Part shown: one piece after another, positions 1 through 64,000 of the stretch
Numbering within the stretch: the first letter of the stretch is position 1
Layout of the letters: each line of letters starts with the position of its first letter
Assembly (NCBI RefSeq): GCF_000332175.1
Contig: NZ_KB235914.1
Location: 4,247,793-4,311,792, forward strand
Origin: Pseudanabaena sp. PCC 6802
GTDB lineage: Bacteria > Cyanobacteriota > Cyanobacteriia > Pseudanabaenales > Pseudanabaenaceae
DNA length: 64,000 bases
Direction of reading: 5' to 3'
Position numbers and translations under genes: made by a program
Notes under the pieces: generated by a model
The model's input: only the letters and a program-made list of their open reading frames with translations
Told to the model about the DNA's origin: nothing
The model's database searches: none

Positions 1-1421
1 TGCAGATTATTCTTCACCCGATGGTGAATCTCCCGTAGAAGAATTTCTTTCTCTGCTAGCGAAGTTCGCAGTTCTGCCGTGCGTTGTTCAATGCGCGATT
101 CGAGTTCGACATTGGCTGCTTCCAGTGCCTCGAAGGAATCCTGCAACTTTACTGACATGCGATTGAACGATTCTGCTAATTCCTCCACTTCACTGATTTG
201 AGGCAACCACGACAAAGGAGGGATAATATCAACGGTTTGTTTTAGATCTCCTTCAGTAATCTCCTTGGATGCTTGGCTTAATTGTAGAATTGGAGTTGCT
301 AACCAGCGGGCTGTGAGGGAGGTCATAAACATGGATGAGAAGAATGCTGCCAGACACAACAGGATTGTAGAACGTGTATTAGCGCGAATGTGCTCCATAA
401 AGTCCGATTCGGGTATTACGATCGCGATCAGCCAATCTAAGCCCATCTCATCTCGCCAGGGTAACACCTGCACGAACTGCTTTTCGCCTGCAATGCTAAA
501 TTCCATCTCCCGATCGGCTTGAATGGTAGCCAGATCGCCAAATTGTCCGACCAAATGCGCTGCTGTGGCTTTAACCAGGGGATCGCCACTTTGACTGGCT
601 AAGATCCGCTTTGCCTCTCCATTTGCGAGTGCAAACGAAGGATGTGAGGAGGAACTAGCTACTAGAAAACCCGAGCGCTCCACGATGAAGACAACGCTCG
701 ATCGCCCGATCTGGATCTGCCTCAAAGAATTAGACATATCTGAGATAACTCGATCGACTCCCAAAACTCCAATTAGCTTGGATCGAGCATCATACAGAGG
801 ATAGCTAGCAGATATCGCTAGCACACCGGGCATTCCGTCCCATTGATAGACATCGCTCCAAACGGGCTTACTCGCTTGCACGGCATTGGCGTACCAACTT
901 TCCAGTCGGTGGTTGTATGGGTATTGGTTTAATAATTTCGTGCGATTTCCTTTTGAGTCAGTGGCATATTCGTAAAGCCTACCGGGACGATCGCGAGTTA
1001 ACAGGTCAATCCCAAATTTGCCGTTGGGCTTGCGTTCTGCGCCTACTAATTCTCCTGATGGAGTGCCAAAGTTAATGTAACTCACATGGAATAACTGCAC
1101 TTGCTTCCAGAAAAAGCTTCCCATGTTGTCCATGTTGGATAGCTTCAGCAGCCCAGACTGTATTGCTTGCTTGTTAATCTGATTGATTACTTTAGGAGCA
1201 GATAGGTAGTCTTCCAGGTTGTGAGAGACTGTGTTAGCTGCTTGACGCTGTAAATTCGTTACTAATTCTTTAATAGCTTGTTGCCCGTGTCTAAAAGACA
1301 GCCATCCAACCAAACCGACAGCTCCACAAATTTGTAGCACAAACGCGATCGCTAGAATCGATTGCAGTGAGGCTTTGCGTGTTTGCTTTTGGTTTTGGTT
1401 CAAAATAATTGTGAAAGGCAT
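1..1421 (-). CDS. Sensor histidine kinase (dCache-HAMP-HisKA_2), 3' end outside window
   Basis: This is the N-terminal 473 codons of a membrane sensor kinase that runs off the left edge, read in one open frame from ATG at 1421. One TM segment lies at about residues 20-43. An extracellular dCache-like region follows to about residue 320, then a second TM, a HAMP linker starting near TARWLATPI, and a coiled coil. The last visible residues, REIHHRVKNNLQ, are the phospho-acceptor box of the HisKA_2 (LytS/HWE-like) histidine kinases. The ATPase domain should lie beyond base 1. It probably senses a small extracellular ligand and phosphorylates a response regulator that is not in the window. The ligand cannot be named. 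The family assignment rests on the H-box and topology and is firm. Confidence 0.88.
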   Translation of the reverse strand, partial: MPFTIILNQNQKQTRKASLQSILAIAFVLQICGAVGLVGWLSFRHGQQAIKELVTNLQRQAANTVSHNLEDYLSAPKVINQINKQAIQSGLLKLSNMDNMGSFFWKQVQLFHVSYINFGTPSGELVGAERKPNGKFGIDLLTRDRPGRLYEYATDSKGNRTKLLNQYPYNHRLESWYANAVQASKPVWSDVYQWDGMPGVLAISASYPLYDARSKLIGVLGVDRVISDMSNSLRQIQIGRSSVVFIVERSGFLVASSSSHPSFALANGEAKRILASQSGDPLVKATAAHLVGQFGDLATIQADREMEFSIAGEKQFVQVLPWRDEMGLDWLIAIVIPESDFMEHIRANTRSTILLCLAAFFSSMFMTSLTARWLATPILQLSQASKEITEGDLKQTVDIIPPLSWLPQISEVEELAESFNRMSVKLQDSFEALEAANVELESRIEQRTAELRTSLAEKEILLREIHHRVKNNL

Positions 1422-1857
1422 GTTCTATCCTGCGAGTTGCAGTCCGTCTGGTTACATTCAGCAAATGGTGCTGTTTGATTGCTTCAACTCTAGGATTTTC
1501 TTGAATATGCTTCAGTAAGGATTGGTGCGATCTTTAGGTAAGCAAAGGTGTCATTTTCTTGTCATATGGTTTGGGTAGGTGTGTAGTTCCTACCCGTATC
1601 CGCATTAGCTACCATCGCAACGATCGATAAAATTTTCTATATGGGGGATGTGTGTGGTATCCTCTGCGCGCTATCTGTTGAGTCACAAGATGGTGAGAAA
1701 AAGCCCAATCTGGTAGTAATTTCGATTACGCACCTGCAAATCGACTCTAAGCATCCCCTCGCTGCAAAATTTCGGGAATATCAGAAAAAACGCCTCATAC
1801 GCATGGCTATGTTCGAGAAACTGCAAGGGCATCCCCCTGGGAAAGGAAAAAGGGTCG
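1422..1857. other. Intergenic region with one stem-loop
   Basis: This 436-bp stretch separates the sensor kinase from the acquired operon. The clearest structure is a perfect 7-bp stem, GGGTAGG at 1573-1579 with CCTACCC at 1589-1595 and a 9-nt loop. It lacks a T tract, so it is more likely a regulatory or remnant hairpin than an intrinsic terminator. A 76-codon frame at 1641-1871 has no Shine-Dalgarno, overlaps the tail of the next gene and resembles nothing I recognise; I do not call it a gene. Nothing else is recognised. Confidence 0.4.
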
Positions 1858-2760
1858 TTAGCGTTCGATAGATGCGTCTTGGTCAGATTTGAGCTTACTC
1901 TTTTGGTAGGCTAACGTGGCGACTAACTCTTCGATCTGATAGCGTTTATAACGCTCCGCTTCACGCCAACAGGTAATTGTCAGCAGCACTAAGGTGCCAC
2001 AAAGGGTAATCCCTGTAAATGGATTTAGTTTTGGATTGATGCCCCACAGTCCTAAAGACCAGGCAATGACGATGATTAACCAAACAATTAATGCAGTTGC
2101 CAAGCCATCATAGGTTGCTGCCATAAACCAGTAGCGGTTTAGAAGTGTATAGGAGGCTATTAAATCTGGGGATTGCCGTACTTCCGCCCATAGCCGGGTG
2201 TAAAGGCGGCTAGTTGGGGCTCTGTCTTTTGCTTTTCTTAAAGGATGGTTGTGTTTGTGAACTCGATATTGTCGTGAGAGGTTAAGGCTTTTGATTTCCT
2301 GGCCTTCGGGTCCAACTTGATAGGCTATCTCCGCCAAACTGGATTCATCCACGCCTTCATCCTCTTCATCAGAACCGATATACTTGTTAACAAAGTCTTG
2401 CTTTGAAAGGGCATGGTCTTTCAGAACAGCTAATAAGAATTCTGATGATTGGACAGGACTTTTTTGATAACCGCGACGTTTGCAAAGCCACTCTTGGAAA
2501 CGTTCAAATAGAGTTGTGCGAACCCATCTGCCAAAAGCAAAGCAAATCATGCCCAAAACATAGCACGCCAGCACGATGACCGCGATTCCCCAACCCTGGG
2601 TGAGTTCGCTGGGCACGGCTCTGCCAGCTAATTGAATCCAGACAAAGGCAAAGGCACCCAGGCAGGTTGCACCTGACACGAAAAGAGAGAGGAAGTCGAT
2701 GCCAAAGAGATAGCCGAAATTGTCGATGATTATCTTCAGGACTTCACCTAGTTTTTCCAT
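1858..2760 (-). CDS. Multi-TM protein of unknown function, last gene of the SIR2/STAND operon
   Basis: This is a 300-residue protein with two N-terminal hydrophobic segments (about residues 18-45 and 55-80), a charged central cytoplasmic region of about 120 residues, and two more hydrophobic segments (about 210-235 and 245-265), followed by a basic tail. No catalytic motif is visible and I do not recognise the family. It lies on the same strand 196 bp after the nSTAND1-WD40 gene, inside the HIP1-free block. By analogy with other STAND-based defence operons it could be a membrane-acting effector or anchor; that is inference from position only. It is intact, unlike its upstream neighbours. Confidence 0.75.
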   Translation of the reverse strand: MEKLGEVLKIIIDNFGYLFGIDFLSLFVSGATCLGAFAFVWIQLAGRAVPSELTQGWGIAVIVLACYVLGMICFAFGRWVRTTLFERFQEWLCKRRGYQKSPVQSSEFLLAVLKDHALSKQDFVNKYIGSDEEDEGVDESSLAEIAYQVGPEGQEIKSLNLSRQYRVHKHNHPLRKAKDRAPTSRLYTRLWAEVRQSPDLIASYTLLNRYWFMAATYDGLATALIVWLIIVIAWSLGLWGINPKLNPFTGITLCGTLVLLTITCWREAERYKRYQIEELVATLAYQKSKLKSDQDASIER

Positions 2761-2820
2761 GATTTAGCAGTTCCCCTATCTTATGTTTTAGTCCCTAATT
2801 CGCTAACCTCTATTTGATTC

Positions 2821-2927
2821 TATAGCGGTTATCATATCTATGAGGTACAGTACATACTTTGTTTTTTGTTGATGGTTGATTGTTCATTGTTGATTGGGTG
2901 TACCTCATGAGTCACAGAATTGCTATA
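2821..2927. repeat. Nested-palindrome element (single copy seen)
   Basis: The outer ends are TATAGCGGTT at 2821 and AATTGCTATA ending at 2927, an imperfect inverted repeat. Inside is a perfect inner inverted repeat, TGAGGTACA (2841-2849) with TGTACCTCA (2899-2907). The outer end resembles the termini of the palindromic family found further right (TATAGCGGTTTTCA), but the G-rich core is missing. It looks like a small non-coding MITE-like insertion between two genes of the operon. Confidence 0.55.
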
Positions 2928-2956
2928 ATCGCTCAAAATTGTCCCGTTAGCCTAGC

Positions 2957-4588
2957 TTAGAAATGTTTTTTCTTATCTCTATGTTGTAGATTATCATCAA
3001 CTGATTCTATTGAGCGATCATAGCGATACCTTCGATACTCTGGAGATAATTTGTATTTAATAGTTCTAGGCTTATTGTCAGTATGAGAAATCTGCAAATA
3101 ACCTAACAATCGGAGAGTTTCTAAGACAAGATATAACTTTTCAAATTCTTCATCGGATGAATTCCAGAAACCCGCAATTTCTACTTCAGAGATACCAGCA
3201 TCAGAAGAGTGTTCTTCAAGAATTTTGAGAATTTCTTTTTGATTAGAGCCTAGCATTTCTTTTTGACTAAAATCGGGAGAACACAATAGCTTTTTACATT
3301 CCTTTGCCGCGTTAATTAACATACTTTGGGTAGACACTATACTAGTATCTGAGCTTTCTGAAGTCGGAAAGTTTTCCATTGGCAGGCTTGAACTTACATA
3401 TTCCTTCCATTCATCATTACTGATATCTCGCCAGACTTTTTGTTGAACCATTGCTGCAAGACTGTCGGCCTTAGCAATCCAAACTCGAATTTTTCCATCG
3501 TTACTTCCTGAAGCTAAGAACTGTCCATCTGGACTAAATGCAACAGAGGAAACAACATTTTCAGATTTGGGTTCAGCTTGAGTAGAAACTGTCAACAGAA
3601 TTGGCAAAACTGTAGGATTAGCACTCGCTTCACTAAGATTCCATAGCCAGATTCCTTCCGGTTGCGATGAGTTTTGTGTCTCAGGCCACCTTCCTATTGC
3701 AAGCATATTCCCATCCGGGCTATATGCAATGGAACTCCCCTTAAAGTTATGTCCGCCTAAAATAATAGGATCATTGATCTCGATGGATGCAGCTCCTTCA
3801 TCTTTGATTAAACCCCATAGACGCAATGTTTTGTCTTCACTAACAGAAGCCAACTGATACTCCACTTTATTGTTAGTTTGTGCCTCTGTATCTTTTTGCC
3901 CTTTCGGACTGAAGTTAACTGAAAAGACCTCACTCTGTTCATGTCCTCCCTTTAAGTCAATCACAGGATTTGACTGAGCAAGGTCGCTTGGACAGATCGC
4001 TCGTTTTGGCTTTTGTTTCCCATCTACTTTGCCTAATACTGAGAGGATTTGATTGATATCCCATAGACGAATTGTTTTCTGGTTTGATTTTCCATCTGTC
4101 CAAGAACCTGATACTAGATACTTACTATCAGGACTGAATGCCAATGTTCTGACTTCACTTTCAAAAAATCCCTCAAATTTTGAAAACAATTCCAAGGATG
4201 TAAGATCCCACAATATTAGAGTCTTATCCCAACTCCCGGAAGCTAGCCACTTCCCATCGCGGCTAAAAGCAATAGCCCTAACTTCACCATCATGACCTGG
4301 TAAGAATGTAGGGATTACTTGAAGCTGATTTAGATATTCTTCAGATTGATCGATACGATCTTGAAATTCTCTTAGGTACCACAGTCTGACTTTATTATCT
4401 TTATCGTAACCGCCAGAAGCCAGAATCCTGCCATCAGAACTGAACGCCAGAGGACTGTTACCATAACGTGCGTCCGGCAAAATCATTGGGGAAGACTGAG
4501 GCTTCGTCAAATCCCATAACCGCACAGTATCGTTTCTTTTACAATCCAAGCTTGTCCGATCCCAACCGCCGGAAGCCAGCCATTTCAT
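2957..4588 (-). CDS. C-terminal WD40 part of the split nSTAND1-WD40 protein
   Basis: This 543-residue frame starts in the middle of a WD40 repeat (MKWLASGGWDRT) and has no plausible ribosome binding site of its own. It continues the frame of the upstream nSTAND1 gene: 17 codons of open frame, encoding the first half of a blade (EAHDGYPVRAVAFSPD), lie between this ATG and the in-frame TAG at 4640-4642. It carries about six WD40 blades up to about residue 370, then the motif RDISNDEWKEYV, which resembles C-terminal tails of nSTAND1-WD40 proteins. A helical, winged-helix-like tail follows. On its own it is probably not functional. With the upstream part it would form the sensor beta-propellers of a STAND NTPase. 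Confidence 0.7.
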   Translation of the reverse strand: MKWLASGGWDRTSLDCKRNDTVRLWDLTKPQSSPMILPDARYGNSPLAFSSDGRILASGGYDKDNKVRLWYLREFQDRIDQSEEYLNQLQVIPTFLPGHDGEVRAIAFSRDGKWLASGSWDKTLILWDLTSLELFSKFEGFFESEVRTLAFSPDSKYLVSGSWTDGKSNQKTIRLWDINQILSVLGKVDGKQKPKRAICPSDLAQSNPVIDLKGGHEQSEVFSVNFSPKGQKDTEAQTNNKVEYQLASVSEDKTLRLWGLIKDEGAASIEINDPIILGGHNFKGSSIAYSPDGNMLAIGRWPETQNSSQPEGIWLWNLSEASANPTVLPILLTVSTQAEPKSENVVSSVAFSPDGQFLASGSNDGKIRVWIAKADSLAAMVQQKVWRDISNDEWKEYVSSSLPMENFPTSESSDTSIVSTQSMLINAAKECKKLLCSPDFSQKEMLGSNQKEILKILEEHSSDAGISEVEIAGFWNSSDEEFEKLYLVLETLRLLGYLQISHTDNKPRTIKYKLSPEYRRYRYDRSIESVDDNLQHRDKKKHF

Positions 4589-4639
4589 ATCTGGGCTGAA
4601 AGCAACTGCCCTAACGGGGTAACCATCATGTGCTTCCCA

Positions 4640-4642
4640 CTA
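4640..4642 (-). other. In-frame amber (TAG) stop splitting the nSTAND1-WD40 gene
   Basis: On the minus strand the codons read GAT TAC CTA TAG TGG GAA GCA. The frame before TAG (7000-4643) and after it (4639-2957) is the same, and both sides encode WD40 sequence that forms a complete blade when read through. The simplest explanation is a single C-to-T change of a CAG glutamine codon. No Pyl or Sec machinery or structured readthrough signal is evident here. Confidence 0.85.
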
Positions 4643-7000
4643 TAGGTAATCAGTCCGATCGTTTTTAACTTCCCATAGACGCACTGTCGTATCCTCACTC
4701 CCTGAAGCCAGAAAACTGTTATTACAATTAAAGGCTAAACAATTAATCTTCTTCTGGTGGCCGCGCAAAATTGCAGTAAGAGAAAGACGATCGCTTTCAA
4801 CTTGCCATAGTTGAATAGTTGCATCCTCACTCCCAATAGCCAAAAGCTTTCTATCTGAACTAACTGCAATTGCACTTATAGCGGATTGATTATGGGCGTT
4901 TCTCAAAGTAATTCCAGTCTCTAAGTCCTGCCACTGGATAATTCCATCTCTATAACCAGCAACTAGAATTCGGTTGTCTTGACTAAAAGCAATGGCCGAA
5001 ACTGCATAGTCGTTTCGATCCTGATCGATATCAAGCTGAGCAGTTTCATCAGTCCTGCTATTCACAATCTGTATGGTGACTTCGAATAGATATATTTTTA
5101 GCCCCCGAAGCTCTACTGCTACTGTATCTTGGTCGGGGTCGGATGCAGAAGTACAAATCTCTAGAGATTTACTTAGCAAGGTTTGATGTTCAGCACCAAG
5201 TTTGACATCATCACCCGAATCAGGCAAGAAGTTATTATAGGAATCTATCTTTAGATCACCATTCTGGATGGCAACAGATAGTATAATCGGTTGCTTTTTC
5301 TCTGATCCAGGGTCTTTAGGTGAAGAGTCAAATTGCCGTAAATTCCAATGCAAAATCTTATCCTCAATATCTGCTGCAATAAGTTGCTGCCCATCTGCAC
5401 TAAAGGCAACCGCCACAACTTCTCTCTGATGCCCTTCAAGGAGAGTACTAAAATATGGAATTCTCAATGCTTCACGAAGTGCTTGATCAACTCGACTAAG
5501 CATGGGTAAACTACTTTCCTCATTCCAAAAATAAGCTCGCAGGGCAAGCAGAGCACTTAGCTCATCATTAGCTCCATCATGTTCTTGAATGTGACCATCT
5601 TCTTGCGAGAGAGCATACGATTCTTTAGCCAAGGTAATAGCACGTTGAGCAATTGTTGAAATCCGAGATAGTTTAAACTTTTCCTGTTCTTTTTTATAAT
5701 CATTTAGCCAATTCAAAATTACTTTGGCATAGGCAGAAAACAGAATTTCGTATCGAGTACCACCAATTGGCCGCAAAATTCGAGATGGATCATCTTCATT
5801 AAGAGTGCCTAAAAGTTTTTGAAATTGATCCTTATCAAGTTTTCGGTGAGGAAGAAATTGATTGTCATTTGTATATTCAAATAAATCGCTAGCATTGTGA
5901 GAAATTGAAGTGCCAGATGGTGTAACCAGATGACGGAAAATAGAAGCTACAGTTCTTCGGTCGTTTTCCGTATCTAGTAATTTTAATCGTGTCTTAAGAT
6001 GCTGCTCGATAATCCCTTTTGTTCCATCTAGTTCATCTAAGGTCGCAATCCGCAATTTATGGGAGCCAGGTTCTTCTTGTTCCTTTTCCCATAGTTTCCT
6101 CATTACAAGCTGTAGATAAGCCGCTTCAATAGTCTTGCCATCATTATCATTAGCAATTTTCTCTACAATAGATTCACTGAATTTGTCTTCAATCTCAAAT
6201 TGCTGCTCAGATGATACTTTCTTGTTGTACCATTCGGTAATTGGTTTTTCTATGGCTTCGATCGCTTCACTTGCTGTTAATTGATCAAGAGAGATTCTAT
6301 TATCAAACCAACGAGATATTCTTCCCTTGAAAAAACGATCGGCTTTGGCTAGTAAATCTTCTCGAATTGAAACAAGGAACCTTACAGGCATTTCAGAATA
6401 ATCATAATCTTCAATTACACGAGTAAATCCATTAACAAATGTTTCTCTTGAATGTTGATCTTCTTGGCACGAGAAATAATCTTCAAATTGATCGAGAATT
6501 ATATAGAGTTCGCCACAGTTATCTCCCCCAAGGCACTTCGTCCATACCCGAAGGTACTCAACAAATGGAAACTTCAAATCTGGTGCTAAGATTTTAAGCG
6601 TTTTCTTTTCTTCGCTATTTTCCCAACCTTCACCCTCAATTGAAGGATCAATGCATTTAATGCCGTTGATTTGTTGGATATCCTTTTTAATTTGGCATTT
6701 CAATTTTTCTAGAGGGTTGTCAAACCAGTCTCTAAAAACAACAATACCAAATTTGGGGTTGCCATTCTGCAGATTGCGTTCTGCTTCCCGACGCAGTACA
6801 GAAGCAACACCAGCTCTAAGTAGGGAACTCTTTCCAACACCACTCACTCCATAAAATACTGTCAATGGGGAGTTCTGCAAGTTGAGCTTAACAAGTTTTT
6901 GAAGGTTTGTGCGTCCGAAAAATCGCTCTGAATCTAAATCTGTCTCAGAGTAAGGTATAGGTCCTTTATAGGGGTTTCCAATTGGATTGGCTAATATCAT
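4640..7000 (-). CDS. nSTAND1 NTPase with WD40 repeats, truncated by in-frame stop
   Basis: This 786-residue protein opens with the nSTAND1 signature: NPYKGPIPYSE and RFFGR, Walker A GVSGVGKSS at residues 51-59, and Walker B LYIILDQFED at about 165-174. IREDLL follows as the sensor-1-like strand. A helical STAND arm region follows to about residue 520, then WD40 blades starting at LEGHQREVVAVAFS. nSTAND1 proteins are signal-transducing ATPases that oligomerise when their propeller binds a ligand. The frame ends inside the WD40 array at a TAG; the missing blades continue in frame to 2957, giving 1347 codons in all. It lies 57 bp after the metallophosphatase-SIR2 gene. The NTPase core is intact, but the sensor array is cut. 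Confidence 0.88.
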   Translation of the reverse strand: MILANPIGNPYKGPIPYSETDLDSERFFGRTNLQKLVKLNLQNSPLTVFYGVSGVGKSSLLRAGVASVLRREAERNLQNGNPKFGIVVFRDWFDNPLEKLKCQIKKDIQQINGIKCIDPSIEGEGWENSEEKKTLKILAPDLKFPFVEYLRVWTKCLGGDNCGELYIILDQFEDYFSCQEDQHSRETFVNGFTRVIEDYDYSEMPVRFLVSIREDLLAKADRFFKGRISRWFDNRISLDQLTASEAIEAIEKPITEWYNKKVSSEQQFEIEDKFSESIVEKIANDNDGKTIEAAYLQLVMRKLWEKEQEEPGSHKLRIATLDELDGTKGIIEQHLKTRLKLLDTENDRRTVASIFRHLVTPSGTSISHNASDLFEYTNDNQFLPHRKLDKDQFQKLLGTLNEDDPSRILRPIGGTRYEILFSAYAKVILNWLNDYKKEQEKFKLSRISTIAQRAITLAKESYALSQEDGHIQEHDGANDELSALLALRAYFWNEESSLPMLSRVDQALREALRIPYFSTLLEGHQREVVAVAFSADGQQLIAADIEDKILHWNLRQFDSSPKDPGSEKKQPIILSVAIQNGDLKIDSYNNFLPDSGDDVKLGAEHQTLLSKSLEICTSASDPDQDTVAVELRGLKIYLFEVTIQIVNSRTDETAQLDIDQDRNDYAVSAIAFSQDNRILVAGYRDGIIQWQDLETGITLRNAHNQSAISAIAVSSDRKLLAIGSEDATIQLWQVESDRLSLTAILRGHQKKINCLAFNCNNSFLASGSEDTTVRLWEVKNDRTDYL

Positions 7001-7057
7001 ATACTCACTCCTTGAGGTATTATTTCACTTTCTCAGCTAACTCATGCGTCTTTGTTA

Positions 7058-8806
7058 TTAAAGAGAGTCAATTTGCTTAGTTAACTCATCAACGTAGGTT
7101 TTCAAAGAGATTTGCAAGGGTTCAATCCCTAAAGAGTTCCAAAATTTCTGATCGAGTTGATCAGGCGTAGATACCACCCTCTGAATTGACCAACAGTTTT
7201 TTAATTGTTGGTTCGGCCATAGGCGATGCAGAATAATTCTATGATTCCAGTCGCTTAGTCCAAAACCCAAAAATAAGAGATGATTCCTCTCTATATTAAT
7301 TTTGTCTTTTAAGCTAACGTGTAACAATCGATCAATGTTTCTTTCTACTAGGTATTCGATGAAATTATCCTCAGTAATCACTAATCCTTCGTTCTCATTC
7401 ATATGGTCGGTTGTACCGTAAAGCTTCAAAATTACAGGTCGCTCTTCAAATGATATTCCTAGAGAGAGATCATTTGGATCTGTAATCGGGGCAATTTCTC
7501 CATTCGGCTTCCTGTGCAAGAACTGGTCTTTCCCCTTCACTGAATTCATATAAAAAACTAGGTCATATTCTTGGTTCGCTCTTTTAAAGGCTACCTCTAA
7601 TGCAGTATCGTAATTGGTCGTTATTATCAAAGGATAAGGAAGAGTGAAACCTTTAGCCTTTAAGCTCTTTGGAAGATGGGCAAAGAAGTCGAGCACTGGA
7701 TTTGTCTGGTATTCAAAATCCTTTGATTCATTTGATTTATCAACATGAAAAATCTTCTCTAGTTCCTCCAGAAGCTTATTCGACCCGTCCGAAGTAAGAT
7801 TGGCATATTGTGATGAGGAGTGTAGGGGGCTTCTACCCACTATCATGTGTTTGGACTTGACTTTTGTATCCGACTCCATTCTGGGGCAATAAATATATGC
7901 GTTCTCATCTAGAAACTCATCTCTGAACCAGCATTCTTTTGGCGGTAATTCGTGTTCATCATTAACGCTACAAAGGGGGCATCTAAATTTCTTGCTTTTA
8001 TGGGGCAAGCCAAACTTTTGAATTAGATGCAAAGCCAATTCCCTACTTGTTGGAGGAAATTTAGAGTGAAGTTCCCAATCGATCACTTCATCATCATCTT
8101 GTCCTCCTCGACCATATAAGTTAACTTCTGAACCTAAAATTGCTACAAGTGCACCCTCTTTAATAGCTTTGACTACATCGTCATAATGCGATTCATCTGG
8201 GCAGCTTGAACTATTTTTAGGGGGAGGAGCAAATGGCTTTCTTAGCTTAAATGTGGCTGGGGAGGTATAAATACCTCCACTTAAATCGTTGTTGACATTA
8301 TCTGCTTCTAATCGAAATGCCCTGTTAGGAGATCCCGGCCTATATCTTGGCCAATGGATCATATTTCCCTCTTTTTCACCATTGTTGAACTCGATTTTGC
8401 TAGCAACGTAACCGTGTGAACGTTGAACTTCTTGATTTCCTTGATCCGTAAAACACGTCTCTAGTCCGAAGAGTGAAGGAGCCTGCATTGTACGTCTAAT
8501 CCAACCACTGCCTTGTTCAACCCCTGTATATCGAGTCTCATGCTCATGTCCGCACAGGTGTACTACAAAGTAGTTTGAAGTATGAATGAGGTTCTCTAAA
8601 TGGTCCTTAGAGCTGCTGTCTAACCAAATTGAAGGGTGATGGGTCATCAGTAAATTAGCATGGTGCTTTTCAACCCATTTATCTCCCTCACGTAAGCAGG
8701 CTGCATGAAATTGTCTAGAACTCAGACCAAGACGCTTATTATAGTTACCATTGTCGAGTTGGAGGAAGCTTGTATTGAGTCCTACTACTCCTAACTTAGA
8801 AGCCAT
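7058..8806 (-). CDS. Metallophosphatase C-terminus plus SIR2 domain (3' part of IS-split gene)
   Basis: This 582-residue frame is the downstream part of a gene cut by the IS at 8799-9672; its ATG is supplied by the IS end. Residues 5 to about 115 complete the calcineurin-like fold (LLMTHHP, LCGHEHE). A SIR2 domain follows: AILGSEVN at about 222, TTNYD at 396-400, ILKLYGTTDH near 460, and LGFGLSDWN at about 513. These match SIR2_2-type NAD-consuming effectors of bacterial defence proteins. Cysteines CPLC (277-280), C292 and C307 could bind zinc. Joined with 9673-10208 it gives a 757-residue protein. The SIR2 part might still be made by re-initiation inside the IS end, which would be risky for the cell; more likely it is silent. 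Confidence 0.82.
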   Translation of the reverse strand: MASKLGVVGLNTSFLQLDNGNYNKRLGLSSRQFHAACLREGDKWVEKHHANLLMTHHPSIWLDSSSKDHLENLIHTSNYFVVHLCGHEHETRYTGVEQGSGWIRRTMQAPSLFGLETCFTDQGNQEVQRSHGYVASKIEFNNGEKEGNMIHWPRYRPGSPNRAFRLEADNVNNDLSGGIYTSPATFKLRKPFAPPPKNSSSCPDESHYDDVVKAIKEGALVAILGSEVNLYGRGGQDDDEVIDWELHSKFPPTSRELALHLIQKFGLPHKSKKFRCPLCSVNDEHELPPKECWFRDEFLDENAYIYCPRMESDTKVKSKHMIVGRSPLHSSSQYANLTSDGSNKLLEELEKIFHVDKSNESKDFEYQTNPVLDFFAHLPKSLKAKGFTLPYPLIITTNYDTALEVAFKRANQEYDLVFYMNSVKGKDQFLHRKPNGEIAPITDPNDLSLGISFEERPVILKLYGTTDHMNENEGLVITEDNFIEYLVERNIDRLLHVSLKDKINIERNHLLFLGFGLSDWNHRIILHRLWPNQQLKNCWSIQRVVSTPDQLDQKFWNSLGIEPLQISLKTYVDELTKQIDSL

Positions 8807-9672
8807 TTAGGAAGTAAAAGGCGCACCAAAAGCAGGTATAAATACTGATGAAGTCTAGTATAAACCTGAAGAGATGCGCCGATCCTATAATACCGATTTA
8901 TCCAACCAAGAATGGGAAATTATCGCACCCATGCTACCCAAACCATCAAAATGGGGTAGGCCACCCAAAACAAATATGCGAGAGTTACTGAATGCCATTT
9001 TCTATATACTCAAAAATGGTTGTACATGGCAGAATCTACCCCATGACTTTCCGCCTTACTCAACGGTCTATTTCTACTGGCAAAGGTGGGAAAGAACTGG
9101 GCTACTGGAGGAGATTAATCGCAAATTGAGCCAACAATTTAGGGAAAAGGTTAGTAAAGAGGCGACCCCAAGCTTGGTGAGTATCGATAGCCAGAGTGTG
9201 AAGACAACAGAAAGTGCGGGCAGTCGAGGTTTTGATGGCGGTAAGCAAATCAAGGGCAGAAAACGCTTCGCTATGGTTGACACCTTGGGCTTAGTTGTAA
9301 AGGTGTTGGTGTGTGCAGCTAACATCGGTGAAAGAGCAGGAGCTAAGCAGTTGTTACAGAATCTCACATCTCCATTACCACGATTAGAGAAATTCTGGTT
9401 GATGCTGGATTCTCTGGTGATGAAATCACACAATGGGTCAACGACAACTTCGGATGGCTTTGGGAAGTTAGCAAACGGGCAGACAATCAGAAAGGTTTTG
9501 TAGTGGAGTCAAAGCGTTGGGTGGTAGAGCGAACCTTTGCTTGGTTAGGTAATTGTCGTAGACTAAGCAAGGATTATGAATTTTATGAGCAAATGTCTGA
9601 ATCGTTTATTTACTTGGCTTTAATCCGCAAAATGCTAAGAAATCTGGCAACTGCGACTTCCTAAATGGGTTC
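8799..9672 (+). mobile_element. IS5-family insertion sequence (874 bp) inside the MPE-SIR2 gene
   Basis: The element has 17-bp terminal inverted repeats, GAAGCCATTTAGGAAGT at 8799-8815 and ACTTCCTAAATGGGTTC at 9656-9672, which match at 16 of 17 positions. A direct TTA flanks it on both sides (8796-8798 and 9673-9675); a 3-bp TNA-type duplication is known for the ISL2 and IS1031 groups of IS5. The length and the transposase type fit. Removing the element plus one TTA rejoins the metallophosphatase-SIR2 frame exactly (GGA GCT AAG TTA GGA GTA). The near-perfect ends suggest a fairly recent insertion. Confidence 0.9.
8874..9664 (+). pseudogene. IS5-family transposase, frameshifted
   Basis: The first frame (8874-9503, 209 residues) has the IS5/IS4-type N-terminus (LSNQEWEIIAPMLP, GCTWQNLPHDFPPYSTVY) and the first catalytic Asp in VSIDSQSVK. 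Near 9390-9392 the homology moves to the -1 frame, which reads ILVDAGFSGDE, then VVERTFAWLGNCRRL with the catalytic Glu, and ends with TAA at 9662-9664. The junction is GAGAAATTC. A lost A in a short A run explains it best, since no good slippery heptamer is present. The DDE triad is therefore split over two frames, so this copy is probably inactive unless frameshifting occurs. Confidence 0.85.
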
Positions 9673-10208
9673 TTAGCTCCGTCTTTGTTTTCAATGGTTA
9701 CAGAGAAATCTCCTGGTAAAATACCATCACAGATATTCTTTGGTTTATATTCCTGCTCTTTCCACCAATCACTGTAGTTTTTAAAGGCTTCATTGATGAC
9801 TTCTCGGTAATCGGATGTTTTTTTAAGATCCCAAAAGTCATCCCATACTTCTTCATGTTGTGACCACTTTAGAAGGACAGCCACTGCCGGTGCCTTAGGA
9901 TTCTCAGGCCAAACCAAGTCATGATTTCCTGGAACTGCAAGCAGTTGGGGGGTGGTAGATTCAAGGTGTCCAAGCTTTGCGAATTCTTCCCACAGCTCAT
10001 TCAAAAATTCATCAACTTGCTTAAACTGCTCCTTGCTGCCAGAATGTGTCAGATCGCCAGTGAATAAAACTAAATTCCATGGGCCGCACTGTGTATACAA
10101 CTTTCCCACGTCTTCAAATATTACTTTTTTTATCCTGGACCAGGACTCTGCTTGTTCTGGCATTCCTCGATGTAGGTCTGAAAAGTGTAACCAACTGAAG
10201 CTTGTCAT
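9606..10208 (-). CDS. Metallophosphatase N-terminal part (5' part of IS-split MPE-SIR2 gene)
   Basis: The start at 10208 follows a strong Shine-Dalgarno (GGAGGGAG). Residues 1-179 are the first half of a calcineurin-like metallophosphatase: FSDLHRG (D11, H13), FTGDLTH (D52), and VPGNHD (N95, H96). After KDGAK (residue 179) the last 21 residues are encoded by the IS right end and stop at 9606. The remaining metal ligands lie in the downstream fragment (THHP, GHEH). In the intact 757-residue protein the phosphatase would precede SIR2. Such enzymes cleave phosphodiesters or nucleotides, so a role in signal processing or as a second effector is possible. As it stands the domain cannot be active. 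Confidence 0.85.
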   Translation of the reverse strand: MTSFSWLHFSDLHRGMPEQAESWSRIKKVIFEDVGKLYTQCGPWNLVLFTGDLTHSGSKEQFKQVDEFLNELWEEFAKLGHLESTTPQLLAVPGNHDLVWPENPKAPAVAVLLKWSQHEEVWDDFWDLKKTSDYREVINEAFKNYSDWWKEQEYKPKNICDGILPGDFSVTIENKDGAKNPFRKSQLPDFLAFCGLKPSK

Positions 10209-10229
10209 GATTTACTCCCTCCGTCAGCA

Positions 10230-10322
10230 CTACAAAATGTTCTTCCCAAAAACCTGCGTCCCTTTTCCACGTTTTGTTCCAAACTCTTGCAAAGAAGTGT
10301 AAGTAATTTCTCTATTTGCCAT
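10230..10322 (-). CDS. 30-residue ORF at the front of the SIR2/STAND operon
   Basis: The start ATG at 10322 is preceded by AAGGAGG at ideal spacing, and the frame stops at TAG (10230-10232), 21 bp before the metallophosphatase start. The peptide begins MANREITYTSLQEF and is rich in Lys, Arg and Gly near its end. I do not recognise it. It could be a leader peptide, a very small operon component, or the front of a longer gene since lost. The strong ribosome site and tight spacing support translation; the function is unknown. Confidence 0.45.
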   Translation of the reverse strand: MANREITYTSLQEFGTKRGKGTQVFGKNIL

Positions 10323-10347
10323 TCCAACCTCCTTATCAAAACGTTAG

Positions 10348-10656
10348 TCACGGTAAATAAACCGTCAACTCACTGACTTTTTCAACCAACGCGTAGCGAA
10401 TATACCGACTGATCGCCGAAATCTTTTAATCATTCACCACATACGTCCATCCCAGCACCAGGCTTACCCAGGGCAGCACCAACAGCGCATAGGGATTTCC
10501 CTTATCACCCAAGGCAAACACCAACACCGTACCAAATAAAGCCAGCGTCACGTACAGCAAGTTATCCCGAAAACCAATCCGTTGCACCTGTTCGTGCTTT
10601 AGCTTGTCATATTCTTGAAGGTACACATTCAGCGCCTGCACCTGTTCGTCTATCAT
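10348..10656 (-). pseudogene. Small two-TM protein cut by an in-frame TAA
   Basis: The frame starts at 10656 after AGGAGG and encodes 76 residues. These are a charged helix (EYDKLKHEQVQRIGFRDN), then two hydrophobic segments (about residues 29-46 and 54-72), ending WTYVVND at TAA (10426-10428). Past the TAA the same frame stays open and continues KISAISRYIR up to TGA at 10348-10350. From memory of similar cyanobacterial membrane proteins, the sequence after VVND is normally EKISAIGRYIR, so the TAA probably replaces a GAA. That comparison is inference. The remaining tail is short, so the 3' part may also be lost. It is the first gene of the operon and may have been its membrane partner. Confidence 0.6.
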
Positions 10657-11204
10657 AAAAACCTCCTACCACCGAAATTGAGTCAGGTTAAGACGATTGA
10701 AATACCAGCTTATTAATTCAGCTCGATCGCCGCCAGTAACTTCATCCAACGATCTCGCACGAGAACTTCCCACTTGCCCAGCTCAAACTCTTATTGCCAA
10801 GCACTCGGGCATCTACCTCACACCCTTCACCGACCAAATATCAATCCCGAAAACTGGGCTGCAAACACCTCCCGGCAAGGAAAAAAGTCGCTTGCTATTC
10901 CGATGCATTGCCTTAGGGGAATAAGTATAATCACTCTTTTTCACCACGTTTTAATTTTATGAAATCTATTTTGAAAAATATCAATAAGTCACAAATATTT
11001 ACTTCTCGTCGTTGGGGATCGCTAAAGCACCGGAGCGCCATTGCCCCTTTACCAGATCGGCGCAAACGAAAATTTCCCAGCCAAAAATAGATTCAATAAA
11101 ACTGTCCCGATTGAGAAGGGATTAACGTTCTTGCGGTATAGTTCGATCTCCGCCTCAGATCGATCCGCCAGGACAACTTTATTAAAGTCGCTAAAAAGAT
11201 GTTG
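10657..11204. other. Intergenic region with decayed coding remnants
   Basis: No intact gene is seen. Minus-strand frames contain short protein-like pieces separated by stops, for example WEVLVRDRWMKLLAAIELN near 10730-10790. The frame of the NB-ARC gene stays open for 51 codons past its TAG, to TAA at 11049-11051 (starting QHLFSDFNKVVLADRSEAE), without a start codon. This looks like gene debris at the border between the HIP1-free block and normal chromosome. No clear terminator or promoter was found. Confidence 0.4.
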
Positions 11205-14200
11205 CTAAGTTTCAATCGCACCTAAAGCTTTTAAAGCTTCCCTCTGAGACTCGGTTAATCCTGTCACGTCCGAGATATTCATGCCCTCATAGGGGCGCTT
11301 TGCTCTTAGCGTTCTCAAGCACTGACCTGTCCCAACGTCCCATAGCTTAATGGTTTCATCTTCGCTGCCCGTAGCTAGCGTTTTGCCATCCACACTCCAG
11401 GATACAGACCACACGATGCTGGTATGACCTTCTAAAGTACGCAGGCTCGCACCCGTTGCCGCATCCCACAATCGCACGGTCAGATCGAAACTACAAGAAG
11501 CGATCGCTGACCCATCAGGGCTAAATTGAGCAGACCAGATCCGATTCGCATGCCCCTGTAAAGTTAGCTCCGGTGCTCCCGTGCAAACTTGCCACAATCG
11601 GATCGTGCGATCTTCACCCGCAGATAGGAGTTTTTTGCCATCAGGACTAAAGCGAACGGACATCACCCGATCGGCGTGTCCGCTCAGGATGCTGAGCAGT
11701 TCTCCAGATCGCGCATCCCAGAGTCGCACGGTCGTGTCTTCGCTAGCCGAGGCAAGGACTTGTCCATCGGGACTAAAGGCCACAGACGTGACACCATTTT
11801 CATGGCCTGACAGGGTTTTGAGCAGTTGTCCAGTCTGTACGTTCCAGATTTTAATCGTGCGATCCTGACTGCAACTAGCCAGAATTGGCTCCACCATACT
11901 CCAACTGACAGAATAGACGCGATCGCTATGACCCTTTAGCGTCCGCAGGCTGCGACCAGTTTCCACATCCCAGAGTTTGACGGTGCGATCTCCGCTTGCC
12001 GAAGCAAGTATTTGCCCGCCTGGACTCCAGGCAACCGCCCAGATGCGATTGGTATGCCCCTCCAAGGTTTTCAGTTCCTGGCCGGCATTAGGATCCCAAA
12101 CGCGCACCAGATCGTCTTCACTACCACTTGCCAGCAATGGCCGCCAGTGCGTAGCTGCCATGACACTGCGCGGTTCAGGTTGCCAAGCGACAGACCAGAT
12201 TCCGTTAGCATAACCGCGCACGACCTTCAAGATCTGACCCGTTTGGGTGTTCCAGATGCGTACCATTTGATCTTCCCCTCCCGAAGCCAGCAATGGTTGA
12301 CTGGGACTCCAGTGCAATGACCAGACAATATTGGTATGCCCTTGCAAAATTTTCAGCGTTTGTCCAGTTTCGGGATCCCACAGCCGTACGGTGCGATCGC
12401 TACTCCCGCTAGCTAGAACTAGACCATCGGGACTCCACGCTACCGTACATACCCAGTCACCATGACCTTCCAACATCCGCACCGTATTTCCCGATCGCGC
12501 GTCCCACAATCGAATCGTTCGATCCTGACTGCCACTGGCAAGCGATCGTCCATCGGGACTGAACTTCACCGACCATACTCCCCCTGTATGTCCGGTATAG
12601 ATCCCGATCGCTTTACCTGTCTGCACGTCCCACAGGCGCACCGTACAATCGTCTCCACTGCTGACAAGGTGCTTGCCGTCGGGACTCCAATCGATACACC
12701 ACACCCCCCGTTCATGTCCTGCCAGAATGCGCGTGGTTTCTCCTGTTTGCCCGTGCCACAGTCGGATGGTGCAGTCCTCGCTACCCGTTGCCAACAGGTT
12801 GCCGTCGGGACTCCAGCTTGCAGACATCACCTGGTTTGTATGCCCCTGTAACGTTTTCAGGTGTTCGCCGGTTTGCCCGTGCCATAACTTGACCGTGGTG
12901 TCGATACTGGCACTAGCCAGCCTCTGACCATCTGGACTCCAGGCTACCTCCATTACCCGCCCTGTATGCCCGTAGGCCGTCCAAAGGATGCGATCTTGAA
13001 GTTGATCGTAGGATAAATCCGCACAGCGCACCTCTCCTTTACTATTCCCCGATGCAAAGTATTTACCGTTTGGACTGAAGACCAGCGATAACATCGATCC
13101 GAACGATCGCGTAAACCTGGTGCCGGAAAAATCCGACCCGCTAAAATTGACCTGTAGCAGTCGGCTCCCCGGTAAGTAGGCTTGCCAAATCGCAATGCCA
13201 GAAAAGTCATAGCCGGTGAGATCTAACTGTAATTGCAGACAGAGGTCTAACAGATTGCCACCTCCATAGCCCGCACGTTGGCTCGTCCGTAGCTCATGCA
13301 GAATGGCTGCCACCTGTCCTTCCACTGCGTTCAGAGAGGCAAAATTACTCAACAGCCTATCGGCTATTGGTTTTAAAATGCAGCGTACCTGACTTTCGCG
13401 AATGTAGTCTTTGGCCGTGCTTTGAATCAGGAAGTGACTTTGAAATAGAGATAACTGAACTCGGTCGGCAATCTCTCCACAAATCTTGTCAATCAGGCGA
13501 TCGCTTACATATTCCATCACCACGGGCTGCTGCGCGTATTTGCCCAAGCGCCGCTCGATTAAGCTGCGCCAGCATAAGGATTCTAGAGCTTCCAGGATCT
13601 TGGCAGGAGCCGTTGCGGGAATTAAGTCAGCTTGCAAAGCAGGCATATCCACCCATTCCCGATGGATTGCCAACCAGAACATGATGCTTTGCTCGAGATC
13701 GGTGAGGCGATCAAATTGACTGTCGAGCAAATGGCGCACGCCATTGAATACAACTGCCCCCTGCGCCAAAAAAGCAGAGGCATCGTTGCCAAATAGTTCC
13801 CGAATGGAGGCTGCAACTAGTTTTAGCGCTAGTGGATTGTTCCCATAATAGTCCCCCAATTGCGATAAATTAGCTGGGGTACCAGACAAGCCTCTTGTTT
13901 CTAAAAGGGCTAAGGAAACTTCGGCGGAACCCTGGAGTTGCAGCGATCGCACTTTTGCCTGTGGGTCTTCTAGCAATGCCAGAGTTGCTAGCTTCTCGCG
14001 ACTGGTAACGATCAGACAGCTTTGATGGTTCGTTTCAGCGATCGTCTGAAATAGTTCGTCGTAGTCTTCGTAACCATCCCGATATTGGCCTACCGTACCG
14101 ACTTGCAAGATCGTTTCTAGATTATCCAACACGATCGCGCAACGGGCATTCCGCAAGCAAACCATCAAGTCTTTCAAACTCCCTTCAGTCTGGGCGCGGT

Positions 14201-14741
14201 TGGAAAGGAACGTTACCAATTCGTCGATTAATGTTGACAGGGGAGGCGCATTGCGAAGCGATCGCCAGATCGCATAGTCAAAATCACCAGCCACCTGATG
14301 GGCTAATTTCACAGCCAGGGCAGTCTTGCCGATGCCTCCCATACCCAAAATTGCCACCCAACGACATTTTTCCCCAACAATCCATTCCTCTAATTGAGCG
14401 AGTTCCGCCAACCTGCCATAAAAAACCGAGACATCGACCGCTTCTCCCCAATCTGTCCTGGTCGCACGCCCCCCAGATGCTGCGGATTGTCGCTTCAAGC
14501 TTTGGAGGAGCATGAAGCGAAAGTTGCGCTTATTTACCTTTTCTCCCAAAGCCTCGGAGAGCGATCGCCACAACTGAGACCCTATACTTTTGACATAATC
14601 CGGGTCATATCCCAGCATATCGGCAATTTCTGGATAATCTTTCCCTTCCCAGGCTGCCCGAAACACCTGGACTCTAACGGTACTCAAAGCCCCTTCTGGG
14701 AGAATCTGCTGTAACAGACCCAGAGCTTGTTCTAGTTCCAT
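11205..14741 (-). CDS. NB-ARC STAND protein with 14 WD40 blades
   Basis: This is a 1178-residue soluble protein. Residues 1-75 form a helical HTH-like region ([27 protein letters not shown]) of the kind found at the N-terminus of cyanobacterial NB-ARC and vWA-MoxR-associated proteins. The NB-ARC NTPase follows: FYGR at about 107, Walker A GMGGIGKT at 133-140, Walker [10 protein letters not shown] at about 201, LIVTSREK, and GNNPLAL. From about residue 545 there are 14 WD40 repeats by my count, enough for two seven-bladed propellers. The blades are very alike (GHxxxVWSVxWSPDGxxLASGSxDxTVRLWD), so recombination or slippage is likely during evolution. It starts 9 bp after a small gene and is intact. 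STAND proteins of this form detect ligands; the target is unknown. Confidence 0.93.
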
Positions 14742-14750
14742 TAATCTAAA

Positions 14751-15227
14751 CTATTGAGGATCGCTGTGGCGAGTCATCACGGCCTCCATTACGCTATCTA
14801 GAGAAGCACCAGCCACGATGCCGCTAGAGCAGTGATAGCAATTTGGATCTTGCTTGTAAAAAGTTTGGAATCCCGTTCGCATTTGATTGTCATTCATCAC
14901 CCAGTAGCGCTGCAAAATTGACTCTGGTGCAAACCACCCCTCCCCCTCAATTTTGCCCAACTCACTATGCTGCAAGACAAATGTAAACGTACGCTCGTCA
15001 AACCCCAAACGTCCCTTATAGGTAAGAGTAATTTCGGGGCGTTTGTTGTCTGGGAAGCTAAGTTTAGTAATCATGGTGAACCAGCTATCCTGCGACCAAC
15101 TGACTAAAGTTCTGCCACTCACAGGTATGGGCATTGAATTGCGCTCTAGCCAGTTCCCTTCCAATTTCCATCTACCAGATTCCAATAAAAAGGTGTGATC
15201 CACGTTGTTTGAATTTCCTGAGTGCAT
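14751..15227 (-). CDS. Conserved small soluble protein upstream of the NB-ARC gene
   Basis: This 158-residue protein has no signal peptide or TM segment. The sequence is rich in beta strands with many aromatic residues (WKLEGNWLERN, FTFVLQHSELGKIEGEGWF), suggesting a lipocalin-like barrel. A late CYHC pair sits at about residue 130. I do not recognise a named family. It ends 9 bp before the NB-ARC gene, so the two are probably co-transcribed; it may modulate or be sensed by the STAND protein, which is inference. Confidence 0.7.
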   Translation of the reverse strand: MHSGNSNNVDHTFLLESGRWKLEGNWLERNSMPIPVSGRTLVSWSQDSWFTMITKLSFPDNKRPEITLTYKGRLGFDERTFTFVLQHSELGKIEGEGWFAPESILQRYWVMNDNQMRTGFQTFYKQDPNCYHCSSGIVAGASLDSVMEAVMTRHSDPQ

Positions 15228-15291
15228 AGTTAATTATGCCAAAGTTCATAATTTTATTAACGTGCGTTCGACATTGACCTCTAGCCAATCG

Positions 15292-17385
15292 CTAGAATAA
15301 AGACATAAACAGGTTGCTAATTTTAGCTTTCACTGCTTCCGGACTATAATGACGCACGGCGGCGATCGCATTGTTAGAGATCTTCCGCCAGAGAGATTCG
15401 TCGGTATAGAGCTGCAATATACTCTCGGCAAAAGTGTCGGCGCTATCGGCAATCAAAGCATCAAATCCCGAATTCAGTCCCATTCCTTCCGCACCAATGG
15501 AGGTGGTTACAGTGGGCAGGCCGTAGGATAGACTGTGACCAATTTTGCCTTTCATGCCAGCGCCATAACGTAATGGTGCGACAAAAATGCGATGGTTTAA
15601 AAAATATGGCTCTACATCTTTGATATAGCCTGGGACGCTAACTCGATCGTTTTTTAAGGCTTTTACCTGAGGTGATGGGTTGCTGCCTAATAGGGTGAGC
15701 TTAATCTCGGGGTGCTTTGCCCATACTAAAGGCATAATTTCCTGGCACAGCCACGTTACGGCATCAATATTAGGAATATGGTAGTAGCCGCCAATAAACA
15801 AGATGTCATGGCGATCGCTAAATTTGGGAATGGGATGCTCGTAGATGTGGTGAATATTGGGAATTACCTGCACGTTACGTACGTCCAGGCTCTCCAGAAT
15901 CTTTTGCTCGACAGCAGTAACTACAATTGTCAGATCGGCAGCTTGGGCAGCTTGGACTTCTGAAATTTGCATTTCCCGCCACTCTTCTTCGTCTTCACGA
16001 GTTTTTTGGGATGAAATTTCCCATCCGCGCTTCAAGCGCAGGAAGTGTAAATCGATGGTGTCGTAAATTAATTTTATATTTGGCTGCTTTTGCAGGACTG
16101 GGAAATATTTGGCGCAAAGTTCTGGACGGCACACCCAGGCTAGATCGATCGCGCTCAACCTGCGCTCCAATCGCAATTTCCAGTCCGCTTGCCTGTGCGT
16201 AAAGTACAGGACTTCGATGCCCATACTCTCAAATTCAGAGGTATAAGGCTCCTGCTCGTGGCCGTAGTCTGGCAAGAAAATGATGTGATATCCCAACTGT
16301 TGCAGGATTTTAATGATATTGAAAAGTCGATAGGAACCAGATTCTTTATCGTAGGCTGGAACTAAGGTATCTACGATTAATATAGTTGGCTTTGGTAATA
16401 GTCGCCTACAGGCAGCTTCTCGATGTTCTGTCCGATCCGTAAAATATCTTTCTTGTAGTTGCCCGTGCCACCTATGCTCTAATTTTGCGGCATCTGTCGA
16501 GTTGGGATTGCGATCTTTAGCAGCATCTTTGGGAGACTGGTGATAAATTATCTCTGACTTGGCTTGATAAAGCACCTTGCAGTCCCGGCTTTGCAACGCT
16601 AAACCCAAATCCGCACTGGCATATAATAAGGAATCATACGATCTGCTAAATCCTTGCAGAGAGCGGAAGAGTTGAGCGTCTACTAATGTGCCGATCGCGG
16701 GGCAAAAGTCAACCAATCGCACGTAGCTATACTCTGGTTCGCCAGCAAACTCAAACTGTCCGTATGGCCAAACGGAGCCATCTTGCCAAATTACTCCACC
16801 AGCGTTATGTAAATCTCCACCTGCGAACGTTAATTTCGATCCAATCGCTCCAATACCCCGATCGATAGGGCGATCGATTTCCCGTACGATTGCTTTTAAG
16901 TTCTGCGCCCAGCGATCGCCGATCTGGCAATCGCGATCGAGGAAGCACAGCCATTTCCCTTGCGCCTTTGATGCGGCCAGATTAAATCCCTCGATCGCAC
17001 CTCGATCTGTCGTTAATCGAACAATCTGCACGCCCGAGACTTGACTGAGAAATCTTGCTAATTTCTTATCGCTACTTTGAGCATCATTAATGATAATAAT
17101 CTCAATGGGCAACCTTGGTTCGACATACTTTTGTATCGATAGCAGGCAGTTATATGCATGTACGTGGTTGCAATCGATGTAGATTAGGAAAGAAACAACA
17201 GGATTTGGAGCGGTAGCTAGAGCGATCGGCTTGGGTCTGGGTAGAGGCGATCTAATGGCTCCTCTTTTAATCGCATCAATGGGGCCAAAGAAGAGAACGT
17301 GCAGGATTTTATCTCTAATTTTTTTGAGGAGAGCGACCCATCCTCCCTGAACGAGGGTTACTTTAGCGATCTCAATGTATCTCAT
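15292..17385 (-). CDS. Two-domain glycosyltransferase (GT2 + GT4)
   Basis: This 697-residue protein joins two glycosyltransferases. Residues about 60-270 are GT2-like (VSFLIYIDCNH, LDRDCQIG as the DXD-region equivalent). From about residue 330, starting PTILIVDTLVPAYDKESGSYR, there is a GT-B domain of the GT4 type with the C-terminal signature RYGAGMKGKIGHSLSYGLPTV. Such fusions build surface polysaccharides or glycosylate proteins using nucleotide sugars in the cytoplasm. It is 27 bp after another GT2 gene on the same strand. Donor and acceptor sugars cannot be told. Confidence 0.88.
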   Translation of the reverse strand: MRYIEIAKVTLVQGGWVALLKKIRDKILHVLFFGPIDAIKRGAIRSPLPRPKPIALATAPNPVVSFLIYIDCNHVHAYNCLLSIQKYVEPRLPIEIIIINDAQSSDKKLARFLSQVSGVQIVRLTTDRGAIEGFNLAASKAQGKWLCFLDRDCQIGDRWAQNLKAIVREIDRPIDRGIGAIGSKLTFAGGDLHNAGGVIWQDGSVWPYGQFEFAGEPEYSYVRLVDFCPAIGTLVDAQLFRSLQGFSRSYDSLLYASADLGLALQSRDCKVLYQAKSEIIYHQSPKDAAKDRNPNSTDAAKLEHRWHGQLQERYFTDRTEHREAACRRLLPKPTILIVDTLVPAYDKESGSYRLFNIIKILQQLGYHIIFLPDYGHEQEPYTSEFESMGIEVLYFTHRQADWKLRLERRLSAIDLAWVCRPELCAKYFPVLQKQPNIKLIYDTIDLHFLRLKRGWEISSQKTREDEEEWREMQISEVQAAQAADLTIVVTAVEQKILESLDVRNVQVIPNIHHIYEHPIPKFSDRHDILFIGGYYHIPNIDAVTWLCQEIMPLVWAKHPEIKLTLLGSNPSPQVKALKNDRVSVPGYIKDVEPYFLNHRIFVAPLRYGAGMKGKIGHSLSYGLPTVTTSIGAEGMGLNSGFDALIADSADTFAESILQLYTDESLWRKISNNAIAAVRHYSPEAVKAKISNLFMSLF

Positions 17386-17412
17386 AACCTGACTAATAAC
17401 CTGACCAACTTT

Positions 17413-18501
17413 TCACTCCTCAGCCTTTAGCCCCAAAGTTTGTTTTATCCTCAGCCAGGCTGCCCTTAACTTCCAAAATTTACTGCTTTCCATCGCCGCA
17501 ATTTTCGCATGAGTTTGTTCCAGGTGGACTTGCGTTAAGCTGAGCTGTTCGTTGGTTTGCCAATATTTTTCCCTTAATTGTTTGACTTCGGCTTGCATTC
17601 GCTTTTGCGTCTCCTCTAACTGCCGATAGGCATCGATCGCCTGCGATCGCAAGCCGTCTATTTCAGCATAGGTTTGGCTAATGCGCTCCGAACATCGCGC
17701 CACTAACGATCGCTTTAGATCCTCGTCTAGAGAGCTATAGGAGCGATCGCCCAGCATTTTGAATTGCAAGCGCCAGTCATCAAGCCAGGATGCACCCGAT
17801 CGAGCATTTTGAATGCTTTGCTGGTTGCGATGCACGCGAAATCCAGCCAGAGACCGATCGATATAGCCAATCTTGTAGTGCTGCATAATCCGCAGCCACA
17901 TATCCAGATCGAGCACCTGCATCAAATTAAGATCGAATAAGCCTACCTTGTCGAATGCAGCTTTAGCAATCAATACAGCAGTTGGTTCGCCAATTTTATT
18001 AAATGGTGGCTCCAGGAGTTTGGGGTCTGCCAGTAGAGATTGCCCTGGCTGAATTGCACTCAGACTCGTCCAGCCTTCAGTAATGTCAACATATACCCGA
18101 TCTAATTGGGTGTCGTCACTGTTAATAATGTCTCGTCGCGCAAATACCAAACCTATTTCCGGATCTTGCTCTGCCAGTTCCACCATTTGAGCAACGCAAT
18201 CTGGCGCGATCGTGTCATCTTGGAACAGGAACTTAACGTACTTGCCCTCAGACATAGTAATGCAAGTATTCCAGTTAGCAGCGATGCCAAATCGCTCGTG
18301 GGCGCTTAATTTAAAGCTTACACCCTTGCCATCTAGCAACTGCTTGGCAATTTCCACCGTGCGATCGCTGGAGCCATCATCAGAAATGATTATTTCAATA
18401 GGGGCATAGGTTTGAGCTAATGCAGCGGCGATCGTCTCAGCAATAAATGCTTCGGCATTGTAGGTGGGAATACAAATACTAACTAATGGCGACAAAGACA
18501 C
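17413..18501 (-). CDS. Family 2 glycosyltransferase with C-terminal coiled coil
   Basis: This is a 362-residue protein. The N-terminal GT2 fold is clear: VSICIPTYNAEAFIAETIAAAL, IIISDDGSSD, and FLFQDDTIAPDC with the metal-binding DD. The last about 90 residues are a charged coiled coil (LEETQKRMQAEVKQLREK) and a short basic amphipathic end (KFWKLRAAWLRIK) common in rhamnosyl- and galactosyl-type transferases. It is upstream of and probably co-transcribed with the GT2+GT4 fusion. It likely adds a sugar to an exported glycan. Confidence 0.88.
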   Translation of the reverse strand: MSLSPLVSICIPTYNAEAFIAETIAAALAQTYAPIEIIISDDGSSDRTVEIAKQLLDGKGVSFKLSAHERFGIAANWNTCITMSEGKYVKFLFQDDTIAPDCVAQMVELAEQDPEIGLVFARRDIINSDDTQLDRVYVDITEGWTSLSAIQPGQSLLADPKLLEPPFNKIGEPTAVLIAKAAFDKVGLFDLNLMQVLDLDMWLRIMQHYKIGYIDRSLAGFRVHRNQQSIQNARSGASWLDDWRLQFKMLGDRSYSSLDEDLKRSLVARCSERISQTYAEIDGLRSQAIDAYRQLEETQKRMQAEVKQLREKYWQTNEQLSLTQVHLEQTHAKIAAMESSKFWKLRAAWLRIKQTLGLKAEE

Positions 18502-18539
18502 TAAACTACTCGGATTGCTTAACTAAACTATTTCAACCT

Positions 18540-18650
18540 GTAAATTTTTTATTGATGGCCTTTATGTACGGGCAGGTTTAGCTACAAGTTTTCGCTTATT
18601 ACTGAGCACCCGAACAAAACCTGCCCCCTACATCAATGGATTTTTTACAG
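18540..18650. repeat. Nested-palindrome element (single copy seen)
   Basis: The outer inverted repeat is TGTAAATTTTTTATTGATGG (18540-18559) against CATCAATGGATTTTTTACAG (18631-18650), imperfect by about one inserted base. The inner inverted repeat is GTACGGGCAGGTTT (18566-18579) against AAACCTGCCCCCTAC (18617-18631). It is probably a MITE-like non-coding element between the glycosyltransferase gene and the long rbpA upstream region. Confidence 0.55.
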
Positions 18651-19524
18651 CAACAACTATTTCAACGCAACCAAAATAATACCTTAACTTGCGCAAAAGC
18701 CTTGCAACCCTGGAAATCTCCCCAAAGCTCAATGAGTCTAGCAGAAGGCTGCCAGACTCATGTCCGAGTTATTAACACTAAATCGCTTGCTATGGTTTAC
18801 TAGAATATTGCGTTGCTGCTAACCTTCAGAAATTCACCACTGCCGATCGCAACCCGATCCAGTTTGTCTCCTTGAGCAGAGCAGGTCTTATATACACCCC
18901 TGTCACTAACCTAGAAGCGGGATGAAAAACTGTCACACCTGCATTGTAATGCTTAACTATTAGATCAACCACAAAGCCTACAACACAGATAAACTTCACC
19001 CACTCTCCCTGAAACTAACCTTCCAGGCTTCCTAAAGAAGCAGATATAGATTGTTCGTTCGACGGTAAGACAAAAACTAGCAGAAATGACATTAGATTGC
19101 TTTGAACGCAACTGACCTCGGGAGGAGGCACTGCCCGATGGAGCCAGCCTTATTTAGCTAACCTTATTTTGTAAGATATAGCTAAGTGCCTTGATTTATA
19201 AAGTACGCAAATTGCCTAAAAAATTCAAGCAATTTTTATATATGTTTATAAAACGATTGGTAACTTCAGGTGTCGAACCAAGACCCGATCTCAAATCCGC
19301 GTTAATTATCCGGTATTCCTCTACCGCGTACGCACATCTCTAAAGTGCTTGGGGTTGACGCAACTAGCGAAGTGTCGCTTAGCATAGGCATGAGGAGTGG
19401 CAATGTGTTAGTATGTGCCCAATCAAGATTTATTCGGTCGATTGATTTGTAATTATGCTTTTTGCAGACTCTCTCCGAATCAAATTTTCTAGTAACTGTG
19501 ATTCTGTGATTCTGGAGATATAGT
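18651..19524. other. Long non-coding region upstream of rbpA
   Basis: There is no credible gene in these 874 bp. The stretch 19262-19335 has tRNA-like fragments on the minus strand (GCGGATTTGAGATC, GGTTCGACAC), but no acceptor stem closes, so it is not called. A weak promoter-like pair, TTGACG at 19355-19360 and TAGCAT at 19380-19385 (19-bp spacing), would leave an rbpA leader of over 100 nt. Long leaders are known for cold-regulated cyanobacterial rbp genes. Evidence here is weak. Confidence 0.3.
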
Positions 19525-19839
19525 ATGTCTATTTACATTGGTAACTTGTCCTATGAAGTTACTCAAGAAGATCTAAGCGAAATTTTCGCTGATTATGGTG
19601 CGGTAAAGCGCGTGCAAGTGCCAACCGACAGGGAAACTGGCAGAATGCGCGGTTTTGCTTTTGTGGAAATGTCATCTGACGCGGAAGAGGAAAGTGCGAT
19701 CGCTGCTCTTGATGGGGCGGAATGGATGGGACGAAATCTGAAAGTGAACAAGGCAAAGCCTCGGGAAAATAAAGGTGGCTCTTTTAGCAGATCTAGACGT
19801 TCCGATCCCGAGAGCAATCGTTTTTCTAGACGTTCTTAG
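19525..19839 (+). CDS. rbpA: RRM-type RNA-binding protein
   Basis: This 104-residue protein has one RNA recognition motif: RNP2 IYIGNL at residues 3-8 and RNP1 RGFAFVEM at 42-49. A short Gly/Ser/Arg-rich tail follows (GGSFSRSRRSD). This is the typical build of the cyanobacterial Rbp family, which binds mRNA and often responds to cold. It is followed after 145 bp by rpsU on the same strand, a pairing common in cyanobacteria. Which paralogue this is cannot be told, so the symbol is used in the family sense. Confidence 0.93.
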   Translation: MSIYIGNLSYEVTQEDLSEIFADYGAVKRVQVPTDRETGRMRGFAFVEMSSDAEEESAIAALDGAEWMGRNLKVNKAKPRENKGGSFSRSRRSDPESNRFSRRS

Positions 19840-19984
19840 GACAGGAACTGACTAAAAGCTAAACAGAAGTAGAGACCGATTTTTGTCTGTACTTTAAATG
19901 TTTTAGGGTTTTAGTCGGCGTGTTTTTTGTCAATAGTAGTAATTAGGTAGTGACTAAACTTAAAAACATTATGAAGGAGATGGG

Positions 19985-20173
19985 ATGACCCAGGTAATTG
20001 TTGGCGATCATGAAGGGATTGAATCAGCACTACGCCGCTTTAAGCGTCAAGTAGTTAAGGCTGGTATTTTCCTAGACATGAAGAAGCACCGTTATTTTGA
20101 GACTACAACGGAAAAACGCAAGCGCAAAGCGATCGAAAAGCGGAGACAGCAAAAGCGTATTTATCGCAAGTAA
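19985..20173 (+). CDS. rpsU: 30S ribosomal protein S21
   Basis: This 62-residue basic protein has the S21 signature: a short N-terminal strand, then [15 protein letters not shown] and a C-terminal basic helix rich in Lys and Arg ([15 protein letters not shown]). The start ATG follows GAAGGAGATGGG, a good Shine-Dalgarno. It is a component of the small ribosomal subunit that acts at initiation. A stem-loop that could terminate transcription lies about 50 bp downstream. Confidence 0.96.
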
Positions 20174-20222
20174 TTACTGCAACTGGCTTGCATGCTTTCG
20201 ATAGCCTAATATTTCTTCATAT

Positions 20223-20260
20223 AAAGTGGGTGGTGTCATCATGCGATCGCCGCCTACTTT
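20223..20260. terminator. Putative bidirectional terminator between rpsU and the GT14 gene
   Basis: AAAGTGGGTGG (20223-20233) pairs with CCGCCTACTTT (20250-20260) over 11 bp with two G-T pairs and a 16-nt loop. It lies between two convergent genes. The flanking T or A tracts are short, so termination strength is uncertain. Confidence 0.5.
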
Positions 20261-20279
20261 GTTATGTCTCTAACAGTAC

Positions 20280-21212
20280 CTAGCGCAATACCAGGCTATC
20301 TAACCGATCTAAAATTGCCGAATCGGTTGCCAGATCGAATTTCCGAGCAAAGTGATATTCTGGAGTGGTAAGGCTTGCATAGTCCGCAACTGTCAGTACT
20401 TTGGGCCTACCATATCGAGTCTGACTAAAATCCACATACATTTTGTTAGCATTACAAAGATTAAACTGTCTGCTATTTACGAGTACCGTTTGCATGTAAG
20501 ACTCATCGCTATTTAGAGTTTTGGCATAATACTCAACCAGGTCAGGATGCTCTTTAGTATACCGATAAAGGTATTCAACGCATTGCCGGGACAGTGTTTT
20601 GAAGTGCGACCCACCATAACAGATAAAATTCTGGCTAAAAGGGATTATCGGGGCGCGTCTGCCAATTGCAAAGCCATAGGCGAGATTAATCCGAGCGTAC
20701 GGTTGCAGTCTATTAACTATTTTCTTGAGCGGTACTAGCAAACACATTTGCCATTTTGATGGGCTGTGCTCCCAACGCCAATACTGATAGAAGTAGCGCT
20801 CTTGCCCTTCTGCAAGCGTCCAATGACTCAACGGCGATAACACATCAAACCATTCCAAAAAGCCATCGTACTCAGTTGTGGCAAGAAATTGTTCGATACG
20901 CTCCAGTGGCTGGGTTGGATAGTCTTGCCCCGACAAATTAGTTAACCAGTCAAATTGAATATTCCGATCTAGCAACCATTCCACAGCATCTAAGTAGTTT
21001 TGCACGAGCGTGAAATCCCCTCGCACGCACTTGTTAGCGTTAATAATCGTCACATCTTTAAATTTTTGAAATGGTTCAACTGGTAATTGACAGTTTGTGG
21101 GATCGTGGTCGATCAAAATGAAAGCGCGATCGCTAGATTGTCTAATCGTACTGACCAGTCTTAAGATTTGCTGTGGATTTGCGTGGGTTTGAATTAAGTA
21201 GCAAACTTTCAT
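20280..21212 (-). CDS. Core-2/I-branching-type glycosyltransferase (GT14)
   Basis: This 310-residue protein matches the bacterial Core-2/I-branching beta-N-acetylglucosaminyltransferase family: MKVCYLIQTHANPQQILRLV at the start, VQNYLDAVEWLL, LSGQDYPT, and GSHFKTLSRQCVEYLY. There is no TM segment. In bacteria such enzymes decorate exported glycans. It lies downstream of the flippase gene on the same strand, so it probably belongs to the same polysaccharide locus. The sugar transferred (GlcNAc or xylose in relatives) is unknown. Confidence 0.9.
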   Translation of the reverse strand: MKVCYLIQTHANPQQILRLVSTIRQSSDRAFILIDHDPTNCQLPVEPFQKFKDVTIINANKCVRGDFTLVQNYLDAVEWLLDRNIQFDWLTNLSGQDYPTQPLERIEQFLATTEYDGFLEWFDVLSPLSHWTLAEGQERYFYQYWRWEHSPSKWQMCLLVPLKKIVNRLQPYARINLAYGFAIGRRAPIIPFSQNFICYGGSHFKTLSRQCVEYLYRYTKEHPDLVEYYAKTLNSDESYMQTVLVNSRQFNLCNANKMYVDFSQTRYGRPKVLTVADYASLTTPEYHFARKFDLATDSAILDRLDSLVLR

Positions 21213-21239
21213 ATGTAACGATTCTGCATCCCTTTCCAG

Positions 21240-22502
21240 TTACATTTTGGACGCTAGCCTCAAACCATACCAACTTGCCCAGATCGTATAAGTGGGCAGA
21301 GCGATCGCGTGGGCGAGCAAAACTGCAAAACCTACTCCCAGCACCCCCCAATGCAGGCCGATCGAGATGGCGAGCGTAAGTACGATCGTAAATATAACGT
21401 TCCAATATAAATCTAGCTGTGGTTTGTCCACTGTCCAAAGCAAGCGCGAACTAGCATTAGCAAAAGGGCGGGGTATGGCAGATAAACAAATCAGGATCAA
21501 AATAGGAATCGCAGGCTTCCATTTGGCACCGAAGATGATGGGGACGTAGAAGGGAGCCAAACTTGCCTGTAAAACCATAATTGGTACGGCTACGATCGCA
21601 ATGGTTTTGAGCGCCTCAAAATAATACTTTCTTAATAGGGTGGGATTTCCCCGAGCAGAGCAAAGATAGGGAAATAGGGGTTCGTTTAACGTGCTAATTA
21701 CGTTTAAGCTAATGCCAATTCCAGAGCTAAAGGCAAAATAATACAATCCCAATTCTTTGAAAGAGAGAAACTTGGCAATTAGTAAATAGTCAATGTTAGA
21801 CCGTAAAGTCCCCAGTAGCTCGACTCCTAGAAGGTTCTTACTGTAGTTAATAATTTCTTGCCAGCGGTGTAGAGTAAAAGCACCAGTGACTCGCCAGGGA
21901 TGATATTTCAAATAAATTGCCACCCATACTGGCGCTAACACTACTTGAGGAATAATCATTGCCCACATACCCACTCCTGCCAGCAGGAGAATTACACACA
22001 AGCTATTGGTTGCCATATTGCCCACCGAGTTGGCAATCGCAAACACGTGCAGGCGATTTTCGCGTTGAATCAGACCTGAGGGCACTTCCGAAACCGCAGT
22101 GATCAAGTAGGTGATGCCTAAAAAACAGATTGGTAATATCAGGCGATCGTTACCGTAGAACCAGGCGATCGGAAAAGCGATCGCGCACTGACCCAAAAAA
22201 AAGATAATAGAAATTACCCAGGTCAACCAATAAACCGTCCTGCAATATTCCTCAATATCTTCTTCTTTAGCTTGGGTGAGTTTTTCCCCAATCCCAGTGC
22301 GAGTAAACACTAGCACGAACTCATTAACGGTTAAGACGATTGCCAACAAGCCAAAATCTTCTTCGCTCAGCCACTGAGCAGAAACAACGGTTGTCGCCAG
22401 GCGAAATACCCGGTTTACCAGTTGGCTAGCGCCCATCCAGCCCACATTCTGGACAAACTTACTAGAGAATTTCTGTTTGAGTTTGTCAATTAGAGATTTC
22501 AT
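21240..22502 (-). CDS. Lipid-linked oligosaccharide flippase (Wzx/MOP type)
   Basis: This 420-residue polytopic protein has about 12 TM segments and an amphipathic start (KFSSKFVQNVGWMGASQLVNRVFRLATTVVSAQWLS) typical of polysaccharide flippases of the MOP superfamily. It would move undecaprenyl-linked repeat units across the inner membrane. Its start overlaps the end of the ligase/polymerase gene by 17 bp, so the two are likely translated together. Confidence 0.9.
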   Translation of the reverse strand: MKSLIDKLKQKFSSKFVQNVGWMGASQLVNRVFRLATTVVSAQWLSEEDFGLLAIVLTVNEFVLVFTRTGIGEKLTQAKEEDIEEYCRTVYWLTWVISIIFFLGQCAIAFPIAWFYGNDRLILPICFLGITYLITAVSEVPSGLIQRENRLHVFAIANSVGNMATNSLCVILLLAGVGMWAMIIPQVVLAPVWVAIYLKYHPWRVTGAFTLHRWQEIINYSKNLLGVELLGTLRSNIDYLLIAKFLSFKELGLYYFAFSSGIGISLNVISTLNEPLFPYLCSARGNPTLLRKYYFEALKTIAIVAVPIMVLQASLAPFYVPIIFGAKWKPAIPILILICLSAIPRPFANASSRLLWTVDKPQLDLYWNVIFTIVLTLAISIGLHWGVLGVGFAVLLAHAIALPTYTIWASWYGLRLASKM

Positions 22503-23808
22503 TTGAATTTGTAGTGTCCAATGTCTTGTGACTAGCTGGAGCAGTTTCCAGATTTAGGTTTAAATCCCGTCCCTGGCTTTCCTTAAATGCAATCCCCATA
22601 AATATTAGAGACATCCAGACAATGTAGACTGTTACTTCTAAGCTGTCAGCGAATGAATTTAAGAATATAACTAAATGAATATTAAGGGCAATCTTGGCAG
22701 TTTTGCTGGATTGGGCCTTAAAGACCAGGGTGACAAAGCTAAATAACATGGGCACGGCTAAGGCCGCAAACCCCACAGCACCTTTTACGAATAACAAACC
22801 AGTCCAGGTGTTATGCGAGCCAATGGGCATAAATTCGACTAAATGCGGTCCCCGTTCGACCGTGCCGTGCCCTACGATTGGGGCCTCGCTCCAGCGTTCG
22901 ATCGCGATCCGATCTAAAGCTTCTCTAACTATATTAGAGCCTTTACGCAGGTTACGAAAGCCTTCAAAAAATGACTGATAGAACTCAACAATCGTATTAA
23001 AAAAAGCACCAGCCAGTACGCTGAAAAAGCTACCTAAAAACAAAACTACTGGGTGGCTAATCTTGGATAAGGTTTGAGCAATTAGCCAGGTAGCAGGCAC
23101 CGATACAACGGCTAACCTCGAGCCAGAAATCCAACACATCATTAAAGAACCTGCCATACCAATGCCACGCCATACTCGATTTGATTCTCCCAAAGTAAGG
23201 GGAAATAGCATTGTCCCCACGTACCCTATAGCTGCTGCCCAAGGCGCGAATAAACCAATACGTAGCTTCCCATCATTAGCATCAAATAAATAGAGAGAAA
23301 TGCTAAACGTACCAGCCGGAGCCCCAAAAAAGTTAAATGGCAGTGTATAGAGTGGGTTGGGTAATTTCAGCAAAGAACCAGCATAGTAAACGGGATATAA
23401 AATCAAAGACTGTAAACATAGAATACAAACAGCCCTACTGATAATCTGCGGGCGTATATTCAAACAACCAATTAACGGTAGTAGCGCCCACATCGCCCAT
23501 CCTTTCCCCCACCCAAACGATGACTTAATCGTAGCAGCCAGGCCAAGATTAAAATTTAGATGACCGCCAACTAGTGCCACAAACATCATGAGCATAGATA
23601 CTATCCATACCCACGTTGTTAGCGGGATGTTAATTCGATCCTCTGTGGGAGTATCCTTAGTCTGCAACCAGAGTTTCCACAGAAGATAAAAAGTTAACAC
23701 CCAAGCAAGGATAGGTGGAACAAAATAAAGCGTGCCCGTGAAGTAAAAAACATAGGTTCCAATAATGGAATACCAGATAACTTTTTCTTCAAAGTTACGG
23801 GGCTGCAT
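22486..23808 (-). CDS. O-antigen ligase/polymerase family protein
   Basis: This 440-residue membrane protein has about 11 TM segments and a large periplasmic loop between the late helices with the family motif GHGTVERGPHLVEFMPIGSHNTW; G-H and the later H are typical of WaaL/Wzy-type enzymes. In this context (flippase, chain-length regulator, export protein) it is more likely a Wzy-like polymerase than a lipid-A ligase, but the sequence does not separate these. The C-terminal tail is polar. Confidence 0.87.
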   Translation of the reverse strand: MQPRNFEEKVIWYSIIGTYVFYFTGTLYFVPPILAWVLTFYLLWKLWLQTKDTPTEDRINIPLTTWVWIVSMLMMFVALVGGHLNFNLGLAATIKSSFGWGKGWAMWALLPLIGCLNIRPQIISRAVCILCLQSLILYPVYYAGSLLKLPNPLYTLPFNFFGAPAGTFSISLYLFDANDGKLRIGLFAPWAAAIGYVGTMLFPLTLGESNRVWRGIGMAGSLMMCWISGSRLAVVSVPATWLIAQTLSKISHPVVLFLGSFFSVLAGAFFNTIVEFYQSFFEGFRNLRKGSNIVREALDRIAIERWSEAPIVGHGTVERGPHLVEFMPIGSHNTWTGLLFVKGAVGFAALAVPMLFSFVTLVFKAQSSKTAKIALNIHLVIFLNSFADSLEVTVYIVWMSLIFMGIAFKESQGRDLNLNLETAPASHKTLDTTNSNEISN

Positions 23809-23833
23809 GTGTTAACTCGGACAAAGGTTAAAC

Positions 23834-25333
23834 TTAGGATCGTGGCTTATTACTTAAAGGTGTTGGTGGAATAATTGCAGGATCGGTACCGCGATCGAGT
23901 TTAGGCTCGGGAGAGGAAGCTGCATCCAATGACAGTGTATTGATTTGATATTTAGATTGTCGGCGCTGGCGCAAATATAGTAAAAAAAACGCCGTGGTTG
24001 CAAGTATGGAACCGATAGATGCCCCCAGATAGACAAACAGTGGTTTAGGTGAAGTTGGAACATCAGGCAAACTAGGTTCGGATATGAGTTGCACCAGAGG
24101 GTATGCCGCAAAAATTTCTGTCTTGCCCAGATCCAGCTTGGCCAAAGTGGAGGCAAATACTGCTTCGGCAATTTGAGCGTCACGTTGCAGCCGCTCCAAC
24201 ATCAATGACTTCTGCGATAGCCGATTGAGCCTCGACTCTAGCAGTTCGATCTGCTGCGTCAATGTCTCATTTTGGGCTACAATTCCACTACGCTCTGCTT
24301 GAACGGTAACCAGCTCTTTAAATAGTGCATCTCTGCCAGTTCCATTAGAGTTAGAACTAAGGTTAAGGCGAGCTAAATTAGCTTGATTGATATCTCGACC
24401 TAGTAAAATTCTGGCTCGTTTCATGAGGGCAGTTTGAGCCGCTTCTTGCTTGGCAAACTCCTTGACAACTGAGGGATGATTCTTACCCCACTTAGATCTC
24501 AGCACTGTCAACGTTGCTGTAGATTCATTGTAGTCTTTAAGATTTTGTTGAAATAACTGATCGGCATTGAGCGTAAAAGCATTGGCAGCTTCCTGTACTG
24601 ATAATCCCAGGTCAGATGATAGTTGCTGAAGTCGCTGGGAGACCTGCTGCTGCTGTGCCAGTGTCTCAGCTTTTTGTTTGCGGAGCTGCTCGATATTACT
24701 AGAGAGATCCTTTACCTGATCGCTCGAGTTCAAGCCAGATTTTGCTTTGTATTCCGAGAGTCGCCTTTGGGCATCTTGCAGCCTCTTTTGAGCCGATTCA
24801 AGAGTTGCTTGAATCCCTACGTCCCGCTTAGTCATTTCCTCAGCACGCAGTTGACTCACTTTGCGCGTCAGTGCTCGATAAAGCGCGTAGGAACGATCCC
24901 TTGCCTTTTGTGGTGAGGTAGCATCAAGATCGAACTGCAAGATGGTGGTGTTGTCAATCAGTTTGGATTTGGGCTTACCAAACTCTTTAGGAGTGATATT
25001 TAAGGATCTGGCCGCCTCTTCAATTACATTTTCGTCGTTGGCAATGTACTGGTAGTTAGCCCTGGGATCTTGAGAAGAGCTACCAAATGGAGAGGTACTG
25101 GAGGATGTGGCAGAGCCGATTTCGGGCAGGGTAAGATTAATTCCAGAACCAGATCCAGGTAGAATCAGAGAAAACTGACTGGTATAGCTGGAGGGAGCCA
25201 GTTTGAGATAGAGCACCCCAAAGCCCCAAATAATTGAATTGGCAATTATTCCCCAGAACAAATAGGATAACCCGGCATGGGAACCTTTCGATCCTTTGAC
25301 TGGGGATGGTTCTATAGAGGTAGAGCCATTCAT
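23834..25333 (-). CDS. Polysaccharide chain-length/co-polymerase protein (Wzz/GumC type)
   Basis: This 499-residue protein has a TM at about residues 27-47 and another near 440-460, and a long periplasmic coiled-coil region between them (ATLESAQKRLQDAQRRLSEY). The motif PTSPKPLFVYLGASIGSI before the second TM is the Wzz signature. No C-terminal tyrosine kinase domain is present; the cytoplasmic tail is short and Pro/Ser-rich. It controls glycan length and links polymerase to exporter. Its start overlaps the stop of the OPX gene by 4 bp. Confidence 0.92.
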   Translation of the reverse strand: MNGSTSIEPSPVKGSKGSHAGLSYLFWGIIANSIIWGFGVLYLKLAPSSYTSQFSLILPGSGSGINLTLPEIGSATSSSTSPFGSSSQDPRANYQYIANDENVIEEAARSLNITPKEFGKPKSKLIDNTTILQFDLDATSPQKARDRSYALYRALTRKVSQLRAEEMTKRDVGIQATLESAQKRLQDAQRRLSEYKAKSGLNSSDQVKDLSSNIEQLRKQKAETLAQQQQVSQRLQQLSSDLGLSVQEAANAFTLNADQLFQQNLKDYNESTATLTVLRSKWGKNHPSVVKEFAKQEAAQTALMKRARILLGRDINQANLARLNLSSNSNGTGRDALFKELVTVQAERSGIVAQNETLTQQIELLESRLNRLSQKSLMLERLQRDAQIAEAVFASTLAKLDLGKTEIFAAYPLVQLISEPSLPDVPTSPKPLFVYLGASIGSILATTAFFLLYLRQRRQSKYQINTLSLDAASSPEPKLDRGTDPAIIPPTPLSNKPRS

Positions 25334-26400
25334 CTATTCGATCCTCCAAATATACCTCTAAGCAGATTAATTGGGTTTAGGAAGTCACCAATCGTGCGGG
25401 CTACGTCTCTAGCGTCTGTAAGTGATGAATCATAGCAGACTACACCGTCATCTGGCATGAGGAATGGGTTGATGGAATCTTCATTTGGCTTTTTAAGTAA
25501 ATCTTCGATCGATCGCTCCCAGGTTTTGGTCGTTCCTGTAACGCGTTCTGTTCTTACTAAGACAGCAAAGCGACTGGCATTAGTAGCTAATGTACCGCCA
25601 GCACAGTTGCCAGAAATCACTGCTTGAGATAATCGCGAACCATAGGCAAACGTAGTAGCTTCGCGGGTGATTGACGCGCTAGCATTGCTACTTGCAGGCA
25701 CGGTCAGGTTAGATAGGATCACTCTAATTCCCGGCGGGGTAATTTGCGAGGGTCTGACCTGCTCGTTATTAACAGCCGCGAGTTTGGGGACAACTATGCG
25801 ATCGCCTGCAATTAGGGGAATATCTTCTACTGGTTCGCCACTGAATACCCCAGACAAATCGATTATTTTCTCTTGTTTGTCTCTGATCAGACGTATAGAT
25901 TTAACATCTGCATCTGGGGTTACGCCGCCTGCGTTACGCAAGGCTGCGGTCAGGAAGCGCTCGACTGGATAGTCCCCTGTAGTGCGCTGCTGTTGCAATG
26001 CCCGATCGGGTGCCGATCGCGCGTTGATTAAAACTAGTCCGGGCTGGAATGTGGCACCGGCCACTGAAACCTGCACCGCTGCCCATTCTATAATCGCTAC
26101 GTTGACTTTAATAAATGTGGGGTTAAAATAGCCCTTACCCACAAGAAGTCTGGTTAGCTCTCGCTCTAGATCGCTTAGTTCCAGACCTTTTACGGAAATT
26201 GGATCGAGATAAGGTACCTGAATATTGCCATCCAGGTTCACTTCGTAAATCCCGTTAAACAGTTCGCCTTCAGGTATAGTAATTCGGAGGCGATCGCCTG
26301 GAGAGAGGGGTAAGGCACAGGCAGGCAATGTGCCTAACATTTGATAGGCAACGACAGTAAGAACTGCAAGCTTAACGATCGGCCAGTTATTCAGTCCCAT
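25330..26400 (-). CDS. Polysaccharide export protein (Wza/OPX type)
   Basis: This 356-residue protein has a signal peptide of about 29 residues (cleavage near ACALPLS) and then the poly-export domain (LSPGDRLRITIPEGELFNGIYEVNLDGNIQVPYL), followed by SLBB-like repeats (VAGATFQPGLV, GDRIVVPKL). It is a periplasmic/outer-membrane channel component for surface glycan. The C-terminal part resembles the longer cyanobacterial forms. It is the first gene of the OPX-Wzz-ligase-flippase-GT14 run. Confidence 0.92.
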   Translation of the reverse strand: MGLNNWPIVKLAVLTVVAYQMLGTLPACALPLSPGDRLRITIPEGELFNGIYEVNLDGNIQVPYLDPISVKGLELSDLERELTRLLVGKGYFNPTFIKVNVAIIEWAAVQVSVAGATFQPGLVLINARSAPDRALQQQRTTGDYPVERFLTAALRNAGGVTPDADVKSIRLIRDKQEKIIDLSGVFSGEPVEDIPLIAGDRIVVPKLAAVNNEQVRPSQITPPGIRVILSNLTVPASSNASASITREATTFAYGSRLSQAVISGNCAGGTLATNASRFAVLVRTERVTGTTKTWERSIEDLLKKPNEDSINPFLMPDDGVVCYDSSLTDARDVARTIGDFLNPINLLRGIFGGSNR

Positions 26401-26473
26401 ACCTAGTTACCGCGATCGCCCCATAGGAACTTAGAAATAATTAAAATCTAGTGTATTTAACCAAATAACAAGA

Positions 26474-26809
26474 TTATTTACCACTAGGTAGATCGGTGGG
26501 ATTTGTTTTAGGGAGAGCAGTTGGGGCTGGTTGCGCAGATGGAGTAGCGGTTGTTGGTGGAGCAATCAGCCCTGCACTTAGCGCCACAGTCAGGCTGAGG
26601 AACATTACTGTTAGCGTCCAGGTAAGCCGATTTAAGGTTGTTTCCGCACTCTTGGTACTGGAAAATAGTTGCGCTTGTCCGCCAATACCACCTAAACCAT
26701 CTCCCTTAGGGCTGTGCAGCAGAATCAGAAGTATGAGTATGGCGGCAATTACTGCCCAAGCTATTTTGAACCAGATATACATATCTAAAAGCTCTAAAAC
26801 TAATTTCAA
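26474..26809 (-). CDS. secG: Protein translocase subunit SecG
   Basis: This 111-residue protein has two TM segments and the SecG signature LLILLHSPKGDGLGGIGGQAQLFSSTKSAE. The second helix is followed by a Pro/Ala/Thr-rich tail that is longer than usual. Cyanobacterial SecG typically starts close to the first helix; the internal ATG at 26782 (MYIWFKIAW) is an alternative start. It is part of the SecYEG channel. Confidence 0.93.
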   Translation of the reverse strand: MKLVLELLDMYIWFKIAWAVIAAILILLILLHSPKGDGLGGIGGQAQLFSSTKSAETTLNRLTWTLTVMFLSLTVALSAGLIAPPTTATPSAQPAPTALPKTNPTDLPSGK

Positions 26810-26846
26810 AGGACTACTAACTATATAGCTTATCCCATCGTCCTGG

Positions 26847-27812
26847 CTAATTATGCCTCAGCCAAATCCAAGCACGATCTACTTCTGCCCAGCTTCCACC
26901 AGGGAAGCGATCGCAACGAGAGCGATGGGGCGCAGAGACAAGGCGGAGAAATTTCTCGACATGGGCAAAACTGACACTTTGACGCAGGTGATATTGCAAA
27001 AACTGGCGCGCGATCCGGCGCTGTAATGCTGGGTGTTGCTGGCGCAGATCGATGCGGTTAATTTTAGGTAAGTCTCCAGGTTGCCAAGCCTGGCTGGTCT
27101 GTTGCTCTAGATAGCTCGCATCTGCATGGAGCAGATCGGCGGTCTGCGCTAAGGCTCGCTCTATCTGGGGGTTAAAGTGCTGAACTATGTAGGGCATTAA
27201 TTCTTGACGAATGCGATTGCGTTGATAGTCCAGGTTGTCGTTAGTACTATCAAGCCAAACTGGCAGCTCTAACTCCTGGCAGTATTCGAGGGTTTGACTG
27301 CGACTGATATCGAGCAGGGGTCTGACGAGAGCGAGCTTATCCCCTAGCGGACGCTGCCAGTACAGCGATTGCAATCCTTCTGCCCCACTACCGCGCATCA
27401 GGTTAAACAGGAAAGTTTCAGCCCGATCGCTTCTAGTATGTCCCGTGACAACTATTTGGCATTGTGCCTCCAGCGCCATCTCCTCCAACATGGCATAGCG
27501 CCATTGTCTTGCGGCGGCTTCGTTTTGGGGTGGAGCTTCGGCAGTCCGCAGGCAGAATGGCAAGCCCCAGTTGCTCGCTAGTTGTTGCACGTGTAGCGCA
27601 TTCGCAGTAGAGTCAGCTCGCCATTGATGGTCGCAGTGGGCGATCGCCAGATGCCACTGCCATTTTGGCTGTAGGCCCCACAGTAGTTGAGCGAGGCACA
27701 GCGAATCTTGCCCGCCGGACACCGCAACTAAAATACTGCTGCTGCGCGGCAATAAGTATGGGGGTAAGTTTAACAGCCTATTTAATTTTGCCCGCAAGAG
27801 CTTGCTAACCAT
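26847..27812 (-). CDS. tilS: tRNA(Ile)-lysidine synthase
   Basis: This 321-residue protein has the PP-loop SGGQDS at residues 32-37, the HCDHQWR segment, and the conserved GHTRSDRAETFLFNLMRGSG. It modifies C34 of the CAU-anticodon isoleucine tRNA to lysidine, using ATP and lysine. The length matches the short cyanobacterial form without a long C-terminal domain. It lies 37 bp upstream of secG on the same strand. Confidence 0.95.
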   Translation of the reverse strand: MVSKLLRAKLNRLLNLPPYLLPRSSSILVAVSGGQDSLCLAQLLWGLQPKWQWHLAIAHCDHQWRADSTANALHVQQLASNWGLPFCLRTAEAPPQNEAAARQWRYAMLEEMALEAQCQIVVTGHTRSDRAETFLFNLMRGSGAEGLQSLYWQRPLGDKLALVRPLLDISRSQTLEYCQELELPVWLDSTNDNLDYQRNRIRQELMPYIVQHFNPQIERALAQTADLLHADASYLEQQTSQAWQPGDLPKINRIDLRQQHPALQRRIARQFLQYHLRQSVSFAHVEKFLRLVSAPHRSRCDRFPGGSWAEVDRAWIWLRHN

Positions 27813-27862
27813 GCTAGATCTAGATCGTCTATCAGGTCTAATAGCGATCGGCAGTAAGAAGA

Positions 27863-28594
27863 TTAGGATTCCGTTGAGAGCGAATCTTTAAGCGGTAACC
27901 CCTCACAGTCGCCGAGTTGACTAAAAGGGTTATAACTGAGCAGCCCCGATCTTGTTGCCCATTCGCAGCAAATCTTAATTTGCGTCAAAATATAATTTGC
28001 GGAACTGGGAGGTTGTGTTCTGCATATGTACCTGTGGATTTCGATCGCGTTGCCTACATGTTTTGATGGTAATTCCTCTATATAATTGCGGAATTTTTGG
28101 TAATCATCGATTAAGGATGTTGACTCAATAATGCCAGATAGCAGTCGTCGGGTCGTACTGGGCGTCCAGCTTATACCTGAGTTGCCAGAAAATGGCTCTG
28201 TGGGATCTGCTCCAGGCTCGTCCGCGCTACGTACGCTTTTGTGAAAGCGGTTATAGTTCTTGAGCGTGCTGGGAGTAGCAATTTGCTTGCTTCTAAACTC
28301 AGTATACTTATCCCATAAAGTATCTAGCATGGGTTGCTGTCTGATTGCCCTTGTCCGTTCGGGTGTTTGATATTTCGCCAGGGTTGGATCGAATTGGCCG
28401 ATTTTAATATCTTGAGCTACCCGATTTGCTTGTGCTTGTGCTATTTCTCTATTTTCGGGTAGATCTGGCAACCCAACTGCCAGACAGTAGCGATCGCCTG
28501 CTACTCGAAAGCGCAGTCTCAGTCTTCCTTTAAATGACTCAACTACTACGGTACCTTTAGGTGCTTTTTTACTAGATGTGGAAACACTGGGCAT
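27863..28594 (-). CDS. Truncated tyrosine-recombinase-type integrase (N-terminal domains only)
   Basis: This 243-residue protein starts with a DUF3596-like arm-binding domain (GTVVVESFKGRLRLRFRVAGDRYCLAVGLPD, FDPTLAKY). A core-binding SAM-like helical domain follows and ends with ATRSGLLSYNPFSQL. The catalytic R-H-R-Y domain that should follow is missing; the frame stops 20 codons later and tilS follows after 50 bp. It is a leftover of an integrated element, or a DNA-binding protein derived from one. No att repeats were found next to it. Confidence 0.72.
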   Translation of the reverse strand: MPSVSTSSKKAPKGTVVVESFKGRLRLRFRVAGDRYCLAVGLPDLPENREIAQAQANRVAQDIKIGQFDPTLAKYQTPERTRAIRQQPMLDTLWDKYTEFRSKQIATPSTLKNYNRFHKSVRSADEPGADPTEPFSGNSGISWTPSTTRRLLSGIIESTSLIDDYQKFRNYIEELPSKHVGNAIEIHRYICRTQPPSSANYILTQIKICCEWATRSGLLSYNPFSQLGDCEGLPLKDSLSTES

Positions 28595-28734
28595 GATTGA
28601 ACTCGATCTTTAGAACCTTGCCCTAAATATACCCACATCAAGCAGATTTCATTCAGGATGGGGGCGTTTGGGGTTGGGAATTGGAACTTGGCTGAAGGCT
28701 GACCGCCAAAAGCTTCAAATACAGGAGGTTGTGA

Positions 28735-29496
28735 TTGCTCGAAGTTATCTTTCTATGCGGGTTTTCTGGTTTAGCAGGATTTATCGACTCTATCGTCGGT
28801 GGTGGCGGTCTAATTCAATTGCCCGCCCTATTTATCTTTTTACCGCAGATCGCAGTACCCACTATTTTCGGCACTAGTAAGCTAGCAGCGATCGCTGGCA
28901 CCTCAATAGCAGTCGTGCAATACACCAGGCATGTCAAGATTAGCTGGAGGGCTACTTTACCAAGCGCGATCGCGGCATTTATATTTTCATTCCTAGGCGC
29001 GCGCATAGTGAGCTTAATTAACCCTGCCATGCTGCGTCCGGCAATTTTAGTGCTTTTAATTGCTGTTGCCATCTACACGTTTGTCAAGAAAGACTTTGGC
29101 AATTTGCACGCGCCGAAACTAGAGGCGGCAATGCAATTATGGGTGGGGATCGCGATCGGGGCAATAATCGGCTTTTATGATGGCTTTTTCGGGCCGGGGA
29201 CGGGCAGTTTCCTCACCTTTGCTTTTATTGGCTTATTTGGATTTGACTTCCTCAATGCGGCTGCCTCGGCGCGTGTAGTTAACTTTGCCACCAATCTCTC
29301 CGCCATGCTGTATTTTGCTGCTACAGGAAATATTCTTTATCAGGTTGCCTTACCTATGGCAGTTTGCAATATCACTGGTTCTCTAATCGGTTCAAGAATG
29401 GCCTTGACCAAAGGTAGCCAGTTTATTAGAGTTCTATTTCTAGTAGTGGTATCTGCTTTGATTTTGAAATTTGCCTATGACTTGCTAAAACCTTGA
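28735..29496 (+). CDS. TSUP-family (TauE/SafE) membrane transporter
   Basis: This 253-residue protein has about eight TM segments and the TSUP repeats GFSGLAGFIDSIVGGGGLIQLPAL and GFYDGFFGPGTGSFLTFAFIGLFGFDFLNAAASARVVNFATN. The family exports sulfite, sulfoacetate or similar organosulfur anions. The start is TTG at 28735, chosen because AGGAGG lies just upstream and the conserved N-terminus begins there. The substrate here is unknown. Confidence 0.9.
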   Translation: MLEVIFLCGFSGLAGFIDSIVGGGGLIQLPALFIFLPQIAVPTIFGTSKLAAIAGTSIAVVQYTRHVKISWRATLPSAIAAFIFSFLGARIVSLINPAMLRPAILVLLIAVAIYTFVKKDFGNLHAPKLEAAMQLWVGIAIGAIIGFYDGFFGPGTGSFLTFAFIGLFGFDFLNAAASARVVNFATNLSAMLYFAATGNILYQVALPMAVCNITGSLIGSRMALTKGSQFIRVLFLVVVSALILKFAYDLLKP

Positions 29497-29521
29497 ATTC
29501 TAGGAAACTTGCTGGCAAGCA

Positions 29522-29869
29522 TTAGGTTCCGTCTGTTTCCTCTGTTACTTCACCAACAGCTTTCTGTGATGCATGACGAATATGGAGAATGCGAACTGTT
29601 GAACCACTCTGTCCTTCTAAAATTGTGAAAAGGACTCGATACGAATTACGCCCTTGACCGTAGAGTAATTGGCGGATCTCCTGAGTAAAATACTTATTTT
29701 CTCGTGCCAGGGGACAACGTTTAGGCATTTGGGACAGAGATGCGATCGACTTTAGCAGCCCTGAATACCATTGGCTCGCCTTTGCAGGAGAAGTAACTTG
29801 CGATAACCGTAGAAATGCTTTGTCTGCCTCAGCTTCTGCCACACTTGAAATTTCGATACTATACTTCAT
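29522..29869 (-). CDS. RelE/ParE-superfamily toxin
   Basis: This 115-residue protein has the compact ParE/RelE fold pattern: MKYSIEISSVAEAEADKAF at the start, PKRCPLARENKYF, RQLLYGQGRNSYRVLFTI and a final ILHIRHASQK. It overlaps the antitoxin stop codon by 4 bp (ATGA), the usual translational coupling. Its target (ribosome-bound mRNA or gyrase) is not decided by sequence. Confidence 0.87.
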   Translation of the reverse strand: MKYSIEISSVAEAEADKAFLRLSQVTSPAKASQWYSGLLKSIASLSQMPKRCPLARENKYFTQEIRQLLYGQGRNSYRVLFTILEGQSGSTVRILHIRHASQKAVGEVTEETDGT

Positions 29870-30120
29870 GAAGTAATTGGCAGGTTGTATCTATAGCCTT
29901 GTTCTTCGGCAAAATCTTGGAAAGCCCGAAATTGTCCTGCCTCAAAATCGTCTAATCCTCGCTGAATACCACTAATAGCTTCTTTTAAATCTTGCTCTTC
30001 CCACCTTAAGGCAGCAGTCAATAGTTCAGATGCGATAAAACCTACATCTTGACCTTGTTGTGTAGCCCTTTCGCGTAATAATGCTTCTAATTCGGGACTG
30101 AGAGTAACTACTATTGTCAT
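29866..30120 (-). CDS. Antitoxin of the RelE/ParE pair
   Basis: This 84-residue protein has a ribbon-helix-helix-like start (MTIVVTLSPELEALLRERATQQG) and an acidic C-terminus that would wrap the toxin. I chose ATG at 30120, after GGAGGAC, instead of the longer frame from 30153, because the family begins at MTIVVTL. As antitoxin it should bind the promoter just upstream and repress the operon. Confidence 0.85.
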   Translation of the reverse strand: MTIVVTLSPELEALLRERATQQGQDVGFIASELLTAALRWEEQDLKEAISGIQRGLDDFEAGQFRAFQDFAEEQGYRYNLPITS

Positions 30121-30337
30121 TAAGTGTCCTCCTTTGCTCCAAAGCCTTTGCATCCTGATTTTAGCAAAACTATTTCAAATGACTTGATAACTCTGTGCGT
30201 GCAACCAAAGTGTCTGGACAAACCACTCCTCAAAGTAAAGGGGGGTTAAGTCCCTTGAGGAATTTAATAGTGTCGGCGATCGCCCAGCTTCAAATATCTT
30301 AAAATATGCTTATTGAAGATTTAGAGAGCCTAAAAAC

Positions 30338-30646
30338 ATGGGAAACCCACTAACTCGTGCTTTTTTCATTGGTAGAGCTACCGCCGAGGCTCTAGTCGAT
30401 CTCTTGGAAGACAGCTTAACTGATGCCCTAAGCGCCTTGGGTAAATTCGATGCGGAACAACGGGAAAAATTCCGTAACTTTGCAGATAATGTGGTTACAA
30501 AAGCAACCCAGGCAGAAAACGCTGTTTACCAAACGAGTAGCGCATCCGAGTCGCTAGATTTGCAGGAAGTAATTGATAATTTGCGCGCAGAGATCGCTCA
30601 ACTTAAGTCGGAACTGCAAGAGTACCGCAACCAAAAGCAAGACTAA
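30338..30646 (+). CDS. DUF6825-type small protein
   Basis: This 102-residue protein starts MGNPLTRAFFIGRATAEALVDLLEDSLTDALSALGKFDAEQREKFRNF, which I associate with a cyanobacterial/plastid family (DUF6825). The rest is predicted helical with a C-terminal coiled coil (VIDNLRAEIAQLKSELQEY). It is probably membrane-associated or thylakoid-linked. It stands 102 bp before the ABC1 kinase gene. Confidence 0.78.
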   Translation: MGNPLTRAFFIGRATAEALVDLLEDSLTDALSALGKFDAEQREKFRNFADNVVTKATQAENAVYQTSSASESLDLQEVIDNLRAEIAQLKSELQEYRNQKQD

Positions 30647-30748
30647 AGGTGAATGGCACTAAAGTGGTCTTCTCTATCTTGCTACAGACACAGAAAATTC
30701 CAGCGATCGCGTTAGAATGTAAAGGTTTGTTAAGGTCTCGCTTATACT

Positions 30749-32446
30749 GTGTCAGGGCTGTCGTCTGAACCTACCTATCGCTGGAGCCAGGAAAATTACT
30801 CCCAACTAGCCCGTACTGTAGACATTTGGCGCACAGTACTGCTGTTTCTTTGGTACAACTGGCTGGATCGGAAAAAGTGGAGTTATGTCGGGGGGAAAAC
30901 CGAGGAAGCGCAAAAAAAAAGGAGGCGCAAGCGCGCCATCTGGCTGCGGGAATCTTTGTTGCAACTTGGCCCGACATTTATTAAAGTCGGTCAGTTATTC
31001 TCCACCCGTGCCGATTTATTCCCCGCCGAATATGTGGAGGAGTTATCTAAGTTACAGGATCGGGTACCAGCATTTGGCTGCGAAAAGGTTGGCAAGATTA
31101 TTGAAACGGATTTAGGCAAGCCGATCGCCGCCATGTTCCGCCACTTCGATCCGGTGCCGATCGCCGCTGCCAGTTTGGGGCAAGTTCATAAAGCCCAACT
31201 ACATTCCGGCGAAGAGATTGTTGTCAAGGTGCAGCGTCCGGGGTTAATGAAATTATTTGCGATCGACCTCACCATCTTGCAGCAGATTGCCACCTACTAC
31301 CAAAATCACCCGCGTTACGGCAAGGGCCGCGACTGGTTGGGTATTTATAACGAATGCAAGCGCATCCTTTATCAAGAAGCTGATTACCTCAACGAAGGAC
31401 GCAATGCCGATCTATTTCGACGCAATTTTCGACACGATCCTCGCATTGTCGTACCAAGAATCTACTGGCGATTTACTTCTAAGCGGGTTTTGTCCTTAGA
31501 GTACATGCCCGGCATTAAAGTTAGTAACTACGAAGCCTTAGAAGCAGCCGGTATAGATCGTAAAGCCCTGGCTGCGATCGGGGCGGAATCTTACCTGCAA
31601 CAATTGCTCAATCATGGCTTTTTCCACGCCGATCCCCACCCTGGCAATCTAGCCGTCACCAGTTCCGGCGGGTTGATTTTTTATGATTTTGGTATGATGG
31701 GACAAATCCAGCCAATTACCAAAGAAAAATTACTGCGCACGTTCTTTGGCATTGCCAAAAAGGATGCGGACGGGGTGATTTCTTCGTTAGTTGAGCTGGG
31801 TGCTTTAGAAATATCTGGAGATATTGGCCCCGTGACCCGTTCCGTGCAATATATGCTGGATAACTTCATGGGTAAGCCATTTGAAAAGCAGTCGATCGCT
31901 GCCATCAGCGACGACCTGTACGAGATTGCCTACGATCGCCCCTTTAGGTTCCCAGCCACATTTACATTTGTGATGCGGGCATTTTCTACACTAGAGGGTT
32001 TAGGTAAAGGCTTAGATCCGGAGTTTAACTTTATGGAGGTGGCAAAACCTTTTGCTACAAGTCTGATGGAGAATGGCAATTCAAAAGATCCAGGCAGTTT
32101 ATCAGCCACCTTTCTAGGCGAGATTGGCAGGCAAGCAGCGCAGATGGGCAACTCTGCCTTTAACCTGCCGCGTAAAATTGAGGACACAATTGTTAAATTA
32201 GAGCGTGGCGATCTGCGTTTGCGGGTAAAATCGCAGGAAACTGACCGGATCCTGCGACGCATCAGCAATATAGGTATTGGTGCCATTTACTCTATACTTT
32301 GGGCGGCGGCAAGCCTGTCAGCAACTATTCTATTAGTTAACAAATTGTACATAATTGCAGGAATTGCCCTGGCAATTGGTATCTTTTTCCTAATTGCACT
32401 GTTGCGATTGCTGATCCGCATAGATCGCTCAGAGCGCACGTTTTAA
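30749..32446 (+). CDS. ABC1/UbiB-family atypical kinase
   Basis: This 565-residue protein has the ABC1 signatures: LGPTFIKVGQLFSTRADLFPAEYVEEL (KxGQ motif), PIAAASLGQVHKAQL (Ala-rich loop), IVVKVQRPG with the catalytic Lys, FFHADPHPGN and YDFGMMG (metal binding). Two TM segments lie at the end (residues about 505-560). The start is GTG at 30749. These proteins act in quinone and lipid homeostasis in thylakoid membranes; the exact substrate is unknown. Confidence 0.93.
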   Translation: MSGLSSEPTYRWSQENYSQLARTVDIWRTVLLFLWYNWLDRKKWSYVGGKTEEAQKKRRRKRAIWLRESLLQLGPTFIKVGQLFSTRADLFPAEYVEELSKLQDRVPAFGCEKVGKIIETDLGKPIAAMFRHFDPVPIAAASLGQVHKAQLHSGEEIVVKVQRPGLMKLFAIDLTILQQIATYYQNHPRYGKGRDWLGIYNECKRILYQEADYLNEGRNADLFRRNFRHDPRIVVPRIYWRFTSKRVLSLEYMPGIKVSNYEALEAAGIDRKALAAIGAESYLQQLLNHGFFHADPHPGNLAVTSSGGLIFYDFGMMGQIQPITKEKLLRTFFGIAKKDADGVISSLVELGALEISGDIGPVTRSVQYMLDNFMGKPFEKQSIAAISDDLYEIAYDRPFRFPATFTFVMRAFSTLEGLGKGLDPEFNFMEVAKPFATSLMENGNSKDPGSLSATFLGEIGRQAAQMGNSAFNLPRKIEDTIVKLERGDLRLRVKSQETDRILRRISNIGIGAIYSILWAAASLSATILLVNKLYIIAGIALAIGIFFLIALLRLLIRIDRSERTF

Positions 32447-32496
32447 CAATGTTTTAACTCAGGGAGTCGCAAAAGGAGTAAGTGTAACTATCCAAT

Positions 32497-33231
32497 ATGA
32501 AACTATCATTTGCTGGAAGCTCAGACGTTGGCTGTGTAAGAACATCTAACCAGGATTCCTACCATATCGATCCCGATGGTCGGTTCTTTGTTGTTGCCGA
32601 TGGTATGGGAGGACACGCTGGTGGGGAGGAAGCGAGCCGAATTACTACAGAATCGATCGGAGCTTATCTGAGCCTGGAGTGGGGCAAAAATTCACCTCAG
32701 GAATTACTTCAACAGGCGGTGTTAAAAGCAAATCAAGCGATTCTCCACGACCAAAACATCCACCCCGTACGTGGCGACTCTGGTACAACCGTAGTTGTAG
32801 TCATGTTTATTGACGAACAGCCCTGGTTTTGCCACATCGGTGATTCCAGACTCTATCGCCTGCGCGGTCCCCGACTCGAACAGGTGAGCGAAGATCATAC
32901 CTGGATTGCCAGGGCAGTACAAACCGGTGCAGTTAGCACCGATGAAGCCCGCAACCACCCGTGGCGGCATATGCTACTGCAATGTTTGGGCAGAGAAGAT
33001 CTCAAAGAGATAACTGCTCAAAAGGTGGACTTTCAACCAGGCGATCGCCTTTTACTGTGCAGTGATGGTTTGACTGAAGAGTTGACGGACGATCGCATTG
33101 CCAGCCAGCTTAAGGGAAATCGTTCCTGTCATAAAGCCGTCGAGGCACTAATTAAAGCTGCTAAATCCCACGGAGGACGCGACAACGTCACGGTTGTCGT
33201 GATTGCGCGAGAGTTGAATGATAGTAATTGA
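32497..33231 (+). CDS. PP2C-family Ser/Thr protein phosphatase
   Basis: This 244-residue protein is of the bacterial Stp/PphA type: GCVRTSNQDSYHID, VVADGMGGHAGGEEAS (metal-binding D and G), GTTVVVV, CHIGDSRLYRLR, LLLCSDGLTEELTDD, and GGRDNVTVVV. All metal ligands are present. It removes phosphate from Ser/Thr proteins in the cytoplasm; in cyanobacteria PphA acts on PII. The preceding 50 bp has GGAG near the start. Confidence 0.94.
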   Translation: MKLSFAGSSDVGCVRTSNQDSYHIDPDGRFFVVADGMGGHAGGEEASRITTESIGAYLSLEWGKNSPQELLQQAVLKANQAILHDQNIHPVRGDSGTTVVVVMFIDEQPWFCHIGDSRLYRLRGPRLEQVSEDHTWIARAVQTGAVSTDEARNHPWRHMLLQCLGREDLKEITAQKVDFQPGDRLLLCSDGLTEELTDDRIASQLKGNRSCHKAVEALIKAAKSHGGRDNVTVVVIARELNDSN

Positions 33232-33850
33232 ATCGCCGATCGCCATGCCGTCCGTTCGCAGAAGTACTAGCAAAAATATATTTCTTAGGTTTTTCTCGAT
33301 CTCGGTCGGCACTCTAATTGCAGCGCTGATTATTTCAAGACTGTCAGGCATCGCTATCTACGCGGCTCAAACCAGTTGGCTGGAAGAAACTTGGGGGCAG
33401 GCAGGCGCGATCGCATACCAGGCTGCCGCCAAAACCATGCTCTCGCGCAATCGCCAGGGTGGACGGAGTTTAGACAATTTCCAAAAAAGTTATTTGCGTC
33501 GGGACTTTAGGAGTCTCGCCAATCGCGTTTCCGTCATCTACGCAGCCAAACTCATGGATCGGTGGCAGGTTGGCAATTCGATCGTGCATCTAGGCGCGAT
33601 TGACTCAGCCGCCCAAACCTATTGCGATCGCGTTTATATCCGAGCGCCCTATCAACCAGAAAATAGGCAACAGCTAATTCTCCTCGCTCACGAAATGGTA
33701 CATGCCAAACAGTGCGAGCAATTGGGAGGCATGGGAAAATTTGGCTACGAGTATTTTAAAGAATACAAACGCGCCAATCAGAGATACGACAAAAACAAAC
33801 TTGAGAGAGAGGCATTTATCTTTCAAGCAAAATTTACTGCCTCTTTGTAG
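33218..33850 (+). CDS. Membrane-anchored putative metallopeptidase (HExxH)
   Basis: This 210-residue protein overlaps the phosphatase gene by 14 bp. One TM lies near residues 22-50. The motif LLAHEMVHAKQCEQ (H158, E159, H162) is an HExxH zinc site of the kind in DUF4157-type minimal peptidases. An ATG at 33245 is an alternative start. The tail (KLEREAFIFQAKF) could give the third ligand, a glutamate. The family is not firmly known. The overlap suggests co-expression with the phosphatase. Confidence 0.72.
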   Translation: MIVIESPIAMPSVRRSTSKNIFLRFFSISVGTLIAALIISRLSGIAIYAAQTSWLEETWGQAGAIAYQAAAKTMLSRNRQGGRSLDNFQKSYLRRDFRSLANRVSVIYAAKLMDRWQVGNSIVHLGAIDSAAQTYCDRVYIRAPYQPENRQQLILLAHEMVHAKQCEQLGGMGKFGYEYFKEYKRANQRYDKNKLEREAFIFQAKFTASL

Positions 33851-33853
33851 GAG

Positions 33854-33940
33854 TATAGCCATAGACAGATCTGTTAGGGCAGGGGGTGTGGGGGCAACGC
33901 CCCCAACCCCCCTTCTCGTTTTCATCTGAAAACCGCTATA
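33854..33940. repeat. Palindromic element, copy 1 (chimeric ends)
   Basis: The left end TATAGCCATAGACAGATCTG belongs to the subfamily seen at 51333 and 62969. The right end, TGAAAACCGCTATA with CTCGTTTTCATC before it, belongs to the subfamily seen at 37495, 47256, 57256 and 60868. The core GGGGGCAACGCCCCC is shared by both. The two ends therefore do not match each other, unlike those of other copies. Confidence 0.8.
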
Positions 33941-34022
33941 ATGCGGATTTGGTATTATTTCTTGCGAAATCGCTTCGCGAGCGGGTGCATACTGCAGCCG
34001 AGGGATTGTCCCTACAGAAAGG

Positions 34023-34859
34023 CTAGAGTTTATCCCTAGGGATTCTCATATAGGTGGTATCATTCGGACCAGAACTCCAACTTTGTATCATCTTCACTTC
34101 GTCGCGATAAGCACTTCCTTCGATCTGGAACCACAGCCAGGTAGTGATAAAGTTAACCGCTGAAGTCAAAAAGCGTTTTCGCCCAAACTTGCTAGTACCA
34201 GAATGGCGGGGGTGCCAGGGCGTGGTAACCTCGGTTACCTTGCAACCGATACCCGCCAAAATTGCCAGAAGATAGCGATGCGTAATAATTTGCAACGGCA
34301 GCTTTGCCACCCGATCGCGACGTACTAGCTTAATCCAATTCATATCATGGATTTCCAGATTAAAGGCTTTTTGACAAGCCCAGTTAGCCAGTTTAGAGGC
34401 GCGCACTTTACCATCACCACGATTGAGTCGCCGCCCTGCTACAGCGTCTACACCAGGCACGCAAGCTTCTAGCAAAAGTGGAATATCAGTTTCAGGATTT
34501 GATTCTAGATCGGCTTGCCCCCATAGAATCCAATCAGTGTGAATATTGGCGATCGCCGTTCTCCAGACCTCAGTTACTCCACGCCTGCTAGGATGGCGAA
34601 TCACTCTCAGAAAAGCATAACGTTCCATCAAACCTGTTAAGATCTCAGGACTACTGTCAGTGCTACCATCATCGATGAGCAACACGGGTAGATCGAACTT
34701 AAGTTTCCGAAATGTATTCTCTAATAAAAGAAACAATCGCTCCAGGTTTCCTTCTTCATTGAAGGAAGGAATCGCAATTGTAACCGAGCGACTTTGTAAG
34801 GGAGTTTCTGAAAAAGCAGTTGCAGGCGTAGCCTGTATTCCTGTTGTCAAGCTATTCAT
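34023..34859 (-). CDS. Family 2 glycosyltransferase (dolichyl-phosphate-sugar synthase-like)
   Basis: This 278-residue protein has SVTIAIPSFNEEGNLERLFLLLE, LLIDDGSTDSSPEIL, and DWILWGQADLESNPE as the metal-site region. No C-terminal TM helices are present. It is closest in pattern to polyprenyl-phosphate mannosyl/glucosyl transferases. It reads away from the second glycan cluster (which is on the plus strand) and is separated from it by a 1.3-kb gap. It could provide the polyprenyl-linked sugar used by the GT39-like enzyme at 40797, which is inference. Confidence 0.87.
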   Translation of the reverse strand: MNSLTTGIQATPATAFSETPLQSRSVTIAIPSFNEEGNLERLFLLLENTFRKLKFDLPVLLIDDGSTDSSPEILTGLMERYAFLRVIRHPSRRGVTEVWRTAIANIHTDWILWGQADLESNPETDIPLLLEACVPGVDAVAGRRLNRGDGKVRASKLANWACQKAFNLEIHDMNWIKLVRRDRVAKLPLQIITHRYLLAILAGIGCKVTEVTTPWHPRHSGTSKFGRKRFLTSAVNFITTWLWFQIEGSAYRDEVKMIQSWSSGPNDTTYMRIPRDKL

Positions 34860-36170
34860 TGAACAATCTCCTTGGGCTTAGATTTTTCGATTCTCCACCA
34901 CTCACCAAGATGGATTGGAGAGCCGTTTAGAAGTGGTGGGAAAGTAGTACTTCAGGAGTCACGATCGCATGCGATCGACAACCTGGAATTGGAAACCTGG
35001 AATTGGAAAATCAAATTACCCGCGTACGGTTAATAGACAAAACATCCGTTAGGTATCTCAACTCTAAACAAAAACTTAGTGCAGCTAGTTCAGTAAGCGC
35101 GTCAAATTACTGATGTCTGGAATAAGTTCAGAGGTGAAGTACCAAGAAAGAACTATTTGTGGAGGTTCTCACCCGAGCTAATAGTGATGGAACCGATTCT
35201 AGAGAAGGAATTTAATGGGCAAGCTAAATTTTTTAGCGCATCCATAGAGCTACTCCTTAGTTGCAAGCTGAATAGGTTCTGAAGTACACCCCTATTCAAA
35301 TTGTTGGACTAAATTTTGGACTATTTGATAACCTCATCTAGTTTTTACACGATTGCAATACAAGCGCAATACAAAATGTTGGTGGAGGACGGACATTTTC
35401 GTAGGTTTAAGAAGCCAATCTACAGGAAAGGCATTGCAGTACTAAACACGATACCAGACATACCAAACCTACGCTGGAGCTTGAAATCTGTCAGAAACAT
35501 TAAGATAGCTGACAATTCCGTCATAGACTACCCAGGATTCTTAATCCATGTCGGTACCACTCGATACATTTCCATGAAAATACGAATTTGTCAACCAAGC
35601 GATCGCCACGCAATGGCAATTATTACTGCTGCGAAATAACTAAAAGCTTATTCAGTTTCTGCCCAGATCGACTATCCTGTTTGGGTTTGGAGATTTAAGC
35701 GATCGAATTAAAATTCGATCGACCGACAAAATCAGTTGAGATCGTGGAAATTATTGATTTTTGTAGTCTATTAAGCAAAACAATCTAATGATTTTTTGCT
35801 ATCAGTAATTTAAATCTAAGCTCGATCGCAAGGTCATTAGAAGAATAGTAGGTAGTAAAAACCATTAGCGTACGGGTGATTTCAGCGTGGAAAAACTAAT
35901 TTCTAAACCTAGGGAACCTTCGAACGAGAGAATTCGTCCTTCTCTAGAGTTCGCAAAATCGTGTAGAGATATTGCGAGTGTCTCGACACTTAACTTAATC
36001 GGTCAAGAATTGATTTGGTTAAGGAGTTGTTAAGGCTTCCAATTGGACTTAGCAGGCAGTTAGTATCCCCAGATCGAAGCGCGTCACTTTTTAAATAAAT
36101 TCTGATTTCTGGATAATCCTAAGTTTATGTGTTCTAGGAAACTAGCAAACCTTGTTATTTAGGGCGATCT
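34860..36170. other. Long intergenic region before the second glycan cluster
   Basis: There are 1.3 kb between divergent genes. A 14-bp unit ACCTGGAATTGGAA is repeated twice in tandem (34981-35008). A perfect 22-bp palindrome is at 35700-35721. A 107-codon frame at 35316-35639 has no ribosome site and no recognisable family, so it is not called. The length suggests a regulated promoter region for the cluster starting at 36171, but no promoter can be assigned with confidence. Confidence 0.4.
35700..35721. promoter_or_regulatory. Perfect palindrome, possible operator
   Basis: Ten-base arms CGATCGAATT and AATTCGATCG flank a 2-base AA centre. The site lies 450 bp upstream of the GT4 gene in a large non-coding gap. 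It has no T tract and so is unlikely to be a terminator. Symmetric sites of this size often bind dimeric regulators; no regulator is known here. Confidence 0.35.
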
Positions 36171-37463
36171 ATGAATCTCAAAGACAAGCACATACTTGTT
36201 GTTAGTTCTGTCTACCCTCTAACGGTAGATGGAAATCATGGTGCGTTTGTGCGCGAATCCATTTTAAGGTTGCAGTCCACTGGTGCGAAGTTCGCCGTGT
36301 TTGCACCTGCCTATGAGGGTTGTACCGATCGCATCCTGGACAGTATTCCAATCTATCGTTTTCGTTATTGCCTGAAGCCGTTTGAAAATCTCGTGCGCGA
36401 TGGCGCGCCAACTAAATTGCAAAAGCAGCCTCTTTATCTGATAGTGGCAGCACTCTATATCCTCTTAGGAACTGTGCAATTATTCTGGTTATGTCTGCGC
36501 CGCAAACCCGATCTACTTCAAATTCATTGGCCTTTTCCGCACGGTTTGATGGCACTGCCATCGATGAAGCTGCTCGGTATCCCTGCTGTATTTAGTTGCC
36601 ATGGGGCTGAACTTCTCTTAAGTAACAAATTTAAGTTTGTCTCCAGAGTGCTCGCCTGGTTGTTCCCAATGGCTAAGGGAATCACTGCGAACTCCTCTTT
36701 TACTTATAAGTTGATTCGCAAAATTTTTACGGGATCTGTACAGATTATTCCCTACGGTCAGACTATTGAAGCAAAACCAGTCAAGCATAGATCGTTCCAC
36801 GATCCCGACGATCCCGCGCGCTTGTTATTCGTGGGCAGACTCGACGAGCGCAAAGGACTGAAGTATCTTTTAGACGCTTTACCACTGGTACTAGCAGAGA
36901 GAAAGATATGTTTGCGCATTGTTGGGAAGGGCTTCTTAGAAGCAGAGCTGCGATCGCAATCCCGCGAACTAGGTTTAGATCGTTTGGTTAGCTTCTTGGG
37001 ATTTGTAAGTAAAGAGGAACTGGCTGATGAATATGCCAACTGCGATATTTTTGTACTGCCAGCGATCGTGGATAGTAAAGGTGATACTGAGGGTTTGGGA
37101 GTAGTTCTAATTGAAGCACTAGCCCATGCTAAGCCAGTTGTGGCGACAAATGTAGGTGGCATACCAGATGTCATCGTCTCTGGTAAAACAGGTCAGTTAG
37201 TACCAGAAAAAGATGTTCGATCGCTAGCTCAAGCTATTTTGAATGTTTTAGCAAAGCCCGAGATCTTTACAGAAATGGGGTTGAAAGGGTTAGAGGATAT
37301 ACAAACTCGCTTTAGTTGGGAACGTATCGTACCCATGTGGGAACGAGTATTTATGGATGCCCTTAGCGACACTGGAATTGTTGAATTCCGAACAACTGAC
37401 GATCGCGTCGATAGCGCAGCAGAATTTCCAGAACTGGAAGCTAAGGGATTTGCTCGCAAATAA
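36171..37463 (+). CDS. Family 4 glycosyltransferase
   Basis: This 430-residue protein has the GT-B fold. The N-terminal part starts HILVVSSVYPLTVDGNHGAFVRESILRL, and the C-terminal part carries LLFVGRLDERKGLKYLLDAL, then VLPAIVDSKGDTEGLGVVLIEALAHAKPVVATNVGGIPDVI with the nucleotide-sugar-binding EX7E region. It opens the plus-strand glycan cluster. It probably adds a sugar to a lipid-linked glycan; the sugar is unknown. Confidence 0.92.
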   Translation: MNLKDKHILVVSSVYPLTVDGNHGAFVRESILRLQSTGAKFAVFAPAYEGCTDRILDSIPIYRFRYCLKPFENLVRDGAPTKLQKQPLYLIVAALYILLGTVQLFWLCLRRKPDLLQIHWPFPHGLMALPSMKLLGIPAVFSCHGAELLLSNKFKFVSRVLAWLFPMAKGITANSSFTYKLIRKIFTGSVQIIPYGQTIEAKPVKHRSFHDPDDPARLLFVGRLDERKGLKYLLDALPLVLAERKICLRIVGKGFLEAELRSQSRELGLDRLVSFLGFVSKEELADEYANCDIFVLPAIVDSKGDTEGLGVVLIEALAHAKPVVATNVGGIPDVIVSGKTGQLVPEKDVRSLAQAILNVLAKPEIFTEMGLKGLEDIQTRFSWERIVPMWERVFMDALSDTGIVEFRTTDDRVDSAAEFPELEAKGFARK

Positions 37464-37494
37464 AATACCACTAGGATGTGTTAGGCGAAAGCCG

Positions 37495-37607
37495 TATAGC
37501 GGTTTTCAGATCGGAAAGAGTAGGGGGTTTGGGGGCGTTGCCCCCAAGAAGGGGTGGAACCCCTTCACCCCAAAAATAAAACCCGTTCTCAAATGAAAAC
37601 CGCTATA
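37495..37607. repeat. Palindromic element, copy 2
   Basis: A 113-bp element with ends TATAGCGGTTTTCAGATCGG and CAAATGAAAACCGCTATA. The core holds GGGGGCGTTGCCCCC and GGGGTGGAACCCC, so a long RNA hairpin would form on either strand. It fills the gap between the GT4 and HlyD genes. Confidence 0.85.
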
Positions 37608-37700
37608 ACGCATCATTGCTAGGTTCAAGATTGGTACATTATTAAAGCGCTAATCCCTAATAGCTATATGTAGTTTACTTAGAATAATGGCAGTGTAAAG

Positions 37701-39194
37701 ATGACTAGCATTCGCTTACCCTCACGGGCAATTTTTCCTTTTTTGGTGGCAGCACCTATAGGTGTGATGGCAATTCTATCTATTACAGTACTTTTGCCAG
37801 CGCTGAGGAATCCTGAGTCCAAGTTTTATGGTTCCTCCATCGGCTATCCCGCTTGGCAGAGGGCAATCGGTCAACCTATTGAAGTGCAAACTGCTATAGC
37901 CAAATATGATGCTGTAGAAGATAGTGTCGCAGCTCCGGGTGAGTCCATGAGCCTACAGCAAGTAGACGTACGCTCCCTGGTCTCTGGCACGGTAGAGAAA
38001 GTTTATGTAACTGAGGGACAGAGAGTCAAAAAAGGTCAACCTCTGATGCAAATCGAACGATTGACATTTATCGATAATCTCAACGAAGCTAAAAACGATC
38101 TGGCGATCGCAGAAGCCAGATTGCGCTCCCTAGAAATTTCCATGCCAATCAAACTCAGGCAGATGGAAACTGAATTGAATGCCAGTCAAGCAAGGATGAG
38201 TAATTCCCATGAAATTACTGCGGCAGTGGAGGAGCAGTCCAAGAACTATATTGAAGAAGCAAGGGGTTTGGCAAATACTTCCAAAAAGAAATTAGAGCAG
38301 ATTGAAATGCTTACCCGAGAAGGGGCGATTAGTAAGTTTCAACTATATAATGCTCAAGATGAATATGCATCCCGCCTCAGAGATCTAAGAAAAGCACAGA
38401 ACGGATATTTAACTGACACCTACAGCCAGTATAATGTTAAGGACTTCAATCTTCAGCGGCAGAGAGAAGTTCTGGCCGCACGGCAAAATTTAGAGCTAAC
38501 CCAGAAAACCGCTGGCAATGAAATTGAAAAAGCTCGTCTAGATTTTGAGACCCAGCAACTCAGGCTGAAACAAGCGGCGAGAGATTTGAGCAGAACCGTA
38601 ATTTATGCCAGCATGGATGGCCTGGTCAGTCAAACAAATATTCATGCTGGCGAACTAGCCGATGCCAAGGGCAAAGATCCTCTACTGACATTATCTCAAG
38701 ATATCGTGTTTAGGGCATTTGTCGATCAAGCTAGATTGAATGCCATTAAAGTAGGCGATCGCGCCACTGTGAGATTGGTTGCTTATCCCGGTCAGACCTT
38801 CCAGGGTAAGGTAATGCAAGTGAATCCTACAGTTGCTACAAACACGTCTAAGAGTAAAGTAGGAGGCGATCGCCAGTATACCTATTCTGTGTGGATTTCT
38901 GTCCAGGGTGTTTCCGTACCGCCAGGTTTGCAGGGATTTGCGCAATTCAGTCAGGGTAAAACCAGCTTGATGGTGCCAGAAAGTGCAGTGACGCACCTAT
39001 CTAGTGGCGAAGGCATGGTGATGGTAGCTGGTGCCGACGATCGCGCCCAGATCAAGAAAGTCAAGTTGGGTCGAGCAGTCAACAACCGACGCGAAGTCTT
39101 GGAAGGTCTGGCTGAAGGCGATCGGGTTGTGCTTACGCCCAGAGCGCTCAATCCTGGAGATAAGTTAGCAATTTCACATAAGCAAACAACATAA
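37701..39194 (+). CDS. HlyD-type membrane fusion/adaptor protein
   Basis: This 497-residue protein has one TM near residues 10-32, then a lipoyl-like half (QVDVRSLVSGTVEKVYVTEGQRVKKGQPLMQIE). A coiled coil with about 170 residues of helix follows, then the second lipoyl half (RTVIYASMDGLVSQTNIHAGELADA) and a beta-barrel (VFRAFVDQARLNAIKVGDRATVRLVAYPGQTFQGKV). It bridges inner- and outer-membrane parts of an export system. No ABC partner is next to it; in this context it may aid glycan export. Confidence 0.88.
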   Translation: MTSIRLPSRAIFPFLVAAPIGVMAILSITVLLPALRNPESKFYGSSIGYPAWQRAIGQPIEVQTAIAKYDAVEDSVAAPGESMSLQQVDVRSLVSGTVEKVYVTEGQRVKKGQPLMQIERLTFIDNLNEAKNDLAIAEARLRSLEISMPIKLRQMETELNASQARMSNSHEITAAVEEQSKNYIEEARGLANTSKKKLEQIEMLTREGAISKFQLYNAQDEYASRLRDLRKAQNGYLTDTYSQYNVKDFNLQRQREVLAARQNLELTQKTAGNEIEKARLDFETQQLRLKQAARDLSRTVIYASMDGLVSQTNIHAGELADAKGKDPLLTLSQDIVFRAFVDQARLNAIKVGDRATVRLVAYPGQTFQGKVMQVNPTVATNTSKSKVGGDRQYTYSVWISVQGVSVPPGLQGFAQFSQGKTSLMVPESAVTHLSSGEGMVMVAGADDRAQIKKVKLGRAVNNRREVLEGLAEGDRVVLTPRALNPGDKLAISHKQTT

Positions 39195-39363
39195 AACAAC
39201 ATATAGCAATCCAAAATGATTTGTGTAAGTTGCGATCGGCGGTCAGTAAAACCTCTCTCAAATCTTCTCTAGCCAAGCTGTATAACCCCGCGACCGTATT
39301 AAAGAGACGGTTTCTGGGAGCATCTCCACCCTGGTAATGATAAAGTAATGGCAAGGCAAATTT

Positions 39364-40800
39364 ATGCTAAACGAATCAAAGCTTGAGTATGGAAGGTTAT
39401 CTCTGGTGTTTGGCCTGCTTCTCCGTTGGCTAAGCTGGTTTAGTAGAGAACGCATAGTCTTGCTTGCTGCTGCATTAGCGCTGGGGATCGGAGCTATTAA
39501 GCCGTGGTATCAACTCCCGCCAACAACTCTCGATGCCTTTAAGACAAACCTATCCGTCACGCATTTAGGTAGGGGTCTATCTGCTTTCTTTGTCTGCCTC
39601 AGCCTTATGTTAATATTTCGACCCAGTCCATCTAGTCGCGCCCATAGATTATCCTACTGGTGTGGATTTACGATCGCGCTGCTTTTCCCTTACTTTGTAA
39701 CCACCTGGATGCCTACGATAGACTACATCTCCGCATTTATTTACGATCGAGAAGGCAGCGTCACTGCCCATGTCAAGATGAATGCCAATCAGATACAGGC
39801 GCAGTGGAAGCAGAATATTCAACTAACACCGTCAAGTCCCATCACCACAACATTTGACCTCCCATTTCGCAATGCCCGCTTTTTTCAACTCTCATCGTGG
39901 GATCGTGTTTGGAAGTCGGGTTTTGGCTACTCTCGCTCTTTTCTGGCATTTATTGGACGGGGATGGATGATGTCTGGCTTGGGGTTTGGGATTGGCCTGA
40001 CTGCGCTCTACCTGGGGTTAGGTGGTTCAGGCAAAGGAGCATTCCAAATTTTCCTGGGAGATATGTCCAAATTTCTACCAGGTTTTGCCATAGGATTTGG
40101 AATTCTGGTTATTTCGATTCTATTACCTGGAATGGTCAACTATCAGCTAGATGCCATGTTTGCAAGGGGAGAGTATCACCAGGTACTTGTTGTTAGCAGG
40201 ATCGTATCATCATTTTTTCCTCCAATGAACACTGATGAGACATTCCTTAAACGCATTGCTGAAGCAGGATTTTACGGTGATGAACCAGAGCCAAGTTTGA
40301 TTAGTTTTGCCAAAGGCGTAGAACGCTATCGCCTCAAAGATCTGGCTGGAGCAGAAGGATTTTTTCAAGAATCATTAGAACTCAATCCCAGGCGTGCTGT
40401 GGTGAGGGGATATCTAGCAACGACAATTCTGAACCAGGCAGTGCAATATTACAACACCTCTTATAACACGGAAGTCCCTAATACTCGCAAACCCGGATCT
40501 GCTATAGATCGTTTCGAGCAAGTGCTGCGGGTTTTTCCAAATCATATTGAAGCTATGTACGATCTCATGTTAGCGAGTTTCGTTAACGGCGAATTAGAGC
40601 GATCGGCTAAAATTGCCAAACAGATTATTGAAGCAGAGAGTTACGCTCAATTACCCAATCTCTCTTTGTTAGGGCAAGCCTATCTGCACTCCGCTTGGAT
40701 CACTTACAAGGACGGCGATCCCGCACTTGCCTGGAAGAAATTCCGTCAATCTACCGATCCTAAAACATGGGATAGTATGGAAGAAGAGGGAGAGCCATGA
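39364..40800 (+). CDS. Membrane protein with C-terminal TPR region
   Basis: This 478-residue protein has six or so TM segments in the first 260 residues and an extracellular loop of about 60 residues. A soluble tail has TPR-like repeats (FAKGVERYRLKDLAGAEGFFQESLELNPRRA, AIDRFEQVLRVFPNHIEAMYDL). No enzyme motif is visible. Its stop overlaps the start of the GT39-like gene (ATGA, 4 bp), so the two are coupled. It may be a scaffold for glycan assembly. Confidence 0.82.
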   Translation: MLNESKLEYGRLSLVFGLLLRWLSWFSRERIVLLAAALALGIGAIKPWYQLPPTTLDAFKTNLSVTHLGRGLSAFFVCLSLMLIFRPSPSSRAHRLSYWCGFTIALLFPYFVTTWMPTIDYISAFIYDREGSVTAHVKMNANQIQAQWKQNIQLTPSSPITTTFDLPFRNARFFQLSSWDRVWKSGFGYSRSFLAFIGRGWMMSGLGFGIGLTALYLGLGGSGKGAFQIFLGDMSKFLPGFAIGFGILVISILLPGMVNYQLDAMFARGEYHQVLVVSRIVSSFFPPMNTDETFLKRIAEAGFYGDEPEPSLISFAKGVERYRLKDLAGAEGFFQESLELNPRRAVVRGYLATTILNQAVQYYNTSYNTEVPNTRKPGSAIDRFEQVLRVFPNHIEAMYDLMLASFVNGELERSAKIAKQIIEAESYAQLPNLSLLGQAYLHSAWITYKDGDPALAWKKFRQSTDPKTWDSMEEEGEP

Positions 40801-43800
40801 TAACTGCAACGGAGGCACCAAACAAACTCAGCCGCTGGCTAGCGATCGGTACGATTCTAGTTCTGGGATTTTTAGTGGGGATGCTGGGATTCTATACTTG
40901 GCATAAACTCCCATCTCCAATCGAACGTGTATCCTGGTCGCCCGAAGTGCAGTGGATTGAGCCGCAGGAATCGAGCTTTCGCATGTACGCTCGCAGTACC
41001 TTCTACTTGAATGGAGATGCTCGGGTTGCCTGGCTCAAGCTTTCAGCCGATAATGACTTTATCCTCTACGTCAATGGGGAAACTGTCGATCTAGAGTTGA
41101 GCGTTCTTGGTTTCCCTCTGAGCTTGGGTACGAAATCCTCTCAGCTTTGGCAAAATCTAAATGATAGCGTGAGCTATGTCGATCTGGGTGTAGGGAATCA
41201 CATGCTTGCCAATGCAAAAGACTGGCAGTTAACTACCTACGTCGATCTCACTAATTATCTGCGACCTGGCAAAAACGTCATCGCTTTAGAGTTGCAAAAA
41301 GGACGGCCTAGCCCCCGTCTGGCGCTGGAAGGAGCGGTATATTCTGTCGCTAATGTATCGCCGATCGCTCTTTCCACTGGTATAGCAACCTGGCGAGTGT
41401 CGCCCGTGTCAGAAAATCGCGGCAATCTTCAGTGGTATGAAAGTGACTTCCCAGATCAAAATTGGGCGGAAGCTAAGTTACTTGGGACTGTAACAGAAGC
41501 AACCTACAGTCGCACGAGTTCCCATGTCTACGATCGCGAGTTGCAGGGAAACTGGATTGTCGGTAACGAAAGTCCGCAGGGAGAGATATGGTTTAGAGGC
41601 AATTGGCAAGTACCCAAAGATCGACAACGAGCATTTATCCGGTTTGCAGGAGATGGCGAGTATGCCTTGACAATCGATGGTTTGCTAGTTAGGCGATACA
41701 GTAAAGACGATGGCAATCTCCTACGCATGTTTGAGGTTACCAACTTTTTGCGTAGCGGTAATAATACCATTTCGGTGCAGGCTATCCGTCCCATTGATTC
41801 CATTCGCTCCCCTACGCGCAATGGGAGTTTGGGCTTCTTCCTCGATGGTTGGGTAGAAACAGCGTCGAATCGCGTTACGGCTGAGGTTGCAACCGATAGC
41901 TCTTGGAGTAGCACGGACAAGGCGATCGCTGGCTGGGACAGAGGCTTGGGGTCAGGTCAACCTGTAGTGGAACTGCGACCTCCAGACTCCAATGAGTTCA
42001 GGCGATATTTTGAGGGTAATGCCTACCTGGTTAATTTCCCGAATTATATCGGGCAGCAAGGTATTTGGCAGATAGCTAGTATGGCTTGTGCGGCAGTTGG
42101 GGCATGGGGGTTGGGTCGTTTCTGGCTGTCTCAGCGTCAGGGTGTGTGGGATAGTTTCAATGCTGGGAGCGCCCTGTTGTTACCTGGTACGTTATTTCTC
42201 ATCGGAATTGGTTTGCTGAAGCATCGCTATGCTGAAGCCGAACGCGGTATTCTATTCATGCGATCGCAGAGTATCTCATTGACATGGTTGGGATTTATCG
42301 GAATTGTAGTTTTAACTCTACTATGGAGTCAGTTCAAACTAATCGCTCGGACGAAATCCCAGGATGGTTCATCTATAGCAACGCCGTTGCAGGCTTTGCG
42401 GATACGTTGGGGATTGTGGTTCCTGTTTGGTCTAGCTGCATTTGTAGCTCTCCGACTGCTAGCAGGAATGGGTTTGCTGGCAACCATCGGCTCCATATCC
42501 TTGCCCGTATTAGGCGCGATCGCTATTGTTAGCATCCGCGCCAAACGCTCGCAATGGCATCCCAAAGATTGGTGGTCATTGCTGCGATCGCAATGGCCAG
42601 TTTGGGGACAGTGGGTTGTGTTGGCTGTAATTATCGCAGTTGGATTTGTCCTGCGCGCCCGAGATCTGAATTTTGTCCCCTACGATGCGGATGAGAATAC
42701 TTCACTCGATGCAGTCAGAGGTATTTTGCGTACTGGCGCACCGGAGCCAGCTTCTAAAATTTGGTATACGCGCGGACCATTCTTTCACTACATGTCTGCC
42801 ATTTGGCTCGCTTTGGTGGGAGAATCTTTCACTAAAGCCCGCTTCCTGATCGTGTTGTGGGGAGTTGCTTTCCTAGCTGTAGCATTTATCTTTACTAGGC
42901 ATATTACGGGCAAAGTTTGGTTTGCTTTGCTAATCGTGGCAGTATTCGCGATCGATCCTTTGGAGTTATGGAACTCCAGAAACTTCCGCTTTTATCAGAC
43001 CGTGCAATGCTTAAACCTGCTGGCATTTTATTTTTTCTGTAAGGGATTCATCGACAAAGCGGGCAAGAAATATCAATACGGATTTTTCATTGCCTTTACA
43101 TCGGCACTGTTAAACCAGGAGGTTTCGATCACCTTAATACCGGGGTTCTTGCTGGGGTTTATCTTTTTCTATCGACCTTTCGATTGGAAGAGCGATCGCC
43201 ACATAGCGATCGGGGCATTCATGACCATGAGTATATACATCTACAATGGAATCTTTTTCCTCATTCGATGCCTAACTCCCTATGTAGCCTTAACGAATAC
43301 GACTGAAACTCAGATGAAATTCCATATGCGCGACTTCACTGGGTTTACCGGATCTTTCTTCTTTGGCTCGGCTCGCTTGTATACGCTTTACAGTTTGTTC
43401 TTTTTCCTTGGGTTTATTTATTTTATCAGGCAGAAGAATCAAAAGTTAGTCTTTCTATTTTGCTGTGTATTCCTGAATTTAGTGCTTCTGACCGTGATGG
43501 TGCTGGCTCATGCTAGTAGATATTCCTATTCTATCTATCCCCTATTCATTATCCTATCGATCTATAGCGCCATTTGCTTAATGGCAAGTCTGGGTAAAAA
43601 TTTAGAAGCCATGCTTGCTGGAATTGTGCCATTGCAGGCGATCGCCTTGAGTTTTCTTACTCTCTTACTAATCTTTAATATCGAGCCAGCTAGAGTACTG
43701 GACAGCTACCATGATGCCATGTCCAGGCATAATCCCAAAGTATTTGAGTATATCCGCGATCGCCGTCAACCTGGAGACGTGGTGTTTGCGAATCTTCCCG

Positions 43801-44156
43801 CCGCTGCCGCTATCAATCTGGGCGGACTGGACTACTACTTGCCACCGACTGGGATGTTAGGGTTTGATGGCGTTTATCTGAGTGACGGTCGATTGATCGA
43901 TCGCTGGGCTGGCGGTGAGGCGGTTACGACGATCGACCAAATGAGCCGCATTCTCGCCAAAGCGAATCGAGTCTGGATTCAAGTGGACGACCGCAAAGCT
44001 CCCGACGAGCCAGAGTTAGCGAAACTCTACCATTACTATCGCACGATTGGCAAATCTGCTATGGAAACGTTTGGCGTGCGCCTGCGCCTATGGCAGAAAG
44101 AAGATGGCTTGTTGCCACGCGAACCCAACCAGGGTCAAGATTTAGGAGCATTTTAA
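40797..44156 (+). CDS. GT39-like polyprenol-dependent glycosyltransferase with N-terminal beta-sandwich region
   Basis: This is a 1119-residue protein. After a TM at about residues 13-33 come about 380 residues of extracytoplasmic beta-rich sequence with two similar parts, each with a conserved aromatic/Asn-Gly turn (FILYVNGETVDLE and YALTIDGLLVRRY) followed by DLTNYLRPGKNVIALE and EVTNFLRSGNNTISVQ. These resemble the N-terminal jelly-roll domains of glycoside hydrolases. Next are about 12 TM helices and the GT-C motif FVPYDADENTSLDAVRG, where DADE is the likely catalytic acidic pair. The substrate is unknown. Confidence 0.87.
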   Translation: MITATEAPNKLSRWLAIGTILVLGFLVGMLGFYTWHKLPSPIERVSWSPEVQWIEPQESSFRMYARSTFYLNGDARVAWLKLSADNDFILYVNGETVDLELSVLGFPLSLGTKSSQLWQNLNDSVSYVDLGVGNHMLANAKDWQLTTYVDLTNYLRPGKNVIALELQKGRPSPRLALEGAVYSVANVSPIALSTGIATWRVSPVSENRGNLQWYESDFPDQNWAEAKLLGTVTEATYSRTSSHVYDRELQGNWIVGNESPQGEIWFRGNWQVPKDRQRAFIRFAGDGEYALTIDGLLVRRYSKDDGNLLRMFEVTNFLRSGNNTISVQAIRPIDSIRSPTRNGSLGFFLDGWVETASNRVTAEVATDSSWSSTDKAIAGWDRGLGSGQPVVELRPPDSNEFRRYFEGNAYLVNFPNYIGQQGIWQIASMACAAVGAWGLGRFWLSQRQGVWDSFNAGSALLLPGTLFLIGIGLLKHRYAEAERGILFMRSQSISLTWLGFIGIVVLTLLWSQFKLIARTKSQDGSSIATPLQALRIRWGLWFLFGLAAFVALRLLAGMGLLATIGSISLPVLGAIAIVSIRAKRSQWHPKDWWSLLRSQWPVWGQWVVLAVIIAVGFVLRARDLNFVPYDADENTSLDAVRGILRTGAPEPASKIWYTRGPFFHYMSAIWLALVGESFTKARFLIVLWGVAFLAVAFIFTRHITGKVWFALLIVAVFAIDPLELWNSRNFRFYQTVQCLNLLAFYFFCKGFIDKAGKKYQYGFFIAFTSALLNQEVSITLIPGFLLGFIFFYRPFDWKSDRHIAIGAFMTMSIYIYNGIFFLIRCLTPYVALTNTTETQMKFHMRDFTGFTGSFFFGSARLYTLYSLFFFLGFIYFIRQKNQKLVFLFCCVFLNLVLLTVMVLAHASRYSYSIYPLFIILSIYSAICLMASLGKNLEAMLAGIVPLQAIALSFLTLLLIFNIEPARVLDSYHDAMSRHNPKVFEYIRDRRQPGDVVFANLPAAAAINLGGLDYYLPPTGMLGFDGVYLSDGRLIDRWAGGEAVTTIDQMSRILAKANRVWIQVDDRKAPDEPELAKLYHYYRTIGKSAMETFGVRLRLWQKEDGLLPREPNQGQDLGAF

Positions 44157-45124
44157 TGAAACGGAAATCAGTCGTAGCGCTAAAAGTGGCAGTTAGTCTG
44201 GGCATTCTCGCCTTTGTCTTCAGCCGCGTAGATTTGGCCCAGATATGGACGCAAGTTAATTATCTCTCTTTACCTTTTGTTGCCTTTGCTCTGCTCTACT
44301 ACACGGGCTGTCAGTGGTTGAGTTGTTGGCGCTGGCAAACTGTTTTGCGAGCCACGGGACATTTCGTGTCGATTAGTAGGTTGCTAGCGAGCTATTTCGC
44401 AGGTATGTTCGTCAGTATCTTTCTGCCAGGTTCCTTTGGTGGAGATGTCTATCGCTCCTACACGGTTTCGCAAAAGATCGGGGATATTGAGGTGGCGATC
44501 GCGTCGGTATTTTTGGAAAGATTTACCGGACTAGCCGCAATATTTGCGCTGGCGCTGTTGGGACTGCCCTTAGCCTTCAAGATTATTGGCCGCTGGGATA
44601 TTATTCTACTTTTTGTCGTATGCGCCTCCGTAATTTCCGGTGGAACGCTCCTAATTGCCAGCCCCAGGCTGCTAATTTGGGCAGAACCCTGGCTGCAAAA
44701 ACTACGTATGGGTGGAATAGTTGCTCGAATTGCCAAGATTCAAATTATTCTCAGAAAGTTCGTCCAGCATCGGCGCGCAATGGCGATCGCCATTGCGATT
44801 TCACTATTAATCCAGCTTGCAGTTCCCTTTTATCAATATCTTTTAGCCCAACAATTAAAGATTTCCATCTCTTATCTGGAACTTTTAATCTTTACGCCCA
44901 TCTCTATAGTAGTTACCCTTTTACCTATATCCTTCGGCGGACTGGGCGTTCAGGAAGGATTATGGGTTTACCTATTCGGTCGCGTTGGTGTTAGTGCCGA
45001 GCAAGCTATTACCCTATCTCTCACATTTACGCTTTTAGGCTGGATCTTGAGTTTACCTGGTTCAATCGTCCTCTTCCTCGACGCTGCTGGAGTGCAAAAA
45101 CTGAAGCAGGACGCGAGCAAATAG
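44156..45124 (+). CDS. UPF0104/YbhN-type membrane protein (LPG-synthase TM region-like)
   Basis: This 322-residue protein starts at ATG 44156, overlapping the previous TAA by one base (TAATG) with AGGAG upstream. It has about eight TM segments and the motifs LASYFAGMFVSIFLPGSFGGDVYRSY and ISFGGLGVQEGLWVYLFGRVG, typical of the flippase-like domain (COG0392). The family is thought to move or handle polyprenyl- or lipid-linked compounds. No catalytic GNAT-like domain is fused. It fits glycan-lipid handling in this cluster. Confidence 0.88.
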   Translation: MKRKSVVALKVAVSLGILAFVFSRVDLAQIWTQVNYLSLPFVAFALLYYTGCQWLSCWRWQTVLRATGHFVSISRLLASYFAGMFVSIFLPGSFGGDVYRSYTVSQKIGDIEVAIASVFLERFTGLAAIFALALLGLPLAFKIIGRWDIILLFVVCASVISGGTLLIASPRLLIWAEPWLQKLRMGGIVARIAKIQIILRKFVQHRRAMAIAIAISLLIQLAVPFYQYLLAQQLKISISYLELLIFTPISIVVTLLPISFGGLGVQEGLWVYLFGRVGVSAEQAITLSLTFTLLGWILSLPGSIVLFLDAAGVQKLKQDASK

Positions 45125-45163
45125 AAACCTTCGACAACAAACATATGTCCGCGATCGCAAATC

Positions 45164-46288
45164 ATGTACAAAACCTTTAGATACAAACTATTTGGCAGGT
45201 TTAGCAAGTCGATCTTGTTATGCTTCGCTACCCTACTTGCTTGCGTATCGCTCAGCGGGCTACCAATTTTTAGCCCTTCGACCTTAACCTTGGCTGCTCC
45301 AACAGCCTCTGAGTGGGATGTACTTGCAGCGATCGATCCAGGCTTACTAAACTTCCAAGTGCAATTAGTAGATGTCGATCGCCGCAACGGTGCAATTAAC
45401 GAGAATAGAGATATCTTTATTTCTGTTGGTATGCAAAGACACTCTAGTAAACCGATTGCCTATGGCATACTAACTAAGAACACGGGCTTAATCGACACTG
45501 GAATTAAGATCCTAGAGTACGCTTTCGCTCGACAAAGCGCGGACGGAAGTTTCCCAAGTTTTCTCCCAGAAGGGGCTGAAGGGATTCCACGTAGCGTTTC
45601 CTTTTTCTTTCAAGATTTAGGGCGCAGTTTTCTACTTGCCCAAAATTCTAGCTGGTTCCAAAGCAGTTCTCAAACAAAAGGTTTGCGCGATCGCATGAAT
45701 AAACTCATTCCTCCCGCTACTAAATCTTTGCACTGGTTAATCTCCCAGGAAGGCACGCTCAAAAAACACGATCGCAGTGCCACGAATCGGCTCTTTTTCC
45801 ATGCCCTAGCTTACTATCTGGTGGGTAAGGCAACGCGCAGACCGGATGCGATAAAAATAGGCGAAAACTTTGCGCGTATGGCTTTGAAGCAACAAAGCAA
45901 GGAAGGCTTTTTCCCTGAGAATAGAGGTTACGACACCAGCTACAATGGAGTCTCATTGCAACAGGCTTTGATTTTATATACTAACCTCGATGCCAATAGT
46001 TCGCTAAGACAGGATCTGTGGCAAGGAATCGAGCGAAGCGTAGCTTGGCAAAAAAACTTTTTCCTGCCTAGTGGCGAGCTTGCAACTACTGGCAATACCA
46101 GGATTCGTACTGGTGGTGAGAGATTCTTACGGCGCAAGAAAACAGTCGATTATGTTCCGTTAATTGTAGCTTTCAACTATTACTCCAAGCTTTCCGGCGA
46201 TTCTACCGTGCAGATGCTAGCCGATCGCACCTTCGCCTTTTACCGCGAAAGTAAGGAAAGAACTACCAGGAGGGAGAGGGAGCGATAG
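45164..46288 (+). CDS. Secreted protein of unknown activity, paralogue A
   Basis: This 374-residue protein has a signal-type hydrophobic N-terminus (residues about 15-40, cleavage near TLAAPTASEW). The rest is helical with a repeated pattern of short loops (SVGMQRHSSKPIAYGILTKNTGLIDTGIKILEYAFARQSADGSFPS, RMALKQQSKEGFFPENRGYDTSYNGVSLQQAL). The pattern suggests an alpha/alpha-toroid like that in many glycan lyases and hydrolases. A paralogue lies at 47600, with identical stretches such as GYDTSYN versus GYDSSYN. The catalytic residues are not known; a role in trimming or depolymerising the exported glycan is inference. Confidence 0.8.
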   Translation: MYKTFRYKLFGRFSKSILLCFATLLACVSLSGLPIFSPSTLTLAAPTASEWDVLAAIDPGLLNFQVQLVDVDRRNGAINENRDIFISVGMQRHSSKPIAYGILTKNTGLIDTGIKILEYAFARQSADGSFPSFLPEGAEGIPRSVSFFFQDLGRSFLLAQNSSWFQSSSQTKGLRDRMNKLIPPATKSLHWLISQEGTLKKHDRSATNRLFFHALAYYLVGKATRRPDAIKIGENFARMALKQQSKEGFFPENRGYDTSYNGVSLQQALILYTNLDANSSLRQDLWQGIERSVAWQKNFFLPSGELATTGNTRIRTGGERFLRRKKTVDYVPLIVAFNYYSKLSGDSTVQMLADRTFAFYRESKERTTRRERER

Positions 46289-46399
46289 GTTGTACGATGA
46301 AAACAGGGAGCAAGGGAGCAGAGCATGAGGATGTCAAAGATCCCGCATTATTCAGCATAGTTACGATACGAGTTGTTCATCTTATAAAAGGAAAGTTGT

Positions 46400-47260
46400 A
46401 TGGATAGTAAATTAGTTTCTGTAATTGTGCCGACCTATAATTCTGCCAATTACATAGAAGCATGCCTGAAGTCGATCGTAGAGCAAAGCTACGAGCACAT
46501 CGAACTAGTAGTTGTAGATAACAACTCTAAGGACAATACAAAGGAAATCGCCAGGAAATATACACCGCACGTATACAATCGAGGCCCCGAAAGGAGCGCT
46601 CAGAGAAACTTTGGCGTACGTCAGTCGAAAGGCGATTATCTGCTAATTATTGATAGCGATATGGAACTTACCAAAGATGTAGTAAAAGCTTGCGTGCAGT
46701 CTATCTCTATTGACGATCGCGTCAAAGCCCTGATTATCCCCGAAGAATCATTTGGCGAAGGATTCTGGACGCAATGCAAAAAACTGGAGCGATCGTTCTA
46801 CAGCGGTATTGACTGGCAGGAAGCAGCTAGATTTTTTACCCGCGAGATTTATGAAGAACTGGGTGGCTACGATGAGAATCAAACTGGCAGCGAAGACTAC
46901 GATCTGCCCAATCGCCTTGAATATCGCTATGGGAAAGGTAGCATTGCCAGAATCAAAGAGAAGATCTACCATAACGAGCAGAAACTGAGTTTGCGCAGGG
47001 TTTGTTGGAAGAAATTTTACTATGCCAACACCCTACGGTCGTACGTCGATCGGACTGCTAATAAAGCGAGGCTTTCTAAGCAAACTTCAGTACTCTTGAG
47101 ATACTGGGTATTTTTCTCTAAGCCAATCAAACTATTTCGCAATCCTATTATTGGCATGGGCATGTTGTTTATGAAAACCTGCGAATTCGCCTCAGGTGCA
47201 GCCGGTTTTCTGTTAGGCAGTCTTGCTCCCGCCAATCAAAACAATAGTAATGCCATATAG
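46400..47260 (+). CDS. Family 2 glycosyltransferase
   Basis: This 286-residue protein has VSVIVPTYNSANYIEACLKSIVEQSYEHIELVVVDNNSKDNTKEIA, LIIDSDMELTKDV (DXD site), and GGYDENQTGSEDYDLPNRLE. It has a hydrophobic C-terminal segment near residues 250-275. The stop codon lies in the first bases of a palindromic element. It sits between the two paralogous secreted proteins. Confidence 0.9.
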   Translation: MDSKLVSVIVPTYNSANYIEACLKSIVEQSYEHIELVVVDNNSKDNTKEIARKYTPHVYNRGPERSAQRNFGVRQSKGDYLLIIDSDMELTKDVVKACVQSISIDDRVKALIIPEESFGEGFWTQCKKLERSFYSGIDWQEAARFFTREIYEELGGYDENQTGSEDYDLPNRLEYRYGKGSIARIKEKIYHNEQKLSLRRVCWKKFYYANTLRSYVDRTANKARLSKQTSVLLRYWVFFSKPIKLFRNPIIGMGMLFMKTCEFASGAAGFLLGSLAPANQNNSNAI

Positions 47261-47368
47261 CACTTTTCAATTGAGAACGGGTTTTATTGATGGGGTGAAG
47301 GGGTTCCACCCCTTCTTGGGGGCAACGCCCCCAAACCCCCTTCTCGTTTTCATCTGAAAACCGCTGTA
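47256..47368. repeat. Palindromic element, copy 3 (provides a stop codon)
   Basis: Ends are TATAGCACTTTTCAATTGAG and CATCTGAAAACCGCTGTA, and the core is GGGGGCAACGCCCCC with GGGGTTCCACCCC. Its first five bases overlap the end of the GT2 gene, whose TAG (47258-47260) comes from the element. The insertion therefore probably changed the C-terminus of that protein. Confidence 0.85.
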
Positions 47369-47456
47369 ACAAGTTGCCAGTGAATGATGAGTAGTAAGTA
47401 GGTGGGCATTGCCTGCCCCACCTGTGCTGCCCGTGCATAAGTCTGAATAGAGATAA

Positions 47457-47554
47457 TACCAATTCTCTAAAGTAAAATTACAGATCGCTGGAGGGGCGAA
47501 CGGCCGTTCGCCCGTACGTAGATTGATATGTAGTTCGATTTTGAAGAATTGGTA
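47457..47554. repeat. Nested-palindrome element with TACCAATTCT ends
   Basis: The outer inverted repeat is TACCAATTCT (47457-47466) with AGAATTGGTA (47545-47554). The inner perfect 20-base palindrome GGGCGAACGGCCGTTCGCCC lies at 47494-47513. It is MITE-like, between the GT2 gene and paralogue B. A further GGTGGGCA/TGCCCCACC hairpin lies just upstream near 47401-47422. Confidence 0.6.
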
Positions 47555-47599
47555 TAAGCAGTCGGCTCAATATTAACAAGCTAATCTACCTTAGAATCC

Positions 47600-48946
47600 A
47601 TGTTTAATCCCGATCGCGCCTTACCTTCTAATATCATCAACTCATTATCTGAGATAGATCCGCTCACCCCTCCCAACTATCTCCACGATCGCAATATCTC
47701 AGGGTTAGATGGCAACACTATGCTAGCTAGCACCGTCGATCGTTTGGAGACAGCAGCAGAGGATATGTCACAGCTAAATATGACCGATCGCGGCTCTAAT
47801 GTCATACCAGATCGACAACTCCAATTGGATGCTTCCCAGCTTAAATATATTGACTCTCTAACTGGTTTGGTTAAAGATGAACCTACTTTCCAAAGTACTT
47901 CTAATAGCATTGTGGGAGGAGACGAGCTGTTGGAACCCAGTCGAGAATTAGCACAAACTGCTGCGGTCAATTCTGCTTCCTCTACGCCTTCAGCCTCAGA
48001 ATGGCAAGTAATTTCAGAGAATCCCAGTCTCATGCGCTACTACTCGCGCTCTGTTGATGTCGATCGCAATACTGGTGCTGTTGGTTTAAATAAGCAAGGT
48101 TACATTTCTGTTGGATTGCAGCGACATTCCAGTCAGCAACTAGCTTATGGTCTGTTAACTAAGGATATCACTCTACTTGATACCAGCATAAAAGTGTTAG
48201 AGTATGGTTTCGACCGCCAACAACAGGACGGCAGTTTCCAAACTACTCCTCTTAGCCTTTCTACTGGAGTCAGCGCTCAGGATACAGCTTTCTTCTTTTA
48301 TGATGTCGGTCACACCCTATTACTGGCAAAGAATTCTACATGGTTCCAAACTGCGCCGGAGACTGCCAACTTGCGATCGCGCTTGCAAAATCTGCTCGAT
48401 CCCATATCCCATTCTCTCTCTTGGCTAAACCAGCAAAGTTCAACTCTACAATCAAAAGATAAAAGCGGCACCAATCGTCTCTTCATCGATGCCAATGCAT
48501 ATTATCTCGTCGGTAAGGCACTGGGGCGCGACGATGCGATCGCGTTGGGGAAGAATTTTGCGCGTATGGCTTTGCAACAGCAGTCTAGTGAAGGCTTCTT
48601 TCTAGAAAGAGGTGGATACGATAGCAGCTATAACGCCGTTGCTCTCCGCCATGCCATCTTGTTTTACATGAACCTGGAACCCGAAGCGAAAACCTTACGG
48701 CAAGAACTATGGCAAGGGATTGAGAAAGGGATAAACTGGCAGTTGACTCGCATTGCCCCATCGGGAGAAGTTTTAACCGCAGGCAATACCAGGATATTGC
48801 CTAGTGGCGAGCAGTACGCTTTAACTGGAACCGTGAAAAAGGTCGATTACAAAGAAGTAATCTTAGCCCTGGATTACTATGCCAAGATTACAGGAAGTGC
48901 AGTTGCTCAGGATGCGGCTAACCGCGTTCGCAATTACCGCCCCTAG
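47600..48946 (+). CDS. Protein of unknown activity, paralogue B
   Basis: This 448-residue protein is homologous to 45164-46288 over its last about 320 residues (SVGLQRHSSQQLAYGLLTKDITLLDTSIKVLEYGF, GFFLERGGYDSSYNAVALRHAI). The N-terminus lacks a signal peptide and has about 115 residues of low-complexity Asp/Ser/Leu-rich sequence instead, so the export route may differ or be lost. It ends shortly after the toroid-like part. Two copies around one GT2 gene suggest a tandem duplication event, with copy B changed at its front. Confidence 0.78.
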   Translation: MFNPDRALPSNIINSLSEIDPLTPPNYLHDRNISGLDGNTMLASTVDRLETAAEDMSQLNMTDRGSNVIPDRQLQLDASQLKYIDSLTGLVKDEPTFQSTSNSIVGGDELLEPSRELAQTAAVNSASSTPSASEWQVISENPSLMRYYSRSVDVDRNTGAVGLNKQGYISVGLQRHSSQQLAYGLLTKDITLLDTSIKVLEYGFDRQQQDGSFQTTPLSLSTGVSAQDTAFFFYDVGHTLLLAKNSTWFQTAPETANLRSRLQNLLDPISHSLSWLNQQSSTLQSKDKSGTNRLFIDANAYYLVGKALGRDDAIALGKNFARMALQQQSSEGFFLERGGYDSSYNAVALRHAILFYMNLEPEAKTLRQELWQGIEKGINWQLTRIAPSGEVLTAGNTRILPSGEQYALTGTVKKVDYKEVILALDYYAKITGSAVAQDAANRVRNYRP

Positions 48947-49010
48947 CCCCCTAGAATTCTGTGCTTTTTACCCATAGCGCAGTTACCTGCTTTGAGGTAC
49001 GATCTTGGGC

Positions 49011-49784
49011 ATGACCTATTGCCTTGGAATTATTACTAGACACGGCCTGGTAATGGCTGCCGACTCCCGTACCAATGCGGGGGTGGATTACGTTTCTACC
49101 TACCAAAAATTATTTGACTTCAACCATGCCAACGAACGCACTATTCTGGTCTGTACCTCCGGTAACCTGTCCGTAACTCAGGGCGTTCTAACTTTACTGC
49201 GTAAAGATATCAAAACACAGGCGGATAACAGTTTATACACGCTACCCACCATGTACGAAGTGGCACAGTATGTGGGGCATAAGTTACGGCACATTCAGTC
49301 GCAAAACCAGGAATGGTTAGAAAAAGATGGGATCGACTATAAATGCAATTTTCTCTTGGGCGGGCAAATTAAAGGAGAAGAGCCAGAACTTTACCTGATT
49401 TACAGTCAGGGCAATTTCATCCAGGCAACTCCTGAGACTCCTTTCCTCCAAATTGGGGAGACGAAATACGGCAAACCGATCTTAGATAGAGCGCTTAATT
49501 TTGAAACCTCGCTGGAGGCCGCAGCTAAGTGTGCTTTCCTCTCAATCGATTCCACTATGAAATCAAATATTTCTGTGGGGCCACCCATCAATATCGTTGC
49601 CTACGAAACTGATGCATTCATAATTGAACGACGGCTAACCCTACGCTTGGGCGATCCCTATCTCTTCAAAACTAGAAGGCAATGGGAGACTTCTCTAAAG
49701 GATGCCTTTGTTCGCATGCCAAATATTGACTGGCAGCACGATTATGAGGTATCGGCAGAAGAACTATATACAGATCAAGTTTGA
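49011..49784 (+). CDS. Anbu-type proteasome-like peptidase
   Basis: This 257-residue protein of the 20S-proteasome/HslV superfamily starts MTYCLGIITRHGLVMAADSRTNAGVDYVSTYQKLF, the Anbu (COG3484) signature. Thr2 would be the nucleophile after removal of Met1. I chose ATG at 49011 over TTG at 49005 because the family starts MTYC. No transglutaminase or ATP-grasp genes, which often accompany Anbu, are nearby. Its substrate is unknown; it probably forms a ring in the cytoplasm. Confidence 0.9.
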   Translation: MTYCLGIITRHGLVMAADSRTNAGVDYVSTYQKLFDFNHANERTILVCTSGNLSVTQGVLTLLRKDIKTQADNSLYTLPTMYEVAQYVGHKLRHIQSQNQEWLEKDGIDYKCNFLLGGQIKGEEPELYLIYSQGNFIQATPETPFLQIGETKYGKPILDRALNFETSLEAAAKCAFLSIDSTMKSNISVGPPINIVAYETDAFIIERRLTLRLGDPYLFKTRRQWETSLKDAFVRMPNIDWQHDYEVSAEELYTDQV

Positions 49785-50183
49785 TCGCATTGAATGGCGA
49801 TCGCAGAATCACCTAAAACACTTCACAACAATTTACCGATTTGGGGACAGGTACAGCAAATCGCATTAAAGCGATCGCATGACAGGCGTAAATTTCATGT
49901 AGGCATTTAGTTAGGGGAAGGGGCGATCGCAGAGGTTTATGAAAAAATTTGCGCGTAGCGCTATTTGTTTTAGCTATAATATTAGTGGAATCGCATCGGG
50001 TCTCTAACATAGACTCAGTGGATACGCCTCCGACACCCCGTTGCGAGCACGAAGGGTGCAAAGGCAATACCAAACCAGGCTCAGGGAAGATGCGGCTAGG
50101 GAGATCCGGATTAGAAAGTGCGAGACCTGTACACCCTAGATTGGTTCTGGAGGTAGCCAGTGCACAATTTGGTTAATTGCTGA

Positions 50184-50213
50184 GCGAACCTGGTTGATAC
50201 CAACTGGGTTCGC
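50184..50213. terminator. Strong stem-loop, possible terminator
   Basis: GCGAACCTGGTTG pairs with CAACTGGGTTCGC over 13 positions with one mismatch and one wobble pair and a short ATAC loop. Bases CCTTTTAG follow directly. The T tract is short. It could end transcription from the Anbu gene or from small ORFs downstream. Confidence 0.4.
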
Positions 50214-50253
50214 CCTTTTAGATTTGCCCTTTTAGATTTGCCCTTTTAGATTT
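50212..50253. repeat. Tandem repeat, three copies of 14 bp
   Basis: GCCCTTTTAGATTT occurs three times without gaps (50212-50225, 50226-50239, 50240-50253). All copies are identical, so the array is young or unstable. It is too short for a CRISPR or a coding repeat. Confidence 0.8.
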
Positions 50254-50308
50254 GGTAGTGGCATCTTAAGCGGGATTATCAAATGAGAAGGAGACGGTAT
50301 GCAATAAA

Positions 50309-50452
50309 CGCGACCCACCAGAGCATCAAGCTCACGAAGATATCTACGTTGCGATTCGCGATGCCTTTGATAGCGCAGAGCGCAAGCTCAGGGATTATGC
50401 CGAGCGACAACGAGGCAAGATCGAGACTCATAGCAATGGGAGGAAAATATGA
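50309..50452 (+). pseudogene. Fragment of an HPF/S30EA (sigma-54 modulation) family gene
   Basis: An open frame of 47 codons (from CGC at 50309, stop TGA 50450-50452) reads RDPPEHQAHEDIYVAIRDAFDS and then ERKLRDYAERQRGKIETH, which matches the C-terminal part of long HPF-type ribosome-associated proteins. No start codon precedes it; an in-frame TAA is at 50267-50269. The stop overlaps the start of the PRC-barrel gene (ATGA). The N-terminal part of the gene has been lost. Confidence 0.65.
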
Positions 50453-51207
50453 TTAACGTCGTACGCTATAGCCAGATCGTTGGCCTGGTGACTGTAGACA
50501 GCTCTACATCGTCGCGTTTGGGTGCGGTAGAGGAAGTTTGGCTGGATGATTCCGGACGAATTGCTTATTTATCCGGGGTAACTGGATATCTGCCCTTGGA
50601 GCAAGTTGCCAGGATAGGAACGAGCGCTGTATCGACCTACGGGCATCTCGTGGTAAATGCACCGATGGAGCTATACCGCCTCCATCGACTAGCGGTTCGC
50701 TCGCCTGCTGGCGAGCCTCTAGGATGGGTAGAGGATTACCTTTTTGACTGGCACACCGGCGAGATCGTAGCTTATATCCTGGCTGGCGCGATCGCAGATG
50801 CTTTTGGGGAAAGGGCTGTCTTGCTACCCGGAGACGTGCAAGCAATTGCGGCGGAAACTGTAATTATTCGGGAAGATGCCAAGGCGCGTTTGAGCAGCGA
50901 AGCAGATGGCCTTAAAGGTTTCCTCAGCGAAAAATCCCACCAGGTTCGACATCTCGTGCAAGTAATTGGCGATCGCCTCCACGACCTTATTGCTCCGCAC
51001 GATCGCCCAGAAGCCGTGCGCGTTAAGATTAAGATGGTAAGCGATGAGTTGACCTCCTCTGGGGAACACGATCGCCACGTTCTGCAAGAAGCCACGGACT
51101 TCTTACACGAGCAGTGGCACCACTTGCAGCAGAGCATTAGTCGGGCAAGCAGTCGAGCTAAGGTAGCTCTAGATTCAGCCTGGCAGCACTTTACAGGCAA
51201 GGCATAA
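50449..51207 (+). CDS. PRC-barrel domain protein
   Basis: This 252-residue protein has two PRC-barrel-like parts: VVRYSQIVGLVTVDSSTSSRLGAVEEVWLD and LAVRSPAGEPLGWVEDYLFDWHTGEIVAYIL. A helical tail follows. The family includes membrane-attached or photosynthesis-linked small adaptors (as in the H subunit of the reaction centre), as well as RNA-processing proteins; which applies is unknown. It may be expressed together with the HPF remnant and the phosphoribosyltransferase downstream. Confidence 0.85.
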   Translation: MINVVRYSQIVGLVTVDSSTSSRLGAVEEVWLDDSGRIAYLSGVTGYLPLEQVARIGTSAVSTYGHLVVNAPMELYRLHRLAVRSPAGEPLGWVEDYLFDWHTGEIVAYILAGAIADAFGERAVLLPGDVQAIAAETVIIREDAKARLSSEADGLKGFLSEKSHQVRHLVQVIGDRLHDLIAPHDRPEAVRVKIKMVSDELTSSGEHDRHVLQEATDFLHEQWHHLQQSISRASSRAKVALDSAWQHFTGKA

Positions 51208-51225
51208 TTGGGTAGAGAGCGTTTA

Positions 51226-51330
51226 TATAGCGATCGCAAATGATTCGTGAAAAAGGGGGTGTGGGGGCTGCGCCCTCAAGCAGGGGTTCTACCGCTGTAC
51301 CCCGTTCGTAAATGATTTACGATCGCTATA
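51226..51330. repeat. Palindromic element, copy 4 (subfamily with GCGATCGC ends)
   Basis: Ends TATAGCGATCGCAAATGATT and AATGATTTACGATCGCTATA; the core is GGGGGCTGCGCCCTC with a longer G-rich arm. The terminal sequence contains a HIP1 site. It sits directly beside copy 5. Confidence 0.8.
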
Positions 51331-51332
51331 GA

Positions 51333-51437
51333 TATAGCCATAGACAGATCTGTTAGGACAGGGGGGTGTGGGGGCTGCGCCCCCCCGCAGGGGTTCCACC
51401 CCTGCACCCCGTCCTGAGCCTGTTGGCTATAGCTATA
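51333..51437. repeat. Palindromic element, copy 5 (subfamily B)
   Basis: The left end is TATAGCCATAGACAGATCTG and the right end is TTGGCTATAGCTATA. The core GGGGGCTGCGCCCCCC is a perfect palindrome apart from one base. Copy 8 at 62969 is the same type in the opposite orientation. Confidence 0.8.
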
Positions 51438-51470
51438 GATCGACAACCTTTGGGAACGGAGGAAAGAACT

Positions 51471-52133
51471 ATGATGTCACGATTCCAAAATCGCACTGAA
51501 GCGGGTAAACTGTTGGCCGATCGGCTCAAAGAGTATACCAATCGCCCAGGTGGTTTAGTCCTGGGACTTCCCCGTGGTGGTGTTCCAGTGGCGTTTGAAG
51601 TCGCACAGGCGCTCGATCTGCCATTGGATATTTGCTTGGTACGCAAGCTTGGCGTACCGGGACATAAGGAGCTGGCAATGGGCGCGATCGCATCAGGAGG
51701 CGTGAGAGTTCTGAACTACGACGTGGTGAGTTGGTTGGGTATCTCCGGCAAGACGATTGATGGGGTAGCCGCTAAGGAATTGCGCGAATTACAGAGGCGC
51801 GATCGTGCTTATCGCGGCGATCGACCTTCCCCTGATGTTCGCGATCGCACCGTCATTCTAGTTGACGACGGTCTCGCTACGGGTTCGACCATGCGGGCTG
51901 CCATTACCGTCCTGAAATCGCAGCAGCCCCAGCAAATTATTGTTGCCGTTCCCGTCGCCCCCCTAGAAACCTGTAACGAACTGCAAGCTGAAGTAGATAA
52001 ACTGGTTTGTTTGATAACGCCGGAACCATTTTATGCGATCGGTCTTTGGTATGAGGACTTCGCGCAAACTACCGATGATGAAGTACGAAAACTGCTAGCA
52101 AAGCGATTGGCTAGCAGCATCCCAATTTCGTAG
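51471..52133 (+). CDS. Phosphoribosyltransferase-domain protein
   Basis: This 220-residue protein starts at ATG 51471, where GGAGG is well placed; a longer upstream frame would run through the repeat. It has the PRPP loop [17 protein letters not shown] and [18 protein letters not shown]. Related proteins are often found next to stress-response genes in bacteria. The exact substrate base is unknown. Confidence 0.9.
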
Positions 52134-52323
52134 GGGGTGGTGTCCCCGTGCTGCCCACATCTCTATTGATAATGACGAGAGCCGTTATACCAAACGACAC
52201 GCAACAAATTGACATCCTTGCATTGTGCAATAATATACATCAGTCCATCGATCCTGTAACAGATGGAACATATCGCTTTAGCGCGATCGCATATCGCACA
52301 ACAGGAGTAATAATATCAAGTAA

Positions 52324-52842
52324 ATGATAGTTTTAAAATATAGACTTACTCAAAAGGATTACGTCGATGCACATTACTTAAACAGTATGCATAGTAAGCC
52401 TCTAAAATCAATGGTAGGAATCTCTTTAGCTATTGCTGTTATTGTGGGGTATGGATATTCAATTATCGCTTCAATTATCGCTTCAGGGATGGGGTTAGAT
52501 ATTTGGCTCTCAATATTGTTCTTGGGGGTAACACTATGGGTCGTTATAGACACTTTTTTTCTGATCCCCCTGCGAGCTCGTCGAGATTTCTCACGTCGCA
52601 AGCATCCTCAAGATGAAGACGAAGCAACCTTATATCCTGAAATAATTGAGCTTGTATCGAGATATGGGACAAGTAGAATTCCTATTTCTGATTTTGATAA
52701 ATACAGAATTGGCGAAACTATGGTTTTGCTTTATTTACCCAACAGAGTATTTCTTATTTTCCCTCGTCGATCTTTTCCCTCGGAAGAAGATTTTCAAACC
52801 TTTCTCTCATATCTTAGAAGTAACCTTGGCAAACCGAAGTAG
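52324..52842 (+). CDS. YcxB-like membrane protein
   Basis: This 172-residue protein has two TM segments (about residues 30-50 and 60-80) and a soluble C-terminal beta-rich part (YPEIIELVSRYGTSRIPISDFDKYRIGETMVLLYL, VFLIFPRRSF) that fits the YcxB-like domain. The start follows ATATCAAGTAAATG, without a strong ribosome site. Its function is unknown. Its AT-rich composition differs slightly from its neighbours. Confidence 0.78.
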   Translation: MIVLKYRLTQKDYVDAHYLNSMHSKPLKSMVGISLAIAVIVGYGYSIIASIIASGMGLDIWLSILFLGVTLWVVIDTFFLIPLRARRDFSRRKHPQDEDEATLYPEIIELVSRYGTSRIPISDFDKYRIGETMVLLYLPNRVFLIFPRRSFPSEEDFQTFLSYLRSNLGKPK

Positions 52843-52860
52843 CTGAGAGAATGATAGCAA

Positions 52861-55800
52861 CTAATCCCAAGTAGATAGCTCGCCGATCAGACCTCGCCAC
52901 AGAGCTAACATGCGATCGCGCCGCGCCTCAAAATTCGCCACGATCAGAATCAATGCGATGCCAGCACAAATCAAAATTGCCCAAATCAAAAACGAATACT
53001 GGGCGATCAGCGACAGTACCTGCATCAGCACCACCGCTATAAAGGTAATCGTGCCCACAAATAGATATGCCCGCACGCGCAGAGCTAAGCCGGATATCAC
53101 AAATACAATAGCGATCGCCGCCGCCACCAAAGACATGGGCAGATCCGATGGAGAATGGAGCAATGCCGTCAGGCCGATGGAGCCAGCAGCAAACAGGCGG
53201 AAGGTATGGCGCGTTTCTCTGGCTTCAGCAGATCGCAAGCTCGGCTCCACCTGGATGAGGTACAAAGCAGACATCCCCAATGCCAAAACATACCAGAGCG
53301 AATGCGTAAGATCTTGGGAATGATAAAAACGGAATAGCGCCCAATTGCTCAGGATAACGCTGATGTAGGTCAAGCGAATGGCGTTATAGAGACGCGCGAT
53401 CGCGGCATAGAAAGTCGCCACAACTAATAAACTAGGGACGGTAGCTGTATCAGCAGTGAGAATCACCATGACTAATGGCAAACACCCCGCCGATCGCCGC
53501 CAGGGTCGAGGCGACCAACCCCATTCCCACCAGGGCAAGACGAATAATCCATAGGCAATTATGCAAGCTAATATCGACCCGTAGGGTCTGAGAATCGCCG
53601 CAACTATTTTCGATTCCGGGAAGGCAAAATAGATGAGAAAAACCAATGCCCCCATCGCAGTAATTACGCTGGCATATACCCAAGCTTCTTTCCTTGCGGT
53701 TGGGATTGAAATCCCATCGGCGATCGGTTCGGATAAGTTACCAGGGAGTGAAGCGCGATTGCGTCCTTGCCAAGCGGCATAGATTGCTAAAACTACCAAT
53801 ACCATACAACCCAGCCAGCCGCCTGTTTGGCTGGGACTGAATACCGCTGCTGTCAGCAATAGCGCTGCACCTGCAAACCAGTGTAGATGAGCGATTCTGG
53901 CAATCTCATGGATAGAGAGTTTGAGATAGAAGTTGAGCCAGCGAGCGCAGGTTCTGTAGGTAACCGCGATCGCCGCACTCAAACTTCCCATTAAGATTAA
54001 ACCATCGCCCCAACTACCACCACTAGCACGGAATAATTGATAGATCAGAAGTTGATATAAAGAGAAAGTTATGCCTGCAACTGACAGATAAATTAAGCTC
54101 CTGAAACCAGAATTAGATTCTGCTTCTCTTCGTCCAATACCGATAAAAATCAGAACTGCGGCGAGCGAATATAAACCTGACACAGCGCTGAATGTCGATA
54201 GACTAAATATCCAACCCAGAAAACCACACGCTAATGGCATCGCCTGCCAACTCACAGGATAACTGCGCATTCCTCTACGTACGTACAACCAGTCCCCTCC
54301 TAACTGCATGGCTAGACCGACAGCGAGGTTGGCAATTCCTGCATGTTCGTTGGTACCATTGGCAGCAATTACGCCGCGCAAAATCAATAACTCCGCGCTC
54401 CAAGCCACAATCCAGGTTACCCAAGGTGCTGGGGCTTGCCAGATGCGATATATCGTCGCACCTGCGATCGCTGCCGTGCTAAAGAGAGTTTGCGTAAAGG
54501 CGCGATCGATCCAATCCGCTGCGATCGCGGGAGCCATCCCCCAAACTGGGAAAATCGCCAAAGTTTGGCAGGTCAAAATTATCAGGGAAATGGGAATTGC
54601 CCACAAATCGAATGCTCGAACGTACATTTGATTGAGGGGTAGATCTAAATTGCTGGGGGCGCGTTTCTGGCGATTTCGCAACCAATGACCGAGCAGAAAT
54701 AGAATTAGAACGCTAGCAGCGGCTCCATTCGTGTAGAACGCAAGTTGAGATTCTAAGGGATCGTTCTGTTTGAGCAACCAGAGTAACGTTCCCATAAAGC
54801 CCAAACCTAATCCCACTGTGAACCAAGCAGTACTAAGATGCTCGCTTTGCCTGATATTAAACAGCATCAATATTGTGGCTGCACCTAAACTGAGGAGAAG
54901 GGAATCCGGGGCATCCCACATGAGAACCTGCGCGAGTATCAGTGCCGTAATACTGCAATCAGTAGCTAATTGAGCTTGCCGAAGATAGCGGCGGCTACCT
55001 AAAAAGGTAAGGGCAGCAGGTATGACGAGCCAGAGGACGCGCAAATTACTGGAGGTCGCACTCAAGCCATCACCCAACCTGAGATAAAGCCATTGATAGG
55101 TTAATCCCAGGATTGCGATGTAACTCAAGCCAGCTAAGCACAATCCTATATTCCAACTACTATCAGACCAAATTCCACTCCGTTGCGAGCCTGATGCTAT
55201 GCCAACTAACTGGGCATTTATTTGGGCGCTACGCCTGCCTTGATAAAATACATTTCCCCACTCCACCAGCACGATCGACAGAATAATTCCGATCCAGGCA
55301 GCGGCATCTAGTTTGGGCAAGAAATAATCAATTGCCGAAGCGATCGCTCCCAACCCAGTAATATGCGCGAGATAGATTAATCCAGTCCCAGATACAGCTT
55401 GCTCGATATTTTTCTCTCTTCTCTCTAGAACTAAAAGCGTGCTAGCTGATAGGAGCAAGTCGAGCGTGCGAGTCAGCGGACTGAAGAGGCTGACATAGGT
55501 TAACAAACCTCCAAATAATAAAGCAAGTACTTCTCCATGTCGGGCTAGATCGTTATGGCGACGCGATCGCAGTCGGTTGGCGAACCATAAGGTCAACCAA
55601 ACATATGGAATAAAAACTACACCTAACATGGGCGTTCCGGTTGAAGTGTTAGTAAGTCTCGCTGCCCATTCCACCAGGCTGTCCTTTACACCTGGCGGGA
55701 TGAATGGGACGCACAGAGCGATTGTCTGCAATCCCAGCAGAAAGATGGCTGTTAATTGGGTTTTGGTGGGGGTATGTTGCGATCGCTCCGTTAAGAGTCG

Positions 55801-57186
55801 ATCTGCCAATAGAACCAGTGCGATACAACTGATAATTAACGCCTGCCAAGGATAGATTTCGCCCACTGATACCAGCCAGCCGATTACGAGCAGCCCAATC
55901 CCCAGGTTTTGATTGGCTTGAACTTGAGGAATTGAGAGATTAGATCGCTCTGTCGATCCAGGTTCAGGTTGAGAATCAAATTGGGGATCGGATTGATTTT
56001 GCTGAGGTTGTTTGGGCAATGCCATCAGGTGCAGGATTAATCCGCATAGTCCGAATGCTAACCCCAGTTGACTCAATCTCACATCTGCAAACAGGAGCGA
56101 TCGCACGACCAGCAAAACAATCGCAGAACCCGACGCAATTAAGTGGATGGGAAACCCTATGCCTGCACCAGTTGGACTGTTTGTACTGGCGGAATTGCGA
56201 CGACTGCTTTGCTGCGGCAGCAGAGCGATCGCCATACTCACAATGCCCAAATAAACTGCGATCGCCGGATAAAAGCGCATCCCCCAACCTAAATGCAGCC
56301 AACTCAGTAGAATTAATCCGATGGCTGCGAGATTCGACGTTCGCGTTCCTGCCTGTCGTAGTAGATATACTGTAATGCCAGATAAAGATACACCTGCGAT
56401 CGCGCCAATTCCAATTCCAATTGGGTTGTTGAGCAATCCCAAGCCATCAATTGCCCAGAAGTTGGCGGGAACGATCAGCAGCGTGACTAACTGTAAGGTG
56501 CGCGTGGTGAGGAGTAAGTTGCCCTGTTTCAGCGTCCAGAAACTCACACCCCAAAATGCCAACGTATAGGCAAACAGGATCAGATATTGCCCCTGAGCCG
56601 AAAATCTATCCCACTGCGTCGCAGCTAATACACCAGAAGATACGACTACTAGAAATACGCCTAAAAACAGCAACCACACCAGGCTAAATTCTGCCACCAG
56701 CGATTTCGCCATCTCACCTAAGGGGGTTATGGGGGTTGGGGGTTGAGTAACTGGAACGGTTTCGGCGATCGCGGGGATTTCAGATGCAGCTCGTTCTCGA
56801 TTGCTAACAGGAGGAGTCGATACATGCATCGATGTAGTTGAGATATATGATGGACTTGCTTGCGGTGCCATCGATTCTACGCGATCGCAGGTTAATTCTC
56901 TGCCACAAAACCGAACTACATCAGCAGTAGAGAGAATGCCTAAGTTCAACCATTGCTCTAACCCTTCTAACAATTCTGGCTTGATTTCGACCTTCAGCCT
57001 GGTATAGCTAGCGTACGCTTGCTGCGTTTGAAAGCGCAAATCGACTCGATCGATCAAACCAAGCCGTTGCCAAGCTTTCAAGCCATCTAAAACTTTCTCG
57101 AAGTTAGCAACTATATCGATCGCTAGTTCGATTTGAGCATAACGATTGGGTGGTGACGACATAGGCGTATCTGCATAAAAGGGCAA
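52861..57186 (-). CDS. Very large polytopic membrane protein
   Basis: This 1441-residue protein has about 165 soluble N-terminal residues with a repeated motif (LDGLKAWQRLGLIDRVDLRF and LEGLEQWLNLGILSTADVVRF), followed by about 40 hydrophobic segments. Long runs of short TM helices and short loops resemble the DUF2157/DUF2339-type giants found in cyanobacteria. No catalytic motif is visible. The function is unknown. The gene is intact and not obviously recently acquired. Confidence 0.88.
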   Translation of the reverse strand: MPFYADTPMSSPPNRYAQIELAIDIVANFEKVLDGLKAWQRLGLIDRVDLRFQTQQAYASYTRLKVEIKPELLEGLEQWLNLGILSTADVVRFCGRELTCDRVESMAPQASPSYISTTSMHVSTPPVSNRERAASEIPAIAETVPVTQPPTPITPLGEMAKSLVAEFSLVWLLFLGVFLVVVSSGVLAATQWDRFSAQGQYLILFAYTLAFWGVSFWTLKQGNLLLTTRTLQLVTLLIVPANFWAIDGLGLLNNPIGIGIGAIAGVSLSGITVYLLRQAGTRTSNLAAIGLILLSWLHLGWGMRFYPAIAVYLGIVSMAIALLPQQSSRRNSASTNSPTGAGIGFPIHLIASGSAIVLLVVRSLLFADVRLSQLGLAFGLCGLILHLMALPKQPQQNQSDPQFDSQPEPGSTERSNLSIPQVQANQNLGIGLLVIGWLVSVGEIYPWQALIISCIALVLLADRLLTERSQHTPTKTQLTAIFLLGLQTIALCVPFIPPGVKDSLVEWAARLTNTSTGTPMLGVVFIPYVWLTLWFANRLRSRRHNDLARHGEVLALLFGGLLTYVSLFSPLTRTLDLLLSASTLLVLERREKNIEQAVSGTGLIYLAHITGLGAIASAIDYFLPKLDAAAWIGIILSIVLVEWGNVFYQGRRSAQINAQLVGIASGSQRSGIWSDSSWNIGLCLAGLSYIAILGLTYQWLYLRLGDGLSATSSNLRVLWLVIPAALTFLGSRRYLRQAQLATDCSITALILAQVLMWDAPDSLLLSLGAATILMLFNIRQSEHLSTAWFTVGLGLGFMGTLLWLLKQNDPLESQLAFYTNGAAASVLILFLLGHWLRNRQKRAPSNLDLPLNQMYVRAFDLWAIPISLIILTCQTLAIFPVWGMAPAIAADWIDRAFTQTLFSTAAIAGATIYRIWQAPAPWVTWIVAWSAELLILRGVIAANGTNEHAGIANLAVGLAMQLGGDWLYVRRGMRSYPVSWQAMPLACGFLGWIFSLSTFSAVSGLYSLAAVLIFIGIGRREAESNSGFRSLIYLSVAGITFSLYQLLIYQLFRASGGSWGDGLILMGSLSAAIAVTYRTCARWLNFYLKLSIHEIARIAHLHWFAGAALLLTAAVFSPSQTGGWLGCMVLVVLAIYAAWQGRNRASLPGNLSEPIADGISIPTARKEAWVYASVITAMGALVFLIYFAFPESKIVAAILRPYGSILACIIAYGLFVLPWWEWGWSPRPWRRSAGCLPLVMVILTADTATVPSLLVVATFYAAIARLYNAIRLTYISVILSNWALFRFYHSQDLTHSLWYVLALGMSALYLIQVEPSLRSAEARETRHTFRLFAAGSIGLTALLHSPSDLPMSLVAAAIAIVFVISGLALRVRAYLFVGTITFIAVVLMQVLSLIAQYSFLIWAILICAGIALILIVANFEARRDRMLALWRGLIGELSTWD

Positions 57187-57255
57187 TATCTAAAGGTTTT
57201 ACCTTAGATACGAATCGCTGTTATGGTCTACTATGCCACTTTTGCGATCGTTACA

Positions 57256-57368
57256 TATAGCGGTTTTCACTTGAGAACGGGTTTTATTTTTGGGGTGAAG
57301 GGGTGAAACCCCTTCTTGGGGGCAACGCCCCCAAACCCCCTACTCTTTCTGATCTGAAAACCGCTATA
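57256..57368. repeat. Palindromic element, copy 6
   Basis: A 113-bp element with ends TATAGCGGTTTTCACTTGAG and GATCTGAAAACCGCTATA. The core GGGGGCAACGCCCCC and GGGGTGAAACCCC are both palindromic. It is in the opposite orientation to copy 2 and lies between the polytopic protein gene and the Uma2 gene. Confidence 0.85.
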
Positions 57369-57820
57369 GCTAAGTGGTATGATAAACCATGACTTCTAAG
57401 AAGTGTTTCTGGCTTGAAACAAGTTAAACAAAGCTATGCAGGCACAAACTAAGCAGCGCTATTTTACGCCCGCCGAATATTTGGAGCTAGAGGAGAAAGC
57501 TGAATTTAGAAGCGAATATCATGATGGAGAAATCGTCGCAATGACCGGTGGCTCGATTAACCATAATCGTATCGTAGGAAATCTCAATGCTGCCTTAAAA
57601 ATTGCGCTTAAAGGCCAAGCCTATGAAGTATTCACAAACGACCTGCGATTGTGGTTATCGCAATATCGACGTTATTTCTACCCCGATCTGATGGTCGTAG
57701 CTGGAGAGCCATTATTTCATGAGAATCGCAATGATACGATTACAAATCCTCTAGTCATCAGAAAGATGGGTAGAAATCCCGTCCTTTAACAACGCGAAGG
57801 ACGGCTTTACATTAATCAAA

Positions 57821-57850
57821 TTGAATACTTCACAGAATGCGTGCTATAAT
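57821..57850 (+). promoter_or_regulatory. Promoter of tnpB
   Basis: TTGAAT (57821-57826) and a perfect TATAAT (57845-57850) with 18-bp spacing lie 7 bp before ATG 57858. The transcript would be almost leaderless. Confidence 0.55.
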
Positions 57851-57857
57851 GTAAAGT

Positions 57858-59042
57858 ATGGAAAAAGCTTTCAAGTACCGATTCTATCCAACTCCTGAGC
57901 AAGAAACCTTGCTGAGAAAGACGATGGGATGCACTCGACTCGTCTATAACTGCGCCCTCGCCGCCAGGACTGAAGCATGGTACAAAAGACAGGAACGGGT
58001 CGGGTATATTGAAACTTCTGCCATGCTGACTCAATGGAAAAAGCAAGAAGACTTGCAATTTCTTAATGAGGTTAGCTGTGTACCATTGCAACAGGGTTTG
58101 AGACACCTCCAAACAGCCTTTAGTAACTTTTTTGCAGGAAGGGCAAAATACCCCAACTTCAAGAAAAAGCATCAAGGTGGTAGTGCTGAATTTACTAAAT
58201 CTGCTTTCAGATGGAAAGATGGCAAAGTATTTCTGGCTAAAAGCTCTGAACCGCTTGCTATCCGTTGGAGTCGTCAACTGCCTAAAGGCGCAGAACCTTC
58301 TACCATTACGGTAAAGCTTTCGCCCTCTGGACGATGGACGGTTTCCCTGTTGGTGAATGTCGAGATCGAACCATTGCCTAAGTCTGCTCATCAGATTGGG
58401 ATTGATTTGGGGATAACAAGTTTGGTCGCCTTGAGTAATGGCGAAAAAGTTGCTAATCCCAAAGGATTTGCTGCTAAACGTATCAAACTGCGTAAAGCAC
58501 AAAAAGCTTTGAGTCGTAAGCAGAAAGGGTCTAATAACCGACAGAAAGCTCGCCTCAAGGTAGCAAAAGTGCATCAAGAAATTAGCGATGCCCGTAAAGA
58601 TTTTCTTCATAAGCTGACAACTCAATTGGTGCGTGAGAACCAAACCATTGCAATTGAGGATCTCGCTGTGAAGAATATGGTCAAGAATCGGCAACTTGCC
58701 CTTGCGATCGGTGATGCTAGTTGGGGTGAATTGGTCAGACAACTTGAATATAAATCCGACTGGTATGGTCGGACTCTTGTTAAGATTGACCGTTGGTTTC
58801 CGAGTTCTAAGCGTTGTGGGCATTGTGGTTACATCGTTGATAAGTTGCCGTTAAATATCAGAGAGTGGGATTGCCCTCAGTGCGGTACACATCACGATCG
58901 CGATCTCAATGCTGCTAACAATATTCTTGCCGCAGGGCTTGCGGTTAAAGTCTGTGGAGCGAACATAAGACCTGATAGGCATAAGTCTAAAGGGCAGTTG
59001 CGAAACCCCAGTAATGGGAAGAAACAGAAACCTAAGTCGTGA
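57858..59042 (+). CDS. tnpB: TnpB RNA-guided nuclease
   Basis: This 394-residue protein has an intact RuvC site: D183 (GIDLGI), E267 (AIEDLAV) and D349 (HHDRDLNAANN). The zinc ribbon C320, C323, C339, C342 is complete. The N-terminal start MEKAFKYRFYPTPEQ is standard. TnpB cleaves DNA guided by an omega RNA made from the right end of its element, favouring retention of the element. The protein looks functional. Confidence 0.95.
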   Translation: MEKAFKYRFYPTPEQETLLRKTMGCTRLVYNCALAARTEAWYKRQERVGYIETSAMLTQWKKQEDLQFLNEVSCVPLQQGLRHLQTAFSNFFAGRAKYPNFKKKHQGGSAEFTKSAFRWKDGKVFLAKSSEPLAIRWSRQLPKGAEPSTITVKLSPSGRWTVSLLVNVEIEPLPKSAHQIGIDLGITSLVALSNGEKVANPKGFAAKRIKLRKAQKALSRKQKGSNNRQKARLKVAKVHQEISDARKDFLHKLTTQLVRENQTIAIEDLAVKNMVKNRQLALAIGDASWGELVRQLEYKSDWYGRTLVKIDRWFPSSKRCGHCGYIVDKLPLNIREWDCPQCGTHHDRDLNAANNILAAGLAVKVCGANIRPDRHKSKGQLRNPSNGKKQKPKS

Positions 59043-59085
59043 GTCTTAGGAATCACCGTTGCTTTAGCTCGGTGAGCATGTCAAA
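58900..59085 (+). ncRNA. Predicted omega RNA (reRNA) scaffold of TnpB
   Basis: In known TnpB elements a scaffold RNA spans the 3' end of tnpB and the right end, with the guide copied from the flank just after the element. Here the hairpin 59053-59075 would be at the scaffold's end and the guide would begin at 59086 (GTAGAGGTTTTATCC). The 5' limit is a guess. No direct evidence of transcription exists. Confidence 0.4.
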
Positions 59086-59315
59086 GTAGAGGTTTTATCC
59101 AGGTCAACCAGCAGCTACTATCGCTCTCTCCCCGAACTGAGGGAATATATTCTCATCGACCAGTATAGCTTTTACATAGAGCAGTTCGTCAAAGCATCTG
59201 ACGATCGGTGGTTGTTTGGCGATCGCGAATCAAGCGATGCCGTACTCACATTTTCGGCGTTAGATCTGCAAATTCCACTACAGGAAATTTACGAATGGGT
59301 TAAGTTTAATCCCGA

Positions 59316-60773
59316 CTAATATGCGCCCTTACTAAATAGCACGATTCTAAGTGTTTCAATCAGGATTTCCAGATCGAGGTTGAAAGACCAGTGATCGATG
59401 TAAAAGAGATCGAGGCGAGCGGCATCGTCAATGGTATCGATTTGAGAGCGCCCGGAAATTTGCCAAAATCCAGTGATGCCGGGTAAAACCAGGTGTCTGG
59501 TGTGATGCCACTCGTCAAACCGCGCCACATCCCTAATTGGTAAAGGTCTTGGTCCTACCATGCTCATTTGTCCCATGAGGACATTAAACAGTTGCGGCAA
59601 CTCATCAATGCTGGTACGACGCAAAAATCGTCCGATCGGGATAATGCGCGGATCGTGCTTAATTTTGAACATCACGCCATCTTTACTTTCGTTAAGTCGC
59701 TCTAGCCCTGCTTGTTGCTTGTCGGCATCATTACACATGGTACGAAACTTCCACATGCGAAATACCTGTCCGTGCAGTCCGACTCGTTCTTGACTGTAAA
59801 ACACGCCACCTGGCGAGCTGAGCTTAATCGCGATCGCCACAAACGCAAACACAGGTGCCAAGCAAATAATGCCGAGTAACGCCCCACAAACATCAAATAA
59901 GCGCTTTAATCGATATTCCCAAATGGCAAAGAACTGCGGCTCGATCCGAATGGTGGGCATTCCTGCAAAGATCTCGGGCGCGCCGCGTCGATGCAGCATC
60001 ACCAGGCTAGATGGTACTAGAAGCAAGCTAATTCTGGCATTACGCAGTTGCCAATATAAATTAGAAGCGAGTCTAGTTTCTGGTAAGCTATCCGCTAAAA
60101 CTTCCCTGGCACCAGATGCTTTAATTAGCTGCATGGTCGAAGATATATGTGCTTGCGATGATTCCACCGCACCGACCACCCGATATCCCACCCGTTTTTC
60201 CACCATCTCGGTTAGTAAAGCAATGCGATCGCGAGGCGCGATAACGAAAACGGGAATTTGGGGACGTGTAAAGCGGAACTGATGTAGAAAAATCGTGATT
60301 GCCAGCCGGATACCAATTACAAAGACGATACTACTCGTCCAGGCAGTGAAGAACAGCGATCGCGGCGCATCGAGTTTAGGATCGTAAAAATAAGCAACGA
60401 CCAGAGACAGTAAATAGACCGTACTGATTACCTGTGTCTGCTTGACGTAATTGCGCCACTGCGACGTTGCCGAATAAAAATTGTGGTAGGCAAACAGAAC
60501 AATAATGAAAAAGGCAAATACCCAAAATAAGCTGGATAGACCCAGCCATTCCCACCACACCAACTGCTTGGGAATGGGTGCAAATGATTGGTTGAGCTTC
60601 TCGGCGAAATGCCAAGCTATAGCCAATCCAGCTATATCCCCTAAAGCTAGTACAATTGCCACAAACCAGCCAACTTCAGGCTGAGGCATAGCATGCGAAT
60701 GCTTGGAGGCTCGAATATCACGCATATTTTCAGCAGAGCGGAGATCGCACTTCAGAATCACAGTAACTACCAC
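59316..60773 (-). CDS. Polyprenyl glycosylphosphotransferase (sugar transferase)
   Basis: This 485-residue protein has five N-terminal TM segments and a CoA-binding-like central domain. The C-terminal sugar transferase domain has KRLFDVCGALLGIICLAP, RVGLHGQVFRMWKFRTM, RRTSIDELPQLFNVLMGQMSMVGPRPLP and LPGITGFWQISGR. It transfers a sugar-phosphate to undecaprenyl phosphate, the first step of glycan repeat-unit assembly, and may serve the clusters at 15-26 kb and 36-49 kb. The stop overlaps the Uma2 stop on the other strand. Confidence 0.94.
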   Translation of the reverse strand: MVVTVILKCDLRSAENMRDIRASKHSHAMPQPEVGWFVAIVLALGDIAGLAIAWHFAEKLNQSFAPIPKQLVWWEWLGLSSLFWVFAFFIIVLFAYHNFYSATSQWRNYVKQTQVISTVYLLSLVVAYFYDPKLDAPRSLFFTAWTSSIVFVIGIRLAITIFLHQFRFTRPQIPVFVIAPRDRIALLTEMVEKRVGYRVVGAVESSQAHISSTMQLIKASGAREVLADSLPETRLASNLYWQLRNARISLLLVPSSLVMLHRRGAPEIFAGMPTIRIEPQFFAIWEYRLKRLFDVCGALLGIICLAPVFAFVAIAIKLSSPGGVFYSQERVGLHGQVFRMWKFRTMCNDADKQQAGLERLNESKDGVMFKIKHDPRIIPIGRFLRRTSIDELPQLFNVLMGQMSMVGPRPLPIRDVARFDEWHHTRHLVLPGITGFWQISGRSQIDTIDDAARLDLFYIDHWSFNLDLEILIETLRIVLFSKGAY

Positions 60774-60867
60774 TAAACCCTAGATCATCTTGCCCATAAT
60801 TAGTAGCGCTCATAGCAAATTACTTTAAGCGATCGTTTTGTCCGAGGTCTTAATCTATTGTTTGCGA

Positions 60868-60980
60868 TATAGCGGTTTTCAGATGAAAACGAGAAGGGGG
60901 TTTGGGGGCGTTGCCCCCAAGAAGGAGTTCCACCCCTTCACCCCGTCAATAAAACCTGTTCTCAATTGAAAAACGCTATA
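60868..60980. repeat. Palindromic element, copy 7
   Basis: A 113-bp element with ends TATAGCGGTTTTCAGATG and CAATTGAAAAACGCTATA. Core GGGGGCGTTGCCCCC. It lies in the 439-bp gap between the divergent sugar-transferase and M48 protease genes. The rest of the gap is AT-rich with HIP1 sites and likely carries both promoters. Confidence 0.85.
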
Positions 60981-61212
60981 TCTGGAGTACTCTTCGGTGT
61001 CGGTTTTGCTGGTGGGGGTCTCACAGTATGGTTGGGAAAAGGGAAGTAGGGGAAAAATATAAACGATCGCTATTGCAATAGCGATCGCGATCGCAGGGAT
61101 TTCGGCAAATATACTCTTAAATAATAGTAAGTGTTAAAAACTATCAACTATTTGTTGTGAGAGTATAAATTCTAAAGCCATAGCCCCTTCCACTTTTAAG
61201 GAGGTTTTATAT

Positions 61213-62964
61213 ATGACATCACCTACTGAGCCAAACCCTGAGCAACCGTTCCATACCTCAAAAGCAGGACGGGCGGCTCAGATTGGCGTGAAGTTAGCAA
61301 CTTTTAGCGGCGCTGGCAATCTCTCCCTGGCATCGGGAATTACCCTGGGGATGATTTTTGCGATCGTGCTCGTCCTGATCCTTGGAATAACCCTAATTAT
61401 GGGCAGCGAAAATCCCATTGCGGGCTTAGGGGTTGCGGTTGGGATTACTGTTGTAGTTAACCTGGTAGTCTTTTTTCTCTCTCCATTCCTGATGGATTTA
61501 ATGCAGCGCTGGCTGTACAACACGCGCTGGGTTTCTCTAGATGAAATTGCTCGCCGTAGCCCCGAGACCTCTGCCACGATCCGCCGCGTTTGCGCCGAAA
61601 AAAATATTAAACAGCCTCGCTTAGGCATCATTGACGATGAGAACCCCACAGCTTTTACCTATGGTTCTTTACCAAACAGCGCTCGCCTGGTTGTGAGCCA
61701 AGGGCTATTTACTTACCTCGACGACGATGAAGTTGCCACAGTCTACGCCCACGAGCTAGGTCACATCGTGCATTGGGACTTTGCTGTCATGACGCTCGCA
61801 GCGACTATGGTGCAGATTGTCTTCCTAATCTATGTCACGGCAAGGAGCATGAGTCGCGGTGGTGGTGATAATAAGTTAAAAGATGCTGCTGCGGGTGTTT
61901 CTCTAGCTGCCTACGTTTTTTACATTGTTGGTACATATTTGATGTTGTACCTATCGCGCACCCGCGAGTATTTTGCCGATCGCTTTGCGGCTGAAACCAC
62001 TGGTAATCCCAATGCCCTATCCCGCGCGCTGGTCAAGATTGCTTACGGTATTATTGAGGTGGGCGAGCGCTCTCAAGAACCCAGTCGGTTAGTGGAAGGG
62101 ACTCGCGCTCTGGGTATTTACGATCATAAAGCAGCAGCTTCAACCGGCACGGCCTATCGCATCTCTTCTTCTCCCGAGCAGATCGGTCGCGTATTCCTGT
62201 GGGATATGTTCAATCCTTGGGGATGGTGGATGGAATTAAACTCAACGCACCCACTCACGGGCAAGCGCGTGCGTGCTTTGAGCACCTATGCCGAACAATT
62301 GGGATTGCCGACCGAGTTCAATATGGCACGGGTTGTTGCTGATGGTAAGAGCCTGGATCGGAATAAGTTATACGGCAACTTTGCAGTCGATGTCGTTCTC
62401 TACGCCGCAGAGATAATCGGTATCTTTGCCGGGTTAGCGCTCGGGATCGCGATCGCCAAATCCTCAGGCAACAGCATGTGGTTCCTGACTGGCCCATTGG
62501 TTGGCCTCGGCGCGGGCATCTTAATCAAGGCCCTGGTGTCTTTCCCAGACTACAGTAGAGCACCTGAAACCAGCGTAATTGAGTTAATGGCAGACCCCTA
62601 TGCCAGTCCGTTACGGGGCAAGCCCGCCAGACTGAATGGCGATCTGATCGGTCGTGGCGATGCAGGCTACGTGTTCGGTTCCGACCTGAAGCTACAGGAG
62701 CGCACGGGCATGATGTACCTCCACTATTCTTCTCGCTTTGGCTCAATTGGGAATTTCCTGTTTGGTATGAAGCGCGTCAAGAATCTCATTGGCATGAAAG
62801 TACAAACGGTGGGATGGTTCCGTCGCGGTGTTGCACCTTGGGTCGATCTGATTCAACTCAAGACCGACAGCGGCACAGTTGTAAACAGCTATCACCGCTT
62901 CTGGGCGTTTATCTTGGGCGGCGGTGCAATCATTCTAGGTTTATTTCTTTTATCTCTCCGCTAA
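61213..62964 (+). CDS. M48-family (HtpX-like) membrane metallopeptidase
   Basis: This 583-residue protein has hydrophobic segments near residues 43-63 and 70-95, and the zinc site VYAHELGHIVHWDF (H180, E181, H184), with the third ligand in REYFADRFAAE. Further TM segments are near 190-235 and 400-440. A C-terminal region of about 130 residues and a final TM follow. It starts after AAGGAGG. Such proteases deal with damaged membrane proteins. The C-terminal extension is longer than in E. coli HtpX. Confidence 0.92.
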   Translation: MTSPTEPNPEQPFHTSKAGRAAQIGVKLATFSGAGNLSLASGITLGMIFAIVLVLILGITLIMGSENPIAGLGVAVGITVVVNLVVFFLSPFLMDLMQRWLYNTRWVSLDEIARRSPETSATIRRVCAEKNIKQPRLGIIDDENPTAFTYGSLPNSARLVVSQGLFTYLDDDEVATVYAHELGHIVHWDFAVMTLAATMVQIVFLIYVTARSMSRGGGDNKLKDAAAGVSLAAYVFYIVGTYLMLYLSRTREYFADRFAAETTGNPNALSRALVKIAYGIIEVGERSQEPSRLVEGTRALGIYDHKAAASTGTAYRISSSPEQIGRVFLWDMFNPWGWWMELNSTHPLTGKRVRALSTYAEQLGLPTEFNMARVVADGKSLDRNKLYGNFAVDVVLYAAEIIGIFAGLALGIAIAKSSGNSMWFLTGPLVGLGAGILIKALVSFPDYSRAPETSVIELMADPYASPLRGKPARLNGDLIGRGDAGYVFGSDLKLQERTGMMYLHYSSRFGSIGNFLFGMKRVKNLIGMKVQTVGWFRRGVAPWVDLIQLKTDSGTVVNSYHRFWAFILGGGAIILGLFLLSLR

Positions 62965-62968
62965 TCCT

Positions 62969-63072
62969 ATAGCTATAGTCAACAGGCTTAGGACGGGGTG
63001 CAGGGGTTTCACCCCTGAGTGGGGGCGCAGCCCCCACACCCCTTGTCCTAACAGATCTGTACTATGGCTATA
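62969..63072. repeat. Palindromic element, copy 8 (subfamily B, inverted)
   Basis: Left end TATAGCTATAGTCAACAGGC and right end CAGATCTGTACTATGGCTATA; the core is GGGGGCGCAGCCCCC. It has the same ends as copy 5 in the opposite orientation, next to the 3' end of the M48 gene. Confidence 0.8.
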
Positions 63073-63080
63073 ATTCTAGA

Positions 63081-63166
63081 TATAGCGGTTTTCAGATTGC
63101 AAAGAGTAGGGAGGCTGGGGGCAATGCCCCCAAAATAAAACCCGTTCTCAAGTGAAACCCACTATA
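63081..63166. repeat. Palindromic element, copy 9 (shortened)
   Basis: An 86-bp copy with ends TATAGCGGTTTTCAGATTG and TGAAACCCACTATA. The core GGGGGCAATGCCCCC is kept, but the second hairpin (GGGGT...ACCCC) is missing, an internal deletion of about 27 bp relative to copy 2. Confidence 0.8.
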
Positions 63167-63195
63167 TCCACGCTCTTTTACCCAGTCTAACTCAG

Positions 63196-64000
63196 TCAAC
63201 TTAAGTAGGTATAACCGCGCAGACTATGCTCGTAGTTCTGTAATAGGAGCCTTGCTTCTTCGAGCGTAATTTCCTTTTTCTGAAGCGCTGCCTCGGTAGC
63301 GCGACGCATATTCTCCAATAAGGCATCGGAACTATATTGCACGTATTGCAGTACCTCGGTCATGGAATCACCTCGAATTACGTGTTCCACCTGATAGCCC
63401 GTAGGTGTAGCGTGGATGTGTACGGCATCGGTATCGCCGAATAGATTATGCAAATCGCCGAGGATTTCCTGGTACGCGCCACCGAGAAATAGACCGAGGT
63501 AATAGTTTTCTCCAGGCGTAAAGGGATGGAGTTCCAAAACAGATTTTACATCGCGCAGATCGATAAATTTATCGATCTTGCCATCGCTATCGCAAGTCAG
63601 ATCGGCCAGCGTACCGCGACAGGAGGGTTCCGCATTCAAGCGATGGATGGGGGCAATGGGGAATAGCTGATCGATCGCCCAGCTATCTGGTGCCGACTGG
63701 AATACCGAAAAATTACAGTAATAGGTAACTGCCATGGATTTCTCCAGATCTTCGAGATCGTCGGGCACGTAATTTTGCTGGCGCACGATCTTGAGGATGC
63801 GATCGCAACATTCCCAGTACAGGCGCTCGGCTCTGGCTCGTTCCTGCAAATTTAAATAGCCGAAGGAAAACAGACTAACTGCTTCATCTTTAAATTGGAC
63901 GGCATCGTGATATGCCTCCTGATAGTTATCTTCGTTGATTTGTTCTAATGTTTCAAATAGATTGCGGATAGTTAGATGTTCGCCCTCATCGAGTGGAGGG
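63196..64000 (-). CDS. speA: Biosynthetic arginine decarboxylase, C-terminal part (5' end outside window)
   Basis: The frame is open to the right edge (reads PPLDEGEHLTIRNLFETLEQ at the border) and ends at 63196. It contains the C-terminal features of SpeA: VTYYCNFSVFQSAPDSWAIDQLFPIAPIHRLNAEPSCRGTLADLTCDSDGKIDKF and PGENYYLGLFLGGAYQEILGDLHNLFGD. The enzyme converts arginine to agmatine with PLP for polyamine synthesis. Only about 40 percent of the usual roughly 640-residue protein is in the window. Confidence 0.95.
   Translation of the reverse strand, partial: PPLDEGEHLTIRNLFETLEQINEDNYQEAYHDAVQFKDEAVSLFSFGYLNLQERARAERLYWECCDRILKIVRQQNYVPDDLEDLEKSMAVTYYCNFSVFQSAPDSWAIDQLFPIAPIHRLNAEPSCRGTLADLTCDSDGKIDKFIDLRDVKSVLELHPFTPGENYYLGLFLGGAYQEILGDLHNLFGDTDAVHIHATPTGYQVEHVIRGDSMTEVLQYVQYSSDALLENMRRATEAALQKKEITLEEARLLLQNYEHSLRGYTYLS

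What the first reader, a model, noticed from the sequence alone, without database searches (positions are those of the whole stretch)
2957..7000. In-frame TAG inside a 1347-codon nSTAND1-WD40 gene
The frame is the same on both sides of TAG 4640-4642, and the codons after it complete a WD40 blade. It is either a fresh nonsense mutation (CAG to TAG), a readthrough point or a sequence error. Together with the IS in the neighbouring gene it means sensor and effector are both hit, which suggests relaxed or negative selection on the system.
Basis: seen in the sequence. Interest (0 to 1): 0.65.

Follow-up and report, generated by a model that had tools for sequence, protein, structure and literature searches.

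The report
Nonsense-broken sensor in decaying defence operon
In this cyanobacterium an immune-receptor-like gene is cut short by a premature stop, and the two genes next to it in the same putative defence operon are broken too, so the finding is real but most likely ordinary gene decay.

Summary
The minus-strand gene 7000→2957 is one 1347-codon frame with a single internal TAG at 4640-4642 (codon 787); coding signature and WD40 repeats continue across it. Relatives with WD40 repeats run on to 764-1639 aa.

The gene belongs to a conserved pair: SIR2 genes accompany 77 of 80 relatives. The window's SIR2 partner, a metallophosphoesterase-SIR2 gene, is split by an IS5-type element (8799-9672, TTA duplication). 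A third operon gene, a small membrane protein, has an in-frame TAA (10426-10428) and has lost its 3' half.

With all three genes broken, nonsense pseudogenisation of a decaying conflict system is the best reading (0.82). The sensor lesion looks recent: no second stop or frameshift. TAG recoding is unlikely, since TAG ends 14 of 30 window genes. Sequence error cannot be excluded without reads. One other relative (L087, a Chloroflexota MAG) also has a TAG between WD40 blades; I take it as independent decay. No receptor relative above about 45% identity was found, so selection could not be measured.

The parts
2957..7000 (-). nSTAND1-WD40 receptor gene, 1347 codons plus final TAA, interrupted (pseudogene)
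4640..4642 (-). in-frame TAG, codon 787
5906..6973 (-). nSTAND1 NTPase domain (residues 10-365; GVSGVGKSS, ILDQFED)
4643..5455 (-). WD40 region before the stop (residues 516-786)
3461..4639 (-). WD40 region after the stop (residues 788 to about 1180)
2960..3460 (-). C-terminal, mostly helical region after the WD40 repeats
7058..8806 (-). ORF holding the 3' part of the metallophosphoesterase-SIR2 effector gene (HHP and GHEH motifs, SIR2_2 domain)
8799..9672 (+). IS5-family element (DUF4096/DDE transposase) with a 1-nt deletion relative to the other copies compared
8796..8798 (.). target duplication TTA, left
9673..9675 (.). target duplication TTA, right
9676..10208 (-). 5' part of the effector gene (DLH, TGD, GNHD motifs of the phosphoesterase)
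10366..10656 (-). remnant (97 of about 189 codons) of a small membrane-protein gene, 80% identical to L062:3306-3872
10426..10428 (-). in-frame TAA in that remnant (codon 77)
11041..11097 (-). small remnant of a second copy of the membrane-protein gene (IESIFGWEI + FVCADLVKGQ)

Best explanation
The TAG is a nonsense mutation in the receptor gene of a small conflict (probably anti-phage) operon that is decaying as a whole. An intact version would work like a split bacterial NLR: WD40 propellers sense an invader cue, the nSTAND1 NTPase is an ATP-driven oligomerisation switch, and the protein encoded just upstream (metallophosphoesterase fused to SIR2) is the effector. Shown: gene order, domains, lesions, conservation of the pair. 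Inferred: sensing, oligomerisation, anti-phage role. Here the 786-residue product would end with a propeller unclosed, the phosphoesterase motifs are divided between two ORFs by an IS, and the small membrane partner is truncated.
For: One frame on both sides of the TAG. Of 67 closed homologues, 28 have six or more WD motifs and are 764-1639 aa long. SIR2 matches in 77 of 80 loci. Single-ORF metallophosphoesterase-SIR2 relatives exist (L046/L073, L082, L090), so the two window fragments are one gene split by an IS with a TTA duplication. The membrane gene has a TAA and 3' loss while eight loci hold uninterrupted copies. The pair is single-copy in the genome, and 36 of 37 other genomes of the family lack the SIR2 partner, as expected of an acquired, dispensable system. 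No second stop in the gene: above about 0.016-0.018 neutral substitutions per site three or more further stops would be expected.
Against: No reads and no close relative are available, so a substitution error at 4640-4642 is not excluded. The IS copy 4.7 kb away has a 1-nt A-run deletion not seen in the 11 other copies compared, which may be mutation or local assembly error. Only one lesion is seen in the sensor itself.
Confidence: 0.82

Rival explanations
1. The TAG is a sequencing or assembly error and the sensor gene is intact.
For: A single substitution with an otherwise perfect frame; the IS copy nearby has a 1-nt homopolymer difference from the other copies compared.
Against: The 11 other IS copies compared agree with the window copy at every base except that one, so substitution errors seem rare, although repeats may have been polished together. 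The IS insertion and the loss of the membrane gene's 3' half are lesions that base errors do not explain.
Confidence: 0.1
2. The 786-residue product is a functional short receptor; the truncation is tolerated or adaptive.
For: A natural 764-aa relative with nSTAND1 and a short run of WD40 repeats exists (L076), and the 786-residue product keeps the whole NTPase domain.
Against: Before the stop there are about four recognisable repeats plus degenerate sequence; in the low-confidence model the stop falls inside a blade. The 560 downstream codons keep their coding signature. The effector gene is broken as well.
Confidence: 0.05
3. Programmed TAG readthrough or recoding makes both a short and a long receptor.
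For: A second relative (L087, Chloroflexota MAG, codon 838 of 1332) also has an in-frame TAG between WD40 blades.
Against: TAG ends 14 of 30 window genes, so it is a normal stop. The two contexts (TAG-TGG and TAG-CGT) are unlike. No other of 67 closed relatives shows it. The effector is cut anyway.
Confidence: 0.02

Closest known systems
nSTAND1-containing conflict systems (PMC8195603)
   Same: nSTAND1 NTPase (PF20703) as central switch with exchangeable effector domains, calcineurin-type and NAD-targeting ones among them
   Different: Here the effector is a separate upstream gene with a SIR2 core, in some cyanobacteria preceded by a small membrane protein; this pairing was not described in the passages read
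Avs5 / AVAST type 5 (PMC12931631)
   Same: SIR2 (PF13289) effector, STAND NTPase and C-terminal repeat sensor; altered HG motif in some members (NG there, YG here)
   Different: Avs5 is one polypeptide with nSTAND3; this is two genes with nSTAND1 and WD40 repeats
APAF-1-like STAND-WD40 proteins (general knowledge; PMC7159879)
   Same: STAND NTPase followed by WD40 propellers that act as the sensor
   Different: The partner is a metallophosphoesterase-SIR2 protein, not a caspase
Highly repetitive WD40 propeller protein, PDB 2ymu
   Same: Long run of WD40 repeats; aligned over model residues 21-696, 32% identity over 397 residues
   Different: rmsd 13 on a low-confidence model, so only a general likeness

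Membership tests
nSTAND1 NTPase (PF20703) | profile score above the curated cut-off | tested here: met
   117 bits against 27.1
nSTAND1 NTPase (PF20703) | P-loop and Walker-B-like motif | tested here: met
   GVSGVGKSS and ILDQFED, conserved in relatives
WD40 repeat protein | multiple WD40 repeats | tested here: met
   PF00400 98 bits before and 179 bits after the stop
Pseudogene | internal stop with homologous coding sequence continuing in frame | tested here: met
Pseudogene | loss of purifying selection (dN/dS near 1) | not testable with these tools
   no receptor relative above about 45% identity found
Avs5 | SIR2 and STAND NTPase in one polypeptide | tested here: not met
   separate ORFs
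Avs5 | nSTAND3 domain | tested here: inconclusive
   best NTPase match is nSTAND1; nSTAND3 is not among the 25 of 54 families shown
SIR2 NADase effector | TTNxD motif | tested here: met
   TTNYD
SIR2 NADase effector | HG motif | tested here: not met
   YG here; PMC12931631 reports an active NG variant, so activity stays open
IS5-family element | DUF4096/DDE transposase, terminal inverted repeats, 3-bp TNA duplication | tested here: met
Anti-phage defence system | protection against phage | not testable with these tools
   needs an experiment; PADLOC gives only weak or partial hits

The most novel reading that the evidence does not exclude
The intact relatives are an uncharacterised split-NLR conflict system: an nSTAND1 receptor with a swappable sensor (often WD40) and, beside it, a SIR2-core protein to which a second domain (phosphoesterase, CHAT, nucleoside phosphorylase type, cyclase or TIR) is often fused and whose HG motif is then often altered, sometimes with a small membrane partner. 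The window holds a recently broken copy.
Probability: 0.4. Interest if true: 0.5.

Novelty: new member of a known kind. Interest (0 to 1): 0.27.

Why it matters
As a stop codon in one gene it is ordinary decay. It is a clear snapshot of a whole conflict operon being lost through several kinds of lesion, and it led to a widespread SIR2/nSTAND1 gene pair (77 of 80 relatives, several phyla) that is not covered by the PADLOC and NCBIfam models tested and could be tried as a defence system.

Tried and rejected
Search for close orthologues: 58 related genomes gave only WD40 matches; the nSTAND1 part in 386 genomes of the phylum gave three strong relatives; a single-sequence scan of genome contigs gave none; plasmids gave only distant hits. 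TAG recoding: rejected on stop usage. Recurrent programmed TAG: one further case only (L087), and a sample of 400 genomes of its phylum added no other. Other long in-frame runs after the stops of relatives (L114, L138, L101, L079, L131 and others) were read and show no WD40 continuation. The idea that SIR2 lost its HG motif because a second enzyme was fused: 35 of 52 fused against 0 of 21 unfused had lost the N/H pair, but there are only five changes on the tree and independent pairs were not significant, so it is kept as an observation only. The flanks of the IS were not joined; each part was compared with relatives separately. Paper searches found no description of this exact gene pair, which is weak evidence.

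Full report
Observation. The minus-strand stretch 7000→2957 reads as one frame of 1348 codons with stops only at codon 787 (TAG, 4642-4640) and at the end. The other frames carry 56-156 stops. Codon log-odds are positive only in the gene frame along the gene, with no change at the stop. Pfam finds nSTAND1 at residues 10-365 and WD40 repeats on both sides of the stop. The finding is real and far beyond chance.

Homologues. Close relatives are missing. The nSTAND1 part has only three strong matches in 386 genomes of the phylum, about 36-42% identical over the first NTPase stretch in two of them and 27% over a longer alignment in the third. A profile scan of 84,980 genomes gave 80 kept loci at 45% identity or less. 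In 63 of these an adjacent upstream ORF matches the SIR2 profile by a strict distance rule, and SIR2 matches are listed for 77 of the 80 loci. The pair occurs in Cyanobacteriota, Chloroflexota, Pseudomonadota, Acidobacteriota, Actinomycetota and others. Among 67 closed receptor ORFs, 28 have six or more WD motifs, with lengths 764-1639 aa. Three of the 67 look broken: L087 by an in-frame TAG, L066 by a frame change, and L062, which ends early close to its contig end.

The effector. ORF 7058-8806 (SIR2_2) and ORF 9606-10208 (Metallophos) hold two parts of one gene: relatives L046/L073, L082 and L090 have both domains in one ORF. Between them lies an IS5-type element, 8799-9672, flanked by TTA. 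The genome has about 20 further full-length copies. The window copy lacks one A relative to the 11 others compared, which frameshifts its transposase. The phosphoesterase motifs DLH, TGD and GNHD lie in the 5' piece and HHP and GHEH in the 3' piece, so no single chain can hold the active site.

The third gene. 10656→10366 is 80% identical to the first 97 residues of a 189-residue, apparently membrane-spanning protein (L062:3306-3872). Its relatives lie upstream of the SIR2 gene in L062, L102, L074, L103, L104, L086, L085 and L106. The window copy has a TAA at codon 77 and no 3' half. A small remnant of another copy lies at 11041-11097. A relative in another genome of the family (G023) is uninterrupted, but that genome has no SIR2 match, so this gene is not exclusive to the system.

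Where the stop falls. An AlphaFold2 model of residues 480-1347, with the stop read as a residue, has mean pLDDT 65.5 and is used only loosely. It shows a long series of four-stranded blades, and the stop falls in the outer strand of one. Structural matches place a propeller at model residues 185-535, that is protein residues 664-1014, so the truncated product would not close it. A 764-aa relative with a shorter WD40 run exists (L076), so function of the truncated product is kept as a rival.

Age. The gene offers about 170-198 expected stops per unit of substitutions per site. With none beyond the TAG, neutral divergence since loss of constraint is probably under about 0.016-0.018. This assumes neutrality and a simple substitution model. 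The order of the lesions is not known.

Mechanism. From the domains, the intact system should act like an NLR: WD40 sensing, nSTAND1 switching, effector activation. None of this was tested. The SIR2 here keeps TTNYD but has YG in place of HG. Loss of the N/H pair is seen only in proteins with an added domain (35 of 52 against 0 of 21), but it follows the phylogeny, with five changes on the tree, and PMC12931631 reports an active NG variant. Whether this SIR2 is catalytic is left open.

Known context. nSTAND1 was named in PMC8195603 with exchangeable effectors; Avs5 (PMC12931631) is the closest characterised SIR2-STAND defence but is one polypeptide with nSTAND3. PADLOC and NCBIfam give only weak or partial hits.

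Verdict. Nonsense pseudogenisation within a decaying conflict operon (0.82), with sequence error as the main rival (0.10).

Noticed in passing
window 10366-10656 and 11041-11097 (-): Broken remnants of a conserved small membrane-protein gene whose relatives lie upstream of SIR2 genes in eight cyanobacterial loci.
   Followed up: partly
L087:3535-7530 (+): A Chloroflexota relative has an in-frame TAG (codon 838 of 1332) between WD40 blades, with WD40 repeats continuing in frame.
   Followed up: partly
window 8799-9672 (+): IS copy with a 1-nt deletion in an A-run that frameshifts its transposase; the 11 other copies compared lack it, and the genome holds about 20 further copies.
   Followed up: yes
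73 SIR2 proteins beside nSTAND1 genes (alignment A4; window copy 7061-8803): The SIR2 HG motif is replaced by YG, FG or others only in proteins with an added domain; the changes are not independent on the tree.
   Followed up: partly
window 11205-14741 (-): A separate 1178-residue protein with many WD40 repeats lies just upstream of the operon.
   Followed up: no
L146:1636-6468 (-), same genome: Another nSTAND1 gene of the same genome, 1610 aa and uninterrupted, only weakly like this family.
   Followed up: no
window 57858-59039 (+): IS605 OrfB/TnpB-type transposase gene.
   Followed up: no
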